Assembly: GCF_000003815.2 (NCBI RefSeq) | Contig: NC_049988.1 | Location: forward strand, 19,981,712 to 20,045,711 | DNA from: Branchiostoma floridae | Lineage: Eukaryota; Chordata; Leptocardii; Amphioxiformes; Branchiostomatidae | Length of the DNA stretch: 64,000 nt | Direction: 5' to 3' | In this document: positions 1 through 64,000 of the stretch, in pieces | How positions within the stretch are numbered: position 1 is the first letter of the stretch | How the letters are laid out: the number at the start of each line of letters is the position of its first letter | Position numbers and translations under genes: made by a program | Notes under the pieces: generated by a model | The model's database searches: none | What the model was told of the DNA's origin: nothing | What the model saw: the letters and a program-made list of their open reading frames with translations, nothing else

Positions 1-141
1 TTTTAGCAAAATACAAAATCATGATATTAAAACAAATCAAATGTCACGTAGTTAGGAAAACAGTTATCAATTACTTGAACATTTTTTATGGACTGGTGAA
101 GGTGACATATTGTTGTCGTTACATTTACTGAAGAGTTATCC

Positions 142-1046
142 CTATTCAGACTGGGCTTTTTTGGTCATCCCTGGACCGGGGGGGGGGTCTTTTGAGGCCC
201 TCCACTTCTAAGTCCTCAAACTCTCGAACGACGTGCCGTAAGGCCACTAAATTTTCAGGACATTATATCAACATAATATCTAACAAGTATTTGACGTTTG
301 ACGTTACGTTGACGTAAGATGACGTAATTATGACGTCATCAATTTGATTATATTGGCCGGACCCATGAAAAAAGGGTATTCTCAGAAAACTTCAAGTTAT
401 ACTACAAAAATGTAACAATAAGTGCAGATAACAGAATAATAATGTTTATTACGACTTGTATTGCCAATAGCAACATCGATGACGTCATCCACATCTAAGA
501 TACGAGATAGGCTCCGCCATATTATATCCACCACCTTGAATTTTTAAAAGTTCTTTTTTTGCAACAAATAATCACAAAGGGCAATGGAAATAAACTAAAT
601 TCATTCATTTAGATGGTTTTTGATGAAAAAATACCAGGTAGTTACAAATTTTAAGGGAAAATAAGCTTGTTATTCTTGATCTGGCCATACGGTCCGCCAT
701 CTTGGATTTTGGGCTGATGACGTCATCAAATTAGCATAACTTATGCATATATAATCAAGAAAGATATGCTAAATAATATAAGATTTTATTTATGTAACAA
801 AATAGCAGTAATATAGCAAATAAATGTGAAAAATACATTGTTAGAACCCAAAATAGTGATTTTTGGCAAAACTGCCTGTCAGCAACCGGTTGCCATGGCA
901 ACATGAAAAAATGGAAAATTTGTCAAACTTCGCAAAATTGTTGCCAACAATATTTTAGGAAAACTCACCAAATTTGGTGGCTTTAGCGTAAGGCGGTCTG
1001 GCGTTATAGGACATCGAAGTTAGCGCGGGCCCCCCGGTCTGAATAG
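142..1046. mobile_element. MITE-like element with imperfect long terminal inverted repeats
   Basis: The left end reads CTATTCAGACTGGG and the right end, reverse-complemented, reads CTATTCAGACCGGG. Similarity continues inward for about 90 bp: ACTTCTAAGTCCTC against ACTTCGATGTCCTA, then GGCCACTAAATTT against AGCCACCAAATTT. There is no coding capacity. The interior is AT-rich with several TGACGTCA-type sites and a perfect RFX-type X-box at 889-902. I could not define a target-site duplication. Confidence 0.6.
889..902. promoter_or_regulatory. Perfect palindromic X-box (RFX-type) motif inside the MITE-like element
   Basis: GTTGCCATGGCAAC is the ideal 14-bp palindromic RFX site, found in promoters of ciliary genes. 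Here it sits in an intronic repeat, so it may simply be part of the element. Function is not implied by sequence alone. Confidence 0.4.
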
Positions 1047-1536
1047 ACGGTTGTGTAACGAATAAAACTTTGTTCAATTGATCTACCAATCTGATGAAAT
1101 TTTTTACGGATTTATCAATGACTTTCTCTCAAAAGTACCAACATACCTCGTACCTATGTAAGATGCACTGTTACCAACCAGGAAAAAATAAACGCACGAC
1201 TTTTAACTAACAAAAGCATCAAAATCCCGGTGCTATGTAGGGGGCGTCTCTCTACCGTAAAGCTGCAGGAGAAAATAACACAAGGTAAATTTGTTAAACA
1301 TTAGACATATTTACGCAGTATAATAGATGAATGTAGGACGTTTTCAAAAAGCATACAGTCAATGACATGCAGACTAGTTAAAAGTTGACGTTTGCGGCAT
1401 ATTCTACCTTTTTAGATTCCATTTCATTGTCTCGGGACGTCAAATAACGCAGGATTAATTAATTAATAAATCAATCGATTAATCAATGCTTTGGTCAATT
1501 GATTTCCATCGTTAGAAGGAAAGTACTTACCCTTAC

Positions 1537-1986
1537 CTCAACAACAAACAGCTCGAGTCCTGGTCTCCTGGAGTACGAGTGAATAATCCAAGCTATGGCC
1601 ACCACGACAATCACAACCGCCACCAGTATGCATATCACAACCTCAATCTCCAATGTCTGAGGGATGCCATAAGAAGAAGTCCTGCCCTGACCCCTGTTAT
1701 CTAACGTGTCAGGGACGTGATGATTGGTTCCCGCGCCGGGGTCGTCGTTCGTGACCTGCCAGACGTTGATTCGCTGCCTGGAATTTGACGTAGTTTCCGG
1801 GAAGTTGATATTGGATTTGTCGTCGTCGTCGCGAAGGTTCGTGACTCTTCGGCTCGTGTCGGGCGTGGTCGGGAACCGTCGGAACACGAGCGACGGCCGA
1901 GTGGGCCTGGCTCGACGGGTGGCTGGTGACGTGGAAGGCACTTCTAGCAAAGGCACGTTCAATGTTCTGCATCTCACATAGCTGGC
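1537..1986 (-). CDS. PLXDC: PLXDC exon 12: stalk, transmembrane helix, start of cytoplasmic tail
   Basis: A 450-bp exon, residues 354-503. It begins ASYVRC, supplying the eighth PSI cysteine. A low-complexity extracellular stalk rich in Ser, Thr, Pro and Arg follows, with an acidic DDDD stretch. A hydrophobic helix [20 protein letters not shown] (about 469-488) ends at the basic stop HSYSRR, and the exon closes with LELFVVE, matching vertebrate xxFFIERRP. Two donors are possible, GAG/GTAAGG (end at 1537) and AGG/GTAAGT (end at 1531). They differ by two in-frame codons, Val-Arg. The conserved tail that should follow (RWPAMKF-like, then YAEVEP-like) is not found in 1-1530. Confidence 0.92.
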
Positions 1987-4900
1987 CTGGAATGTTGGGG
2001 AAATGGATACATTGAGCATGTACCAGAACATTTAATGCTCCCACTGCGTATTGATGTACTTACAAGTTCTTCATGTGAAATTTAAGTTCGTGCCAGCTTT
2101 AAAATTTGAATGTATGGAAGTTGTGACTATGGTGAAAAGTGTCAAACGAAAAGGCACACCTGCTTGTCACATCCAGCATCTACCCATTGTTGCCTGCTCC
2201 GATCGTAGCCATCTGAACATCTGCAGGAGAAAATACGTAGGATGAAAACATAATTCATACGTAGCTGCTACTATAAAATGTTTGGTATTACTAGTATGCT
2301 TCTAATGGGCGTCGAAGTCGCCTGACGGTTTGCGATAAGAGGATACGTCTTACTAGTATTCTGTAGATGACCTACTTGATGTAAGTTCTAGTTATTTTCT
2401 CCATACTTTGACATATCATGGGGCATTATCTACAACTCGAAAGTTAAAGAACAACTGGTACCTGTGAAGCGATGGACACCAGCGGCAGTTGAAGCCTGTT
2501 TTAGACCTGAGACAGCTGTTGCAGTCTCTGAACTGGCCACATGCTGAAAGTAGATACACCAAGTTATCATTATTGTCATAATTGTACTAACCAAGAATGC
2601 TCTCGTTTTCATCTATTTTATCCATCCATTTACTGAGGATTAGACAGGAAGAACCTTCTGCGCAAAACAACATAAGATAAGAATGTCACTTAAAATCAAG
2701 GGGTACTAAATTTGATCTTGTTGTTTTCTACACTCAGGTTGATATTGTAAATCACTTGGTCTTGGCAATGCTTTTTGTCACATTCAAATTAAAATAGTTT
2801 GAGGAATTGTGTCTACTAAAAGATAATGGCACGAAACGCTTACTCGGTAGTGGCGACAGCACAATGGCCGACCCTGTGGTCACCTTCCCCTTGTCCAGCT
2901 CTATGGTGTGGTACTCGTAGATTGTCGACGTCTTCCGATTCACATCTGAAACAGGAGAAATCTTTAACCTTGTCCAAAAACGAATATTTTCATAATGTAT
3001 AACATGATATAAGATATTTAAAAAATAACAGCTGCAGTACTAAGGTCAATGAACAGGTACCCAAACCTTCACTATCCGGTTTACACAACCTACCCACCTG
3101 CTAAATACCATCCCAATCCGTCCAGCGGATCTTGAGATATACTCCTTCACATCATATAGATCCCAAAAACAGTAACTCCATTTTTTATGGAGTTAACAAA
3201 CAATGAGTTACCTGAGAATGGCACCAGCAGCGCCTCCACCGTGTAGGCGTCAGAGATCCCGACCCTGACGGGGTGGGAGGAGTCGTCTATACTCGTCACC
3301 GGCTTCGGGATCTGGCGGAACAAATTACGGTTACGCCTTGCAGGAGATATCATACATGGCAATCAGCTTAACCAGCGGTGGGTTTGGGCTTAACATTGCA
3401 ATTAAGATAACATACCCATTTCTGTCAAGCAAAACGAAGACGAGGACCGTTTCTTTAGCCTGTTATTCAGATACGAGTGCTTCATAGTCTAGCGATTTCG
3501 TAAAAGCAGAGGCAAGAAGCAAAACCAAATCAATAGTTTAAAATTGACTTTGCGAGCTTAAATACATGCAGATCACAACTAAACCAGCGGAGGGCTTGAT
3601 CCTAACATTCCAATTAAGATAAGCATAGACTTTATCACAATGCTTGTGGAACGGATATGTCGTAGTGTGTGACCTGTTCTTTAGCCTATCATATTCTGAT
3701 AAGAATACTTCATAGTCTGGCAATCTCATAATAAATAGAGCCATGTAAGATGCAAAGTCGAATCAGTTTTAAAATTGACTTTGGAGCATACATACATTGT
3801 AATCAACCTCACCATCAGGGTACTCGTTCGTACCATCACAATTAAGATAAGCATAGAAATTGCTGCAAAGCTAAACGAAGATGCCGTAGACTGTGACTAG
3901 TTCTTACGTGCGTGTAGCCTATTATTCTGATAAGAAAGTGTCATAGTCTGACAATCTCGTAATAAACAGAGCCAAGATGCAAAGTCAAATCAACTTTTAA
4001 TTTAACTTTTGGAGCATACATAGATTGTAATCAAAATCACCAGCAGGGTACTCGTTCGTAACATTACAATTAAGATAAACATAGTTATTTCCACAAAACA
4101 AAATGAAGACATGATCGTCAGTGTGCGCAGCATATTATTCTGATAAGAAAGCGTTCAAGTCTGGTAATTGCGTGATAAACAGAGCCAAGATGCAAAGTTA
4201 AATCAACGGCTTCAAAACAGACTTGGCGGACATCTTTCGCCGAATAACGTCATAAATTGATTCTGATTGTCCATGAATAGCAGTTCGACCTTTCATAGCA
4301 GGGCAAAATGGGTATGACTTATGGTGAAGTGTCGCATGCAAAACTGCCTTGTCTGCCGGGAAAATTCTCTGCCCACCCTGGCTAAAAGTGTAAATTTCCA
4401 TGGTAGTAAAGTATTCCCATTTGTATACTGTTTATCTTACATTTCTACGATTTGACAGCTTGTTGAAGCTACGGTATAGCTCCACTGCATGTCACATAAA
4501 TACAACCGCACCATTACTGGAGACCTCTGGGGTTCATCAACATTTCTGTAATTACACTGTTACCCGCAATGTTCCATCCCTTTCTACACGTTCAAGGTTG
4601 GCGGTAAACTAACAACGAAAGGTCATGTCTCAAGACATTCTATAGTCGCCTCGAGCAATCGATAAAGATGATTTCCTTGGCCGCCAAGACCCAAAAGCTA
4701 AGATTACATCTCAATTACTAAGAAATCCTTTCCACGGGGTGAGCCAAAAGGCCAGAGGGTAGAGAGAGTGGGCGGTTTATTGGAGACGTTATCTAAACAA
4801 CCAAATCATTCGGGAGATCAATATATCTTTTAGTATGGGTTTCAGTTCAGAGCAAGCCAAGTTGTTTCAAGCATTTAGTGAACCTATAGCTAAGCGCCGG

Positions 4901-7900
4901 AGTTGATTTTTTCATGATCGCGTTGTCTTTGGCAAAACACTTGTTATTACATTAAGCGGTGTATCACTAAAGCCGCTGCACGGTGGTGGCATCGGTGCGG
5001 CCAAGCGATTTGACAGAGCAGTAAGCGAATCACATCGAGTGTTTTGTGTCTTTCGGCCATACGTTTTGCACGATATTTCTATTATGACGTCATTGTAACA
5101 CAAATCTAATTAGGACAGCCACCGAGCCTGCATGTTGCCCTTTATATAAACTGTAGTATCCACAGTTTCTTGTTGACATTGTTTTTTAAACTACTTACCT
5201 TTTTATAGACGAAAATAATCCGACCGTCTTGTGAGAGAGTGACTTGGAAAGTGAACGTCTGTCCTGCGAGTTAAAAAAAACTAATTATTATCAATAGAAA
5301 TAAAATGATTACAGCTTTCTGGTATATTGTTTGCTGCTGCAGTAGAAATGTTGGCACTGCGGTGACAAATATTTGAACGTTTGCTTTGTTCGCTGTTAAC
5401 CGTCTGCTTCCGATAATGTGGAAATAACTGAATAGTACCGGCTCTTGGGAACCTCAAGCTTGTGTTTAATTACCTTCCGTGTCGTCCCGTAGCCTTAGTC
5501 TGCCCCACTCCACACTTAGAGCACTTCCTGTAGAAAAAAACACAATTATCAACCATTAGGGTCGAAAAGAAAGGGCACTTGACACTAAGTCCACGTCTAG
5601 ACTTCGTCAGGAGCGATACTATGGAGACGGTCACTGGACTCTAAGGTCCTTTATTCCTTCAGTGCTCCATCATGACACGTCTGAATGATTTAGCTTCATA
5701 ATCATCATCATGTGTTGTTACTCCTCACTTGACCTGCTCTAGTCTCTTTTGCATCTCGCAGTTCTTATCCAGGTAGGGCCTAGATAGATGTTTCTGCAGG
5801 CGGTCCCTCCACCTTGTTCACAACTGGCCTCTTTTTCTCCTCCGTTAGGATTTAGCTTCAATCATTGATCAATCGCATTTTGTAACGTTTTAAAATATTA
5901 ACTTAGGGCCACAAGGCATGATAAACATCGACGTAACCGAAACAGAAAGAAGCTTTGTACTGAATACTAAAATGTACCACAAAGAGCCCGTCAATCACTA
6001 CTCTGCAAATTACATTCGAAGATTATAAACTACACAGCACGAAATATTAGGTAAAACATTAATTACTTTCCACGGAAAACTAATCAACTTCTTATCATAA
6101 TAACAGAGTAATTTACAGCTAGTCAGTAAATTAATTACGAAAGCGGAAAACAGTCTCTCTCTCCTGCTGACAAAACGGAGATGACATGCCCATAAACCAA
6201 CTAATAACCGTCAGAGAAAATATGATTAGAGCGAGGGAAAGTGATTCCTGTGGCAGAATTTTTCCTCTCGGGCATAAAAATGAAACATAATCAGTGTACA
6301 GCTAATAGAAGGAAATGTAACACGAACCTATATATTTGTAATTTAATAATATAAGATATTAGATTGTAAAATCCAACATTCATTAAGTCTCTTGTTATTT
6401 GTTGCAAGTCAAGCATACTGTGGCTTTTTAGATATAACAGCATCCATCATCTCACAAACCAAGGCCATCAGTGCAAATGATGTCCTTTTTGTCTTCGTAC
6501 ATTTTGTCCTTGAAAAATCATAAATTGTACTGATGCAACGCTCTCCCTGCCTATATACGTCTGCTGAGTAATTAAGTACTTTATAAACAAGAAAAGTACC
6601 GGTTTCGAATTCCAAAGTACATTTTGGGGAGCGTTGTTCTTAAAGATATCAGCTGAACACCGTTCACTTTTTTATAACCTGAATAAAGGTAATATGTCTT
6701 GTTCTGTATATACTATACCCTCTTTGAAATCAAACTAGCTGAAAATCTACCCAGTTGTCCTTGAATGAAAATAAAGATAAAAAGACAAAGTCGAACGGGC
6801 TACCGAATTGTTCTTAAATGAACAAAACGATAGAAAAGTCTTACCGTTATCTCGGTACCTGACCACAGACATTGGGTCCAGCCCGGGGTCAAAGTTAGCC
6901 ATGAGCGGCGCGATGTACTGTGTGGAGGCGAGGGAGTGGCTCAGGGTAGAACCAATGGACACGAAACCTGAAAAAATGTCGATAAAAGTCAGACATCCAG
7001 GTAATAATATATGCTAAAAGCGGCTACTCAAGCAACTGGATAAGATTTTGGAAACGGTCAGACGTTTTAGATGGCATCCACCATGTTTCTTCAGTGAAAC
7101 CGTCAATAGTAGGACAGTTTTCGGATATTAAGAACTTCGTCTAAGACTTAAGTTGTATCGTGATCATTGTTTTACTAGGCATGCTACCCGAATGGTTATT
7201 GATGCAAAGGAACTACATAACGCTCTACCGTAAATCAATGAGGCGGTTGATATTAAGATTACCAGGGCTACGTAAATGCAATAAAACTAGGATGTCTTTT
7301 ACATTGGCCATTCAGCAATGTGTAATCAAATAGAGAGGAAATAAAATTGACACCACATTTAAGATATAATATAATTGCAATTTTAGAAAAACCATGACGT
7401 TACGTCTGCTATTCATAAATTTGATAAGTAAGCCTGTCTGCTATGCACAATTTGATGACCTATCTTAGACAGACTCTAGACATGTTTAAATTGCGTTGCA
7501 ACCTTAATAATGCCATGGCAATGTGCCGATCTTTATTGTAAAACCACCCAGGTATGACAGTGAATACCTTATGTACACGGAAACATATCTGTGCTTCATC
7601 TATCCTGTGTTAAGGCACATGAAATAATGAATCTACCTTTGACAGCTATCGTTATATTCTTTATCGGGCTGCCATAGAACGGGAAGTCGAACGACAGACG
7701 GACATTCTGGAAAGCAATAAGGCATAGATTAGAGCAGGATTCATAAATAAGAGATACAAACAGAAATGGAGTCTACTTTGCATGATTCACAACCTCTTTG
7801 TAGAACACCGTTGAAGAGGTTCATCAGTCATGTATGAATACACTCACTGCAATATTTTTTAAACAGTGAAGGTTCGATTCCTTGCAGCACATTTGATGGT

Positions 7901-10900
7901 ATGTCTCTATGTCTTTAAAAGCCGTTACTGCTTGAAGAATATTGTATGTTAGTCTTTTTTGAATCATTGAAACTTTGTCATTGTGCACTAGTTTGTTAAT
8001 TGCCATTATAGTAAAGCTTCTGTGGCACCTACTTTAGTATTCATATTCCTTCCCGGCAGGCCGTTCGCGATGGTGTATCCAGTTCTTTCGCCATCGACGT
8101 CTACCCAGAATCCTCTACCCGGCGGGTAGTGGGTGTAGTAGTGCGACCTGTAGTACTCGTGGTAGTTCTGAGGAAAAAAGTCATTTGCGCATCATTTTCC
8201 TTCACTTTCATTTTAAGTGCAATATTTCGTGGACACTGGGCAGCAGGCCGATGTGACAACAAACATATACATATATACAATACAAAAACATAGTATTACA
8301 TAAATGAACAAATGAAATAGCTGTACATTTGACTCGTGAGCTTTACGTTATTTCTTTTATGCGTGAGAAAAAAATGTATTTGAACAAACGTTTTAGATAA
8401 TCACTGTTATGTTTTGTTTGTTTATGATGACTTTAATGATGTTTTCTCGTTCAAATTATCTCAAACCTACCAGAGGTCACGACCAGTACGTTTATTGCTG
8501 AAAGGGTAATTCATTCCTCTGATAAATCAAATAGACATCGGTACATCTATGAAATGGGTTTCATATGTCTTTAGCTCGTCTTAGGATAACGCCACGGCCC
8601 TTCTCAATCGCACAGCAAAGACATCAGAGGATCAAGACGTCTTAAACCCGAGTGCGCCTTATCTGATATCCTTCCCTCGCCCTTCAAACATGTAAAGATG
8701 AGATCTCCAGCGGAGTTCCCGTCGACGGAAACTCTCCGTACATAGATCAATCTCCCTTTCATCACGATAAGAGGAGTCTTCTCGCTGGAGAATAGCTGAC
8801 CTTTTCATGTCAAACTGCGCTGGAAGTGTAATCTACTTAACTAAAGGTTCGACGGCGATGATGCCGCTTCTGGTAAGCCGTGAGTAAAGGGCAACGTAAT
8901 TGAGAGATGCATGCCAGCGTAGCATGATAAAAGTAGTTATTATATAATCAGAAACAGCCCTGCTTTTCTCTGCTGTGAACTATGGTTCAGATTTTTCTGT
9001 TTGGAATGCGTTGATGTTGCTTCTGGTAAGCCATAAGTAAAGGACAAGATAATTGAGACCTGTGGGCCACTGGAGCGTGATAAAAGTAGTTATTAATTAG
9101 AAACAGTCCTACTCTGCTTTGAACTAGGGTTTATATTTTGCTGCTCTTGAAGCGCGTTGATGCCGCTTCTGGTAAGCCGTGAGTAAAGGGCAAAGTAATT
9201 GAGAGCTGCATGCCAGCGTAGCATGATAAAAGTAGTTGTTATTATATAATCAGAAACAGCCCTGCTTTTCTCTGCTGTGAACTACGGTTCAGATTTTTCT
9301 GTTTGGAGTGCGTTGATGTTGCTTCTGGTCAGCCATGAGTAAAGGACAAGATTATTGACAGCTTCGTGCCACTAGAGCATGATAAAAAGTAGTTACTAAT
9401 TAGAAACAGTCCATCTCCCGTTTGCTGTGAACTATACGGTTTAGATTTTGCTGCTTTTTGGTGCGCGTTGATGTCGGCTCTGGTAAGCCGTTGACTTTGC
9501 TGGGTACTATGGTCCTTTTAGTGTCGTTGATGTTCCTTCTGGTAAACCCGTGAGTAAAGGACAAGGTAATGAAGAATTACATGCCAGCGGAGCAGGATAA
9601 AAGCAGTTATTATCATGATCTGAAACAGTCCGACTCCCTTTGCTGTGAACTATAGTTTCGATTTTGCTGCTTTTGGAGCGTCGTTGGTGCCGATTCTGTT
9701 AAGCCGAGAGCAAAAGGCAAGATAATTGAGATCTGCATGCTACCGGTGTATGATAAAAGTAGTTACTAATCAAAGACAGCCGACTGCCTTTGCTATGAAC
9801 TACGGTTTACATTTTGCTGCTCTGGAGTGTAATTAATGGGGTTGTGGAGATGCGATCTCGGCGCATTCCTCATCGATTGCAGACGGCTTTGAACATGAAA
9901 AGACTACTTGATTCTCTGAAATATTTGACCCTCGGAGATCAACGGCTTTTTAAGAAAGCTTTTAGCGCCGGGCAGTATTTGAAGGCCTGCTTTAGTTAAG
10001 TGACAGTGTTTCCCTTAAATCTGTACAAAGATGAACTATGAAGCCAAGTTTTACTCATTCATACTTCGTTTAACTGATATAAATCCATTGGTAGCTAGGG
10101 TCGAAAAGATATTTACCGCATCCAAGACAAATTTGCCTAAATTCATCAAATTACGACTATATATAAATCTGTTGATGTTAGTGGAAAATTCTATTTGCAT
10201 CAGTTCGTTGCTGTATGTGAGTCTTAGACAGATATCGTAGAAGAAAATTTGCAAAGACCCAGAAGAGTCTAACAGATAAGATGAGGCATAGAGGTATTGC
10301 GGAGTCCTCTGGTTCAAATGAATCCTCGAGTCAACTAGATAATACACCATGACACGTCCATGTTAAATATGTGAATCCACTTTTTTTTTCAAATCAGAAA
10401 GGCCATAGAAGTTCTAACCCAGTAATATATACTGACCGTTTTAGCTACCAGTTCTTTGGTTCTCATTATTTTCGTAAAACCGTTTACAGCTTGTTTGTCC
10501 CAGAGGAAATATCGGGACGAGTTTTAGATTGAAGCTAAACTGTTGACATTTGCAGACGACATCAGAGCCCTACAGGTCTGTCGGAAATCGATACTGGTGT
10601 AATTTGGTCTTGTGAAAGCTAACCCTTGACCTACTACGAAGATGAAACCGTGAAACACCAACTAAGGTATTGTAAAGAGGGATCATGGGTAGAGCTTATG
10701 GGATTGAAACCTACATATATGGCGATAATAGTCTTTCAAACTGAAATCTAATTATTTGACAATAGAAAGTATATGAATTAGAAAAGAGCGTTGACGATTC
10801 ATGGTGTGTGTGGATCATGGTGTGTGTGGATAAAATTAAACTAACAGTGTTCAGATATGCAGCTTTTTCTATTTAGTACAAAACTAATGTGTTGCGCCGT

Positions 10901-13900
10901 GTATTTGGCGGTTTATCTGGTATGCAATAAAGACAATATTTTATGTGAAGGAGGGCAACTTGTAAAGGTCACTCTGGACTTGTTTTCCCTCTCCATCACT
11001 TTATGATGAGTTTAAACGGGCAAGCAAAATACATATCATGAGTTACAGACAATGACCTAAACCTTACAAATAATGCTACCATGTGTTACCTACCTCGCCC
11101 ATTGCCGTCCTGTTGTAGCTGCTCCCCCGTCCTGAGCCCTGAGTCTGTCTGAGCGGTACAGACGCGCCGCCGTTACGCCGTATTCTTACACCGACCTTCA
11201 CAGGCGAGGAGGCAGTGGTCTTCACAATGGGCTGCCCTGTATAGAGTTAAAACAACCGAACTGAACAGCGATCCATTTTCATGTTGGTGTACTTCACTAA
11301 GTATAGTATTTGCTCTTAGTTGTAAACACGTCATCAGAATATCAGAATATCCATATATAGATAGTGTGTTTTAACCAAAATTGACTAAGAATAGGACGTG
11401 CTAAGTATAACTCATTTCCTTTTGTTCTGAAAGACAACCTCGCATAAGCATAATTGCTGAAAGATATCTAAAGCCCTCCAAACGCTTTTTCCTGCATTTG
11501 GAGGGGGAAATTTTGCTGGAAGAGTAAAATCAGCTTGGTTCAATAGCATGTGTGTTGAATTTTTTTTAACTTTGAAAAATTCCATTTGTTTATTATTTGC
11601 TAACATCTTTAAATGCCAACTTTTGTTCGTCATAAAGGATGGAATTTCTTTTTTTTTATTTTCCCAGCTGCAACATTCTGTCAAAGGACGGAATGACAAG
11701 TGCTGGCTAGAACCCTGTGATAAAGTATAGTCATCTAAAGTATCCTTGAATGTGTCATATGTCAGCCTACACCATGGTACCGGCACGGTACCTCGTTAGG
11801 AAACGCAGATGCTTGGGAATACGATAGTTCAGACGATAGGACGACAAGGCGTCGGCATTTAAATAAAGGCAGGAGTCATAAAACGTGATATGGTGGCGTA
11901 ATGGAATGACTTTTACAACGTTTTCCTTCGTTTCAACCGTCACATGAGTGACCTCATCATAAAGAACATCCTCACGTCATATCCGATTACATCGTGTTCT
12001 CCCTGACCCGATACACATCATGTTTGTGATGTCCGTGCATTAGCAGCTCTGTAGCCTTGGCATGTAAAGCGATGTCTGATCCATTAGTGTCTAGTTACAT
12101 TAGCTCAAGGTCTAGATGCTTTATGTGCCAGTCGTTATTCTGTCACGGCGATTTTATTTCATGGCAGAGGGATTTACTATTACACCCGTATCTCGCACGT
12201 GATACGACAAGACAAGTCAGATAATAAATTTCCTTGCACATAGTTCTCCTTGATTACCGTCTTTGTCGTTGAGTGCTAGGGCGCGGTCACATAGGTCGTG
12301 CAATCGTTGTACGATTTTGATGCCATAAGATTTTCAGGCAGGCTGTGACAGAACCAACCACCTACATGGATCCAAAACAGCACTTTTGCAGGAGACGTAC
12401 ATTTTTGTCCTCCAAAATGCCCGATGTTAGCGGTCGTACGATGACCGTACGACCTATGTGACCACGCCCTTAGTCAACATCGACATGGTGGCATTGTCTT
12501 TTATCCTTACATGGCAGTCAGACCTAGTTTATAGCTAAAAACTTTCTTCGCAAGTATTTTTGTATGATCTCCAGACTTTTGTCGATCTGTTCCGTCCGAT
12601 GTCACCATGGTCTTTCTAACCGGATTCCAGGATGACATTTTGCACTTTCTATTGATCAAACAGCTTGTCCACCCACCCCGATGGGTAGATGTATTCATGA
12701 CTGTCGCAGAGCGTTACCTGAAGTCGTCGCAAACGGTCAATGTTACATCTGTTTCTGTCAGCTGTAATTCCATCTCAGGTCGGCTTCGTGCCAAGGTATT
12801 ATATAGAAGAAGGGGGTCTATATAATGGTGTTGCTTTGGGAAATACTTTTTGTGAATCGTAGATATTGCAGAGATAGTAATGATTATTGATAAGAAAAAG
12901 GAGAAGAGCTTAATTCCCCTCACTGAGTTTTGAGATAATGCCTGCTTTAGATTCAAAAGGAAATTCATTCTTTCTCATAATTTTTAGCAAATTCTACTAC
13001 CAATTTTTCCATAGAGAAAACATATTTCAGCATCCACCGTATTTACATCTATGTTAACAGTAGGACTTCGAGCTCTAGGGCTGTAGACAACTGTTTCATG
13101 TGATAGAGTGTCATTTTGTTAGGACTGGCAGGGGCTATCAATAACAGCCAGTGTGCATCGACAGGAGTACGGAGAATCCGGTTTACATGTCATCAGGCCT
13201 TGTGGGGAGTCATTTACTACACGGTGGCCCACCGACCGGTACATCTACTGTATCACTAGCGCCAGGGCTCTTCATTAATCAGGAAACTGGCTTCCCATTT
13301 TAAATTATGGCGACTATGTTTAAGGCATGGGGGTACGTGTACATGTTGTAAGTCATGAATTTCCACTTAGCAACGCTAGCTATAAGAATATATCAGCCCT
13401 TTAGTGACCTATGTACTACACGGTGGCACACCGACCGGTACAACTACTGTTTCAACAGCGCCAGCGCTCTTCTCTAATAAAGAATCTGACTTCCCATACT
13501 AAATAGATTATGTTTAAGGCATAGAGGTACATGTACAGGCCATCGCGTGCAGGAACAACTTATACAGGCTCTCTGTCTTCCCTCGGGCCATCAGAGAGTG
13601 GAACGAACTTGAGCCTGGTGTGGCAGAGGCGGGTTTTATTTTCCAGTTTCAAAACTGAACTGGTTGGACCCTGCTGTATTGAGCCACCCGCACACGTCCT
13701 GTACATATGTTAATATATGTCTTACTGAGCCACTAAACTCACTTGTCTTGAGCTTTGCACACATAAAATCAGTTGTTTTCATTTGCCTTAGCGTTTTCCT
13801 TTATTTTCCCTTGTCTGCTGGTACCGGGCACTTGTGTTGTATCTAACCCATGCGCAATCTGCCGTTAATCTCTGCAAAGAAGCTAGGTAGTATGAATGAA

Positions 13901-16900
13901 GAAGAAGACATGTACATGCAAGTCATGAATTTCCTCACAGCAGCGCCAGCTTTAAGAATACATCTGTTATGGTTCATGTCAAGGGAGACTTGATGACCTT
14001 ATTCAGTAAGCACGGCAGAAGCGTCCCGTCTCTCATTTACCAGGGTGATGCTTTCTTTCACGTCTACGACAGGAGCCATTAATGACTGTCATTTCACGTT
14101 AGCTGACGCCATTGTCGATTATCTCTGTCACGTCGCTTTCAGTTAGTTCATCGCCTTCAATCTATAGCATAGCGATGCGTTCTTATGGTGTTCTTAACAT
14201 GTAAAAGTGATAATGACAAAGATGTAACTCAATTCACTTTTACCGAATCCCATCCTCATCTCTATGGCTAACGCACCCCTTACATCTTCCTTAGGAGGTC
14301 TTTGTGAGAAATACAGCATCATTGATGAACCTGGACCAGACTTAGCCACGTGTAGGATTGTGTTCTCGCCGCAAAAACGAAAAATCGGCGACATATAGCA
14401 GCAAAAGCAGACCTCCGGTTAGAAGCCTAGAAGAAGCTGTCTGATAAGCAACAAAACATATCAAGCAGGCGAGACTTTATTGTCTGTATAAAAGAAAACT
14501 CCAATATCCTAAAAAAGAGAAGATTCGGCTTAGGAGTCCTAAGCCAAAACCTCATTTACAAAATAATTGTTAGACTACTGAACCAAACTTTCACTCAAAC
14601 CATGCTCTTCGTGATTATCTTACAGATTAAGCCACATTCTGCAAAAAGATATCCTCCGTAATGTCCCTAATATGACTCTGATATACGTCCCTAATGTAAA
14701 TTTCATAAGGAACAACCAGGACCCCAGCAGAATGGCCGTTATACCGTTAGCCCTGTCACTTCCAGTTCCAGTTACCGCACAGCTGTTGGCACCAGAGTGC
14801 TAATTGCATATGTATGACATCGACCCCCATGCTCTCTGTGAATAAGTGTGTTCGCCTCCTCGCAGCTGTGCGCATACTCTACAGGAGCCAAGTTTTCACA
14901 TAAATCTTAGACTCAGCTGGACGTGCGCTTTGAAATCAGTTGTGCCATGAACATGATGTGGACCTTGATTTTCTCCGGCTTCTTTATCTAGATAAACCCC
15001 ATTTCCACTAGGACGGCGCTCTCTCTGCGACCTAAGAATTGACAGATCGTCCAGAAATTGTATAGAAGAAAAAAATAAATATTTTACGCTTTGTGAGTTT
15101 TGTTGTCTTGTCAGTCATATTTCTAAATTTTGAATGGCATTTTCAGTATGGAATCGAAGGTTAAACATATCCATTTTAGGTCCCACTGAGAGCGCAGCAC
15201 GATCGCCGTCGACTGGAAAGGGGGCCTTATGAATTCAGATCCTTTCACCGTCCCTTCGTGTTATTGATAGCTACCTACACGGCTACACGCACATGTGCAT
15301 CCCTAATGTAACCCTAATCATTCCAGCCGCGCCACACCGTCATTACTGTTCCTAAAGCCACGCGTGGAATACGTATCAACAGGATTGTGCCATGACCCTT
15401 TTGCAAAACTCATTAGGGTACCTTTTGAAGGTACACAGACACATTCATTTGTAGGATGCAATTAAGTGACTACTCACAAATTATGAGCTTCAGTATCGAC
15501 CTTGTCTACTCTTACCTTCGTTAATTTATATCAGCTGCCATCGGAAGAGTCAGGAAGCAGAAATCATATCGACCTAAATGTCAGCAGCCTTGTGCAGATT
15601 AACGGCTCGACAAGGGAAGCTAGTTGTTTGCGTCGTGTTCGAACCAAATAGATCCACCTACACAGGTCTGCCTATACAGACAGGTCATCCATTTTGCTAC
15701 CATCAGTACTTAAGCGAAACTCTTAGAAACTAAAAACATTTTTAGTACATTGTTGCCATGGATTCCCACGAAAAGAGCATAGAAAAAATATTCCTACACT
15801 TCCAGGTCATCCATCTTTCTACCATTAGCACTTAAGTGCAGTTGTCAGCAAAAAATTTCTAGTAAAACATTATACCAGGTGATGGACGGCCACTCTCACG
15901 AGTATGGCAAGTCTACAGGTTTACCAGGTATAGTACGTAGGATGACCAAACAATGCACAGATTCTGTGCCATATGTTGAAGGTACAATGTTGCAAGCATC
16001 TATGTTCATTGATTGATGCGTTATAGCAAATGCCTGAAGCGCAACGATTTATTCATCATTATCATTCTGCTGAACAGGCACTCAAACGAAGTTTTGTAGT
16101 CTTTTGATACCAAACTGATCCCTGACAAATTTGGTACATGATGAATGGGTGATTCAATTCACTCTTTGCTGCAGGATATAGCTGGATCTTGTCTCAACGT
16201 AACCATGTCTAACATTCTTCCAAACAATGTCACACTGCCTAGCGTCTAGTCCAGATAGCTGTCCAGACACAGACGCTACAGTCCTTGGCTCCAGTGATTC
16301 TGGCTATCTTACCGTCACAAGTTCTGTCACAACTGATACTTCTGCACGTCTATCATATAACCAAGGCTTTGAAGCCTGTCTTATCTCCACACAGTTGTTG
16401 ATATATACACAGACAGACTGGCTGGCGAGGCACTCATGTTTCAACAGTTTGTCTATCTCCGCTGTACCATAATTTTCAGCTATAGACGTACATCTGTTTC
16501 TGCATGTACAACTTTTTAGAGCTTCCTCGGTCAATAAATCAAACTCGCAAATCAAAGGGGCTAAGCTTGAGAAGTCTTCACCAAACTCTGTTAACTCTGA
16601 TCGTCAGTTGAACTCAGCCGATCATTTAAAAACGTACACATACTCACATTCACAAGATTTAAAGTTAAAAAGAAATTGAGTCTAATTGTTTTCCAGTATT
16701 TTTTCTGTACTTTAAAAATTACATTATACCATTAAAGAATAATGATCTAGATTTCGTGGTTCTTCACCTTCTTAAAAAGAATTACAAAAAGACACGGTTT
16801 CAAGCCTAGCCTGAGCCGGTCTCTAGTAGCATTACCAAGACAGTATAGCCTTGACATTCAAGTCTTGCCTTGTATCTGTCAAAATAAGCCGTGTGTCTCT

Positions 16901-19900
16901 TGGTGGCTTTTCCCGTTACAAACGCCTCAAGAGAAGTAAAATTAACAGCCCGGTACCGCTCGCAGAATTTACAATGTATGAATGCTAATGATAGATCTAG
17001 ACTATTTATCTGTCTCTTGCTGCTACTTGGTTTTCAACAGTATTTGAATATTGCCTGAGTACTAGACAGGTAACTAGACTTTAAAAGCCATTTAAAAGAC
17101 TCCAAGGAAGATTTATGAAATATTGAAAGGTCGTATTTACGTCTTCGTGTGCAGAAATGTAGTTAATCAAAGTTCTATTTGCCTCCACTATTTGCCTCTG
17201 ACTGCAGAATGTCAAGGTAATACCAGATCCCGCACTACCTATTTGCAAAGTGGCACCCCGAGCCGAGATTAACATAACATATCGCCCGGACCACATCGAC
17301 ATTGTTAGCTTATCTCATGCCTCTATATATATTATACATGGTTGTCAACAGCATAAAGAAAACTGCCCGAGTACCAGACATCTAAACCTTAAAAGCCATT
17401 GAAAAATTCGACTCCAAGGTAAACTTATTAAATATTGAAAGGTCGTATTTGCGTCTACGTGTTCAGACATTTGAAGAAAGTCAATCAAATTCATGTTTGT
17501 CCCTAAAAGACTGTAGAATGTCAAAGCAAATACCAGATCCCCACTAGCTATTTGCAAAGTGGCAACCCGAGCCAAGATTAACATGACATATCGCCCGGAC
17601 TACCTTGACATTGTACGCTTATCTCATGCCTCTACATGGTTGTCAACAGCATAAAGAAAACTGCCCGAGTACCAGACATCTAAACTTCAAAAGCCATTGA
17701 AAAATTCGACTCCAAGGTAAACTTATTAAATATTGAAAGGTCGTATTTGCGTCTACGTGTTCAGACATTTGAAGAAAGTCAATCAAATTAATGTTTGTCC
17801 CTAAAAGACTGTAGAATGTCAAAGCAAATACCAGATCCCCACTAGCTATTTGCAAAGTGGCAACCCGAGCCAAGATTAACATGACATATCGCCCGGACTA
17901 CCTTGACATTGTACGCTTATCTCATGCCTCTACATTGTTGTCAACAGCATAAAGAAAACTACCTGGGTACAAGACATCTAAACTTTAAAAGCCATTGAAA
18001 AAATCGACTCCAAGGTAATTTATGAAATATTGAAAGGGCGTCTACGTGTGCAGTTAATCAAAGTTTTTTATGTCTGTATTGAGACTGAAGAATGTCATTG
18101 TAAATACCAGATCCCCCACTAACTATTTGCAAAGTGGCACCCCGAGCCAAGATTAACATAACATATCGCCCGGACTACCTTGACATTGCAAGCTTACCAT
18201 TCCCATTTATCAATAAGACATTTTCCCGGGTGGCCCTAGCCCAAGTCACGGAGGAGTAGCGACCTAGTGACTTGTGCAGAATATGTAAGCAGACTCCCGG
18301 TGTGAGTCTAACTAGTTCCTACAGTCAGCTGTAGTTGTAACTGTAGCTGTAAAGTTAGGGAAAGTGGACGACTAGACAATCCAACTTTTAAAGTATTCTC
18401 GTCTCGAATTTGCACTGTATCCATAACATTACTTCATTGCACGGCCTTTCCGCGTACATGTGTGCAGCAGTTTTCCAAAAGTTCAACACTGCTATTTTTG
18501 TCCCTATGCAACTGGGTAATGTAACATTTCAAATCCTTCATCCATTTGCAATGTCGTTGCCCGAGTAGAGCTAGAAAACCGTCACCGTTGGCTCGTAAAC
18601 CATATATCACACGGATGTTCAGTACGTGCCTTGCCTTTAGTTTGCGCGTTATCGTGGTCAGTCATAAAACTGACTCCTCGCCAATCTCAATGTGAGATAT
18701 CCTTAGATGGCCGTAGCAAAAGCTAAAAAAACTTTACTCTCCAGCTGTAGTAACTGTTATGATCTATGGGAATCTAGTCAAAGAAAGTGGACGACTAGAC
18801 AATCCAACTTTTTCAGTATTCCACTTCAACATTAAATTCACTTGATCGTGCGTTTTTTTGCATAGTGCAGCAGTTTTCCAAAATTCAAACACAATTATCT
18901 TTGTCCGTATGCCACTGATTATGTCACATTTCACATTCCCCACTTTTGGACGTCTTTGCACGAGTCGAGCTAAAAAGCCATATCACCGTTTCCTCGTAAT
19001 CCATATATCAGGAGGGCGCACAGAACTTGCCTTATCTTTACTTTGCGCGATTTCGTGGTCATAAAATTGACAAATACCACGGCTCAACACGGACTTCTTG
19101 CCGTTCTCATCGCTGTCCAATACTAACATCCTTGGCATTCAACCATTTGTCATTGTGAGACGTCCTCAGATAGGCGAGCCAAAGACAAAAAGCTGTAATG
19201 TCCTGCTGTAGTAACTTTTATAATCTGTGGCAGTGAAGACAAAGAAAGTGGACGACTAGACAATCCAACTTTTTTCAATCTCGTCTTTCAATCATCATTA
19301 AATTCACTTGATCCTTAACATTTGAGGACAGTATCTAACCATTTGTCAGTGTGAGATGTCCGCTGATGGCAACATTCTCCACTTTTGGGCGTTTTTGCCC
19401 GAGTAGAGCTAGAAAGCCATCACCGTTTTCTCGTAAACCAAACATCACGAGGATGTACAAAACGTGCCTTGCCTGTAATGTGCGCGTTTTCGTGGTCATA
19501 AAACCGACGAATACCACAGCTCAACTCGGACTCCTCGCCGTTCTTATCTCTACGGTCCAAAACTAACATCCTTGACATTACAGGAGTGCCCGACCATTTG
19601 TCAATTTGTGACGTCCCCAGATGGCAGAGCCAAAGCCACAAAACAATAATGTCCTGCTGGATACGCGTCCTGAATGCGCAAACAGGCTATCCGTCTACTC
19701 TCCCTATCTTTTCCTGGCATCCATTACGAGAGGTACTGTCTGTGCGTACTCAGACACACTGTTTCACCGTTAGCCATGTCATTTCTGCTTCTGTTTGCTT
19801 TTAGCGGTTGGCAGAAGACCAAATGTGAAAAAGGGTTACGTATCGACCGGATGTCGACAGGCATGGGTACATCAAAGAGACTGCTGGACGCTGTGATGTC

Positions 19901-22900
19901 CGGCGGTGTGTCCAGTGGCGACCCATCAGCACATTCTGTCTCAAGCCGGTCCGTCTGTTTCAGTCAACATCACTCGCAGCTGATAGTACTGTATGCAGCA
20001 TGGAATACAGATCAGGGCACCGTGCCTGTATGATCTGCAGGAGAAAATGTTCTTCCTTTCTTACTATAACTTTCTCAACTCGTTACTTAAAAGTAGGGGT
20101 TCAGGGACAGAAAACAAAGTGATAGCTCTGCGTCCGCATAAAACCAATCGTATATCTTTGCAGAACCACCGATTTCACAAACCAACCAATCACATATTCA
20201 ACAGCAAAGTTTAAACAACCAACGAACCAGCCAACCAACCAACTAACCAACCAACCAACCAACCAACCAAACAACAAACCAACCAACCAACCAACCAACC
20301 AACCAACAAACCAACAAACTAACCAACAAACCAACCAACCAGTCAGCAATATATGTGCTGCACAGGGACTTCTACTTCAACACTAATGCCATCGCTTCAT
20401 GGCGCCCAAGCGACCCCAACTAACCGTAAAATGGAAAGCCCGTCTAGAATGGGTACAACTCTTTTTCACATTAATCTCTGAGAAATTTCTTGCAGATCAC
20501 AGAGTTGGCAAGTTCCAATTGGTTTATGTCCCAGAGCGAGTTTTAGAAGTTCTGTGGAAACGTTTAGGTATGGCTACATGCCAATTGGTGCAGCTGCGCG
20601 TTAGCAAACGATGATAGTTTCTGTCCTCACGGGAGGAGTTCGGTCTGAATAGCATGGCTAGATGATGATCACAGTCGGACTATGTTTTACAATCGGATGG
20701 GCGCTAATGTACCTTCCTCTCGTTAAATGCACCGGTATCCAGAGCCAGATATAGAAACGGAAGCTCAAACGAGCTGCCCGGCTCTGCCTGAGACATTCAT
20801 CCTGAAGATTGTGCGATTATCACCAACTTTATGTCTTCCTAAATGGACCAATTTCCTCGCGTTGGGCAGTAGTGCGAGTGATCACGTGGCAAGCACGCAT
20901 CGCTTCACGAGCAAACGGCCGGATAAATCCGACAACTGCACATGACCTCAACAAGTTCTTCCCGTAAATATCTGCCGAGACGATCCAATCTTTTTCTTTC
21001 TTTTATTTTCCTTTTTGAAAAATGAGGACAATGTTTCACTGCACTCAAGTTAGTAACTTGTATAAACAGTGCACGTAGACAGAAGGTAAAGATAGTCTTT
21101 CGCCAAAAAGTAGTTACTCGAGCAACTGGATATGGTTTTGGAAATAAGCATTGCTTGAGTAACTACTTTTGGGCGTATCTTATTACCTGGATGTATAATA
21201 TATAACCTACATCAAGGTAGTCTTTCTTTTTACCTCCCGTCGTAAGTCAGGACCCATTTTCACACCTGTGTAAAGCGAGGAAGGTTGTGTAAAGTGCCTT
21301 TCACAATGGCACAACGCCGGGTGCACGGCGGGTATCGCACTCAGGACGTCTAGATTCCGTACCAAATGCTATACCAGTTATATTTTACACCACACACGAC
21401 GCCATGTTTCTCTTCAGTATAAACGTAGCCGATTTCTAACACGCGTAAATTTCACGCGGTCCCAGTCCCTGGCGGTCTTGGACTAACTTTTCTTCTCTCT
21501 TCAGTCTGAGTCTGATAGATGTCCGAAACTTTTCACTTCGCCACGCTGTCAGAGTGATTTGAAAGGTTGATTGAATGGGCAGATAGTCACGTCATTGCTG
21601 ACGTGTCAACTGACGTCACAGATATCACCATGACGTGGGACTGAGCACTTAGGTCGAAAGATATAAGTCACACAGGAAACACAGCCACGTCAAACAGTAC
21701 ATACATGAATTTAAGTTGCAATAAAAACAAACCTTCTTGGTGTACTAAATGCGGGGCTTTTCGACTCTTAGCGGAAAAAGTTCAAATAAGCTACCGTTCC
21801 TAGCTAGAAGAAATGACTGTAGGGAAAAAAGCTCTTACGCATGAACAAATTGAGACCGTTATTCTATCTAACATCCACTCGCCTCGAGCTCCGTATCTGA
21901 TTTTGATTGCGATCACAAGTAACAAAAGAGCTATCAGCCATTCGTGACTCCAGGGTGGAGTAATCAATCCTACTGCCAGCTAGACCTATAGGCTAGGAGC
22001 TCATGGAGCTTAGCAGTCGATACCGCATCTAGAGTTGGAAGTGTTGAATGGTGTCAATTTATCCACGTCTACACACATATCATCAAAGAAAGATACCCAA
22101 TATTGTGAGCCAAGAATACTAATATCAAAGAAAGTATCGAGCTGGTATTTTTAACACAACATACATAATGTACAGAAATAGTGTCCTAGTCTGCCCAGGC
22201 TAACATTGACTTTCAATAAGCAAACCAAAGGGAAAATGTTCATGTTGAAAGTACAAAAGTAGTAAATAAGAAGTCCCACACATCAGTAGATTATCATTAC
22301 CGAATGCAGTCGCATCCGGCGCTAGTTATTGCACAAAAAATAATATCTAGGTTTTAACGAAAGAATTCAATAACAGATTCCAATTTCAACATAGAGAATT
22401 CAGTCATGCTCACAGTCCCCGCAAAAACACTCCAGCGCCAACTTTCAAGGAGCTGTTATTAAAGAAAAGTTTCCAAGACAAATCAAGACATCAATCTGGA
22501 GAGCCGAGGAGTCTTTCTTAAAAGAAAGTTTCCAAGATAAACCAAGACATCAATCTTCATAGCCGAGAAGTGGTTTTAAAAAGGAAGGTTTCCAAGATAA
22601 ATCAAGACATCAATCTTAAGAGCCCAAGAAGCAGTGACTGCTTTCAAGGAGTTGTTATTAAAGAAAAGTTTCCAAGATAAATCAAGCCATCAATCTGGAT
22701 AGTCGTGGAGCGTTTCTTAAAGCAAAGTTTTCATGGTAAATCAAGACATCCATCTTAAGAGTCGAAGAAAGTCGCACACATGAGTGTGAGCGTGCCCTCT
22801 CCCCGCGGGAGGACATTGTTTAACAGTTGATAATCCCCGAGAGTCACGGTTCTGTCGTAGATGGATGTAACCACACCCTTAACGAGGCAATTCTAATCTT

Positions 22901-25900
22901 GACGAATGCGTCTTACCATGCCCTATGCAAATCTTCAAGATGCTTTTGCAGATTTCGGCAGTTAGTTTGAGTCGTTCATCTATCAGTTCCTGGCGACGGC
23001 GACACAGGCGGTAATGCTTCTTCCAGGTATAATTGCTAGCGGTTAATTAAGGCAATGCCCCGTGGATGAAGACTCGCCTGACACGACGGGCGTCTTTTGC
23101 GTCGCATTCAATACACGTTAGGTAGTCGTTAACTCGGGGATACGCCTGGCTGTGCGTGTACATCATCGGTAAGTTATTCACTCCCAGGGCTGCCCTTTGG
23201 TAATGAATGGTGTGCTGCGCCGGAAGTTGAGTTACGATACTTAATCCTAAAGTGTACTCTAACTACTTTTTAAGAAAATATGGGGGAAGTCTTAACGCTA
23301 ATCCTTATTAAGATGCCGTTAAGGATTTCAGCAACTGCGCAAATGAGTAAATCAGTTGAATTCCGTCTCTAGGTGATGTATCTACAATCAGCGTACCTTG
23401 AGTACCAATAAATAAACGAATTCGCCTGGTGGGTTCTGTTCAATCTGCAAACTCCCTCAAATACAGTACAGTATATACGTAGAAGCCAGTTAATTGCACA
23501 ACGGATAAATGCACACTTCTGTTAACTCCACAGATCACAAAAGTCACAAACCAGTGCGGTCAAGCTTGATTACTTCGCATTATTGCACCAGCCGGATAAG
23601 TGCACAAAATACGCTGGCAAAAAGGCTGTGCAATTAAACCGCTTCTACTGTACTCTTCAGTTTTCAGTGACTTCGTTTACTTTCATTAACGCGCAAACCA
23701 AGGTTAGAGCGACATGCATCTCTCTGGGATTCAAACCTTTAACCCTTGTTCCAGAAAAGGGATTGCCAAGCACCGAACCACCGCAGGCTACACTGACCTG
23801 GTCCTTCCCAATTATCCCCCCACTGTAACATCCATACATCACCACGCACAGAAATGGCCACCTGTGGAAACATCATGATGAGTCTATCACACAGGATAAG
23901 CTCTTCATCCCCCCGAAGAAATAAGGCTGCGTTCTGCAGTGTGTTTCCATTGATCCGGTGTCGTAAAACTGATCCAGTGTCAGTGTCTCGTCTGTGGTAA
24001 TGGCATCTGATGGTTGGTGGCGTCAGGCTAGGATCAGGCACCCGATTCCCGGACCAGAGGAACAATACACAGACAATGCAAGTGGATTTGTAAACCCTGC
24101 TGTCATCGTCTGTTTGATTTACTGTTGTAGTTTAAAGAAATAGCATTCAATTACAAAGACTGGTTTAATTGACATGTCTTTGTGAACTACAGCAATAACA
24201 TAAACAGAACTGAACAGACACCCCATTCCAAAATCATCAGGACAGAGTGAAGTAACGGACGTCATTTTGTTAAGTGATCGCGTTTTCGTCGTTTGTCATA
24301 CTGTTGTAGTTGAAAAGAAATGGCATATTAACACGGATATTTTTATTTGCATATAACTATCGCATAATCTTTATTGTGTCTGTGGTGCGTTTTTAAATAT
24401 GCCTTTTAGTATAGAAACATATTTTACTTAATGGACGAGTACTAAGGTCTAAACTTGAGCACTCAGCTCCAGCGGTTGAAACAATAACTATGTACAGGCT
24501 GGGCTACGAAACCACATTTTTCAGGTAAGTTCTCCAGGACTACAAGAACCTAGGTCAATGACTGCGCATGTATGATTTGTTGGCAACGAAAAACTGCATG
24601 ATTCATAACCGTGCATTCACATCCGTCCATAGATTAGATTACTGCCAAAAGTTACGACAGGTAATCCACTCAGCCGAAACAAAAGCTACATCAAACACGA
24701 GAACCCAGCTCTACTGACAACACTCACCCGATAACGGCAATATTTTTAAGCATACAATATCTGAAAACATGCTTCACAAAACTACCATGGCCTCAGGCAA
24801 GTAGCCCTGTAAATTAGAGTTAGATGCTATTGTGTACTTAGCAAGCGTATTTTTCTAACAGAAATAAAAACCTAATCTTGTAGTTATCATGTATATCACC
24901 AAGAAAAACATAGAATAGAGCTTCATACAAAGTTGAATTTTCAGCATACAATATCTGAAAACATGCTTTACAAAACAGGCCTCAGGCAAGTAGCCCTGTA
25001 AATTAGAGCTAAATGTCACCGTGTACTTGGCAAGCGTATTTTTCTAACAGAAATAAAAACAGAATCTTGTAGATATCAATATATCACCAAGATAAACATA
25101 GAATAGCGCAAATGGATAACCCTTCATACAAAGTTTAATTTCAGCATACAATATTTAAAAACATGCTTTACGAAACAGGCCTGAGGCAAGTAGCCCTGTA
25201 AATTAAAGTTGAATGTCACAATGTACGTAGCAAGCGTATATCATATCAGTGATATAAACTGAGCCTTGTAGTAATTGATATATCACTAAGATAAACATAG
25301 AAAAGAGCTTCATACAAAGTTCAATATTCAGCATACAATATCTGAAAACAAGCTTTACAATACTGGCCTTAGGCAAGTAGCCCTGTGAATTAGAGTTGAA
25401 TGTCACCAGGTACTTGGAAAGCATACTTTTTATCAGAAATAAAAACTGTATTTTGTAGATACCAATATGTAACCAAGATAAACATAGAATAGAGCTCACA
25501 AATAGCCCTTCATACAACGTTCGCACTATCTAAAGAAAGATATATTTTGTTCAACACTGCTTTGTGAAATAATCATGCTTTCGTACAAGCCCTTCTGCTC
25601 GTAAAGGGATAAAATCTTTGAGATTCAAAACATACCTCCCCGAAGATTGCCTTAATGAATAGATGATTAAATGATCCGAGCTTGTGGTCGTTAAAACCCT
25701 TAATTAACTGCGTGATTTGTCCATTGGGACTTGGGAGCTTATTCATGTTTATTCCAACTGCGTACTGGCTGTATACAATTCATATAGAAAACGCCACGCA
25801 GTATATTCTGTACTTAGTGCGTATTCCCATTATGAAACTATATACTTACTGTATATAATGTATAAAAAAGGTGCTATGAATTATATTCTGTACTTGGTAT

Positions 25901-28900
25901 GTATTCTAATCAGATAACGACATATACTAAACTTAAGCTTCATCTCAACACTTTAGGATAAGCATTGGTGTCGTCGGTAGGCAGTCTTGTACTGCCAGCT
26001 AAAGTTTGCTAGAACATACTTCAAGAACTCACAAATTTTGTCACACGTCAACGAATCTTTGCTATGAGCACTCCCACCGGAAAACATCGCCCTTGACGTA
26101 ACGTCAACCTCACAGATTCACGCATTAATGTTATTAAGAATCTGCCAGTCTTTTGTGACAGCTTCAAGCATCGAGGGAAAAGCTGCGCGGCTTTATGTAC
26201 CAAAGAAGTGCGGAGATTTCTAATAAAGCAGTTCGGAAATGAGCCAATTTGTATGCAATCCACCGAGGTTTGACTGATGGTCCGCAATCTGGCGTCGGAC
26301 CGTAATGAGCTTTGATGAAGGAGTGCTGACTGATATTGCTTGTCATCAGGAGGTACGGAGTACAGTGTTTTATCAGCGTTACGGAGACCTTGGATAGTTC
26401 AAGAATTAAACATAGCGGAACATAAGATATAATTATAGAGACGCTCCGAAGTTTGATTTTTGATAAGGTACACATACCGGGCAAGAAGTGCTGACTGATA
26501 TTGCTTGTCATCAGGAGCTGCAGAGTACAGTGTTTTATCAGCGGTACGGAGACCTTGATTAGTTCACGAAATAAACATAGCGGAACATTAGATATTATAG
26601 AGACGCTCCTAAGTTTGATTTTTGATAAGGTACACATACCGGGCCGGGCAAGAAGTGCTGTCTGATGTTGCTTGTTATTAGGAGCTGCAGAGTACAGTGT
26701 TTTATCAGCGGTACGGAGACCTTGGTTAGTTCACGAAATAAACATAGCTGTACATTAGACATATTATAGAAAAGCTCGGAAGTTTGGATTTGATGCAGTG
26801 CACATACCAGACAAGGAGTGCTGTCTGATATTGCTTGTCATCAGTGGGTACGGAGTAAAGTGTTTTATCAGCAATACGGAGACCTTGGATAGTTCACGAA
26901 ATAAACATAGCGGAACATTAGATATTATAGAGACGCTCGGAAGTTTGGTTTTTGGTAAGGTACACGTACCATGCAAAGAGTGCTGACTGATATTGCTTGT
27001 CATCAGGAGGTACGGAGTACAGTGTTTTATCAGAGACCTTGGTTAGTTCACGAGTTAAACATAGCGAAACATTTGATATATAGAGACGCTCGGAAGTTTG
27101 GTTTTTGATGAGGCACATATACCATGCAAAGAGTACTGACTGGTATTGCTTGTCATCAGGAGCTGCAGAGTACAGTGTTTTACCACCGTTATGGAGACCT
27201 TGGTTAGTTCACGAGATAAGCATAGCGAAACATTAGATATTATAGAGACTCTCGGAAGCTTGGTTTTTGATACAGTACACATACCAGGTAAGGACTTAGT
27301 ACAGTGTTTTATCAGCAGTACGGAGACCTTGGTTAGTTCACGAAATAAACATAGTGCGGAACATTAGATATTATAGAAACGCTCAGAAGTTTGGTTTTTG
27401 ATAAGGTACACATACCGGGCAAGAAGTGCTGTCTGATGTTGCTTGTTATTAGGAGCTACAGAGTACAGTGTTTTATCAGTGGTACGGAGACCTTGGTTAG
27501 TTCACGAAATAAACATAGCGGAACATTAGATATAATTATAGAGACGCTCCGAAGTTTGATTTTTGATAAGGTACACATACCGGGCAAGAAGTGCTGTCTG
27601 ATGTTGCTTGTTAGTAGGAGCTACAGAGTACAATGTTTTATCAGCGGTACGGAGACCTTGGTTAGTTCACGAAGTAAGCATAGCTGAACATTAGACATAT
27701 TATAGAAAAGCTCGGAAGTTTGGATTTGATACAGTGCACATACCAGACAAGGAGTGCTGTCTGATATTGCTTGTCATCAGGGGGTACGGAAACAGTGTTT
27801 TATCAGCGGTACGGAGACATTGGTTAGTTCAAGAAATAAACATAGCGGAACATTAGATATTATAGAGACGCTCAGAAGTTTGTTTTTAGAAAGGCGCACA
27901 TACCGGGCAAGGTCTCGCTCCATGTACTATTACTCGTCGTTTAGAAAAGAAAACCAACGGTCTTAAGATATAGAGACGCCCAGAACTTTGGTTTTAGATA
28001 AGGTGCACATACCAGGCAATGTGTCGGGCCAAGTCCTATAATTTTCCTTGTAGACAATGGAGTACCAACAATCCTAAGTATCCGTTGTCTCTGTAGGGAA
28101 CGGTCAATTACTAGAATTGATCGGCATATACCAATTAAGTTTTGGTACGCGGTTGGCATGTTAGATACTGCTGGTCGGTATTTAACGACCTCCCTTTTGG
28201 ACTAGAGGCCAAAAGGTCAAATCCCGTATCAATCTTGAACTTAACCTGGAAAGGTTCTGATGGGACAATGGTAGCCAATTCCTGTTGTCCACTGCATTCT
28301 TTCAAAATGAAGAAAAATTCTTTTGACATAAAACTGCCAATTATTGATATCGGTATCTTGTTTTCTGTACGCCATTGAGAACCATTTCCATTGTCATTTG
28401 TTATATCCAAAGAAGCCTCTCTAATTTACGCGTAAATTAGATAATCCCAATACCTCTCCGTATCATTGAGATTATTTAATCCACATAATGTAATAATCCA
28501 CATATTATAATCTACATTATGCAATTATATGCAATCCACGTTACCCAATGTGCCATAAAGGTAGGAAAGGGTCTAAGGTGCTTCGGAACTTCCCTATACC
28601 AAGAGAAAATCCACAGACAGCCACATAAGATAGTCTCCAAACTCCCTCAGCAACATTCAGCTTGAGCACATTTATAGAACCCGTAAAGAAACGTATTTCC
28701 GACGTTAGTTTGACGGCGCTATCGATCCTAACTCTGAGACGGTTTGTAAAGTTTAACTGCTCCAGTGTTCAGGTGCACAGAGTCTGAAGTGACTACAAGC
28801 GTCCTTTTTTTTAAAATCCGAGGTGCGTGTGACGACACTATTTTTGTCACATCCATTTCAGCATTCGAACACTGCAGGACTGCAAACGTAAAGCTGGTCT

Positions 28901-31900
28901 CAAAATAAAGTGCCATGAAACAGCTCATAACATCTCTTTGAAGACAAAGACCAAGTGGCAAGTGACCATATCTATGAACCCGATCTAAGGTCAAGTTTCG
29001 TATCTCACTCGCTGCTGAGAGTTACATCAGACTAAGAACTCCGTACACTCAGGTGCACAGAGTCTGAAATGACTACTCGCGTCCTTTTTCTCACGATCCT
29101 ACGTGCGTGTGATGATACTATCTTTGTTTCATTTCAGAAATCGCACAAAGAAAAACTGTGAACGTAAAACTGGTGTCAGAATAAAAAAGTGCCATCAATC
29201 ATCCACCAATATTTCCTGGAAGACAAAGACCAAGTCGCAAGTGACCATATCTATGAACCCGAAGGTCAAGGCTCGAATCCCACTCGTTGCGGAGAGTTAC
29301 AACAGACTAGTAACTCCAATCTCTGTCATCGCGTCTGTACAGGAAAGTGATCTCGATCCAGTTTTAGCTCACTGAGGAGCTAGTATTATAGTCTTCCACT
29401 AGTCGTGACAGAGAGGACAGACGCTATGTACAAAATCTACAGATTCATTTATGCCCTCTAGCTCTTTTCGACAAGAACAATGAACAGAGGACCACAGCTT
29501 AACTTCCCGTCCTAAGGAGTGCAACCCATTTCGGTAGCGTGCATGTCGAGTGAGCGATACAACCGAAATGGAACTCACAGCACACGTCGATGTAGGTTAG
29601 ACATCCAGGTAATACCTTATTAAATTAAAGATACACCAAAAAGTAGTTACTCAAGCAACTGGATATGGTTTTGGAAACGGTCAGACGTTTCGGAACTCAT
29701 GGCGTCTGGTTCCAGAGGCAGGACCGCTGACCACTGGACAAAGCACGCTACCTCTGCCATGCTAAGTTATGCAGATACAACACGTGACTGGGTGAGTAGT
29801 GGATCATGAGTCGCAGAAAGTTTATGACACTTACGTCTCTGGCTAAGATGATGGATTACCATCTACAAAGTATCCGCTGGAGTGTATACCGTGAAATGCA
29901 CGTTGGGAGTGTTTGATCCCTAGAAATCCCCGCCGTGTCTGAAGCGAAATCTCCAGGATCAGATCTGTGTGGGGGCGTCACTTCTCGGCAATCCAGGCGG
30001 ACTTACACAGGCGACCAACGTATTACTGTGCAGACATGTCAAGTAGAAGCTGGTAAATAGGTCTGAGTTACTGTTACCCGTTTCTTTGGTTTGGGCACGG
30101 GTGTTCTGATGTTGAAATACAGGGGAATACTGTAAGACACTAGTTTATTGCTAAACACGTTTCTAAACTACGACCAACAAATTTTAATTTCATTTTTGAT
30201 ATTTCCTTGGCTAGGGCAAAAGTAAACAAGGTGTTACTGTGAAGATTTCTGAAGTAGAAGCTGACAGAATGCTCTGATAAAATGCTAATCGTTCCTTCAT
30301 TTTACAAGAATGATCGCGTTCTAACCATTGGAGCAGCAATGCATCAAAGCACTCTATCTCAGTCTCCTTTAGACACATGTTCAGTTGCACATTTAGGTTT
30401 GGACCCCGTTTCTGTATTACAAAATTTTAAAGGAAAATTCTCGCCCAAAGCCTGGTCACGTTCGTCCTGACGTCGAAATACGAGGACAAACAGCAATTTG
30501 TTACTGTACAGTTATGTAATGCAGACATGGATTTGATGCAGAGGGTTGTTCATACAAAGACGGCAACAGATTCATGGCCTTTTTAGTTGGATATCTTAGC
30601 TTAGGGTGAAATTATTCTTTTGATCTCCAAACTACAGAAACGGGCTCCAGACAAAAAAGGTCTTAAAAGATTGAAACAGAGTGCTTTGATGTAGCGATTA
30701 CTATCCCATTGGTTAGGACACGATCATTCTTGTAACATGAAGAAAAGGAACAACTTAAAAGGAAAGTGTACATGTCTCCCGGGTAGGAGAGATAGCGTCT
30801 TTTGCTATTTTTTCTTAGACTGGGTTTGGATATTATCGTTACTGATGTTTGGGAGGTACGACTTCTAGGGACGCCACACTGTCGTAGTACTTGAAGATCT
30901 GAGGAAATTTACTAAAATAATTATACATTCATTCTATAAAACAACAAAAGAATATCTTCCCGTTTGCTAATAGAGACTTAATAAAGACCAAACAATGAAA
31001 AATTTCAAACTTAAGTCTCTATTTCAACATCAGTTCGATCGTTTCACAAACATATTTCAGTGTAATTTACGTTGGATTCTTTGAAACCATTACTTTTACC
31101 ATAATTGTCATGAATCACCAATTCTTGCTTGTCATAAGTAACGTTCACAGTAAATCATTCATAGCTATCAGGCAAGTAACAAATTGGCGAATTTTTAGAA
31201 AGTTTAACTTTCTTACTACAAGCTTGTATAATAAAGATATATGACTGATCCAGCGTGAATGCTAGAACAAGGCTCCGTAATGCCTTATCAAAGTAAATCC
31301 TTGAGTATGAATGTCTCCATCAATCTCCATTACACGTCCTTGTTTCCCAGATTTGGTATCGCCAGCACACCCGACACTTATGAAAATCTACGGATAACAT
31401 GATTTGTAATAGAGCTTTATTGTTAGATAATAAGCGAAACGTTTGCAAACGCCTCCAGCCATGGAGTGCCGTCGGGCCTGCCGGATAAATCTTCATCAGT
31501 CACAGCGCCTTGCTACATCACAATCCCCGCGGGGTGGCGTCACGGAGATTCTCCGATTTGTGAGATCTTTTCCCCACATCAGGTATCCCTGTGTTCTCAC
31601 CACATTACTTCCAGATGCCCTGTGGTGTTACTGGCTGTAGCGTCTCTCATGCGGACACGGACCAAAGTCAGTAATGTGATGTGATGGATGTGCTGCTATC
31701 TGAACATGTCAGACCGACATGCAAACGAAGTTGTCCAAATAGCCAGGTGCTATCATTAGAGGAAAGCCTGACATTCTGAATTTTGATTAGGGATGGATTT
31801 TTTTCACGAATGGAAGTTTATCTGTGTTCTCACTACATTGCAGTCGGACGCCCTATGGCGTTACAGGCTGTAGCACCTCTCTAGCGGACACAAGCCTAAG

Positions 31901-34900
31901 TAAGTAGTGGGGATGTGATGCTATCTGAACATATCTCTAGTTCTCTATTGGTCAGGCGACATGAAATGTTGCCTATATAACCAAGTGCTATCTTTACGGG
32001 ACAGCCTGAACTTTTATCATGAATTAAAGTTGTTTCTTAAGGTGCAAGGAACGGACAGATTTTACCTCAAGAACCTGCAAAACCCCTGAAACACCAACAC
32101 TTAACAAGGCTGTGTTTGAAACTCCGATCCTGTGGTTTCATAGCGAGATTGTTAACTACTATGTAAGAGCATGTTGTATCATCGAAATCCCAAGGCAACA
32201 ATGTATAGATGTCGCCAGGCTTTGCGTGTGTCTCGGCCTGTGCAGGCCTTATCTCCGGCCTGCTTACTCCCAGCGATGGTGTGTTTGGTTTTATTTGTTT
32301 GTCTCGCATACACAGCAATTCACCTTAAGGTGTAACACACCAGGTTTGTACTAAATAGTGTAAACTACATATCTGGACGGATTTATTTAATCCACTCACA
32401 CTGAGAAGGACCCCTACTCTGTTAGATAAGTGCAGTGGGCTCTTCAACGTGCTTGAGGTGTGGCTCTTCTTAAACTGACGATCTCCAGTTAAAGTCCTAT
32501 CGGAGGGACGGCCCTAAACAAAGCTATAGCTAGGTACTCATTTACACCTGAGTAAAGTGAGTAAAGTCGTGTGAGGTGCCTTTCCAAAGGGCACAATACG
32601 AGTATCGGTGACACGGCAGGAATCGAACTAGAGACACACGCTGCCGCTGCGCCACGAGATCTCACACGTACGTTTATTCTATATTGTAGTATGACACACT
32701 TATTCAGCCTTCGGGCGGTGACTGTAGTGATACGGATTTCTCAATAAACCTTTGCTACATTCCAACGATGGTCACGGAGAGTGATACCGTTATCGGCCGT
32801 GCCCTACTCGGCAGCTGACCCGCATCGCTCTCCACACGCCGCCCGGCACTTACCGGAGATTTCCGCGCCGTTTCCTTTTATGTTTTCGTCGTATACAATA
32901 ACGCAAAGCTCGCCATAAAGTTTAACTACCGGATATTGGGGCCTACTTTTCGCTCTAATTGGATTCTTTGTACTCGATTCCTTTTTGAATACTTAACGTA
33001 AAAGAACCGGCAAGATACCATTATGATAGTTTCTTACTATATATTGCACTTGCGTTTTCATGATCATTGAACTAAATATAGGTATGGTGTTTCCTTCTAT
33101 GTTCATGCAAGAGTAAACGTCATCATTTTTTCATCTTGTTATCAATAGAATAATATGATAACGTGTAAGGCTAATAACGTCCCATTTCCGAACCGAGGCC
33201 CGGTCCTACTGTTTGTGGAAAAGACAAATACGAATCGGATAGATATACACAAATAATACCCGGCACGACTATTTCTTTTTACTTAGTCTTGGTGTCTTTA
33301 TATCATACATTTCGTTACCGAACGTTGCACTGCCGGGCCCCGGTTTTGAAATGTGACGTAGGCTTTAGATGGTTCACACAATGCGCCATTCTCTTTGAAA
33401 CGATATGTGAGTAGTGTTCTGATCTTTCCATCAAGCGAATCCTGTCTGTATCTCTTTGTTTTACCGTCTGTCTTAGATGATTTAAAGCTGATTTTGTCTT
33501 TGCCCTAATGGGTACAGAGATGCTGATAATGCAAACAATAAATTCCACCAATAAATCACGCACAGTGACTAAAACAAAACCACTCAGGTTGAAGAGAACT
33601 CTCTACGATGTGCATGTATCCCTTTGTTTTATTGTCTATCTCACATGATCCTCTCTGTCTCTGAAGATGATTTAAAGCTGATTTTGTCATTACCCTAATA
33701 GCTACGTACCGAGATACTAATACAAACGATAAATTCAACCAATAAATCACGCACAGTAACGAAAACAAAACCTCTCAGGTTAAAGAACAGTCTCCATACG
33801 ATGTGTATGTATCTCTTTGTTTTGCAGTCTATATTACATGATTGATAGCTTATTTTGTCTTTGCTCTAATGGGTGCCGAGATGCTATGAGAGAAACAATA
33901 AATCCCATCAATAAATCTACAGTGACGAAACAAAACCTCTCAGGTTGAAGAAAAGTCCCTCTACGATGTGTCTGCATCTGTTTTACTATCTCAGATGATC
34001 TTCTCTGAACTGAAAATGATTTAAAGCTGATTTTGTATTTGCCCTAATATGTTCGCACGGAGATTCTAATGCAAACAATAAATTCAACCCATACATCAAG
34101 TATATTGACGAAAACAAAACCTCTCAGGTGGAAGCGAAGTCTCTCTACGATGACAAACGAGGCCCCCATTCTAACTAAAGCTGCTACTTCCTGCAGGGGA
34201 CCCTGCCTACGTGATAGGAAAGGTAAAATCGTGATACTAGTAAGCTAGAACATATTTCGGGGCTCGAAATGCCACCTGTATATGCAGGTTAGTGCAGGTA
34301 AAATTGGAGCTGTGCAGGTACTTCTGGTGTCTACCTGCTCTTAACCTGCACTGGTCCATGTACTAGGTTTTATACATAAAAGTTCTATGATGTAGGTGTA
34401 CATAAAATGTACAAGGATTGTTATCAGCTGCATTGAATGTCACCACCTATGAAGTATAAAAGAAAAAATAGTGGTGCAGGTAAAATTTGTCTGGTGCAGG
34501 TAATTTTCAGTGATGATATTTATTAGCATGTCCCTTCCCATGTGGGCTAAATGCAGCAAATCCCATGATGGGATATTAAAGACTAGAAACTATTACATGT
34601 GGTATTATAGTTGAATAAGCAATACATCTTGAGCAATGCTATCACATTTTGTCCATTCTGCCCAAATGAGATCGAAAACGAACGTCACTTCGTTATGGAA
34701 TGTTCTCGATATGATGATAAACGCACAGAGCTGTTCACATTACTTTCCACTTCCTCTAAAGACTTTGCTACTCTCTGTTCGATAGATAAATTCAAGTACA
34801 TTCTGGGGAGCGATAATCCACATTGTGTACAAGTAGGCAAATATATCCACGATTGTTTATACCGTAGAACCAATAGTGTAAATGACATGCTAAACCCTTT

Positions 34901-35880
34901 ATGTTGATGTATCCATACCTATAGATATCCACATATATGTGTTTAGTTGTACTGTAAATAGTTGTTATACATGTAGACCTTACGAAAGTCGCTGTACTTT
35001 TGTCGTGTCAATAAAGATTATCTAACGTTTACATGCCTCTTCCCTTTTTGGAAAACATGTATATACGAACTCACAGAGTAATTTACAGTGTCCTAAATTC
35101 ATAGTGGTACAGGTAAAATTTGTCTGGTGCAAGTAATCTTATCAAGTTACCTGCACCGGTGCAGAAATGCAGAATGCAGAAAAAAAGTATTTCGAGCCCT
35201 GCTACGTGCCGGGAAAGGCAAAACCGTGACCGTAATCTCGCGTTTTGTTGGCACGGACGCCCTTATAAGCCTGGCAGTGTTGGCGTTCTGCTGTAAGGGC
35301 GCTCAAAATAAAGGTCAGTCAGGAATATTGATATTAGATGAACCATGGGGCAAACATTGCCGTGGACAGCATTGCAGATTGCGTGGAGAATGGTCTCAAG
35401 CCGTGTTTGGGAAAAAATATCAAACCCATGGGGCCTTTGTTGACATTTTGGGATAATGTGTGGAGTGGAACGTTTAGAAAAGTGCTATAAAATCGATGGA
35501 AATAACAGTGCAAAAGATGCCAGTGTCATTTCAGGGTTCCCTTTCCAATTATGATTGTTAAAATGTAGGGATTATAACAATTAATCATTTTTGTTTTATC
35601 AAGAATTCTCTTCCAATCACGACAACCGAGGCAGTAACATTGTTATACAGCAATATTAATTATAAAGCCAACGACTACTCCAAAACCCCGTGAAGTTCAG
35701 AACCATTCAAAACGTCAGGCAACTTAAAACGACAAAAAAAACATGTATCTACTCACCGGGGCTTTCCTTTGGATTTCCAACAGTCGATCCTCCATCCAAA
35801 CTCACCAACATCAGAACACACGGCACAGCAATAGTCAACTTGGCCAACGACATAACAGATCCCGCTAGATTCCACCGCAT
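1537..35880 (-). CDS. PLXDC: PLXDC (plexin domain containing / TEM7-like) gene, 12 exons, 3' end outside the window
   Basis: This is a type I membrane protein of the PLXDC1/PLXDC2 family. In vertebrates these proteins are cell-surface receptors for PEDF and bind nidogen and cortactin. I joined twelve minus-strand exons (35757-35880, 11094-11236, 8033-8167, 7637-7706, 6845-6967, 5474-5527, 5199-5263, 3212-3311, 2844-2945, 2462-2543, 2160-2220, 1537-1986). Each has AG acceptors and GT donors, phases match at all eleven junctions, and the total is 503 codons. Order along the protein: signal peptide (about 1-35), short variable N-terminus, family core including SFDFPFYG (139-146) and [14 protein letters not shown], then [24 protein letters not shown], a cysteine-rich PSI module (about 306-350), a Ser/Thr/Pro-rich stalk, and a transmembrane helix (about 467-488). 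Human relatives are about 500-530 residues and end with roughly 50 cytoplasmic residues, of which about 15 are present here. Family assignment rests on remembered motifs, not a search. Whether it is the only PLXDC gene in the genome cannot be judged. Confidence 0.93.
2160..2220 (-). CDS. PLXDC: PLXDC exon 11: second half of the PSI module
   Basis: A 61-bp exon, residues 333-353, encoding [20 protein letters not shown]. It matches vertebrate RCSSGFDRxRQxWxDxGC. The acceptor is TTCTCCTGCAG. The donor is CAG/GTGTGC, weaker than the others in the gene. Phase 2 in and 0 out fit. Confidence 0.94.
2462..2543 (-). CDS. PLXDC: PLXDC exon 10: first half of the PSI module
   Basis: Residues 306-332 plus two bases. 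It encodes [20 protein letters not shown] followed by RWCPSLH. This is the plexin-semaphorin-integrin cysteine pattern typical of the family (C-x5-C-x2-C-x8-C-x2-C). The acceptor is CTACTTTCAG and the donor is CACAG/GTACCAG, phase 2 out. Confidence 0.95.
2844..2945 (-). CDS. PLXDC: PLXDC exon 9: [11 protein letters not shown] block
   Basis: Residues 272-305 plus one base, encoding [17 protein letters not shown] and then SAIVLSPLP. The vertebrate counterpart reads RRTIYEYHRVEL...SAVEMTPLPTC. The acceptor is CTGTTTCAG and the donor is CCGA/GTAAGC; the split codon completes as Thr with exon 10, restoring the conserved LPTC. Confidence 0.96.
3212..3311 (-). CDS. PLXDC: PLXDC exon 8: [13 protein letters not shown] block
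   Basis: Residues 239-271 plus one base. It starts with [18 protein letters not shown], matching vertebrate IP...ISSxxHPVKxGLSDAF. The acceptor is TTCCGCCAG and the donor is TCAG/GTAACT, phase 1 out. Confidence 0.95.
3360..4200. repeat. Tandem repeat array in PLXDC intron 7 (unit about 215-235 bp, four copies)
   Basis: Copies recur around 3365, 3575, 3800 and 4030. Shared pieces are TCACAACTAAACCAGCGG-like text, CATTRCAATTAAGATAA, and GAATACTTCATAGTCTGGCA-like text. Copies are clearly diverged. Short open frames inside are not genes. The rest of intron 7 (4201-5198) shows nothing recognisable. Confidence 0.75.
5199..5263 (-). CDS. PLXDC: PLXDC exon 7: FTFQ...DGRIIF strand pair
   Basis: A 65-bp exon, residues 217-238, encoding [20 protein letters not shown]. 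It matches the family pattern GSFTFQxxLxxDGRIxFxYK. The acceptor is AACTCGCAG and the donor is AAAAAG/GTAAGT, phase 0 out. Confidence 0.94.
5474..5527 (-). CDS. PLXDC: PLXDC exon 6: short strand of the extracellular core
   Basis: A 54-bp exon encoding [18 protein letters not shown] (residues 199-216) plus one base. It aligns with the vertebrate strand that reads NGTxxVVQWDHVxLQ. The acceptor is TTTTCTACAG and the donor is GAAG/GTAATT. The exon is short, but both phases (1 in, 1 out) fit its neighbours. Confidence 0.9.
5528..6844. other. PLXDC intron 5, no gene seen
   Basis: AT-rich intronic DNA. A GC-richer patch at about 5700-5850, with ATCATCATCATG at one end, resembles the 3' tail of a non-LTR retrotransposon in minus orientation, but I cannot name it. 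The other small introns (1987-2159, 2221-2461, 2544-2843, 2946-3211, 5264-5473, 7707-8032) show nothing notable. Confidence 0.4.
6845..6967 (-). CDS. PLXDC: PLXDC exon 5: [14 protein letters not shown] block
   Basis: Residues 158-198 plus one base of codon 199. It contains [18 protein letters not shown] and VVRYRDNG, near-identical to vertebrate PLXDC2 at this point. The acceptor is ATTTTTTCAG and the donor is AACG/GTAAGA. The variable part is the preceding GSTLSHSLA, where vertebrates have a longer segment ending in MLTATQY. Confidence 0.96.
6992..7075 (+). mobile_element. Copy of the ACTCAAGCAACTGG short repeat family
   Basis: It contains CAGACATCCAGGTAATA, then CTACTCAAGCAACTGGATAA, then GGAAACGGTCAGACGTTT. 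The same order of blocks recurs at 21108, 29590, 43584, 55408, 56500 and 62065, marking a dispersed non-coding element. It lies in PLXDC intron 4. Confidence 0.65.
7637..7706 (-). CDS. PLXDC: PLXDC exon 4: SFDFPFYG block
   Basis: Residues 135-157 plus one base. It encodes [19 protein letters not shown], the most diagnostic block of the PLXDC family, and includes a possible N-glycosylation site NIT. The acceptor is TGCTTTCCAG and the donor is AAAG/GTAGAT, phase 1 out. Confidence 0.95.
8033..8167 (-). CDS. PLXDC: PLXDC exon 3: start of the conserved ectodomain
   Basis: Residues 90-134, phase 0 to 0, with acceptor TTTTTTCCTCAG and donor AAA/GTAGGT. It opens with a Tyr/His-rich run ([14 protein letters not shown]) followed by [10 protein letters not shown]. 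This matches the position of the vertebrate segment NYY...RDLWVNID just before the SFDFPFYG block. The Tyr/His enrichment is stronger than I recall for vertebrate members. Confidence 0.92.
8850..9800. repeat. Higher-order tandem array in PLXDC intron 2 (150-bp units in a 300-bp dimer)
   Basis: Units share TTCTGGTAAGCC, GAGTAAAGG, GCATGATAAAAGTAGTTA and TGTGAACTA. Units near 8856 and 9156 resemble each other (TGATGCCGCTTCTGG) more than the ones near 9008 and 9310 (TGATGTTGCTTCTGG), so A and B types alternate. Later copies (about 9466, 9530, 9685) are shorter or more diverged. The remaining intron sequence (8168-8849, 9801-11093) shows no gene or recognised repeat. Confidence 0.75.
11094..11236 (-). 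CDS. PLXDC: PLXDC exon 2: variable N-terminal segment
   Basis: Residues 42-89 are encoded between acceptor TATACAG and donor GAG/GTAGGT. It reads as a basic, Ser/Gly-rich segment ([25 protein letters not shown]) with a possible N-glycosylation site NRT. The N-terminus before the conserved core differs strongly between PLXDC proteins, so low similarity is expected. Phase 1 in and phase 0 out fit exons 1 and 3. The clean open frame, splice sites and GC-rich composition against AT-rich flanks support it. Confidence 0.85.
11237..12277. other. Start of PLXDC intron 1, nothing recognised
   Basis: AT-rich, with chance open frames only. The same applies to 12472-13214, where nothing with coding character or repeat structure was seen. 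Confidence 0.4.
12278..12471. mobile_element. Short MITE with GGTCACATAGGTCGT terminal inverted repeats
   Basis: The left end is GGGCGCGGTCACATAGGTCG, and the right end reverse-complemented is GGGCGTGGTCACATAGGTCG. Length is about 194 bp with no coding capacity. Related copies are at 55486-55690 and, more diverged, at 54545-54900; all share CGTACGATTTTGATGC and the block ACAGAACCAACCAC or a variant of it. Confidence 0.75.
13215..13965. repeat. Tandem duplication (about 190-bp unit), second copy interrupted by a LINE
   Basis: Copy 1 spans about 13215-13400 and copy 2 about 13408-13537 plus 13908-13965. Shared landmarks are ACACGGTGGC followed by CACCGACCGGTAC, CTTCCCAT, ATGTTTAAGGCAT and AAGTCATGAATTTCC. 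The order in copy 2 is broken only by the inserted LINE end, so the duplication came first. Confidence 0.75.
13538..13907 (+). mobile_element. 3' end of a CR1/L2/Jockey-type LINE, with target-site duplication
   Basis: A 370-bp 5'-truncated insertion flanked by the direct repeat ACATGTACA (13529-13537 and 13908-13916). Positions 13551-13658 encode the last 35 residues of a reverse transcriptase, including [19 protein letters not shown], the usual C-terminal FPRxxxEWN motif, ending at a TGA. About 250 bp of 3' UTR follows, ending in a GAA-rich tail. Only a fragment: not functional. Confidence 0.85.
13966..17029. other. Intron 1 segment with little structure
   Basis: No exon or recognised element. 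A short tandem duplication of about 120 bp lies at 15680-15870 (shared GGTCATCCAT and CTTAAG blocks). Open frames near 16227-16555 occur on both strands and have no coding character. Confidence 0.4.
17030..18195. repeat. Tandem array of a roughly 298-bp unit, four copies
   Basis: Copies begin near 17030, 17341, 17639 and 17936, each with TCAACAGCATAAAGAAAACT or a variant and ending with ACATATCGCCCGGACTACC or a variant. The second and third copies differ at only a handful of positions, so they duplicated recently. The first is most diverged and the last is shortened. Minus-strand open frames of 73-79 codons recur because the unit recurs. Confidence 0.85.
18230..19655. repeat. Tandem array of a 420-460 bp unit, about three copies
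   Basis: The anchor AAAGTGGACGACTAGACAAT occurs at 18361, 18785 and 19245. Each copy also has CCGAGTAGAGCTAGAAA-like text, ATATATCA or ACATCACGAGGAT, a GTGCGCGTT-like block and CTGACTCCTCGCC-like text. Copies are diverged by small indels. Confidence 0.75.
20213..20341. repeat. AACC tetranucleotide microsatellite
   Basis: About 130 bp of CCAA repeats with interruptions. The open frame of Trp/Leu/Val/Gly repeats on the minus strand is an artefact. Flanking intron sequence 19656-20212 and 20342-21107 shows nothing recognised. Confidence 0.9.
21108..21195. mobile_element. Foldback copy of the ACTCAAGCAACTGG family
   Basis: The left half reads AGTAGTTACTCGAGCAACTG and the right half the inverse, GCTTGAGTAACTACTTTT, followed by GCGTATCTTATTACCTGGAT. 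It is a compact hairpin version of the family seen at 62065 and 56500. Confidence 0.7.
21250..21345 (-). mobile_element. SINE fragment (tRNA-derived family)
   Basis: It contains CACACCTGTGTAAAGCGAGG, AAGTGCCTTTCACAATGGCA and a degenerate B-box at the right end. The same tail is at 32530-32663. Surrounding sequence up to 22430 shows nothing else recognisable. Confidence 0.55.
22431..22770. repeat. Minisatellite, unit about 58 bp, six copies
   Basis: Units share AGTTTCCAAGATAAATCAAG, then ACATCAATCT and AGCCGAGGAG or variants. Two copies carry an extra TTTCAAGGAGTTGTTATT block, so there are two unit types. The next stretch (22771-23465) shows nothing recognised. Confidence 0.8.
23466..23655. 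mobile_element. Pogo/Tigger-like MITE
   Basis: Ends carry GTAGAAGCCAGTTAATTGCA on the left and, reverse-complemented, CAGTAGAAGCGGTTTAATTG on the right. Both also carry a CGGATAA.TGCAC block a little further in. A TA dinucleotide adjoins the right end. The GCAC-repeat ends are typical of pogo/Tigger TIRs. About 190 bp, non-coding. A related copy is at 38215-38329. Confidence 0.65.
23656..24748. other. Intron 1 segment; unassigned open frame
   Basis: A 108-codon minus-strand frame (23739-24065) and an overlapping frame in another register are both free of stops over about 150 bp, but neither resembles a family I know. A short direct repeat around ACTGTTGTAG occurs at 24121 and 24300. Nothing else seen. 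Confidence 0.3.
24749..25530. repeat. Tandem array of a roughly 195-bp unit, four copies
   Basis: AGCATACAATATCTGAAAAC (or near variant) recurs at 24749, 24943, 25143 and 25330. Each is followed by GGCAAGTAGCCCTGT and, later, CAGAAATAAAAAC-like and AAGATAAACATAGAA-like blocks. The next 790 bp (25531-26320) is AT-rich without a recognised feature. Confidence 0.85.
26321..28020. repeat. Satellite-like array of a roughly 165-bp unit, about ten copies
   Basis: Copies begin near 26321, 26485, 26652, 26814, 26980, 27130, 27290 (deleted), 27423, 27588 and 27751, with a decayed last one after 27880. Shared blocks are AGTGCTGACTGATATTGCTT, ACAGTGTTTTATCAGCGGTA, TTAGATATTATAGAGACGCT and ATACCGGGCAAG. 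The unit is stop-poor on both strands, which creates open frames such as 26164-26637 without any gene. Confidence 0.9.
28420..28441. repeat. Perfect 22-bp palindrome
   Basis: TCTAATTTACG followed directly by its exact reverse complement, with no spacer. It is AT-rich, in intron 1, with no other context. The surrounding 28021-28734 holds nothing else recognised. Confidence 0.7.
28735..29330. repeat. Tandem duplication, unit about 280 bp
   Basis: CAGGTGCACAGAGTCTGAA occurs at 28770 and 29050. GCGTCCTTTTT, ACGTGCGTGTGA-like, GTGCCAT, AAGACAAAGACCAAG and GTGACCATATCTATGAACCC follow in the same order in both copies. Confidence 0.8.
29348..29752 (-). mobile_element. tRNA-derived SINE interrupted by a second element
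   Basis: It matches the copy at 40661-40948 along its length: CGATCCAGTTTTAGCTCACT at the left, CAACCC then AGCGTGCATGTCG in the middle, and GACCGCTGACCACTGGAC with GCTACC at the right (tRNA-like head, minus strand). It is split by 29578-29691. Removing the insert and one copy of GGAACTCA restores the SINE order. Confidence 0.75.
29578..29691 (+). mobile_element. ACTCAAGCAACTGG-family element nested in a SINE, with 8-bp duplication
   Basis: The insert is flanked by GGAACTCA (29570-29577 and 29692-29699). It contains GTTAGACATCCAGGTAATA, AGTAGTTACTCAAGCAACTG and GGAAACGGTCAGACGTTTC. An 8-bp target duplication is typical of hAT-superfamily transposition, so this non-autonomous family is probably hAT-mobilised. 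Confidence 0.7.
29800..31584. other. Intron 1 segment with weak, decayed repeats
   Basis: Text around 30010-30060 and 30225-30280 shares GT(A/G)TTACTGTG, GAAGTAGAAGCTG and similar pieces, suggesting a very old tandem duplication. Otherwise AT-rich and featureless; no exon seen. Confidence 0.35.
31585..31985. repeat. Diverged tandem duplication, unit about 235 bp
   Basis: CTGTGTTCTCAC, GGATGCCCTRTGG-like text, GGCTGTAGC, CGGACAC, CTATCTGAACAT and GTGCTATC appear in the same order twice. The neighbouring stretches 31986-32529 and 32664-33359 show nothing else recognised. Confidence 0.65.
32530..32663 (-). mobile_element. tRNA-derived SINE
   Basis: Read on the minus strand, the head is GTGGCGCAGCGGCAGC (A-box-like) followed by AGTTCGATTCC (B-box). 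The body is GTGCCCTTTGGAAAGGCACC and the tail CAGGTGTAAATGAGTACC. The acceptor-stem halves do not pair, so this is not a tRNA gene. Confidence 0.75.
33360..34165. repeat. Tandem array of a 170-190 bp unit, four to five copies
   Basis: CAATAAATYCAACCMATAAATC and ACAAAACCTCTCAGGTTGAA-like blocks recur near 33536, 33727, 33896 and 34076, with TTTAAAGCTGATTTTGTC between them. Overlapping minus-strand open frames (33315-33768) are by-products. Confidence 0.8.
34258..35203. mobile_element. hAT-like non-autonomous element carrying an inserted LINE tail
   Basis: The ends are inverted: left GGGGCTCGAAATGCC, right (reverse-complemented) CAGGGCTCGAAATAC. CAGGGCTCGAAAT is a common hAT terminus. Both ends carry repeated TGCAGGTAAAATT-type blocks near 34310, 34475 and 35110. 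The interior from about 34605 to 35030 is a LINE fragment. Flanks at 34208 and 35202 share CTACGTG, GGAAAGG and AAA.CGTGA pieces, so the flanking DNA may be duplicated too. Confidence 0.6.
34611..35030 (+). mobile_element. LINE 3' fragment: reverse transcriptase C-terminus with zinc-knuckle-like motif
   Basis: An open frame (34611-34907) encodes a C-terminal piece with [18 protein letters not shown] (C-x2-C, then H and C), the cysteine/histidine motif that follows the reverse-transcriptase domain in several LINE families. About 120 bp of 3' UTR follows, ending TCAATAAAGATTATC. Upstream RT is missing, so it is a 5'-truncated dead copy. It is a different family from the LINE tails at 13538 and 51411. 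Confidence 0.7.
35757..35880 (-). CDS. PLXDC: PLXDC exon 1: start codon and signal peptide
   Basis: This exon encodes residues 1-41 plus one base of codon 42. The start ATG (35878-35880) is preceded by ACC, a good Kozak context. A second in-frame Met at residue 10 ([16 protein letters not shown]) could also start a normal signal peptide. A hydrophobic stretch from about residue 12 to 27 is followed by small residues (DGGSTVG), suggesting cleavage near 30-33. The donor is CCCG/GTGAGT, leaving phase 1, which fits exon 2. The link to exon 2 across a 24.5-kb intron is inferred from phase, strand and the expected position of a signal peptide; a transcript would settle it. Confidence 0.8.
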
Positions 35881-36345
35881 GGTCGCTGTGGCTCCTCTCC
35901 AGTGTGAGTTTTCACTATGGTCTTCCTTCTGTGTTGGTTATCACCGCGGACTCTCTCCTGTGATAGTTGTTACCGCTGTCTCTTATTGTCAGTCAATGTT
36001 ATCGCCGTGATTTCGTAAAAATGTTGGTAGTTACCATGGTCCCTTGCCGGTCTGGGTTATCACCGTGGTCGTCTCGTCAGTCTAGGTCGCCACCGTGGTT
36101 CTGTACTAGTGTCGGTGGTAACCGTGGTCCCTTAACTAATGTGGGTTTACACCATGATCCCTCAACCAGTGTGGGTAGTTATCTTGGTACCTTTCCTGTG
36201 CGGGTTATCGCCGTGGTCCCTCACCTGGTAGTTACTGTGTAGGTAGTCACCCTGGTGCCTTAACCAATTTGTTTGTCGCTGTGGTTCCGTACCAGTGTTG
36301 GTAGTAACCGTGGTCCCTCAACCAGTGCGGGTTGTCTCAGGTCCT
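35881..36345. repeat. Degenerate minisatellite (unit about 36 bp) forming the PLXDC 5' leader region
   Basis: About thirteen diverged copies of a unit containing CCGTGGTCCCT followed by CCAGTGTGGG. The array starts at the PLXDC start codon and runs upstream of the gene. Even the sequence just before the ATG (GAGCCACAGCGACC on the coding strand) resembles the repeat unit. Promoter and 5' UTR elements of PLXDC should lie in or beyond this array. No TATA box is evident. Regulatory use is inference. Confidence 0.6.
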
Positions 36346-36677
36346 GTCGCCAATGTGAGCATCCATCCGTCGTCTGTCCGCCAAGGTTGTTTCTACCCTA
36401 GACGACAAGAAGATATGTCAGTCTGTGAGACATGTAAATTGCGGCACTGGCGGCTCTCTGCCATTTGTGTAAAAGACCACTACTCTACATCCCCTCTCAT
36501 GTCATTAAGAGTATAAGGAGTATTAAGGGGGATGGCTATCCCGGGTACCGAGCTGTGAGATGTTGCTGAAGTGAGCGATACCACAGACTGGCACGACGGG
36601 AGAAGATGTGTCAGTAAAACTGATACAGGCTTCGGGCGAGCCCATTCTGAAGCAGGGGTGGTTGGGGACTTAATTTG

Positions 36678-37809
36678 GCTGGTGTGTTATGGTTAGGGCT
36701 TAAGTATGGCTAAGCATTGCAGACAGAATAACGTCCACGTCTGAGTATGAATTTGAAATTTCGGGAATCTAAGTTGTTCAAGTCCATTAATTGAAGTTAC
36801 CAGCTATAAATTTTATATATACTCCGCAAAAAAATATCGTCTTTTCTTGCATGTATCATTGTCTAGAATTGCATATTTCCAACCATAGGCTCCTATCACC
36901 TATTTGGCTCAATGACAATTTTGATATACGATTCAAGTAATGGTGATCTTTTTTTTTTTCAAATGAAGCATTAGATATATCTTTTTTTCCGAAATCTATA
37001 GCATCCGTAAAAAGAACAAACTACATCGTTTAGTGTAGGAATCAGTTATCATGATATTTTGTGAAAATATCAGACTTTTATGGAATCTAAATATATCTAT
37101 GCAAGTACATCTACAGTCACTGCACTCCTGATAGTACAATGATGAATGTGTTACAGTGGGAAGTATGCCGATAGGAAAAGACAGACGCTCCCACGCCAAG
37201 TAATAGCGTCCCGCAATCTATAAACCGGTTGGCCTTTCGAGCATGCACCAATCTAAATTGTGTCGCAATTGGGCTGGTGCGTTATGCGAGAAGGCTCAAG
37301 TATAGGCTGAGTATTGCAGACAGAATATAGTCCAGTCCTAAGTACGAATATGTAATTGGGGAATCTAAGTTTAAATCCATTGACTGAAGTTGCAAGCTAT
37401 AAATGTGATATTTACCCCACAGAAAGTATCGTCCTTTCTTGCATGTATAATCATTGTCTACTATTGCATATACAGTAGGCTCCTATCAACTTTTTGGCTA
37501 AATTTTCGATTCAAGTAATGATGATCTTTCTTTTTTCAAAAGACGCTTAAAAAACCTTTACTCCAAAATCTATAGTCTCTAAAATCTAGTTGTCATATTT
37601 TGTGAAAATATGAGACTTTTATGGAATCTGAATATATCTATGAAAGTACATCTACAGTCACTGCACTCCTGATAGTACAATGATGAATGTGTTACAGTGG
37701 AAAGTATGCCGATAGGAAAAGACAGACGCTCCCATGCCCAGTAATAGCGTTCCGCAATCTATAAACCGGATGGCCTTTCGAGCATGCACCAATCTAAATT
37801 GTGTCGCAA
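36678..37809. repeat. Tandem duplication of a 540-590 bp segment upstream of PLXDC
   Basis: Copy 1 spans 36678-37269 and copy 2 spans 37270-37809. Both end CGAGCATGCACCAATCTAAA. Both contain ATTGCAGACAGAATA, TTCTTGCATGTAT, TAGGCTCCTATCA, ATATATCTATG, CAGTCACTGCACTCCTGATA and GTATGCCGATAGGAAAAGAC. The smaller second copy carries several deletions. Confidence 0.85.
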
Positions 37810-38214
37810 TCCCTGCACGATCTCTCACCATATTTCTCTTCTGTGTGAGAGAGGAATGGAGTGATACTGTCTAATGTGGTTGCCGACTTTTGACTTCTTC
37901 GATTTTTTTCCGGTAGGGACCAAAAGAACATCTTCGCGACATTTGATTTCACATTGAGGGATGTACATAGCTTACGCATGTAATGCGACTGCTTATTTTT
38001 TTCTATATAAACCGATACTGATTTGATTATATGGATGGAAATCACGCAAGTATAAATTTTTGGCCGTTTCAACAGAAATAAAAGTTTTGAAACAAATTTT
38101 GAATCGCACAAAGCAGCTACAAAATGTGCAAATATATACCATAGATTGCAAAAAGAACGTTGAATGTCTACGATTCTCCTTGTGTTATGGTATTGCTAAA
38201 CCTTCCTGACCACT
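37810..38214. other. No feature seen
   Basis: AT-rich sequence with a 105-codon chance frame on the minus strand. The adjacent 38330-38822 and 39200-39590 stretches are equally without recognised content. Confidence 0.35.
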
Positions 38215-38329
38215 TATTAATGATTGCAATTATTAAAATGGACCGCACTTCCACGGGATTTTTGGTATCTCTTGCAATTAACAGAAGTGTGCGATTATAC
38301 ATAGTGCAATGAACTGGCTTCTACTGTTT
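38215..38329. mobile_element. Pogo/Tigger-like MITE, second copy
   Basis: The right end reverse-complemented begins CAGTAGAAGCCAGTTCATTG and continues with CGCACACTTCTGTTAA, matching the copy at 23466-23655 in reverse orientation. The left boundary is uncertain. Confidence 0.55.
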
Positions 38330-38814
38330 CGTGAAAATAACAACAGCCGGGGATTCAGCACTAAGGAAAGTACCCATGCGTCACCAATGGAGCTTGCATG
38401 AAGATGTATGTCTGTGGCATTTACATCAGCTCGTGATGTACGATTATCTATGGGGCACGTTCTTCAGAACATTCGTCTTGAGAAATATCTTGGCTGCCGT
38501 TGAAGATAAGGCAAGGAGAAGTACACGATATATCAGGGAATGGTATTATAGTTCTTGCATTGCGAAGAGTGTGCCTTTCACTGTTCGCTAGGGGCATGGC
38601 CAATGGCTGCCCATCTTAAAATGCCAAGTTAGCTTGATGCTTGCATATTGTGGCGGATGCTTTTAGAACGGAGAAGACTACATTTTAACTTAGTAGCTAC
38701 AACGTCATTTGCGACCATTACATACAGTTATAATTATTATCTCAAGTTAGTAGATTTAGAAAAAAGGTACCAAGAGCCTAAGACGAACCGAAGAGAACCA
38801 TAGGATAGCAAACG

Positions 38815-39130
38815 AAGTTCTACAAAAACAACTTGTTAGAATACCCATAGGTAAATAAGTCGTAAAGATCAAGTTGGGAGATTCAGAAAATACATGTAAA
38901 CCATGAGTCTTTGACCAGTTAGAGATAACTATAGTATAACAGACGCAGTTTTGTAAAAACAACTAGCTAGAACATCTATAAGTAAATGACTCGTCACGAT
39001 CAAGTTGGTATATTAAGAAATTACATGTATCAATAGTCTGTGACCAGCTAGAAAGAACTATACTATAACAGACGCAGTTGTCCAAAAACAACTTGTTAGA
39101 ATATCTATTAGTAAATGACTCGTGATCGAT
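38815..39130. repeat. Tandem repeat, unit about 130 bp, three copies
   Basis: AAAAACAACTTGTTAGAATA or a variant occurs at 38823, 38955 and 39081. TAAATGACTCGT, GATCAAGTTGG and ATAACAGACGCAGTT lie between, in constant order. Confidence 0.8.
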
Positions 39131-39589
39131 TCCGTGTTGGAGCTAAACGTGCGAACAAAACCGAGGTGATTCTTATTAAAGATTTTGGCCCGTGCCTTTT
39201 CACCGGGGATACAAATCAATTCAGCTTTAGCAGAAATAGTCGCAGAAATATACGGCCGTGTATCGATCCCTAATAAACACTAATTCAGTGAAACATCCCT
39301 GCCCTGTGGCTACCCGTATTTAACTTCCATCGGGTTCGTGGAAGGACAAGTTGCCGTAGGGACGTCTCAGAAGTAGGAGTACAGAAAATTAAGGTTCAAG
39401 CTCCAGGTCCGAACCTGATTGTCTGTGAACTTACAACACTAACTGTTTAGACCAAATCAACTGTGGAAACCTGTTAAAAATGACTGAGAATTCTACTCTA
39501 CTTTGCTTTTGTTATTGGTTTCGACCTGTAAGCCCATGTGAACGGCTGTATAATTTGAACGTTTTCCAATCGGTCCCAACATCCCGCCA

Positions 39590-39684
39590 ACTGATTTTTT
39601 TCAGATCCATTTTTTTTTTCCGGACCGGTCCAACACAAAAAAAATGGTTCTGTACCGGTTCACCTTAACGGTACCCACCCCTGC
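39590..39684. mobile_element. Fragment of the GGGTGGGTACC element family
   Basis: It ends GGTACCCACCCCT, with TACCGGTTCACC and GGACCGGTCC just inside. This is the inverse of the left end of the element at 44334. Non-coding. Confidence 0.5.
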
Positions 39685-39689
39685 TCAGA

Positions 39690-40660
39690 AGCAATCATCT
39701 GTGGCTTTTCCTGATCTTCGTGTCGCGACAAGCGAGATTGAGGTGACATTCAGAAGATAACTGCAGGCGAGAGAATACAGCTTCAGTTGAAATTGAAGAT
39801 CGGAGTTTAATTTTGTAAGGATCAAAAGCAAAGTCGGGAGAATCCTTAAACTTCGCTGATTCAGATATCTGTGGCTCGATACCATCAACACATGGATTTA
39901 AAGTGCTTTTGGCACTAATAGGTTGTAATATATTTGTTAACACTTTACCTTCAAACTAGTCATTTGAGAGAAAGTAAAACTCCCGATTAGATTTGGGATT
40001 GGAATCTAATTCTAAACGGATTGGATGCAAAGTCAGTAAGATGTCCTGCTGATGGAGCTATTATCGGCATGATTCCTTTTACATTGATTCTTGGAAATTT
40101 TCCTTTCACGATGTTTTGACTGTTGTGTTTATCGTATTCTCATCATATATCGATATAGATTTATGCTGATTTAAACTTATTCCATCCATTCTTTATTTGT
40201 ACATATCAAGTTAAGTGCGGGTGCTAACATGATTTAAATGCAAGTGAGTCACCACTATCATGTAATTATTTCCAAATTTGAATGAAGACAGATTTGCAGT
40301 TGTTGACAATTTGCCTTAGGATCGCACTCTTGTTGGAACGAGTCCCAGGAAAATTCATGGTCCCATAAGCATTTACTTCTTACAATGTGCAGGACAAGTA
40401 CAGAGTTGCTGTGGTATCTATTATATGAGACAATACGATGCTGATATAGATACCACTGATATTGCACTTCGTGTGTGTTCTCAGTCTGGTCGTCCCCATA
40501 AGGGCGACTAGTGCAGACACGGGCAATATACTGAGTTATTACAGTCTACCCCGGTGGTCATTGGCATTTATACAACGGCAAGTATGATATCAGCTCGGTC
40601 AATGACATTTCTACATCGGCAAACCTGGCATATGCTGGTGGTAGACCGGTAGAAAGGAAA
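39690..40660. other. No gene seen; small local repeat
   Basis: Short open frames only. At 40557-40620 a 50-bp unit with GGTCATTGGCATTTATAC is duplicated in diverged form. Confidence 0.35.
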
Positions 40661-40948
40661 GGGATTTCGATCCAGTTTTAGCTCACTGAAGAGCTATTAT
40701 TCCACTGGTCATGACACAGACAACAAATGCTCTTATAACATTTACAGTTTCATTGTACCAAGGAAATTTCCCTAGCCCATTTAAACAAGCACAATGAACA
40801 GTGTAGTGGACTTCGGATTAACGTCCCGTCATAAGGACTGCAACCCTTTCCAGCAGCGTGCATGTCGGGTCAGCGACACATCCGGAATCGAACTCACAGC
40901 TTCTAGTTCCAAAAGCAGGGCCGCTAACCACTGGTCTAGCAAGCTACC
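40661..40948 (-). mobile_element. tRNA-derived SINE, near full length
   Basis: On the minus strand it starts GGTAGCTTGCTAGACCAGTG, has a B-box GAGTTCGATTCC, and continues with a unique body through CATTGTGCTTG to AGTGAGCTAAAACTGGATCG. The acceptor stem does not pair. It shares its whole length with the interrupted copy at 29348-29752. Confidence 0.8.
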
Positions 40949-41094
40949 TAAAGGATGATTAGAGAGATAATAAGGGAGATAATGCAGTTTATACCATCTT
41001 GGACTACCCAAACCATTTCTTATCATTTACTGTGATTTGCCTGTTATAATTATTGAATTGTATTTGTCAGATGTATTTTGTTCATGAAAGGCGA

Positions 41095-41485
41095 AGCTGA
41101 TAGATACCTTTGTTGATAATAGAAAATAATACATGCTCTGATAATGTGGCAAGGTCGTTCAAATGCTACGATCATTGAACTCGCGGCTTCTAGTCTGCGA
41201 GGTAAGGCTGCTAACCACTGTCTTCACTGGCTATAGGCACCATACCTTAGAAAATAAGGATGAGCAGATATATATATATATAATAGGAAAAAATAATGCA
41301 GGCTCTAAAAGTGTGGCAAGGTCGTCCAAAAGTCACCACCATTGAACTCACGGCTTCTAGTCCCAGAGGAAGGACCACGAACTACTAAACTAAGTACACT
41401 ACCAAAAAGATGAGCAGAGATATATAGGAGAAATAATACAGGCTCTAATAGAGTGCCAAGGTCGTCTAAAAGTCACGATCATTAT
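41095..41485. repeat. Tandem repeats of a SINE head (unit about 150 bp, three copies)
   Basis: GTGGCAAGGTCG and CATTGAACTCACGGCTTCTA recur near 41140/41173 and 41305/41340, with a third partial copy at 41445. The shared block is the SINE tRNA-like head seen at 40880-40948, so local duplication followed SINE insertion. Confidence 0.65.
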
Positions 41486-42322
41486 TTCATTTCCGGCTGT
41501 ACCGATTGGTGAGAGCGCGGATCCGCAGAGCGTGGCGGAAAGGCGAACCCTACAGGGAACTCAGGCGGGAAGGAAGGCTCCATTGCGCTAATTGCCAAAC
41601 ATCTGCTCATGGATTGCTCGTTTCCCACGGTGCCGACTTTCCCGCGCACATTACACGGCTTCTCTCCGAGCTTTAGTACTTTTATTGGTCTTTCTGCCCG
41701 CCAAGCTAAAGCCTGCTTCTGCTTCTATGAGTTAGTCGATAAGTTTCCAAGTGCTAGGTCTTTGGTCTTCGCATTCCTCAATTCTTATCGAAAAGGAAGA
41801 TGATGTTTTTTTCTTATTTTTCTTATCATCATGTGTATATCTATCCTTTCATCTATCTATTTATCTATCTTATCATCTATTCATTTATCAATCTTATCAT
41901 CTATGTATATATAAATGTCAGCGACATTCCTCACTCAGTTAGGCGTTTCATCCTTAGCTTTGATGGTATCGTGACATCTGCTATTCTCTCTAGTATATAT
42001 CTGTTATTTCTTTTAGTTATGATATATCGTTTCAATCACATGGATGTACATGACTATTTTATCTTGATTTAACATTCTCTCTAGTATAATGTATTAGCAT
42101 TATGATGCTATGATGTTACTATGACATACCATTATTATCATATAGATGTATATGATTATAATGTATACCACGGACAGTTTTATTAGATTTGAAACAAGCT
42201 GTTGACGAGTATGAAACATAATTATCATATAGCCAGGCCCAGCGGACCAATCAGAAGCCCCCGTTCCCCGTTGGTTATGACGCCGTAACACATTCAGGCC
42301 AGGAAGGTGTGTATCGCTCCTC
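41486..42322. other. GC-rich patch followed by an ATCT microsatellite
   Basis: 41490-41800 is GC-richer with a chance 64-codon frame and no recognisable product. 41838-41910 is an imperfect CTAT/TCAT microsatellite. The rest is AT-rich. Confidence 0.4.
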
Positions 42323-42384
42323 TGATTGGTCAGAATGAATCGACACCGACACCGGTGCCGGTGTCGATTCATTCTGACCAATCA
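42323..42384. repeat. 62-bp hairpin with 25-bp perfect arms
   Basis: Left arm TGATTGGTCAGAATGAATCG plus ACACC; the right arm is its exact reverse complement. The 12-nt centre GACACCGGTGCC is itself nearly palindromic. TGATTGGT (CCAAT-box complement) lies at both ends. Confidence 0.85.
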
Positions 42385-42724
42385 AAAGTAGCCTTACACA
42401 CAAGAAAGTAAGTTATATGCAGGCATTGACCAATAAAAAGGAGCAAAACATATGCCAGAGCAGAGGGAATAAGTACAGACTACAAGGGGGAATGGCTCCT
42501 TCTAACATTGATAATGAGTTTTGTTGTTCTAAAAAGCCTGCAATGTTTCGAATATTTTCTGTGGAATTTTTTTGGTTTCAAAATGCAATGTGTAATCTCC
42601 TTATATATGCATGTACCAAAGAACAAATGTGAATTTTCAGAAATTTAACAAAGGAATTCACACGTATAGTACCAAGAGATCTATACAGGAGTTTGTAAGT
42701 TTGGGTAGGCTATATGATAATAAC

Positions 42725-42900
42725 GTTAATGACTCGCCTGTTCCTCGGTGTACATGGTGTCATAACGCCTGGTCCTTTGCTATAACCACCTCATAAAACC
42801 ACCTCGTTCGCTTCGCTCACATCGGTGGTTTTATTCGGTGGTTATAGCAAAGGACCAGGCGTTACGACACCATATACACCTCAGGGCGGGTCATTAACCC
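42725..42900. mobile_element. Long hairpin element, arms about 77 bp, 20-nt loop
   Basis: The left arm (42725-42803) and right arm (42824-42900) are near-perfect inverses, sharing ACGCCTGGTCCTTTGCTATA and ATAAAACCACC. The loop is TCGTTCGCTTCGCTCACATC. Probably a foldback MITE; no coding capacity. Confidence 0.75.
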
Positions 42901-44333
42901 TTAGTTACTAACAAACAGACAGCAGCACACTTACATGATGACATTTCATTAGTCGAACAGTTTCCATCGTTAAATTAATATTGTCCGTCATGTTCTCAAT
43001 TATTCGACACGCACATGCATCATATATGTACCTTATGTCACGAGAAGTGGGCTGCGACGTTAATAGCTCACATAAAATTATGTAACGCACAGACGCATGT
43101 GGCGTTGATTGTACACAGTACGACTCACTCGTGAAAAATTACCCCCAGCTTGATTTTGCACCCAGTTATTTAAGATGAGTAATTAATGAATCTCGCGCGA
43201 GTCTTAATCTTCAAAATGTTTATGATGGTGTCAAGGTTCTCGATCTCCAGCTAGATTCTTTCCTGCTCATATTGAGTTAAGAATTGATAGCACACGCGCT
43301 TCTTAATCCTTGTAGTACTCTTTAATTTGACTGCTTCGTGATTCTGTCTCTTCCTCTTGTCTGTCACGTATGCATGAGTCACGCATCCGTATCTCAAGTA
43401 TTGAGATAAGAGTAAGTGATAGGTGTAGAATTCAACACGCTAGAAAACTAATAAAGAAGATTATAGATAGCATCAGTACAGAGATTAAGAAAAGCGAAGT
43501 CACGACGCAAAGAGTACAGCATAGCATAGATGTTAAAATAGAATCTGAAAGAAGACGTTGATAGATGATTGATGTGGAGATGAAGGTTAGACATTCAGGT
43601 AATAAGATACGCCCTATACTCAAGAAATTGGATTTGATTTTGGAGATTGATGAGTTACGTTAACAAAACGAACACCAGTCATCATGATCATTTTATTTCA
43701 TTCAAAGAAATAGAGTTTGGAAGGAAGATGAATTGAGTTAATTACAACGTTTAAGGAATTCTTCTTTGACTAATGTCATAGTCAAAATGCATACGATTTA
43801 AAATGATTTTAACTTTTTGAGTTGACTGTGACAAAGTTTTAATTAAGAGCTTACCTACAACAAGAGTTAAATATAGATTCTAAAAAAGTTTGCCACCCTA
43901 TCCCAGGGGTGCATCCAACCTCGTGGCGACCCTATGTTCCCTCCCTGTTGCTAGGCAACCATTGCTATAATGTGTCGTCCCATGAATGTGTCCATCAAGC
44001 CGAAAATCATATTACTCTGCGCGGATTGTGCGGGGTACTGGTGGCGGAACCAACCATTATCCCGCGCAGCTTCCATCTGGACAGGGCGGGATCGGTGATT
44101 AAATTGCCACACGGATTCAAAGGGTGATGAAATTGACACATGGCTCCGAATCAAAATTGCTACACTACTTCAAAAGGAATCCATTTCCATCATTCACTGG
44201 GGCGTGAGTCGGCGTTGTTCGCCGCGCGATACATGATTTGATGATTAGTAAAGTGGATCATGACTCCTGGTTCCTTAAAAATGACTAATGGTGCTTTGGG
44301 AGGGTGAGCCTGCACCTAACCTTGCTGCTCACT
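42901..44333. other. No gene seen; one repeat fragment and an X-box-like site
   Basis: 43584-43650 is a fragment of the ACTCAAGCAACTGG family (GTTAGACATTCAGGTAATAA). GTTGCTAGGCAAC at 43946-43958 resembles an RFX X-box. Otherwise only short chance frames. Confidence 0.4.
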
Positions 44334-45558
44334 AGGGGTGGGTACCTGTACGGTGTACCGGTACAAAACCGTTTTTGTCTTGCTGGACCGTTCCGGAAAA
44401 ACCGGACCTGAAAAAAATTAGGTGGAACGGATATTGGACCTATTAGAAAATGATACATGTATTATATGATCAGGTATTCATACGTTTAGAGCGAGGCTTA
44501 CCGGTCGAGGAAAATAACAAAAGCGGAGTAGAGTAGAGTCTTTAGTCATTTCTACCAAGTTTTACAGTAAATCGTACAGACGCAGTGGGCGTTGTAGGAT
44601 TTTAAAACGCCAGTGGGAGTCTGATAACAGATTCCATTGTAGCGAAATGGACCGTTGTTTTCTATTCACTAGTTCACATACTGAATCAGGTACAGAATCA
44701 GGGCCGGACCTAGACCTTATCTTTTGGACCTGAACCGGGTCTGGAGCTGAACTTTCTGTACCGGTGTGACAGCGATCTCGCCCCCCCCCCCCCACCCCAC
44801 AGCGATCTCGCCCCCTTTAGCGTTTTCGCCCCCCCGCCCCCAAGAGCAGCTGGTTACTACATATTACAGGTGCGCTACCTGGTACTATACTGCACCTGGG
44901 GAGTAACGTATATGGTGTGTTACCTGGTACCTATATGGCACCTTATTACCGCACCGTAAGAAGTCATACCTCGAAAGTCGATACTATATTGTTCGGTGCA
45001 AACATGACATTGAAATGAAAAAGACAATTTTTGCAGCTGAGGTGGCATAAAAACAGTGCTACTGCGAACGTATAAATCAACACCGTCTATGGTACGGAAT
45101 ACGTCAGCTATATGTTTTAAATTTGTCACAGTGTTTTCTTTCTTGTGCTGGAAACATTTCCAAAGCACTAACAAAAACACACGTGAATAATAGTTTCTCA
45201 TTATAAACACTATCTACGCGCAAGTTGATATAGCTGTTGCTAAATGCTACACAAACACTGGTAAAGTACCTGTCTTAAGACACACGGGTAAACGCATNNN
45301 NNNNNNNNNNNNNNNNNNNNNNNNNNNNNNNNNNNNNNNNNNNNNNNNNNNNNNNNNNNNNNNNNNNNNNNNNNNNNNNNNNNNNNNNNNNNNNNNNGAT
45401 AGCCAGTAGTCACTAGGCTAGGCCAGAATAGAAAAAAGGACTTTACGCGGGCTTGGGCCGTTTCATTTCTGGAGATGGGATAAGAGGTTTACTGAGATAT
45501 AAAGAAGCAGGGGGGGGGGGGGGGGGGGGAGATCGCTGTCACACCCGTACCCACGCCT
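44334..45558. mobile_element. Inverted-repeat element spanning the assembly gap
   Basis: Outer ends are AGGGGTGGGTAC (left) and, reverse-complemented, AGGCGTGGGTAC (right). Inside lies a second inverted pair, GGTGTGACAGCGATCTC, at 44763 and 45530. Each inner repeat abuts a long homopolymer: poly-C at 44781-44800 and poly-G at 45511-45529. The interior includes 100 Ns, so true length is unknown. It may be one element or two nested ones. Confidence 0.55.
45298..45397. other. Assembly gap (100 Ns)
   Basis: A run of 100 N bases, a common placeholder length rather than a measured size. It lies between poly-C and poly-G tracts, which probably broke the assembly. Confidence 0.98.
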
Positions 45559-45562
45559 GCTG

Positions 45563-46146
45563 ATCACGTATTACTTCTATGTTACTCGTTACGTTTCGCC
45601 GGAAAAATCAATTTGTCTAGACTGATGAAGATATTTGCATAATCCCGAAATAGGTTTAACGATCCTGTTTCGTTAGGACGTTTGCTACTCTGTTAGTCCA
45701 ATTTTTCATTATTCTCACTCTCTAATTGGCAGATTGATTTTTTTCTGCACAAACGTTTCATGAAGACAAGGTAGAAATAGCTTTTGGCTATCTCCGTAAA
45801 TAGTTTCATCAGGTTCGTATGTCACTGAATAAAAATATTCTTTTTGCACAACCATTGCTTTATTCTTACCAACGTTTCGGTGACATGCACTAGATGTGTA
45901 ACAAGGGTCTCTTTATTCAGATTTTGGCTTTGTCACCAGCTTGTTACAAATACAATGCATTTTTTTAAAAACTTTTATGCGGAAAGAGATCCTTAAACAT
46001 CCTTCTTTGCCTTGATATTTTTGCCCAATCAAGAGACTTTTGGGTTAGAAGGGACAGGTGTGGTCTGAGCTTTCTTGTTTTGATTAAAATTTGTTCCTTC
46101 CAGCGGTTTAGTTGGTGTAAGGGCAGTTTTTAGTTGGAGGGTGCTA
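45563..46146. other. No feature seen
   Basis: AT-rich sequence between the gap element and the foldback element, with no open frame of interest. Confidence 0.4.
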
Positions 46147-46158
46147 CGGGTATACCGG

Positions 46159-48568
46159 GGGAGGGTCTTTTTAGCGAATGCCCACAAACGCCCACTCTAG
46201 AGAAGTCTGGCGCGCTGCACGAATCTCATTTTTTTGCTTGGAATATGTCCACGTTGTGCTCCCATGTATTAATCCTGAGTTTCAAGTCAATCCATTGACC
46301 CGAAGTGACATAAATCAAAGTTTTCGATTCTCGATGGTCTTTTTAGCGAACGCCCAGCAAAATGTCTTTTTAGCGAATGCCCACTATATCCACAAAAAAA
46401 TCGGCCGTCGCGCAACGACACCTAAACCTACCGCCACAAACATGTTCAAGATGGTGTCCCATTGATGTGTACGGAGTTTCCGTGCTTTACAAGCATTTTA
46501 AGTCCCTGTTTTTGGTCAAAATGTACGGCGACGATACTACCATACATTAACTATAGCAATTCAAAATGGCGGGCACTAGTCATGTGACCTCCTTGCGGGA
46601 CTGTTCTATAAGTATCGCGGGAGGGACTGTTCTAGCATAGCTAATCATACAACCATTTTAGAGTGAATTCTGAACAAGATTTTCATTTCATAGTGCTATC
46701 ATCTGACTGATATTTACATTGTGGTCCTTTTTTCTGTGCTATCATTACCCAGGTTTGAGGAACTTAGTGCAAATATGGATGTTGATTCACCTCAGTGCCC
46801 AATTAATGTACAAAAGGCTCAGACACATTAGTGTTATAAACCTGACTAGGGGCAGGTAACCAATACTAGAAAAACAGCTATTTATTATTAACAATACTAT
46901 TTACATTATAATAATAACTCTTCACCAAACTGGACTTTTCTTATCTTTATTTATCACAGAAACATTGTTACAATGAGGATTTGATTAGATGAGTATCTGT
47001 TACAGTGTGTACAAACTTATTTCAAATACAAAAATGTATTTCGTTTCACTTCCTAAATATTTTTAAAGTATTGGAAGAAGTTGACACATAAACAATATTA
47101 ATTACATTATTTGTGTGCAGAAAAATGTGACCACATGCTATTAATAGCCTAATAAAATGTTGGAACATGGCACGAGCGGGCTCCTTTTCTGAGTACAGAA
47201 AGGAAATGTTTTATAGCATTTACTAGTAGTTATTACGTAGAAAATTTCGACTGTAAAATGTACCTTTATTAACATTTACAAACAAATTGTTTTTTCTCTT
47301 CTTAATAAATGACAACAATACAGGTAAGTAAGGTGTGTTTCCTTTTATAACAGGCCAGGTAAGACGCCGTACAGGTAAGTAAGGTGTATTTCCTTTCAGT
47401 ACAGACCAGGTAAAACACCGTACAGGTGAGTAAGGTGTGTTTCCTTGACTACAGACTAGGTAACACACCGTACAGGTGAGTAACGTGTATTTCCTTTGAT
47501 TACAGACCAGGTAAGACACCGCACAGGTGAGTAAGGTGTGTTTCCTTTGTCTATAGACCAGATGTTCCAACATTTAATTAGGCTATTAATAGCATGTGGT
47601 CACATTTTTCTGCACACAAATAATGCAATATATATTGTTTATGTGTCAACTTCTTCCAATACTTTAAAAATATTTAGGAAGTGAAACGAAATACATTTTT
47701 GTATTTGAAATAAGTCTGTACACACTGTAACAGATACTCATCTAATCAAATCCTCATTGTAACAATGTTTCTGTGATAAATAAAGATAAGAAAAGTCCAG
47801 TTTGGTGAAGAGTTATTATTATAATGTAAATAGTATTGTTAATAATAAATAGCTGTTTTTCTAGTATTGGTTACCTGCCCCTAGTCAGGTTTATAACACT
47901 AATGTGTCTGAGCCTTTTGTACATTAATTGGGCACTGAGGTGAATCAACATCCATATTTGCACTAAGTTCCTCAAACCTGGGTAATGATAGCACAGAAAA
48001 AAGGACCACAATGTAAATATCAGTCAGATGATAGCACTATGAAATGAAAATCTTGTTCAGAATTCACTCTAAAATGGTTGTATGATTAGCTATGCTAGAA
48101 CAGTCCCTCCCGCGATACTTATAGAACAGTCCCGCAAGGAGGTCACATGACTAGTGCCCGCCATTTTGAATTGCTATAGTTAATGTATGGTAGTATCGTC
48201 GCCGTACATTTTGACCAAAAACAGGGACTTAAAATGCTTGTAAAGCACGGAAACTCCGTACACATCAATGGGACACCATCTTGAACATGTTTGTGGCGGT
48301 AGGTTTAGGTGTCGTTGCGCGACGGCCGATATTTTTGTGGATATAGTGGGCATTCGCTAAAAAGACATTTTGCTGGGCGTTCGCTAAAAAGACCATCGAG
48401 AATCGAAAACTTTGATTTATGTCACTTCGGGTCAATGGATTGACTTGAAACTCAGGATTAATACATGGGAGCACAACGTGGACATATTCCAAGCAAAAAA
48501 AAATGAGATTCGTGCAGCGCGGACTTCTCTAGAGTGGGCGTTTGTGGGCATTCGCTAAAAAGACCATG
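46159..48568. mobile_element. 2.4-kb foldback transposable element with arms of about 1 kb
   Basis: Left arm 46159-47168 and right arm 47562-48568 are inverse copies that I estimate differ at only about 1 percent of sites. The central 47169-47561 holds a tandem array. The element is flanked by the 12-bp direct repeat CGGGTATACCGG (46147-46158 and 48569-48580), a probable target-site duplication. Each arm carries three copies of TCTTTTTAGCGAAYGCCCA near its outer end (46167, 46338 and 46364 on the left), candidate transposase-binding repeats. No transposase is encoded; mirrored open frames 46178-46465 and 48265-48492 are the same arm read twice. Confidence 0.85.
47310..47560. repeat. Tandem array at the centre of the foldback element (unit about 56 bp, five copies)
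   Basis: Units read ACAGGTGAGTAAGGTGTGTT, TCCTTTGATTACAGACCAGG and TAAGACACCGT, with minor changes. Every unit contains splice-donor-like GGTAAG or GGTGAGT and an acceptor-like pyrimidine tract plus ACAG. A 116-codon minus-strand frame runs through the array. Confidence 0.85.
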
Positions 48569-48580
48569 CGGGTATACCGG

Positions 48581-49779
48581 TTGTATCAGGAGAGAACTGT
48601 GGTCAAAAGTGAGGGTTTTTTTCATAGAGCGAGCTTTTCTCGGAGAATGGGCCAAACAACCCCCTGTTTTCTTTGAATGGTTATAAACTAGACCCAAGTG
48701 ACTTTTTAATTTTTAAGATTGAAATAAGGGTCAGTGCTTTTTTAAGCCCTCGTTCAGTCTATTTTAACATGCTTCCCTATGGGTAGCCCTATCACTGATG
48801 TAAAACCCTAACTTGTACTTTTAGATCTTCAAAACTTAATCACAACATATCTGAGTCGCACGAGTGCAATATAACGTCAAGTGAGGCGATACGACCGTAT
48901 TATTGCACGGGACAACTTTAAAGTACGAAAGTAATCTCTTACACAGATATCTATCGTCTAATCGCGACTGCATTTATACACTTGTAAGATATAATCTTGT
49001 TCGAAACGGGTGGGAAAATTCACATCCAACAGCTATTAATGAAACAAAAACGCCGTGAGACGACTGCAAGTACGTTGCTTGCAGCACCAGTGAAAGATAA
49101 TGATATGAAGTGCGCTTATGTAATCATGATAGCAAAAACGTTCTACCTGGGGTTAGTACTGTACCAAAACTAAAAGAAAAAGAAGTATATTTACATCGTA
49201 CTAACAATATTTTACCCGCCAGACTAGGTATTCATTTATTAGGTGTTACGAGTTCTGCGTGACGTCATAGATGATTGCACGTACAGTGATGACGTAGGTA
49301 GTTGACACAATTGTGGACAAACGTCAGTTAAGGAACATGATATGTGTACTGGAATCTTGACTTTAAGCCATTTTAGCATATCTTATTTGTATTTTTCTGA
49401 AAAGTCCCAAATTCGCGAATCACGGGTGCCTTAATTGCATGATAACATCAACTGTGATGCGGTGATTATAGATTTAATTGAAAGAATTTCTAGCAAAAAG
49501 CTTACTTAATCTACCATGTGAGATCAGAACGTTTTTATTGGTAGTTCAATTTACCATAGAACGTTTCGGTATGCTGCTATTGCTACCAGGAGTTGCACCA
49601 AATATAACGTGATCCTCGCTACTGTAGCTGCCATCTGCTACCACATATAATCTTTCCGCGGCAACGATATGCATGACTTCCTTAAAGTTTTACCTTATCT
49701 TACCGAAATCTCTAAACGCGAGATTTTAAATCACTTTTAGGTTTACACAGGAAACATGGCTTTCATAGTGACAAAAATG
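48581..49779. other. No gene seen
   Basis: AT-rich sequence. 49255-49310 holds several TGACGTCA/TGACGTAG sites, resembling cAMP-response elements but of unknown use. Confidence 0.35.
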
Positions 49780-49834
<55 letters not shown>

Positions 49835-49918
49835 TGTGTACGTGTGTGTTTGCGTGTGTGTGTGTTAGTGTGTGTGAGTGTGTGTGAGTGTGTACGTGTG
49901 TGTTTGTGTGTGTGTGTC
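49780..49918. repeat. TG dinucleotide microsatellite
   Basis: About 140 bp of TG repeat with GAG and AC interruptions. The Cys/Val open frame through it is an artefact. Confidence 0.95.
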
Positions 49919-49997
49919 AGCGCACTCGCGTGTGTGGACAGGTTAAATGATGTTTATTTTGCAGAGATCAAATATGTCCAGCATACTTGAATCTACC

Positions 49998-50285
49998 AAC
50001 ATGGCGAGGCCACCCAAGGAAAGAATGTATTCTTACCAAAACTGTCTTCACATCATTCTACACTCCTTTCCTGCGGCTACACATGTATACATGACGGATT
50101 GGACTTCTAACCAAACTCAACCACCGGATATGAAAGTGACTTCTGTGGACCCCAGCTTGCGCACAGTAAATGATGTCCCACTGAAAGCCCTCCAGTTGCA
50201 CCAAGATGGACTATTATCTTCTCACATAGGTCATCCAAGTTACTTCGGAGACATTTCTCATGTGCTTTTTACGCCGCAAGTTTGA
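49998..50285 (+). other. Unrecognised 95-codon open frame
   Basis: ATG in the context AACATGG begins MARPPKERMYSYQNCLHIIL, ending at TGA after FTPQV. Composition is balanced, and the upstream TTTATTTTGCAG could be an acceptor. No domain, signal peptide or membrane segment is evident, and I recognise no family. It may well be chance. Confidence 0.12.
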
Positions 50286-50289
50286 AAAA

Positions 50290-51410
50290 CGCTTGGTCAT
50301 TGTATCCTTATTCCAATATAGGGCGGCGACCTCGCTGCAACCGAGGAATTTATCAGAGCGCCAAACAAATTTCGAAGACAAAAAACGAGTCTGTGAAAGC
50401 TTCCTATGATTTTTTTTCAGTGACGCTTTTACGTTTTGCTTGATCTTTCAAGTATGAAGTGAAGAATTACACAAACTCAATTTCAGTCGCAGTGACATCA
50501 TAGTGCTATAGAAAAGGGGCTTTAGGAAAGACAGGGTCAGGCATTTGCCGCCTGTGTTCGATACTTGTAAAAGATAGCTCTAGACATTAACACTGCATTG
50601 CTGTGGCGACCGACAACATTAACGCAAGAGACATATCCAAGGCAGTAGGTCAATCCGGTAATGGCACAAAGTCAGGACATTGGGATCTTTAAAAAAAACC
50701 TTTGACGCCACTACAAGCCATTGGGTATCTGTAGATGCGATATTAGCGCGGGTTCAACATACAAAAAAAAGACTCAAGACTCAATCCAGACTACACAAGA
50801 GTCTGTGCCATGTCATGCCATTAATTCTGCGATCATTTTAGCTTTTTCCCTAAAAAACTAAAGGCAAACCTTCCATAGAACTTAGCAAAGACTAACGTTG
50901 ATCATGACCAATGCCAATTCACTCTGATGTACTGCGACATACTACTTAATTTTGTAAGGCATTACAAGAGCAGTACGCTATTATTGCAAGCAGTTGTATA
51001 GACAGTTCATTTATTTTCAAATGAGATGAAAGTAGGCATACATCTGGACATCTTGGCATCAGCACAGCTGCTCATAAATATTTGAACAACAGATTGAGAT
51101 ATTTCAGTCTCAAGATATGCGCATTTATCTTTGTGCTATATTCAAGCACATTTGATAAAAATGTGCTTGCTACAAAAACTATTTCATTAATATTTGACTC
51201 GCCCTTGTATAACATAGTTTAATATCACGCTTTGTTCCATAGAAGAAGCTCTTGTTTGTGAGTTTGCTCCTCTAGTATGATCTTCTATTCCTGATGCAGT
51301 CGTAAAAAAGTAAAATAAATGTGAAACTTCCTACGCACGTAAAATATGGGAAAATGTCTATGCGTCCACTGGTCTGTAAAGATACTATCTGTGCACACAT
51401 AGGAGTTTTA
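50290..51410. other. No feature seen
   Basis: AT-rich, short frames only. Around 50520-50570 a GTTCGATAC motif could be a decayed SINE B-box; too weak to call. Confidence 0.3.
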
Positions 51411-52235
51411 GACAATGAATGGAGTAGGTGATAAATCAAAGTCACATACGTACATTAAATCATGTCGAATATTTGACAAGCAGCCAAATTTCCGTACTTA
51501 AACAGAATCGGTTCGTTGATGTGCTCAAAAATTTGTATTTTCCCAGAACCATCGTAGAGTGGAATATGTTATCACCAAGCACAATAGAGGCATCTTCTCT
51601 GGATATTTTTAAGAACACTAAGTCTTGCAAATAGATGTGCAAAAGCTAGGTGTGACGGGTCCTTCAGTGTAATATAACCAGCTGCTGCTGCCGCGACGCG
51701 TGCCTGTGAAGCTGGTGTGTTACGCTGAAGGGATACCGGCTATATAGATACAGATACAGATTTTAGGCAATGAAGGGATTGGGTGATGCATCAAAGTCAC
51801 ATACGTACATTAAATCATGCCTAAAAGTTGACAAGCAGCCAACTTTCTGCACTTAAACAGAATCGGTTCGTTTATGTGCTCAAACAATTCGTATTTTCCC
51901 AGAACCATCGTAGAGTGGAATATGTTATCACCAGGTACAATAGGGGCATCTTCTCTGGATATTTTTAAGAACACTTGCAGATAGATGTGCGAAAGCTAGG
52001 TGTGACGGGTCCTTCAGTGTAATATAACCAGCTGCTGCTGCCGCGCCGCGTGCCTGCGAAGCTAGTTTGTTACGCTAAAGGGTGGTTAGGCTGGCTATGT
52101 AGTTTCAGATACCGACTTTAGGCAACGAATAGAGTAGGTGATACATCAAAGTCACATACGTACATTAAATCATGCCCAACAGTTGACAAGCAGCCAATTT
52201 TCCGTACTTAAACAGAATCGGTTCCTCCCAGACTT
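51411..52235 (+). mobile_element. Tandem CR1/L2-like LINE tails (unit about 355 bp, two full and one partial copy)
   Basis: Copies start near 51411, 51766 and 52120. The first two encode a reverse-transcriptase C-terminus: FVDVLKNLYFPRTIVEWNML followed by SPSTIEASSLDIFKN in copy 1, and a matching YFPRTIVEWNML in copy 2. Each is followed by a GC-rich 3' UTR with CAGCTGCTGCTGCCGCG and GTTACGCT. Copy 1 ends in GATACAGATACAGAT, typical of CR1-type tails. Copy 3 breaks off after CAGAATCGGTTC. Confidence 0.8.
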
Positions 52236-53562
52236 CTCTCCAAGCTGCACATTTATCAGCGCCCCGGAGAGACCCGGGTGACCCTGCGGTTACTTTGCCG
52301 ACTCCGTGACCTTAGAATAGAGTTATGGATCATCTTAACGAAACATCAATGGTTTCCTAAACCGCCAACGTATCAATGTTACATCATTTATTCAATACCG
52401 TATACCAACGAACATTACTAGCACGCACACCAACATTTTCCCACCCGTGTTGATGTATCTATTACGGAAGAAAATGTCCGCAACTTCAAAACCACATTTA
52501 GACGTATCCCTCATGCTATAATTTGTCATGTCACAGCGCCCTAGGGAATACATTCTTTACCTCCCCTTTGATTCAAGGAATGTCAATATATTCAGCGACC
52601 TCATGGCTCCCCGAGCCGACCTCGATAGGATGGGAGTCTATAGTAAGCTTTAACAGGGAAGTACACTATGTTTATGCTAGCGGCTAGACATGCTACCTCC
52701 TTGAGAATAAATGGCTTCAAAGGGTTTGAAATCAAGCAATATTTCAGAACATGCATGAACATATTTTGTGCTTGTACGAGCGATGAACACTGTCCAGTCA
52801 GCTAACATCAGAATTGCAATAGAATCTGCTCACAGATTTGACTTACGTGGCAGGAACTACAATACTATGCTGCAGGAATGATGGACAATATAAAGTATTT
52901 TACCATAGTTTTCACTTTTGTGTGTTTTTGTGCATATTTCACTAAGAATTGTACATCCCAGAAGCATGTTTTGGCTTATTGCAAAAGGTAATGAGCACAG
53001 CTACATAGCCAAAAGCCAATACGATTGGAAAAGCCTCTACTTAAAATGTATAAGACAAACGAAGATCCCACGACCTCATCTCCGGAAGCGTTTCATCTTT
53101 CTTAGAAAATCCATTCATGCAAATACCAAACATCGACTTGAATCAGCGGGTCAATTAATCAGTTCACTTGTCTTCCCTTCGTTTCTCTCTGCTAACGATT
53201 AGATATAGAAGTCAAGGCCGACCGGATATTGGGTCTTCTTGTCCTGAAGCAGATCAACTACAAATATTTCGATAGTTTGACTATTTTCTTCAAAATTCAT
53301 TTCACCAGGCGGCTATTCCACTGTAGCTTCGATTCAACCTGAGTTGAATCTGAACCATTTTATTTCATTATGGGTATATACACATACAGAGCATGAAAAG
53401 ATTCGTTTTTTTAGCTTTATAATTCTCTGAAAGCTCTGTCAAACCGCCCGGTTTCAGTGCAGTGGCAGGGATGAGGTTATTGCAACTATTTCAAGCTGGT
53501 GGATAAATGAGATTGAAGTAAATTTTCTAAATGTCCATCAAAGCTCCAATGTTCTGTGAACT
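52236..53562. other. No gene recognised
   Basis: A 94-codon plus-strand frame (52918-53202) has no recognised homology. The remainder is AT-rich. Confidence 0.3.
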
Positions 53563-53985
53563 ATCCAGCTGGAGCATAGCCTGGTTACCAAACCCCAGCC
53601 CGATCTCAAGTATCTATCGTGCAGGGGGCTGGCCGGATGGGATAGAAACTCTTCTCAATTTTGCACCTTATAGTGGGCAAAAAACTCCACCAATAGAACA
53701 ACACAGGATCAGCAGGATGTAATTACACCCCTGCCATGATTGGTTAAAGACCCCCAACTGTGCTTTTTGAATCCATAACGTAGCTGATTCGCTACTGTGA
53801 TAGCCTGCTGACCAACTGTGGTGTGTTGTAGCTGGCTACCTGTGGTGAGAGTGGTCATCAATCCTAGGTACTCCTCCATCTGATCAAGGGCTTTCGAGAA
53901 CCTTTCTACAGCCATCCTGCCAGACCCCAACACGAACTATATATCTTGAGGTTGGGGTATGGAATCCAGGCTAGCTGGAGCAGTA
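53563..53985. mobile_element. Element with inverted ends, possibly with a small coding remnant
   Basis: The left end GCTGGAGCATAGCCTGG with ACCAAACCCCAGCC is mirrored at the right by GGTTGGGGTATGGAATCCAG and GCTAGCTGGAGCAG. A minus-strand frame (53709-53933) reads as a helical segment (ERFSKALDQMEEYLGLMTTL) and could be a remnant, but I recognise no family. Flanking 53986-54350 shows nothing else. Confidence 0.45.
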
Positions 53986-54350
53986 CAAATGGGGAAAGGG
54001 AAACCGTGAAACTACAAGTAGCTATAGGTCAAGAAAGTGAACGTTTTACTACAACGTTCATTAGTTTATTTACGTATTTAATGAGCGAGAGACTTGAATC
54101 GTGACTAAAACATTGTGCATGAAAACTCCCTAAATGAATTACAGGAATATTTCGCCCTCCGTACGAACAATGCTTCCTTGTTTGCCTCACCTTATTACGC
54201 CTAGGTTATTACCTTACCAATCTGATCCATCGGCTCCTTCATCCATCCCTGCCTTATCGATTGTAATTACGTCACTCATTCATCACTCATCAACTCGATA
54301 AATTTGTTAACGGCCAAACGTTTCAAACAGCATTCCCTAACTTTCTTTAT

Positions 54351-54537
54351 ACCCCCTCACATTAGGCGCGATTCGATCGGACGACGAGTCTGCGAGCTCT
54401 AATTTACGAGGAGGCATGACCCTGATGCCGACGAAGAAATGGCAGAGTTCCCGCCTTCCCGTAAGAGTCATGCCTCCTCGTAATTTAGAGCTCGCAGACT
54501 CGTCGTCCGATCGAATCGCGCTTAATGTGAGGGGGGT
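54351..54537. mobile_element. Hairpin MITE with 70-bp arms
   Basis: Arms 54351-54420 and 54467-54537 match as inverse repeats apart from two substitutions and one extra base. Shared blocks are CGCGATTCGATCGGACGACG and ACGAGGAGGCATGAC. The loop is 46 bp. It sits directly beside a member of the GGTCACATAGG family. Confidence 0.85.
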
Positions 54538-54544
54538 ATTAGTG

Positions 54545-54900
54545 AGGGCGCGGGCAGACGGGTCGTGCGTTCGTCGTACGATTTTGATGCTAAAGAATTT
54601 TCAAGCAGGCCTTGATACCCCTGTCACATTATCCACGATCTTCGGGCGTATCGATGGAAGATCGGCCATATTTAAGATCGACAGAGAGCTGCGCGTACTT
54701 TTCACCCGAAAACCGACCCTGTCACATATAAGCCATACTTTGTACCTTGAACAAATGCTGTGCAATATCATAAAGTTAGTATTGTATGCGAGGCTCGGAT
54801 GATTACCGCCGAGTCGTCGTCTGATCGATTTTCGCCAAATGTGACGGGTGTATGACAGGACCAACCTTCGATATGGATCCAAAACAGCATTTCGCCCTTC
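54545..54900. mobile_element. Diverged member of the GGTCACATAGGTCGT MITE family
   Basis: It starts GAGGGCGCGGGCAGACGGGT and shares CGTACGATTTTGATGC, AGGACCAACC and ATGGATCCAAAACAGCA with the copy at 12278. It is longer because of an insertion or an older form in the middle. The 128-codon open frame through it is not a gene. Confidence 0.55.
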
Positions 54901-55399
54901 GTGTTCCCTATCCAGTTCTTGTTTACCCTACATTATTACGCTTATGATCCATCGGCTCCTTCATCCACCCATGTCTTATCGATTGTAATTACGTTCCTCA
55001 CTCATCAAGAGCCTCATTTCCTGTCAGCATGCCTGGATAATGTACCACGTGACGTACCCACCTAATGACTCACATCTCCAGACGGATTAGCCAGGTATTT
55101 ACCGCTGTGATTTATTCTACAATAAACAGACAATTCAACACAAAGTACAAAGCAATTTCTTCAAACTTCATTCAATAAAGGTTAGACAATAATAATGTCT
55201 ATTCAACTTATGCTACGAAACCCAGATAATGAATATTTTATGTTGATTTTTGTTACTTTTTCTGTTCACAAATGGTGTAGGTTTTGTTGCCAATGTTTAA
55301 TTTTTTTGTGTATGAATTGTTACGGACTCCGGGAGGAACAGTGTTAAAGTATATCACTAATGGAGATAAAACAAACAAGCAAGCAACTAGATAGTAAGA

Positions 55400-55485
55400 T
55401 GCACAAAATTACAGTTACTCAAGCAACTGAATAGGTTTCTTAACGGCCAAACGTTTCAGAGAGCATCCGCTAACTTTTGTCAGTG
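55400..55485 (+). mobile_element. ACTCAAGCAACTGG-family fragment
   Basis: Contains AGTTACTCAAGCAACTGAAT, then GGCCAAACGTTTCAGAGAGC and ATCCGCTAACTTTTGTCAGTGA. It is the host of the next element, which interrupts it at TGA. Sequence at 54307-54345 (GGCCAAACGTTTC) is another fragment. Positions 54901-55399 show nothing else. Confidence 0.6.
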
Positions 55486-55690
55486 AGGGTGCGGTCACAT
55501 AGGTCGTGCGATCGTCGTACGATTTTGATGCCATAGGATTGTCAATCAGCCTGTGACAGAACCAACCACCGCCATGGATGCAAAACATTTCTGTGTGCGA
55601 AGACAGTTTAACTTTGAAAGAGACGTAAATGATTGTCCTACAAAATCGTATGACGATCGCACGAACGTTGTAAATGCGCCCTGACTTCAT
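55486..55690. mobile_element. MITE of the GGTCACATAGGTCGT family
   Basis: The left end GGGTGCGGTCACATAGGTCG matches the element at 12278, with CGTACGATTTTGATGCCATA and ACAGAACCAACCACC inside. The right end is GCGCCC. TGA flanks both sides, consistent with a 3-bp duplication. Positions 55691-56140 show only a short GAAGAAGAAGAAG run at 55828 and AT-rich sequence. Confidence 0.7.
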
Positions 55691-56140
55691 TCACTGAGAC
55701 GAAAAAACGGCGGAGCCTATTTAAATTGACCAGGATTTTCGTATAGGCTGTGACTTTGGATAATGGAGTATTGTTCTGAGTCTGTACCGGTACCAGATGT
55801 CAAGATAGTGGGCGCTGAACGGAAGAATAGGAAGAAGAAGAAGAAGATCACACTAGTATACCATTTGCACAGATTTACTGTATCCTGTCAATCAGATGTT
55901 ATTCTTATTTTCTTTTAAATAGCGGCACCGAAATAATTTGTCTTAACTTGAGTGGGCCGCTACTTGTCTGTTATTTTGCCTTTATATGTTTGTTCAATAA
56001 AAAAAAATCCAATTGCTTGAGTTATCCTGCAATATCATCAAAGATAACATATAGCGAAACCCACGTAGTGGATCAAATGGTTCATGATATTACTCTAGGC
56101 AATTTCACTCGCTAAGCATAGGTGAGACAGAGCTTTTGAT

Positions 56141-56352
56141 TGTATGCCAATGTTTGAGTGTATGCCAATGTTTGAGTGTTTGCCAATGTTTGAGTGTTTG
56201 CCAATGTTTGAGTGTTTGCCAATGTTTGAGTGTTTGCCAATGTTTGAGTGTTTGCCAATGTTTGAGTGTTTGCCAATGTTTGAGTGTTTGCCAATGTTTG
56301 AGTGTTTGCCAATGGTTGAGTGTTTGCCAATGGTTGAGTGTTTGCCAACGTT
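56141..56352. repeat. 18-bp minisatellite, about 12 copies
   Basis: The unit TGCCAATGTTTGAGTGTT is repeated almost without change; the last copies switch to CCAATGGTTGAG. Because 18 is a multiple of 3 and the unit lacks stops in several frames, four overlapping open frames cross it. None is a gene. It is not a CRISPR array: there are no spacers. Confidence 0.95.
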
Positions 56353-56496
56353 CACCTGTACATCACCCAATTGCGTCGCCAATCGCATGGACCTTTACGT
56401 CTCAAATATCCCTCATCTTCAGACCATACTTAAGTGCATTGGCAATTTTTAGGGAATTGATGAGCAGAAATAAAGTATTATTTCTATCAAGTTATG

Positions 56497-56625
56497 CCAA
56501 AAAGCAGTTACTCGCGCGATCGAGAAACAGGATATGAGTTGTCCAAAATCATATCCAGTTGCTTGAGTAACTATGTTTATAGCGTATCTTATTACCTGGA
56601 TGTCTAACGTCGACGTATCTATGAA
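56497..56625. mobile_element. Foldback copy of the ACTCAAGCAACTGG family
   Basis: GCCAAAAAGCAGTTACTCGC at the left and, inverted, CCAGTTGCTTGAGTAACTA at the right, then GCGTATCTTATTACCTGGAT and GTCTAACGTCGACG. This gives a near-complete right end for the family. Positions 56626-57099 show nothing recognised. Confidence 0.7.
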
Positions 56626-57099
56626 GTTATGTTTTATTTAGTGTAAAAATAATCATAGTATATTTGTTTCTAAGTTTTCTGAGAGATGGTTCTTATAAAC
56701 GTTTTGCTTTTCCTTGAACTCAAACAATTTTGATGAAATGGAAATAATATAAAGTGCAATCCCTACTTTACAGTTAACCATAAGATAAGCCGTAGGTGTA
56801 TGTGTTTCAGTTAATTCGATTTGGTACATTACTTTAGAATCAAACCAGAAACCCAATCTTACTAAGCCGTAAAGAAAACAGTAAAGTTTGATGCGGTTCT
56901 GATAAACGATAATTCAGTCGAATATAAGCTTTAAAGCCTCCTCTCCGATACTGATATTGCCTATTTGCTTCTAAGTCACGAATATGATGGTTTTCATATC
57001 TACCTCGTAAAGCCATATCATGCTGAGATCTACATAAAGTGGATTACCAACGCGCAGCTGCGCCACATCTTCTCCTCCTTATCTTATATTCGTTCTTCC

Positions 57100-57531
57100 T
57101 TTAAGTGTCCACCATCTACCATTAACGAAATAGGCGACGTAAGCTGAGCTATCCCTTCTCTAAGTTGTTGAAATATCCTGACCTGCTGCACACGTTATTG
57201 TATTATGTTGTAACGTTTACGACCTTGTGTATGGGTATCCTAATATCCCATTAAAACCGTGCCTGATACCCCTGACTACGCTGCCAACTGTGTTATGTTT
57301 GACTGCAGCTCCACCAAAAGATATTCTTTTTCCCTTTAAGTGTCCACCATTAATGTAAGAGACGAGTTAAGCTGAGCCATCCCTTCTCTAAGTTGTTGAA
57401 ATACCCTGACCTCCTGCACACACGTTACAGTATTATGCTGTACAGTTTACGACTCTATGTATGGGTATCCTAATATCCCATTAAAACCGTGCCTGATACC
57501 CGTTACTATGCTGCCAACTGTGTTATGTTCC
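57100..57531. repeat. Tandem duplication, unit 235 bp
   Basis: TTTAAGTGTCCACCAT at 57100 and 57335 begins each copy. CATCCCTTCTCTAAGTTGTT or a variant, then TATGGGTATCCTAATATCCC and CTGCCAACTGTGTTATGTT, follow in both. The following 57532-58560 has 90-110 codon frames on both strands but no recognisable product. Confidence 0.85.
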
Positions 57532-58560
57532 ACTAAAAGGCCTTATTCTACCGCCCATCTTTGCGAGCCAAACCCTCCTCGTAATCCACTTATAACGCCG
57601 CTTCCTCCATCATCTCCTCTCCCATGTATAGGGGTGATTACTGTTAACTCCTGCCGACAGGAATCGTGCATTATTCCGGGAATACAGGCCTGGCTTATTC
57701 ATCACGCCCTACCTGGTAGGATTATGTTGGATTCCTCAAAAGGAATTACGGAGCGCGCTAAGATGCAGTTATACCTTCGGGTAGAATAGGCGATGCAATT
57801 CGGTGACTGTTTCTTAAAAGGAAAAGAGGAAAGTGGTCATAAATTTCTTAACATACCTCTTGTCAGGATGGCACCCAGCCGAGACGGAGACGTCTGTGAG
57901 GAAGCGGTAGTGGACGCACTTCCCCGCTGCTTAGATCCTCTTCTGTATCAACTGACAGTCTGCGCTTTAGTTGATACCTCGCCACAAAATCATCGCCAAC
58001 ATTTTCTCCTGTATCAGTCTAATAATGACCGCAAAATGAGCTATTTTCACCATTTCGGTAGCCTCGTGCGTTTCTATCATAGTCTTCTAACGTCGATATG
58101 ACTCCGTCTTTCCCAGCTAACGGAACGTCCGAGATGTAAAGCTGCATTAGCTATCATCCGTCAGACGATGGGGAATCCTAAGTCAACAGGATTACTACAG
58201 CTAACCCTACATGAGATAGAGGGACGGGAATCAGGGCTGTGGACACGTTTGATGCGACGCGCGTGTCTTCCACTCAGGCTGCAGGTGACGAGAATCACGT
58301 TGTTCTTCCCGATACCGCTGAGACGGTGTCAGAAGCGTCTCTAATAGAAGAACTGCCTCCTCGGAACGCGCGTGATTTCTGGGCGGTCCGCACGCACAGG
58401 AGCCGGCAGGAGCACGGCTCTGAAAGGGGAAAATCGATCAACCAATGGGATCTGTGGAGAGTAATTGGTAGGGCTGGGAAAAGGCTCGTTAAGGGGTTGG
58501 GGAGAAGTTGAATTTGATTTTTGCAAAGGTGAAAGTAGTAGCTACAGATGGCATTTAAAA

Positions 58561-59400
58561 GGCAAGGTGTCCTTTGTGGATCAGTGGCGACAGATGGCGC
58601 ACACGTGACTGGAATGTAAACAGACACGAAACGATGTCACATCTGCTGTTGACCGATAAAGGAGCATAAGGCAAGATGCCAAATCGACGCTATCAAAGAA
58701 ACCCACTGCAAGATAACTTCAGATATGTCGGGTGACCGAGAGAAGTAGTTAGAGTTTATAAAGGTGGTATCTCATTGCACTTGGGGAACCGATGTGGTAA
58801 TGCGGGGGTTGGACATTACTCAACGAACTCCAGAGATAAAGAACGAATTTCCTAATTACGTTTCTTGTATTTCGTTGCCTTCTAAGTCATGCTTTAACCT
58901 ATTATCAAATATATGAATAATGAAAAAAATTGGAGAAAATAACAAGGCAGTGAACGAACCCCACGGTGCCGCACCGGTGTAACAAGTACAGTGAGATGTC
59001 ACATATATGTACTCAGAGAAACATGTTTGTGGTATGCTGACTCTGTGGTATAGCAGCGCACCTTAAGTATCGTAACAAACAGATGGCACATACGCGCGTG
59101 GAATGGAAGCCTGAAAAGAAAGGGCACAACAACGCTAGGCACGCGTGCTGCAGGCTGATAAAGATAATTAGGCTTTAAACTACTTAATTGTTATTCGTTG
59201 AAAGCCGCATTCATATGTTAAGTCAACGATCGCGCGAGCTAAACAGGATGTAAATTCCGCGTGTTACCATACACAGTAGAATGCCCTTTGTGATACACTA
59301 AAAACAGATGGCATATACATACGTGGAATGGGTGTAAAAAGTGTGCATGAGGAGCGGTATGGCAAGCATGTGACATGTGTTTTGGACTGATAAAGAAAAA
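58561..59400. repeat. Decayed dispersed repeat units
   Basis: ACAGATGGC followed by CACACGTGACTGGAATG or similar appears at 58588, 59081 and 59306, each followed within about 100 bp by CTGATAAAG or GACCGATAAAG. Spacing is irregular, suggesting an old tandem array. 59401-60107 shows no feature. Confidence 0.4.
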
Positions 59401-60107
59401 CAAATTAGCATAATTAACTGTGTCATTCCCAGGACAATTCCAAGTACTACTAATTTCCCTACTGCAGCGAGATGGACTACTGGACATGTAAAAAGACTGC
59501 ATACCCACTATTACCGAGGATACGTCTCGATCCATTTTGTGAAAGTATTTCTTTACGACATAGAAGTGCGAATCTTCGAGCACAAGACCAACGGGCTAAT
59601 GTTCAATTTCATAGACTGTAGACTGTAACTGTAAGAAGGGGTGGGGCCTGAATGCACACCAGAAGTTTCAGTTCTAGGAACTAGTCATAACACTGTTGTC
59701 AAAGTTTGTTTCTCTTGCTGGGAGTAATATGTTGATGAACTTTGGGCAACCCTAGGCAGCTTACACCTGAGTGACCACTAATCATGCCTACAGAGCAGTA
59801 ATGCCTCATATTTTGTTGGATGTAATCATAGTCCAGGCTTTTATCCCAGGGTAAGTACCCCTACGGAATATTGCACTCTGCGCACAGGGACAAATCATCG
59901 TCCCGCCGTAAAACGTGTCATTGAACCGCATCAAATGATATGTTTACGACTCCGCTACATTGCATCGGCTCTGACCCTCGTAGCATTGCCGCCAGCCTGA
60001 ACAGAAAAGTAACACGCGAATCTTTACTGCGCGGCCGCCTTGCTGACCCGAGGGGGGTAATAAGAGTGTACACCTACGATGCCCGTATAGAAACCCTCTC
60101 AAATGGC

Positions 60108-60400
60108 AAATATACGACGCGCCGAACTACACATACTCTGACCCCATAATCATGCTTGGACAGGAAAGTACGTATACCGTGCGGCTCGTCATAGCCTTGA
60201 CCCCTGACGAAAACGAGAAGGTACTACAAGGTGGTCCTTACTTGAACTGCATCAAACGAACGACAGATGTATACAACCCTCTAAATTACATGTATTCTGA
60301 CCCTATAAACATGCTTGGACAAGAAAGTACGTATACCGTACGGCTATCAAACGACAGTTATACAGCCCTCTAAATTACACGAGCTATGACCCCAATAACC
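60108..60400. repeat. Tandem repeat, unit about 160 bp, two copies plus a partial
   Basis: CATGCTTGGACARGAAAGTA and CGTATACCGTRCGGCT occur at about 60151 and 60310. The preceding AACTACACATACTCTGACCC-like text is present three times. Open frames here are repeat-driven. Confidence 0.7.
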
Positions 60401-60549
60401 GCTCCTTGTGGCCCTGTTTGAGTCTTAGAAAGAAGAAACGTGCGGTACTTTACTGGTCTGTCACTTTGAGGCAGATGAGAATAGAGGGCAAAGAGGTCCT
60501 AACTCAGGAGGGGTCGGCGCAATAAACAGTTTTACAACACCTTTTAAAA

Positions 60550-60660
60550 GATTGCGCGGCGCTAGCGACCATGGCCCGAGACCTGGAGGTCGTGAGTTCG
60601 ATACCCGGCCGCTGTCAATCACATGAGTTACATGCCTCTGGAAAGAGCTTTCCATTCCTC
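60550..60660 (+). mobile_element. tRNA-derived SINE head
   Basis: GCGCTAGCGACCATGGCCCG is followed by CGAGACCTGGAGGTC and the B-box GAGTTCGATACCC. The head has tRNA-like spacing but no paired acceptor stem. The body after it includes CTCTGGAAAGAGCTTTCC. Confidence 0.6.
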
Positions 60661-60893
60661 AGTTGTTTATTATGTGCCGTTTCACCGGGAGTTCACCACA
60701 AGGTAGGTGTTTAAGTAAAGTTTCGTTTATGGCTTGTCTCTCTGTGTTTCGACAATTTCGATATATTCAGTGCAACATTCTCAGTGCTGTGTTTTGTTTG
60801 ACGGACTAGAAGGGTTAACAATAGTATAGGCCACGACTAATCACTTTGATATTATTACAAATGTCAAAATATTCGTAACTTATAAAGGAAATT

Positions 60894-61088
60894 ATGGAGG
60901 ACATAGGGCTTCAGGTGGCCGAGCTTCTCTCTGTCATGCTAAACAGGACTTTTCTGGAAAGCGTGGTGTCATCTCTCTACAGAGACGTTCTTGTAAAACG
61001 ACCAGTGTCGGCTAAAATGGGACCAAAGGCCACTTCTATTAAGCCAGACCGGCGCCTCTGCGTTTTTCAGCATCGTTCCATACCATGA
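60894..61088 (+). other. Unrecognised 64-codon open frame
   Basis: Reads MEDIGLQVAELLSVMLNRTF and ends FQHRSIP before TGA. The first half looks amphipathic-helical. No known family, no clear splice sites, and AT-rich surroundings. Kept only because its composition is more protein-like than its neighbours. Positions 61089-62064 show nothing else. Confidence 0.12.
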
Positions 61089-62064
61089 ATATCTGGGACA
61101 GATATTGGTTCACCTCACAGGGAAGAAATTTCAAATTACGCACCAAAATCTAGCTACGTTATGCATCTGATTATAATAGTTAGAGAGATTGCCTATTAAA
61201 ATTGACAAATTGCTGACCTTATTCGTGGGGTTATGATGCTTGCTTTCACGTTATCCTCTTAAGACAGTAGCTTTGTCGGGTCATTATTTTGGCATGATGA
61301 ATATCACCGTAAATTGTCCCCACAGCACCGTGAAACAGGCAGAATGTCTAGATTGCAACAGGCATAAAGCTGACAGAAGCTCTGAGTATGGAGCTTATAG
61401 CCTTCATGTATTTTGAACAATGTAGTAACACTACGGTATTTTAAGGCTTATCTTATTGACATCAAATCCATTTTGATTTGATAATTTGATAAAGCACATG
61501 TGTTTGATGATTTTTATTGACATGTTATATGTTGTGTATGTTACATACTGTATGCGTGTGTATTACTCCTGGAAGAGTACTTGTTGCAATGATATATCAA
61601 CAATTAAAATGAGTCAATTAAGAATAAACAATTTTGCTTCAGAAATATGAAAGGGTTTTTTGAACAAAATACAATTATCAAATCGAAAAAATTCAGAGTA
61701 GCAAACGAAATATAAGACCCACATTTATGGCTTTACGATACGGGAAATGTGTAACACCTACTTTGAGCCCATGTCTGGCACATCATTGAGTGTGAGATCA
61801 AAGAACTATTTCAAAGCCAGTTCCAATAACCATCGACAACTTCAGATCGTTACAGCAATTTCCCAGCAGGGTCACTGACCTAGGAAAAGCAACCGACGCG
61901 TTTCATTGAGCGCGAAAAATGCAGATGTTCCCACAAATCGCACGATCCATAAGCAATCCGATGTATTCAACAATAAATCCATCCCGCTGGATAATCTACT
62001 TCCGTGCCCTAAAGATAATATATAAGTCCCGCTGACATAACGCAAAGAACCACAATTAGAATGT

Positions 62065-62160
62065 GCCAAAAAGCAGTTACTCAAGCAACTGGATATGATT
62101 TTTAATATCAATTTGCAAGAGTAACTGCTTTTTTTGGCATTTCTTATTACCTAGATCTTC
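62065..62160. mobile_element. Foldback copy of the ACTCAAGCAACTGG family
   Basis: GCCAAAAAGCAGTTACTCAA at the left and GAGTAACTGCTTTTTTTGGC at the right form a hairpin, followed by ATTTCTTATTACCTAGAT. It is the most compact copy in the window. Positions 62161-62868 show nothing recognised. Confidence 0.75.
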
Positions 62161-62867
62161 ATCGACGCATAATGACAATAAAGTTTCTTGCATATTTATG
62201 TCCCTTTGCTTGATGAACTAAGTTCGATACTAAGGGAGTGATAGAAAAGCTATATACATGCTATTCTCTTCTAGTTTTTCCAGTACATTGTAGTGGAATG
62301 ATCTCACAACATGATCTGATTGTAAATGCATAGAAAACGTGAGACAGTAGGGTGCAACAGCGACAATTTATCTCTACATACCATGACAGGGGATGAAACA
62401 TGTGAGACCCGATTCTGCTGTGACACCCGCAGACTAACCTGGAGGTAACATCTGGTACAAGCAGGGGAGGGCAATGTTGTAGGGTTTCTGTCAGCTCGAG
62501 ATACTACGCAGGGATAATAACAAGTATAACAATTATACTCGCCGACATAACTTGTAGACAATTCTTTTTTATCTTTTTGCTTTGGGACAGACGAGAACAA
62601 TGTGGCACTGCAGTCAAGTTAGTAACTTATTTTTATAGTGCCACTTGTTGTGTTTTTCATCGATTATGCCAACAAGACGCTACAAATCACGACCATAGCA
62701 TGCTCAGAACTCGAGATATCAAACGCAGAAGTTCCACTGCAGTACCCTTATAACACGCTAGGGTGACCAAAATCTGATAGTTACAAGATCTCATCAAGAC
62801 CTACCGAAGTATCAAATATCAAGGCAATCCACAAAGTAGTCTGCTGATCTGGAGTTATGCTGGTCAA

Positions 62868-62868
<1 letters not shown>

Positions 62869-62917
<49 letters not shown>

Positions 62918-62926
62918 ACACACACA
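62869..62926. repeat. CA dinucleotide microsatellite
   Basis: About 58 bp of CA repeat with a single AGAC interruption. Positions 62927-63784 show no gene; ATACTTGAGTAT and its inverse form a small hairpin at 63370-63407. Confidence 0.95.
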
Positions 62927-63784
62927 AAGGCTACAGAAAGCATAACCTTCTAGCGATGTTAATAACGTGAAGTTCACCAGTGAAGTTCAAATTCTCCGTG
63001 CCTGACTGTACGTATGCGTCTCGGCATGGGAATTACGTCTGACTAATGGTGTGGATGAAGTCTGCAGATCCAATATCACGATACGGCAGCAGGCTGACGC
63101 GTGTGGAGCCGATAGCTGATGAGGGCTCAGATACACAACCAAGCAGAGATAACTGGAGTTAGCTAGATCATGGCAGTGAATACAGGCTGATGTATGAATC
63201 TTATCTTGTGTACGATATCATATCCAAGAAACCAGAGCGTTATATAAGTTTGTAAGCAAATACGGCAAACAAAAGGTAACATCACGTCTTGGTTATTCAG
63301 TGAAGAGTTAGTTATTAAGAAGATGCCTCTCATCAAGAAAACAAAACGTTATGTAAGTGCATTTTATTATATACTTGAGTATAAATGCTTGAGTTCATAC
63401 TCAAGTATCACGTAGTTTGAAGTTTCAAAGCATGACTCTATGTCTCCATCATTACCTTTCACAACGATTCATTGCCCAGTTCTAATGAGAGTTTCAGACC
63501 GAGCCATTTACACCCTGTAGCTATTCTAAATTGGATTTGACGTGGACGTGGTTGCAACACACACAGTAAATGCTGTGTTGATGGCAATGCTACTAGTTTC
63601 TGCTTTTGCCCAATTTGTCAGTCGGTTTTGACTATAATTCTAGTGTACACTTGAAGCAACTAATACAGTGAGATGATATCACTGTTTTCTAAAATATCAG
63701 GGTTTTTTTTTCCATGACTTGTCGTTTATGTTCTTGGTTGTAACTGTGACTTCACGGTTACTTGTTGACATGGCCATTGACCTT

Positions 63785-63905
63785 TAAGTGTAAAGTTCCT
63801 TTCTCACAGCACAGCACATCATAGGTGGCATGTTAGGGGATTCGAACCCTGTAACTCTGAGTTTCGGCTGAACACACTAAACATTATGCCGACAAGACAC
63901 CCCAA
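63785..63905 (-). mobile_element. tRNA-derived SINE, decayed
   Basis: Read on the minus strand it has GGTGTCTTGTCGGCATAATG, then B-box GGGTTCGAATCCCC, then TGCCACCTATGATGTGC. The B-box is perfect but the acceptor stem does not pair and the A-box region is poor, so it is not a functional tRNA gene. The last 95 bp of the window show nothing. Confidence 0.5.
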
Positions 63906-64000
63906 GTAGGTCCCAGTCTAAACTCCTCATTCAACAAATTAACTGTCAATACTGTTATCGACGTCTCCAAAATGAACTGGAAAAGCCAGCAGACTAGAAC

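Follow-up and report, generated by a model that had tools for sequence, protein, structure and literature searches.

A probable non-autonomous foldback DNA transposon family with two unlike ends in Branchiostoma floridae

The analyzed window is a 64,000-nt stretch of Branchiostoma floridae DNA (NC_049988.1, 19,981,712 to 20,045,711), and all positions without a contig or copy label refer to it. The 2412-bp element at 46159–48570, here called the window copy, belongs to a family that we assign, at a probability of about 88% that covers the mechanism proposed below, to the non-autonomous cut-and-paste DNA transposons of foldback build. The family has many copies with common boundaries, target duplications and empty sites; its two ends are unlike, variants recur in both arms of a copy, and the window copy has an internal deletion. 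The limits of the window copy were set by alignment with 29 other fetched copies, and its features are as follows.

46159..48570, + strand: whole element, GGGAGG end left and CATGCG end right, limits from the 29 other copies
46149..46158, + strand: left target duplication GGTATACCGG, 10 bp, from comparison of copies
48571..48580, + strand: right target duplication GGTATACCGG, 10 bp, from comparison of copies
46159..46164, + strand: G-end outer hexamer GGGAGG, three positions unlike the other end (31 G-end versus 33 C-end arms)
48565..48570, − strand: C-end outer hexamer, CGCATG read inward, from arm comparison and listed pairs
46159..47318, + strand: left arm; the right arm holds an inverted copy of its outer ~1010 bp but not of its inner ~150 bp
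46165..46184, + strand: terminal motif GTCTTTTTAGCGAATGCCCA of the left arm, a likely transposase site
46337..46383 (46337–46356 and 46364–46383), + strand: two subterminal motif copies of the left arm, by sequence match to the terminal motif
47319..47561, + strand: 51-bp tandem array, 4.8 copies, single orientation in the window copy
47562..48570, − strand: right arm, without the inner ~150 bp and without its own array, deletion join at 47561/47562 (compare L010)
48347..48393 (48347–48366 and 48374–48393), − strand: two subterminal motif copies of the right arm, by sequence match to the terminal motif
48545..48564, − strand: terminal motif of the right arm, by sequence match
45989..48791 (45989–46158 and 48581–48791), + strand: flanks, parts of another dispersed repeat hosting the insertion, from the joined-flank search

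The initial annotation described near-identical inverse arms of about 1 kb around a tandem-repeat center, and both are present. In an alignment of 1007 columns the arms differ by 6 mismatches and 5 gaps (98.9% identity), and the central 51-bp array holds 4.8 copies at 47319–47561. The 12-bp flanking direct repeat of that description exists as an exact 12-letter match (CGGGTATACCGG at 46147–46158 and 48569–48580), but it is too long by two bases as a duplication. The target duplication itself measures 10 bp (GGTATACCGG, exact, at 46149–46158 and 48571–48580), and the outer CG of the match on the right side is the final two bases of the element's own CATGCG end. The sole run of N in the window (45298–45397) lies outside the element. 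Further tandem arrays with units of ~131–355 bp are found in the window at 17200–18196, 24745–25522, 26321–27911, 33443–34129, 38794–39123 and 51406–52224.

The family is present at roughly a hundred places in the genome. The assembly searched has 431 contigs and a total of 513,431,437 bases; contigs C1 to C19 measure 17–35 Mb each. A search with the whole element reported 367 matches (39 of 351 candidates scored), and 37 fetched places together with the window copy gave 38 sequences, designated by L numbers; both ends are present in 30 of them. Once turned alike, 26 of these 30 copies start with GGGAGG and finish with CATGCG, and these shared boundaries fix the element at 46159–48570. Copies without shared boundaries, which the initial annotation had named as evidence against its reading, are not what was found, the boundaries being common to copies at unrelated places. 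The genome search for the ends that it had proposed located 127 C-ends (CGCATG) and 121 G-ends (GGGAGG) with at most one mismatch, against 0 and 0 matches for the same patterns read backwards in the whole genome; therefore, the inverted repeat is not a product of chance. The exact 60-base C-end pattern had 95 genome matches.

Pairing was analyzed with the first 100 ends of each type, or 200 of the 248 ends. Among these listed ends there were 82 inward-facing neighbor pairs within 35 kb (44 C-G and 38 G-C), and 36 of the 200 ends were unpaired. We did not detect a pair of like ends among the listed pairs; 82 of 82 are unlike. The listed pairs span 1.1–30 kb, with 66 of the 82 at 3.2–5.5 kb; only two listed pairs are shorter than the window copy. 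The 2.4-kb element first described is thus real, but it is of atypical size and internally deleted.

Duplications were counted in the 30 two-ended copies; the other 8 of the 38 sequences were left out. Nineteen copies have an exact 9-bp duplication, two have an exact 10-bp duplication (the window copy and L037), and two have a 9-bp duplication with one mismatch (L017 and L032). No duplication was found in the other 7 of 30. Three of these (L013, L033 and L038) are without an intact end and one, L027, carries a different hexamer; the remaining three, L010, L024 and L042, are intact at both ends. When the left flank of one copy was compared with the right flank of another, 0 of 870 cross-pairs were exact at 9 bp and 2 of 870 agreed at 7 or more of 9. 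The 19 exact duplications have no clear sequence in common. MULE target duplications measure 8–11 bp according to PMC6446971, and the 9–10 bp found here falls within this Mutator range.

Empty sites were identified from joined flanks. The cleanest is that of L011, whose joined flanks match a neighboring duplicate without interruption (247/254) and with a single GTAAGGAGG. Weaker cases are L036 compared with L015, L020 within its own locus, L015 compared with L028, and L037 compared with window positions 48583–48687; window positions 54610–54744 are an unoccupied relative (87%) of the L036 insertion site. For the window copy (query 91–471), 38 places among the matches listed span the junction at 80–82% identity. 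One such place was read (C4, 141 bases) and matches in 127 of 150 positions; eight gap positions fall immediately ahead of the target word and inside it, so the target is inexact there. Judged by these alignments, the window element sits within another dispersed repeat. Several listed copies of this flank repeat are paired ~1.38 kb apart. The shared boundaries, the 9–10-bp target duplications and the empty sites bear out the foldback-type mobile element of the initial annotation.

Longer copies reveal the complete anatomy: a ~1.16-kb arm, 51-bp units, units in the opposite orientation and the other arm. The motif GTCTTTTTAGCGAATGCCCA stands at the arm tip and twice more ~170 and ~200 bp inward. 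The family has the foldback build, with long inverted arms and internal 51-bp arrays that are inverted in copies other than the window copy. The window copy retains units of one orientation only; it is without the other array and without the right arm's inner 150 bp, which identifies it as an internal deletion that lost one inner array. Both arms were detected in 36 of the 38 sequences, and runs of N lie between the arms in 8 of these 36 (2297 bases in L011). The longest open reading frame between detected repeat pieces in the remaining 28 copies is 233 codons and lies in a stretch alignable to repeat interiors elsewhere in the family; the call of these 28 as gene-less is based on open reading frame length and repeat alignment. 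The other two sequences are L016, with a DUF6589 fragment, and L021, with a nested reverse-transcriptase-like frame. This 832-aa open frame of L021 (C4), reverse-transcriptase-like by eye, occupies 3206–5701 of that sequence and adjoins the 51-bp array of the copy. The right arm of a copy on C14 is interrupted. Because of the inner frame in L021 and the interrupted C14 arm, pair length may reflect nested insertion, and length was rejected as a mark of an autonomous copy on the same two observations.

The near identity of the arms led the initial annotation to call the element young, and this dating does not hold. Derived variants, scored against the family majority, are common to both arms of one copy at a mean of 4.2, versus 0.48 between copies (25 copies; L042 was left out for its 71.7% alignment, attributed to an insertion). 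This level of sharing was reached in 0 of 10,000 shuffles. At least one variant is shared between a copy's own arms in 22 of 25 copies and none in 3, and of 62 variants present in exactly two arms, 34 are in both arms of one copy. This pattern points to mutual correction between the arms of a copy, or to descent from sources already corrected; part of the sharing may have been inherited from source copies in which such correction had happened. Since the arms within a copy share variants, arm identity cannot be used for dating and was rejected as an age clock. L041 and L043 each have 0 differences between their own arms, and their target duplications differ from one another; they are possibly among the youngest copies, unless arm correction accounts for the identity.

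The G-end and C-end arms have three consistent differences, all in the outer hexamer (31/31 versus 33/33 in well-covered columns); two further flagged columns differ between the end types on 5 or fewer sequences. Three arms with other outer hexamers were left out of this comparison. The arms were labeled by the outer hexamer, and the independent evidence for unlike ends comes from the pairing of listed ends, G with C in 82 of 82.

These properties suggest a mechanism. A transposase supplied from elsewhere would probably bind the 20-bp motif, present three times per arm, and would then cut at the two unlike tips. Reinsertion would occur with a 9-bp, sometimes 10-bp, stagger. The mobilizing enzyme is probably Mutator-like (MULE), and a need of this enzyme for both end types may be what keeps the outer bases unlike.

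The autonomous relative with the same ends that the initial annotation had proposed to look for was not found among the listed pairs. The MULE profile PF10551 has 27 matches in the genome, 0 of them within a pair formed by the 200 of 248 listed ends; matches on C19, C139 and far C18 fall where ends are listed in part, and gene content is known for a minority of the interiors of the 5.6–30-kb pairs. Two of the 27 matches have a listed end no more than 25 kb away. Both were rejected as inner genes: C2:9786964 is 10.7 kb outside a listed G-end, and C18:7785096 is 3.6 kb outside a C-end that faces away. The C18:7781518–7785398 layout of C-end and MULE gene recurs with equal spacing at C18:7856938–7860818, 75,420 bp away (recurring positions 7856938 and 7860516). 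The two layouts are one duplicated stretch or an assembly duplication, and do not count as two cases. The transposon reading is challenged by the lack of a MULE-bearing copy among these matches and by the 7 of 30 copies without a duplication, 3 of them with intact ends.

One copy, that of sequence L016, contains part of another gene. It spans 11.2 kb at C16:4845340–4856518, with both end types and DUF6589 exons between them; the gene fragment is at L016 72–3357 (C16:4851571–4854856). The G-arm of this copy is 99.8% identical to other arms; between the two flanks of the copy, 7 of 9 positions match. These properties, and the repetition of the domain (55 matches in the genome), would fit a DUF6589 protein as the transposase and the C16 copy as a damaged autonomous member of an undescribed foldback group with 9-bp duplications. 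We consider this reading improbable. The three exons matched DUF6589 with E values of 4.4e-7 (29.4 bits), 1.6e-4 (21 bits) and 0.17 (11 bits), the last two under the cut-off of 27; at 25.7 bits, the C16 place also falls short of it in the genome search. The Pfam alignment runs to about position 296 of 410, the frame ends within a few bases of the 51-bp array, and the C-arm is broken off after ~195 bp. The C16 match is the only 1 of the 55 with a listed end at 25 kb or less, small-contig ends being mostly outside the list. Protein relatives at 43–45% over most of the 487-aa frame adjoin DUF6589 matches on C18, C10 (two) and C11; these four and an 89% relative (C10:2208184, by eye) have no listed end nearby. 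For the C16 copy, the probable explanation is a captured fragment of an unrelated DUF6589 gene, in the manner of Pack-MULEs, which pick up host genes, or an insertion. The gene is cut off at the array, and its closest DNA relative, C10:2208187 (93% over 1.08 kb), like another on C6 (85%), has no listed tip nearby by eye. Against this explanation, a donor spanning the whole fragment was not found in the genome, and ~5.7 kb of the copy is unread. Literature searches found nothing on DUF6589 and nothing relevant for PF20231.

A P-type foldback element like Galileo is a very unlikely identity for the family. The Galileo target duplication is 7 bp, and those found here are 9–10 bp; a 7-bp model matches 0 of the 30 copies. 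The P-type RNase H profile PF21787 has three genome matches, those on C6 and C11 being far from any listed end by eye and the one on C19 falling where ends are listed in part. What speaks for Galileo is that its arms too are long and internally repetitive (PMC3573991). We give next to no weight to an assembly artefact or a local inverted duplication in place of a mobile element. Large inverted repeats are often misassembled, and runs of N do separate the arms in 8 of 36 fetched sequences. The initial annotation had itself raised an artefact of the arms, which is unlikely because the arms differ and the boundaries recur at unrelated places; the target duplications and empty sites also argue against it, and for the family as a whole so does the cross-pair control (0/870). 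The data thus favor the non-autonomous transposon.

FB and FB-NOF of Drosophila and Rehavkus have long tandem-repeat arms and 9-bp duplications. The present family is like them in both respects, compared by build and not by protein. Rehavkus is named in PMC6446971. Our comparison with PMC3169594 and PMC4079207 indicates that the family is most like Tm1 and Tetris, with Tm1 closest. Tm1 is a Mutator/Foldback family of root-knot nematodes, and its copies of one kind carry the gene for a Phantom-type MULE transposase (PMC3169594). The Phantom group of MULEs is marked by a FLYWCH finger combined with a MULE domain. The likenesses described for Tm1 are short outer-end motifs that are unlike and lie beyond the inverted repeat, arms containing tandem repeats, 8–10-bp and mostly 9-bp duplications with no clear target preference, and many gene-less copies; a Tm1 copy with like ends has no duplication. 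Tm1 arms differ in consisting of 13–15-bp repeats, compared to ~1.16-kb arms plus 51-bp arrays here, and a transposase copy is known in Tm1, whereas none was found here (PMC3169594). Tetris of Drosophila virilis is likewise a gene-less foldback element with arm tandem repeats (~220 bp) and 8–10-bp duplications, but its repeat unit is another one, and three structurally complete copies compare with at least 82 end pairs here (PMC4079207). The paper states that an autonomous copy was not found and that the authors placed Tetris with Mutator from duplication length. By description, the foldback family is new relative to Tm1 and Tetris, Repbase being outside the comparison, and its kind is already known. 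Our literature search found no report on foldback transposable elements in amphioxus.

As long inverted repeats, the copies could misassemble, recombine or yield double-stranded RNA. The ~1-kb arms are kept equal, yet three bases in the outer hexamer stay unlike, which makes the family a clean test case. The 82 of 82 unlike listed pairs suggest that the moving enzyme needs both kinds of end, and Tm1 hints likewise.
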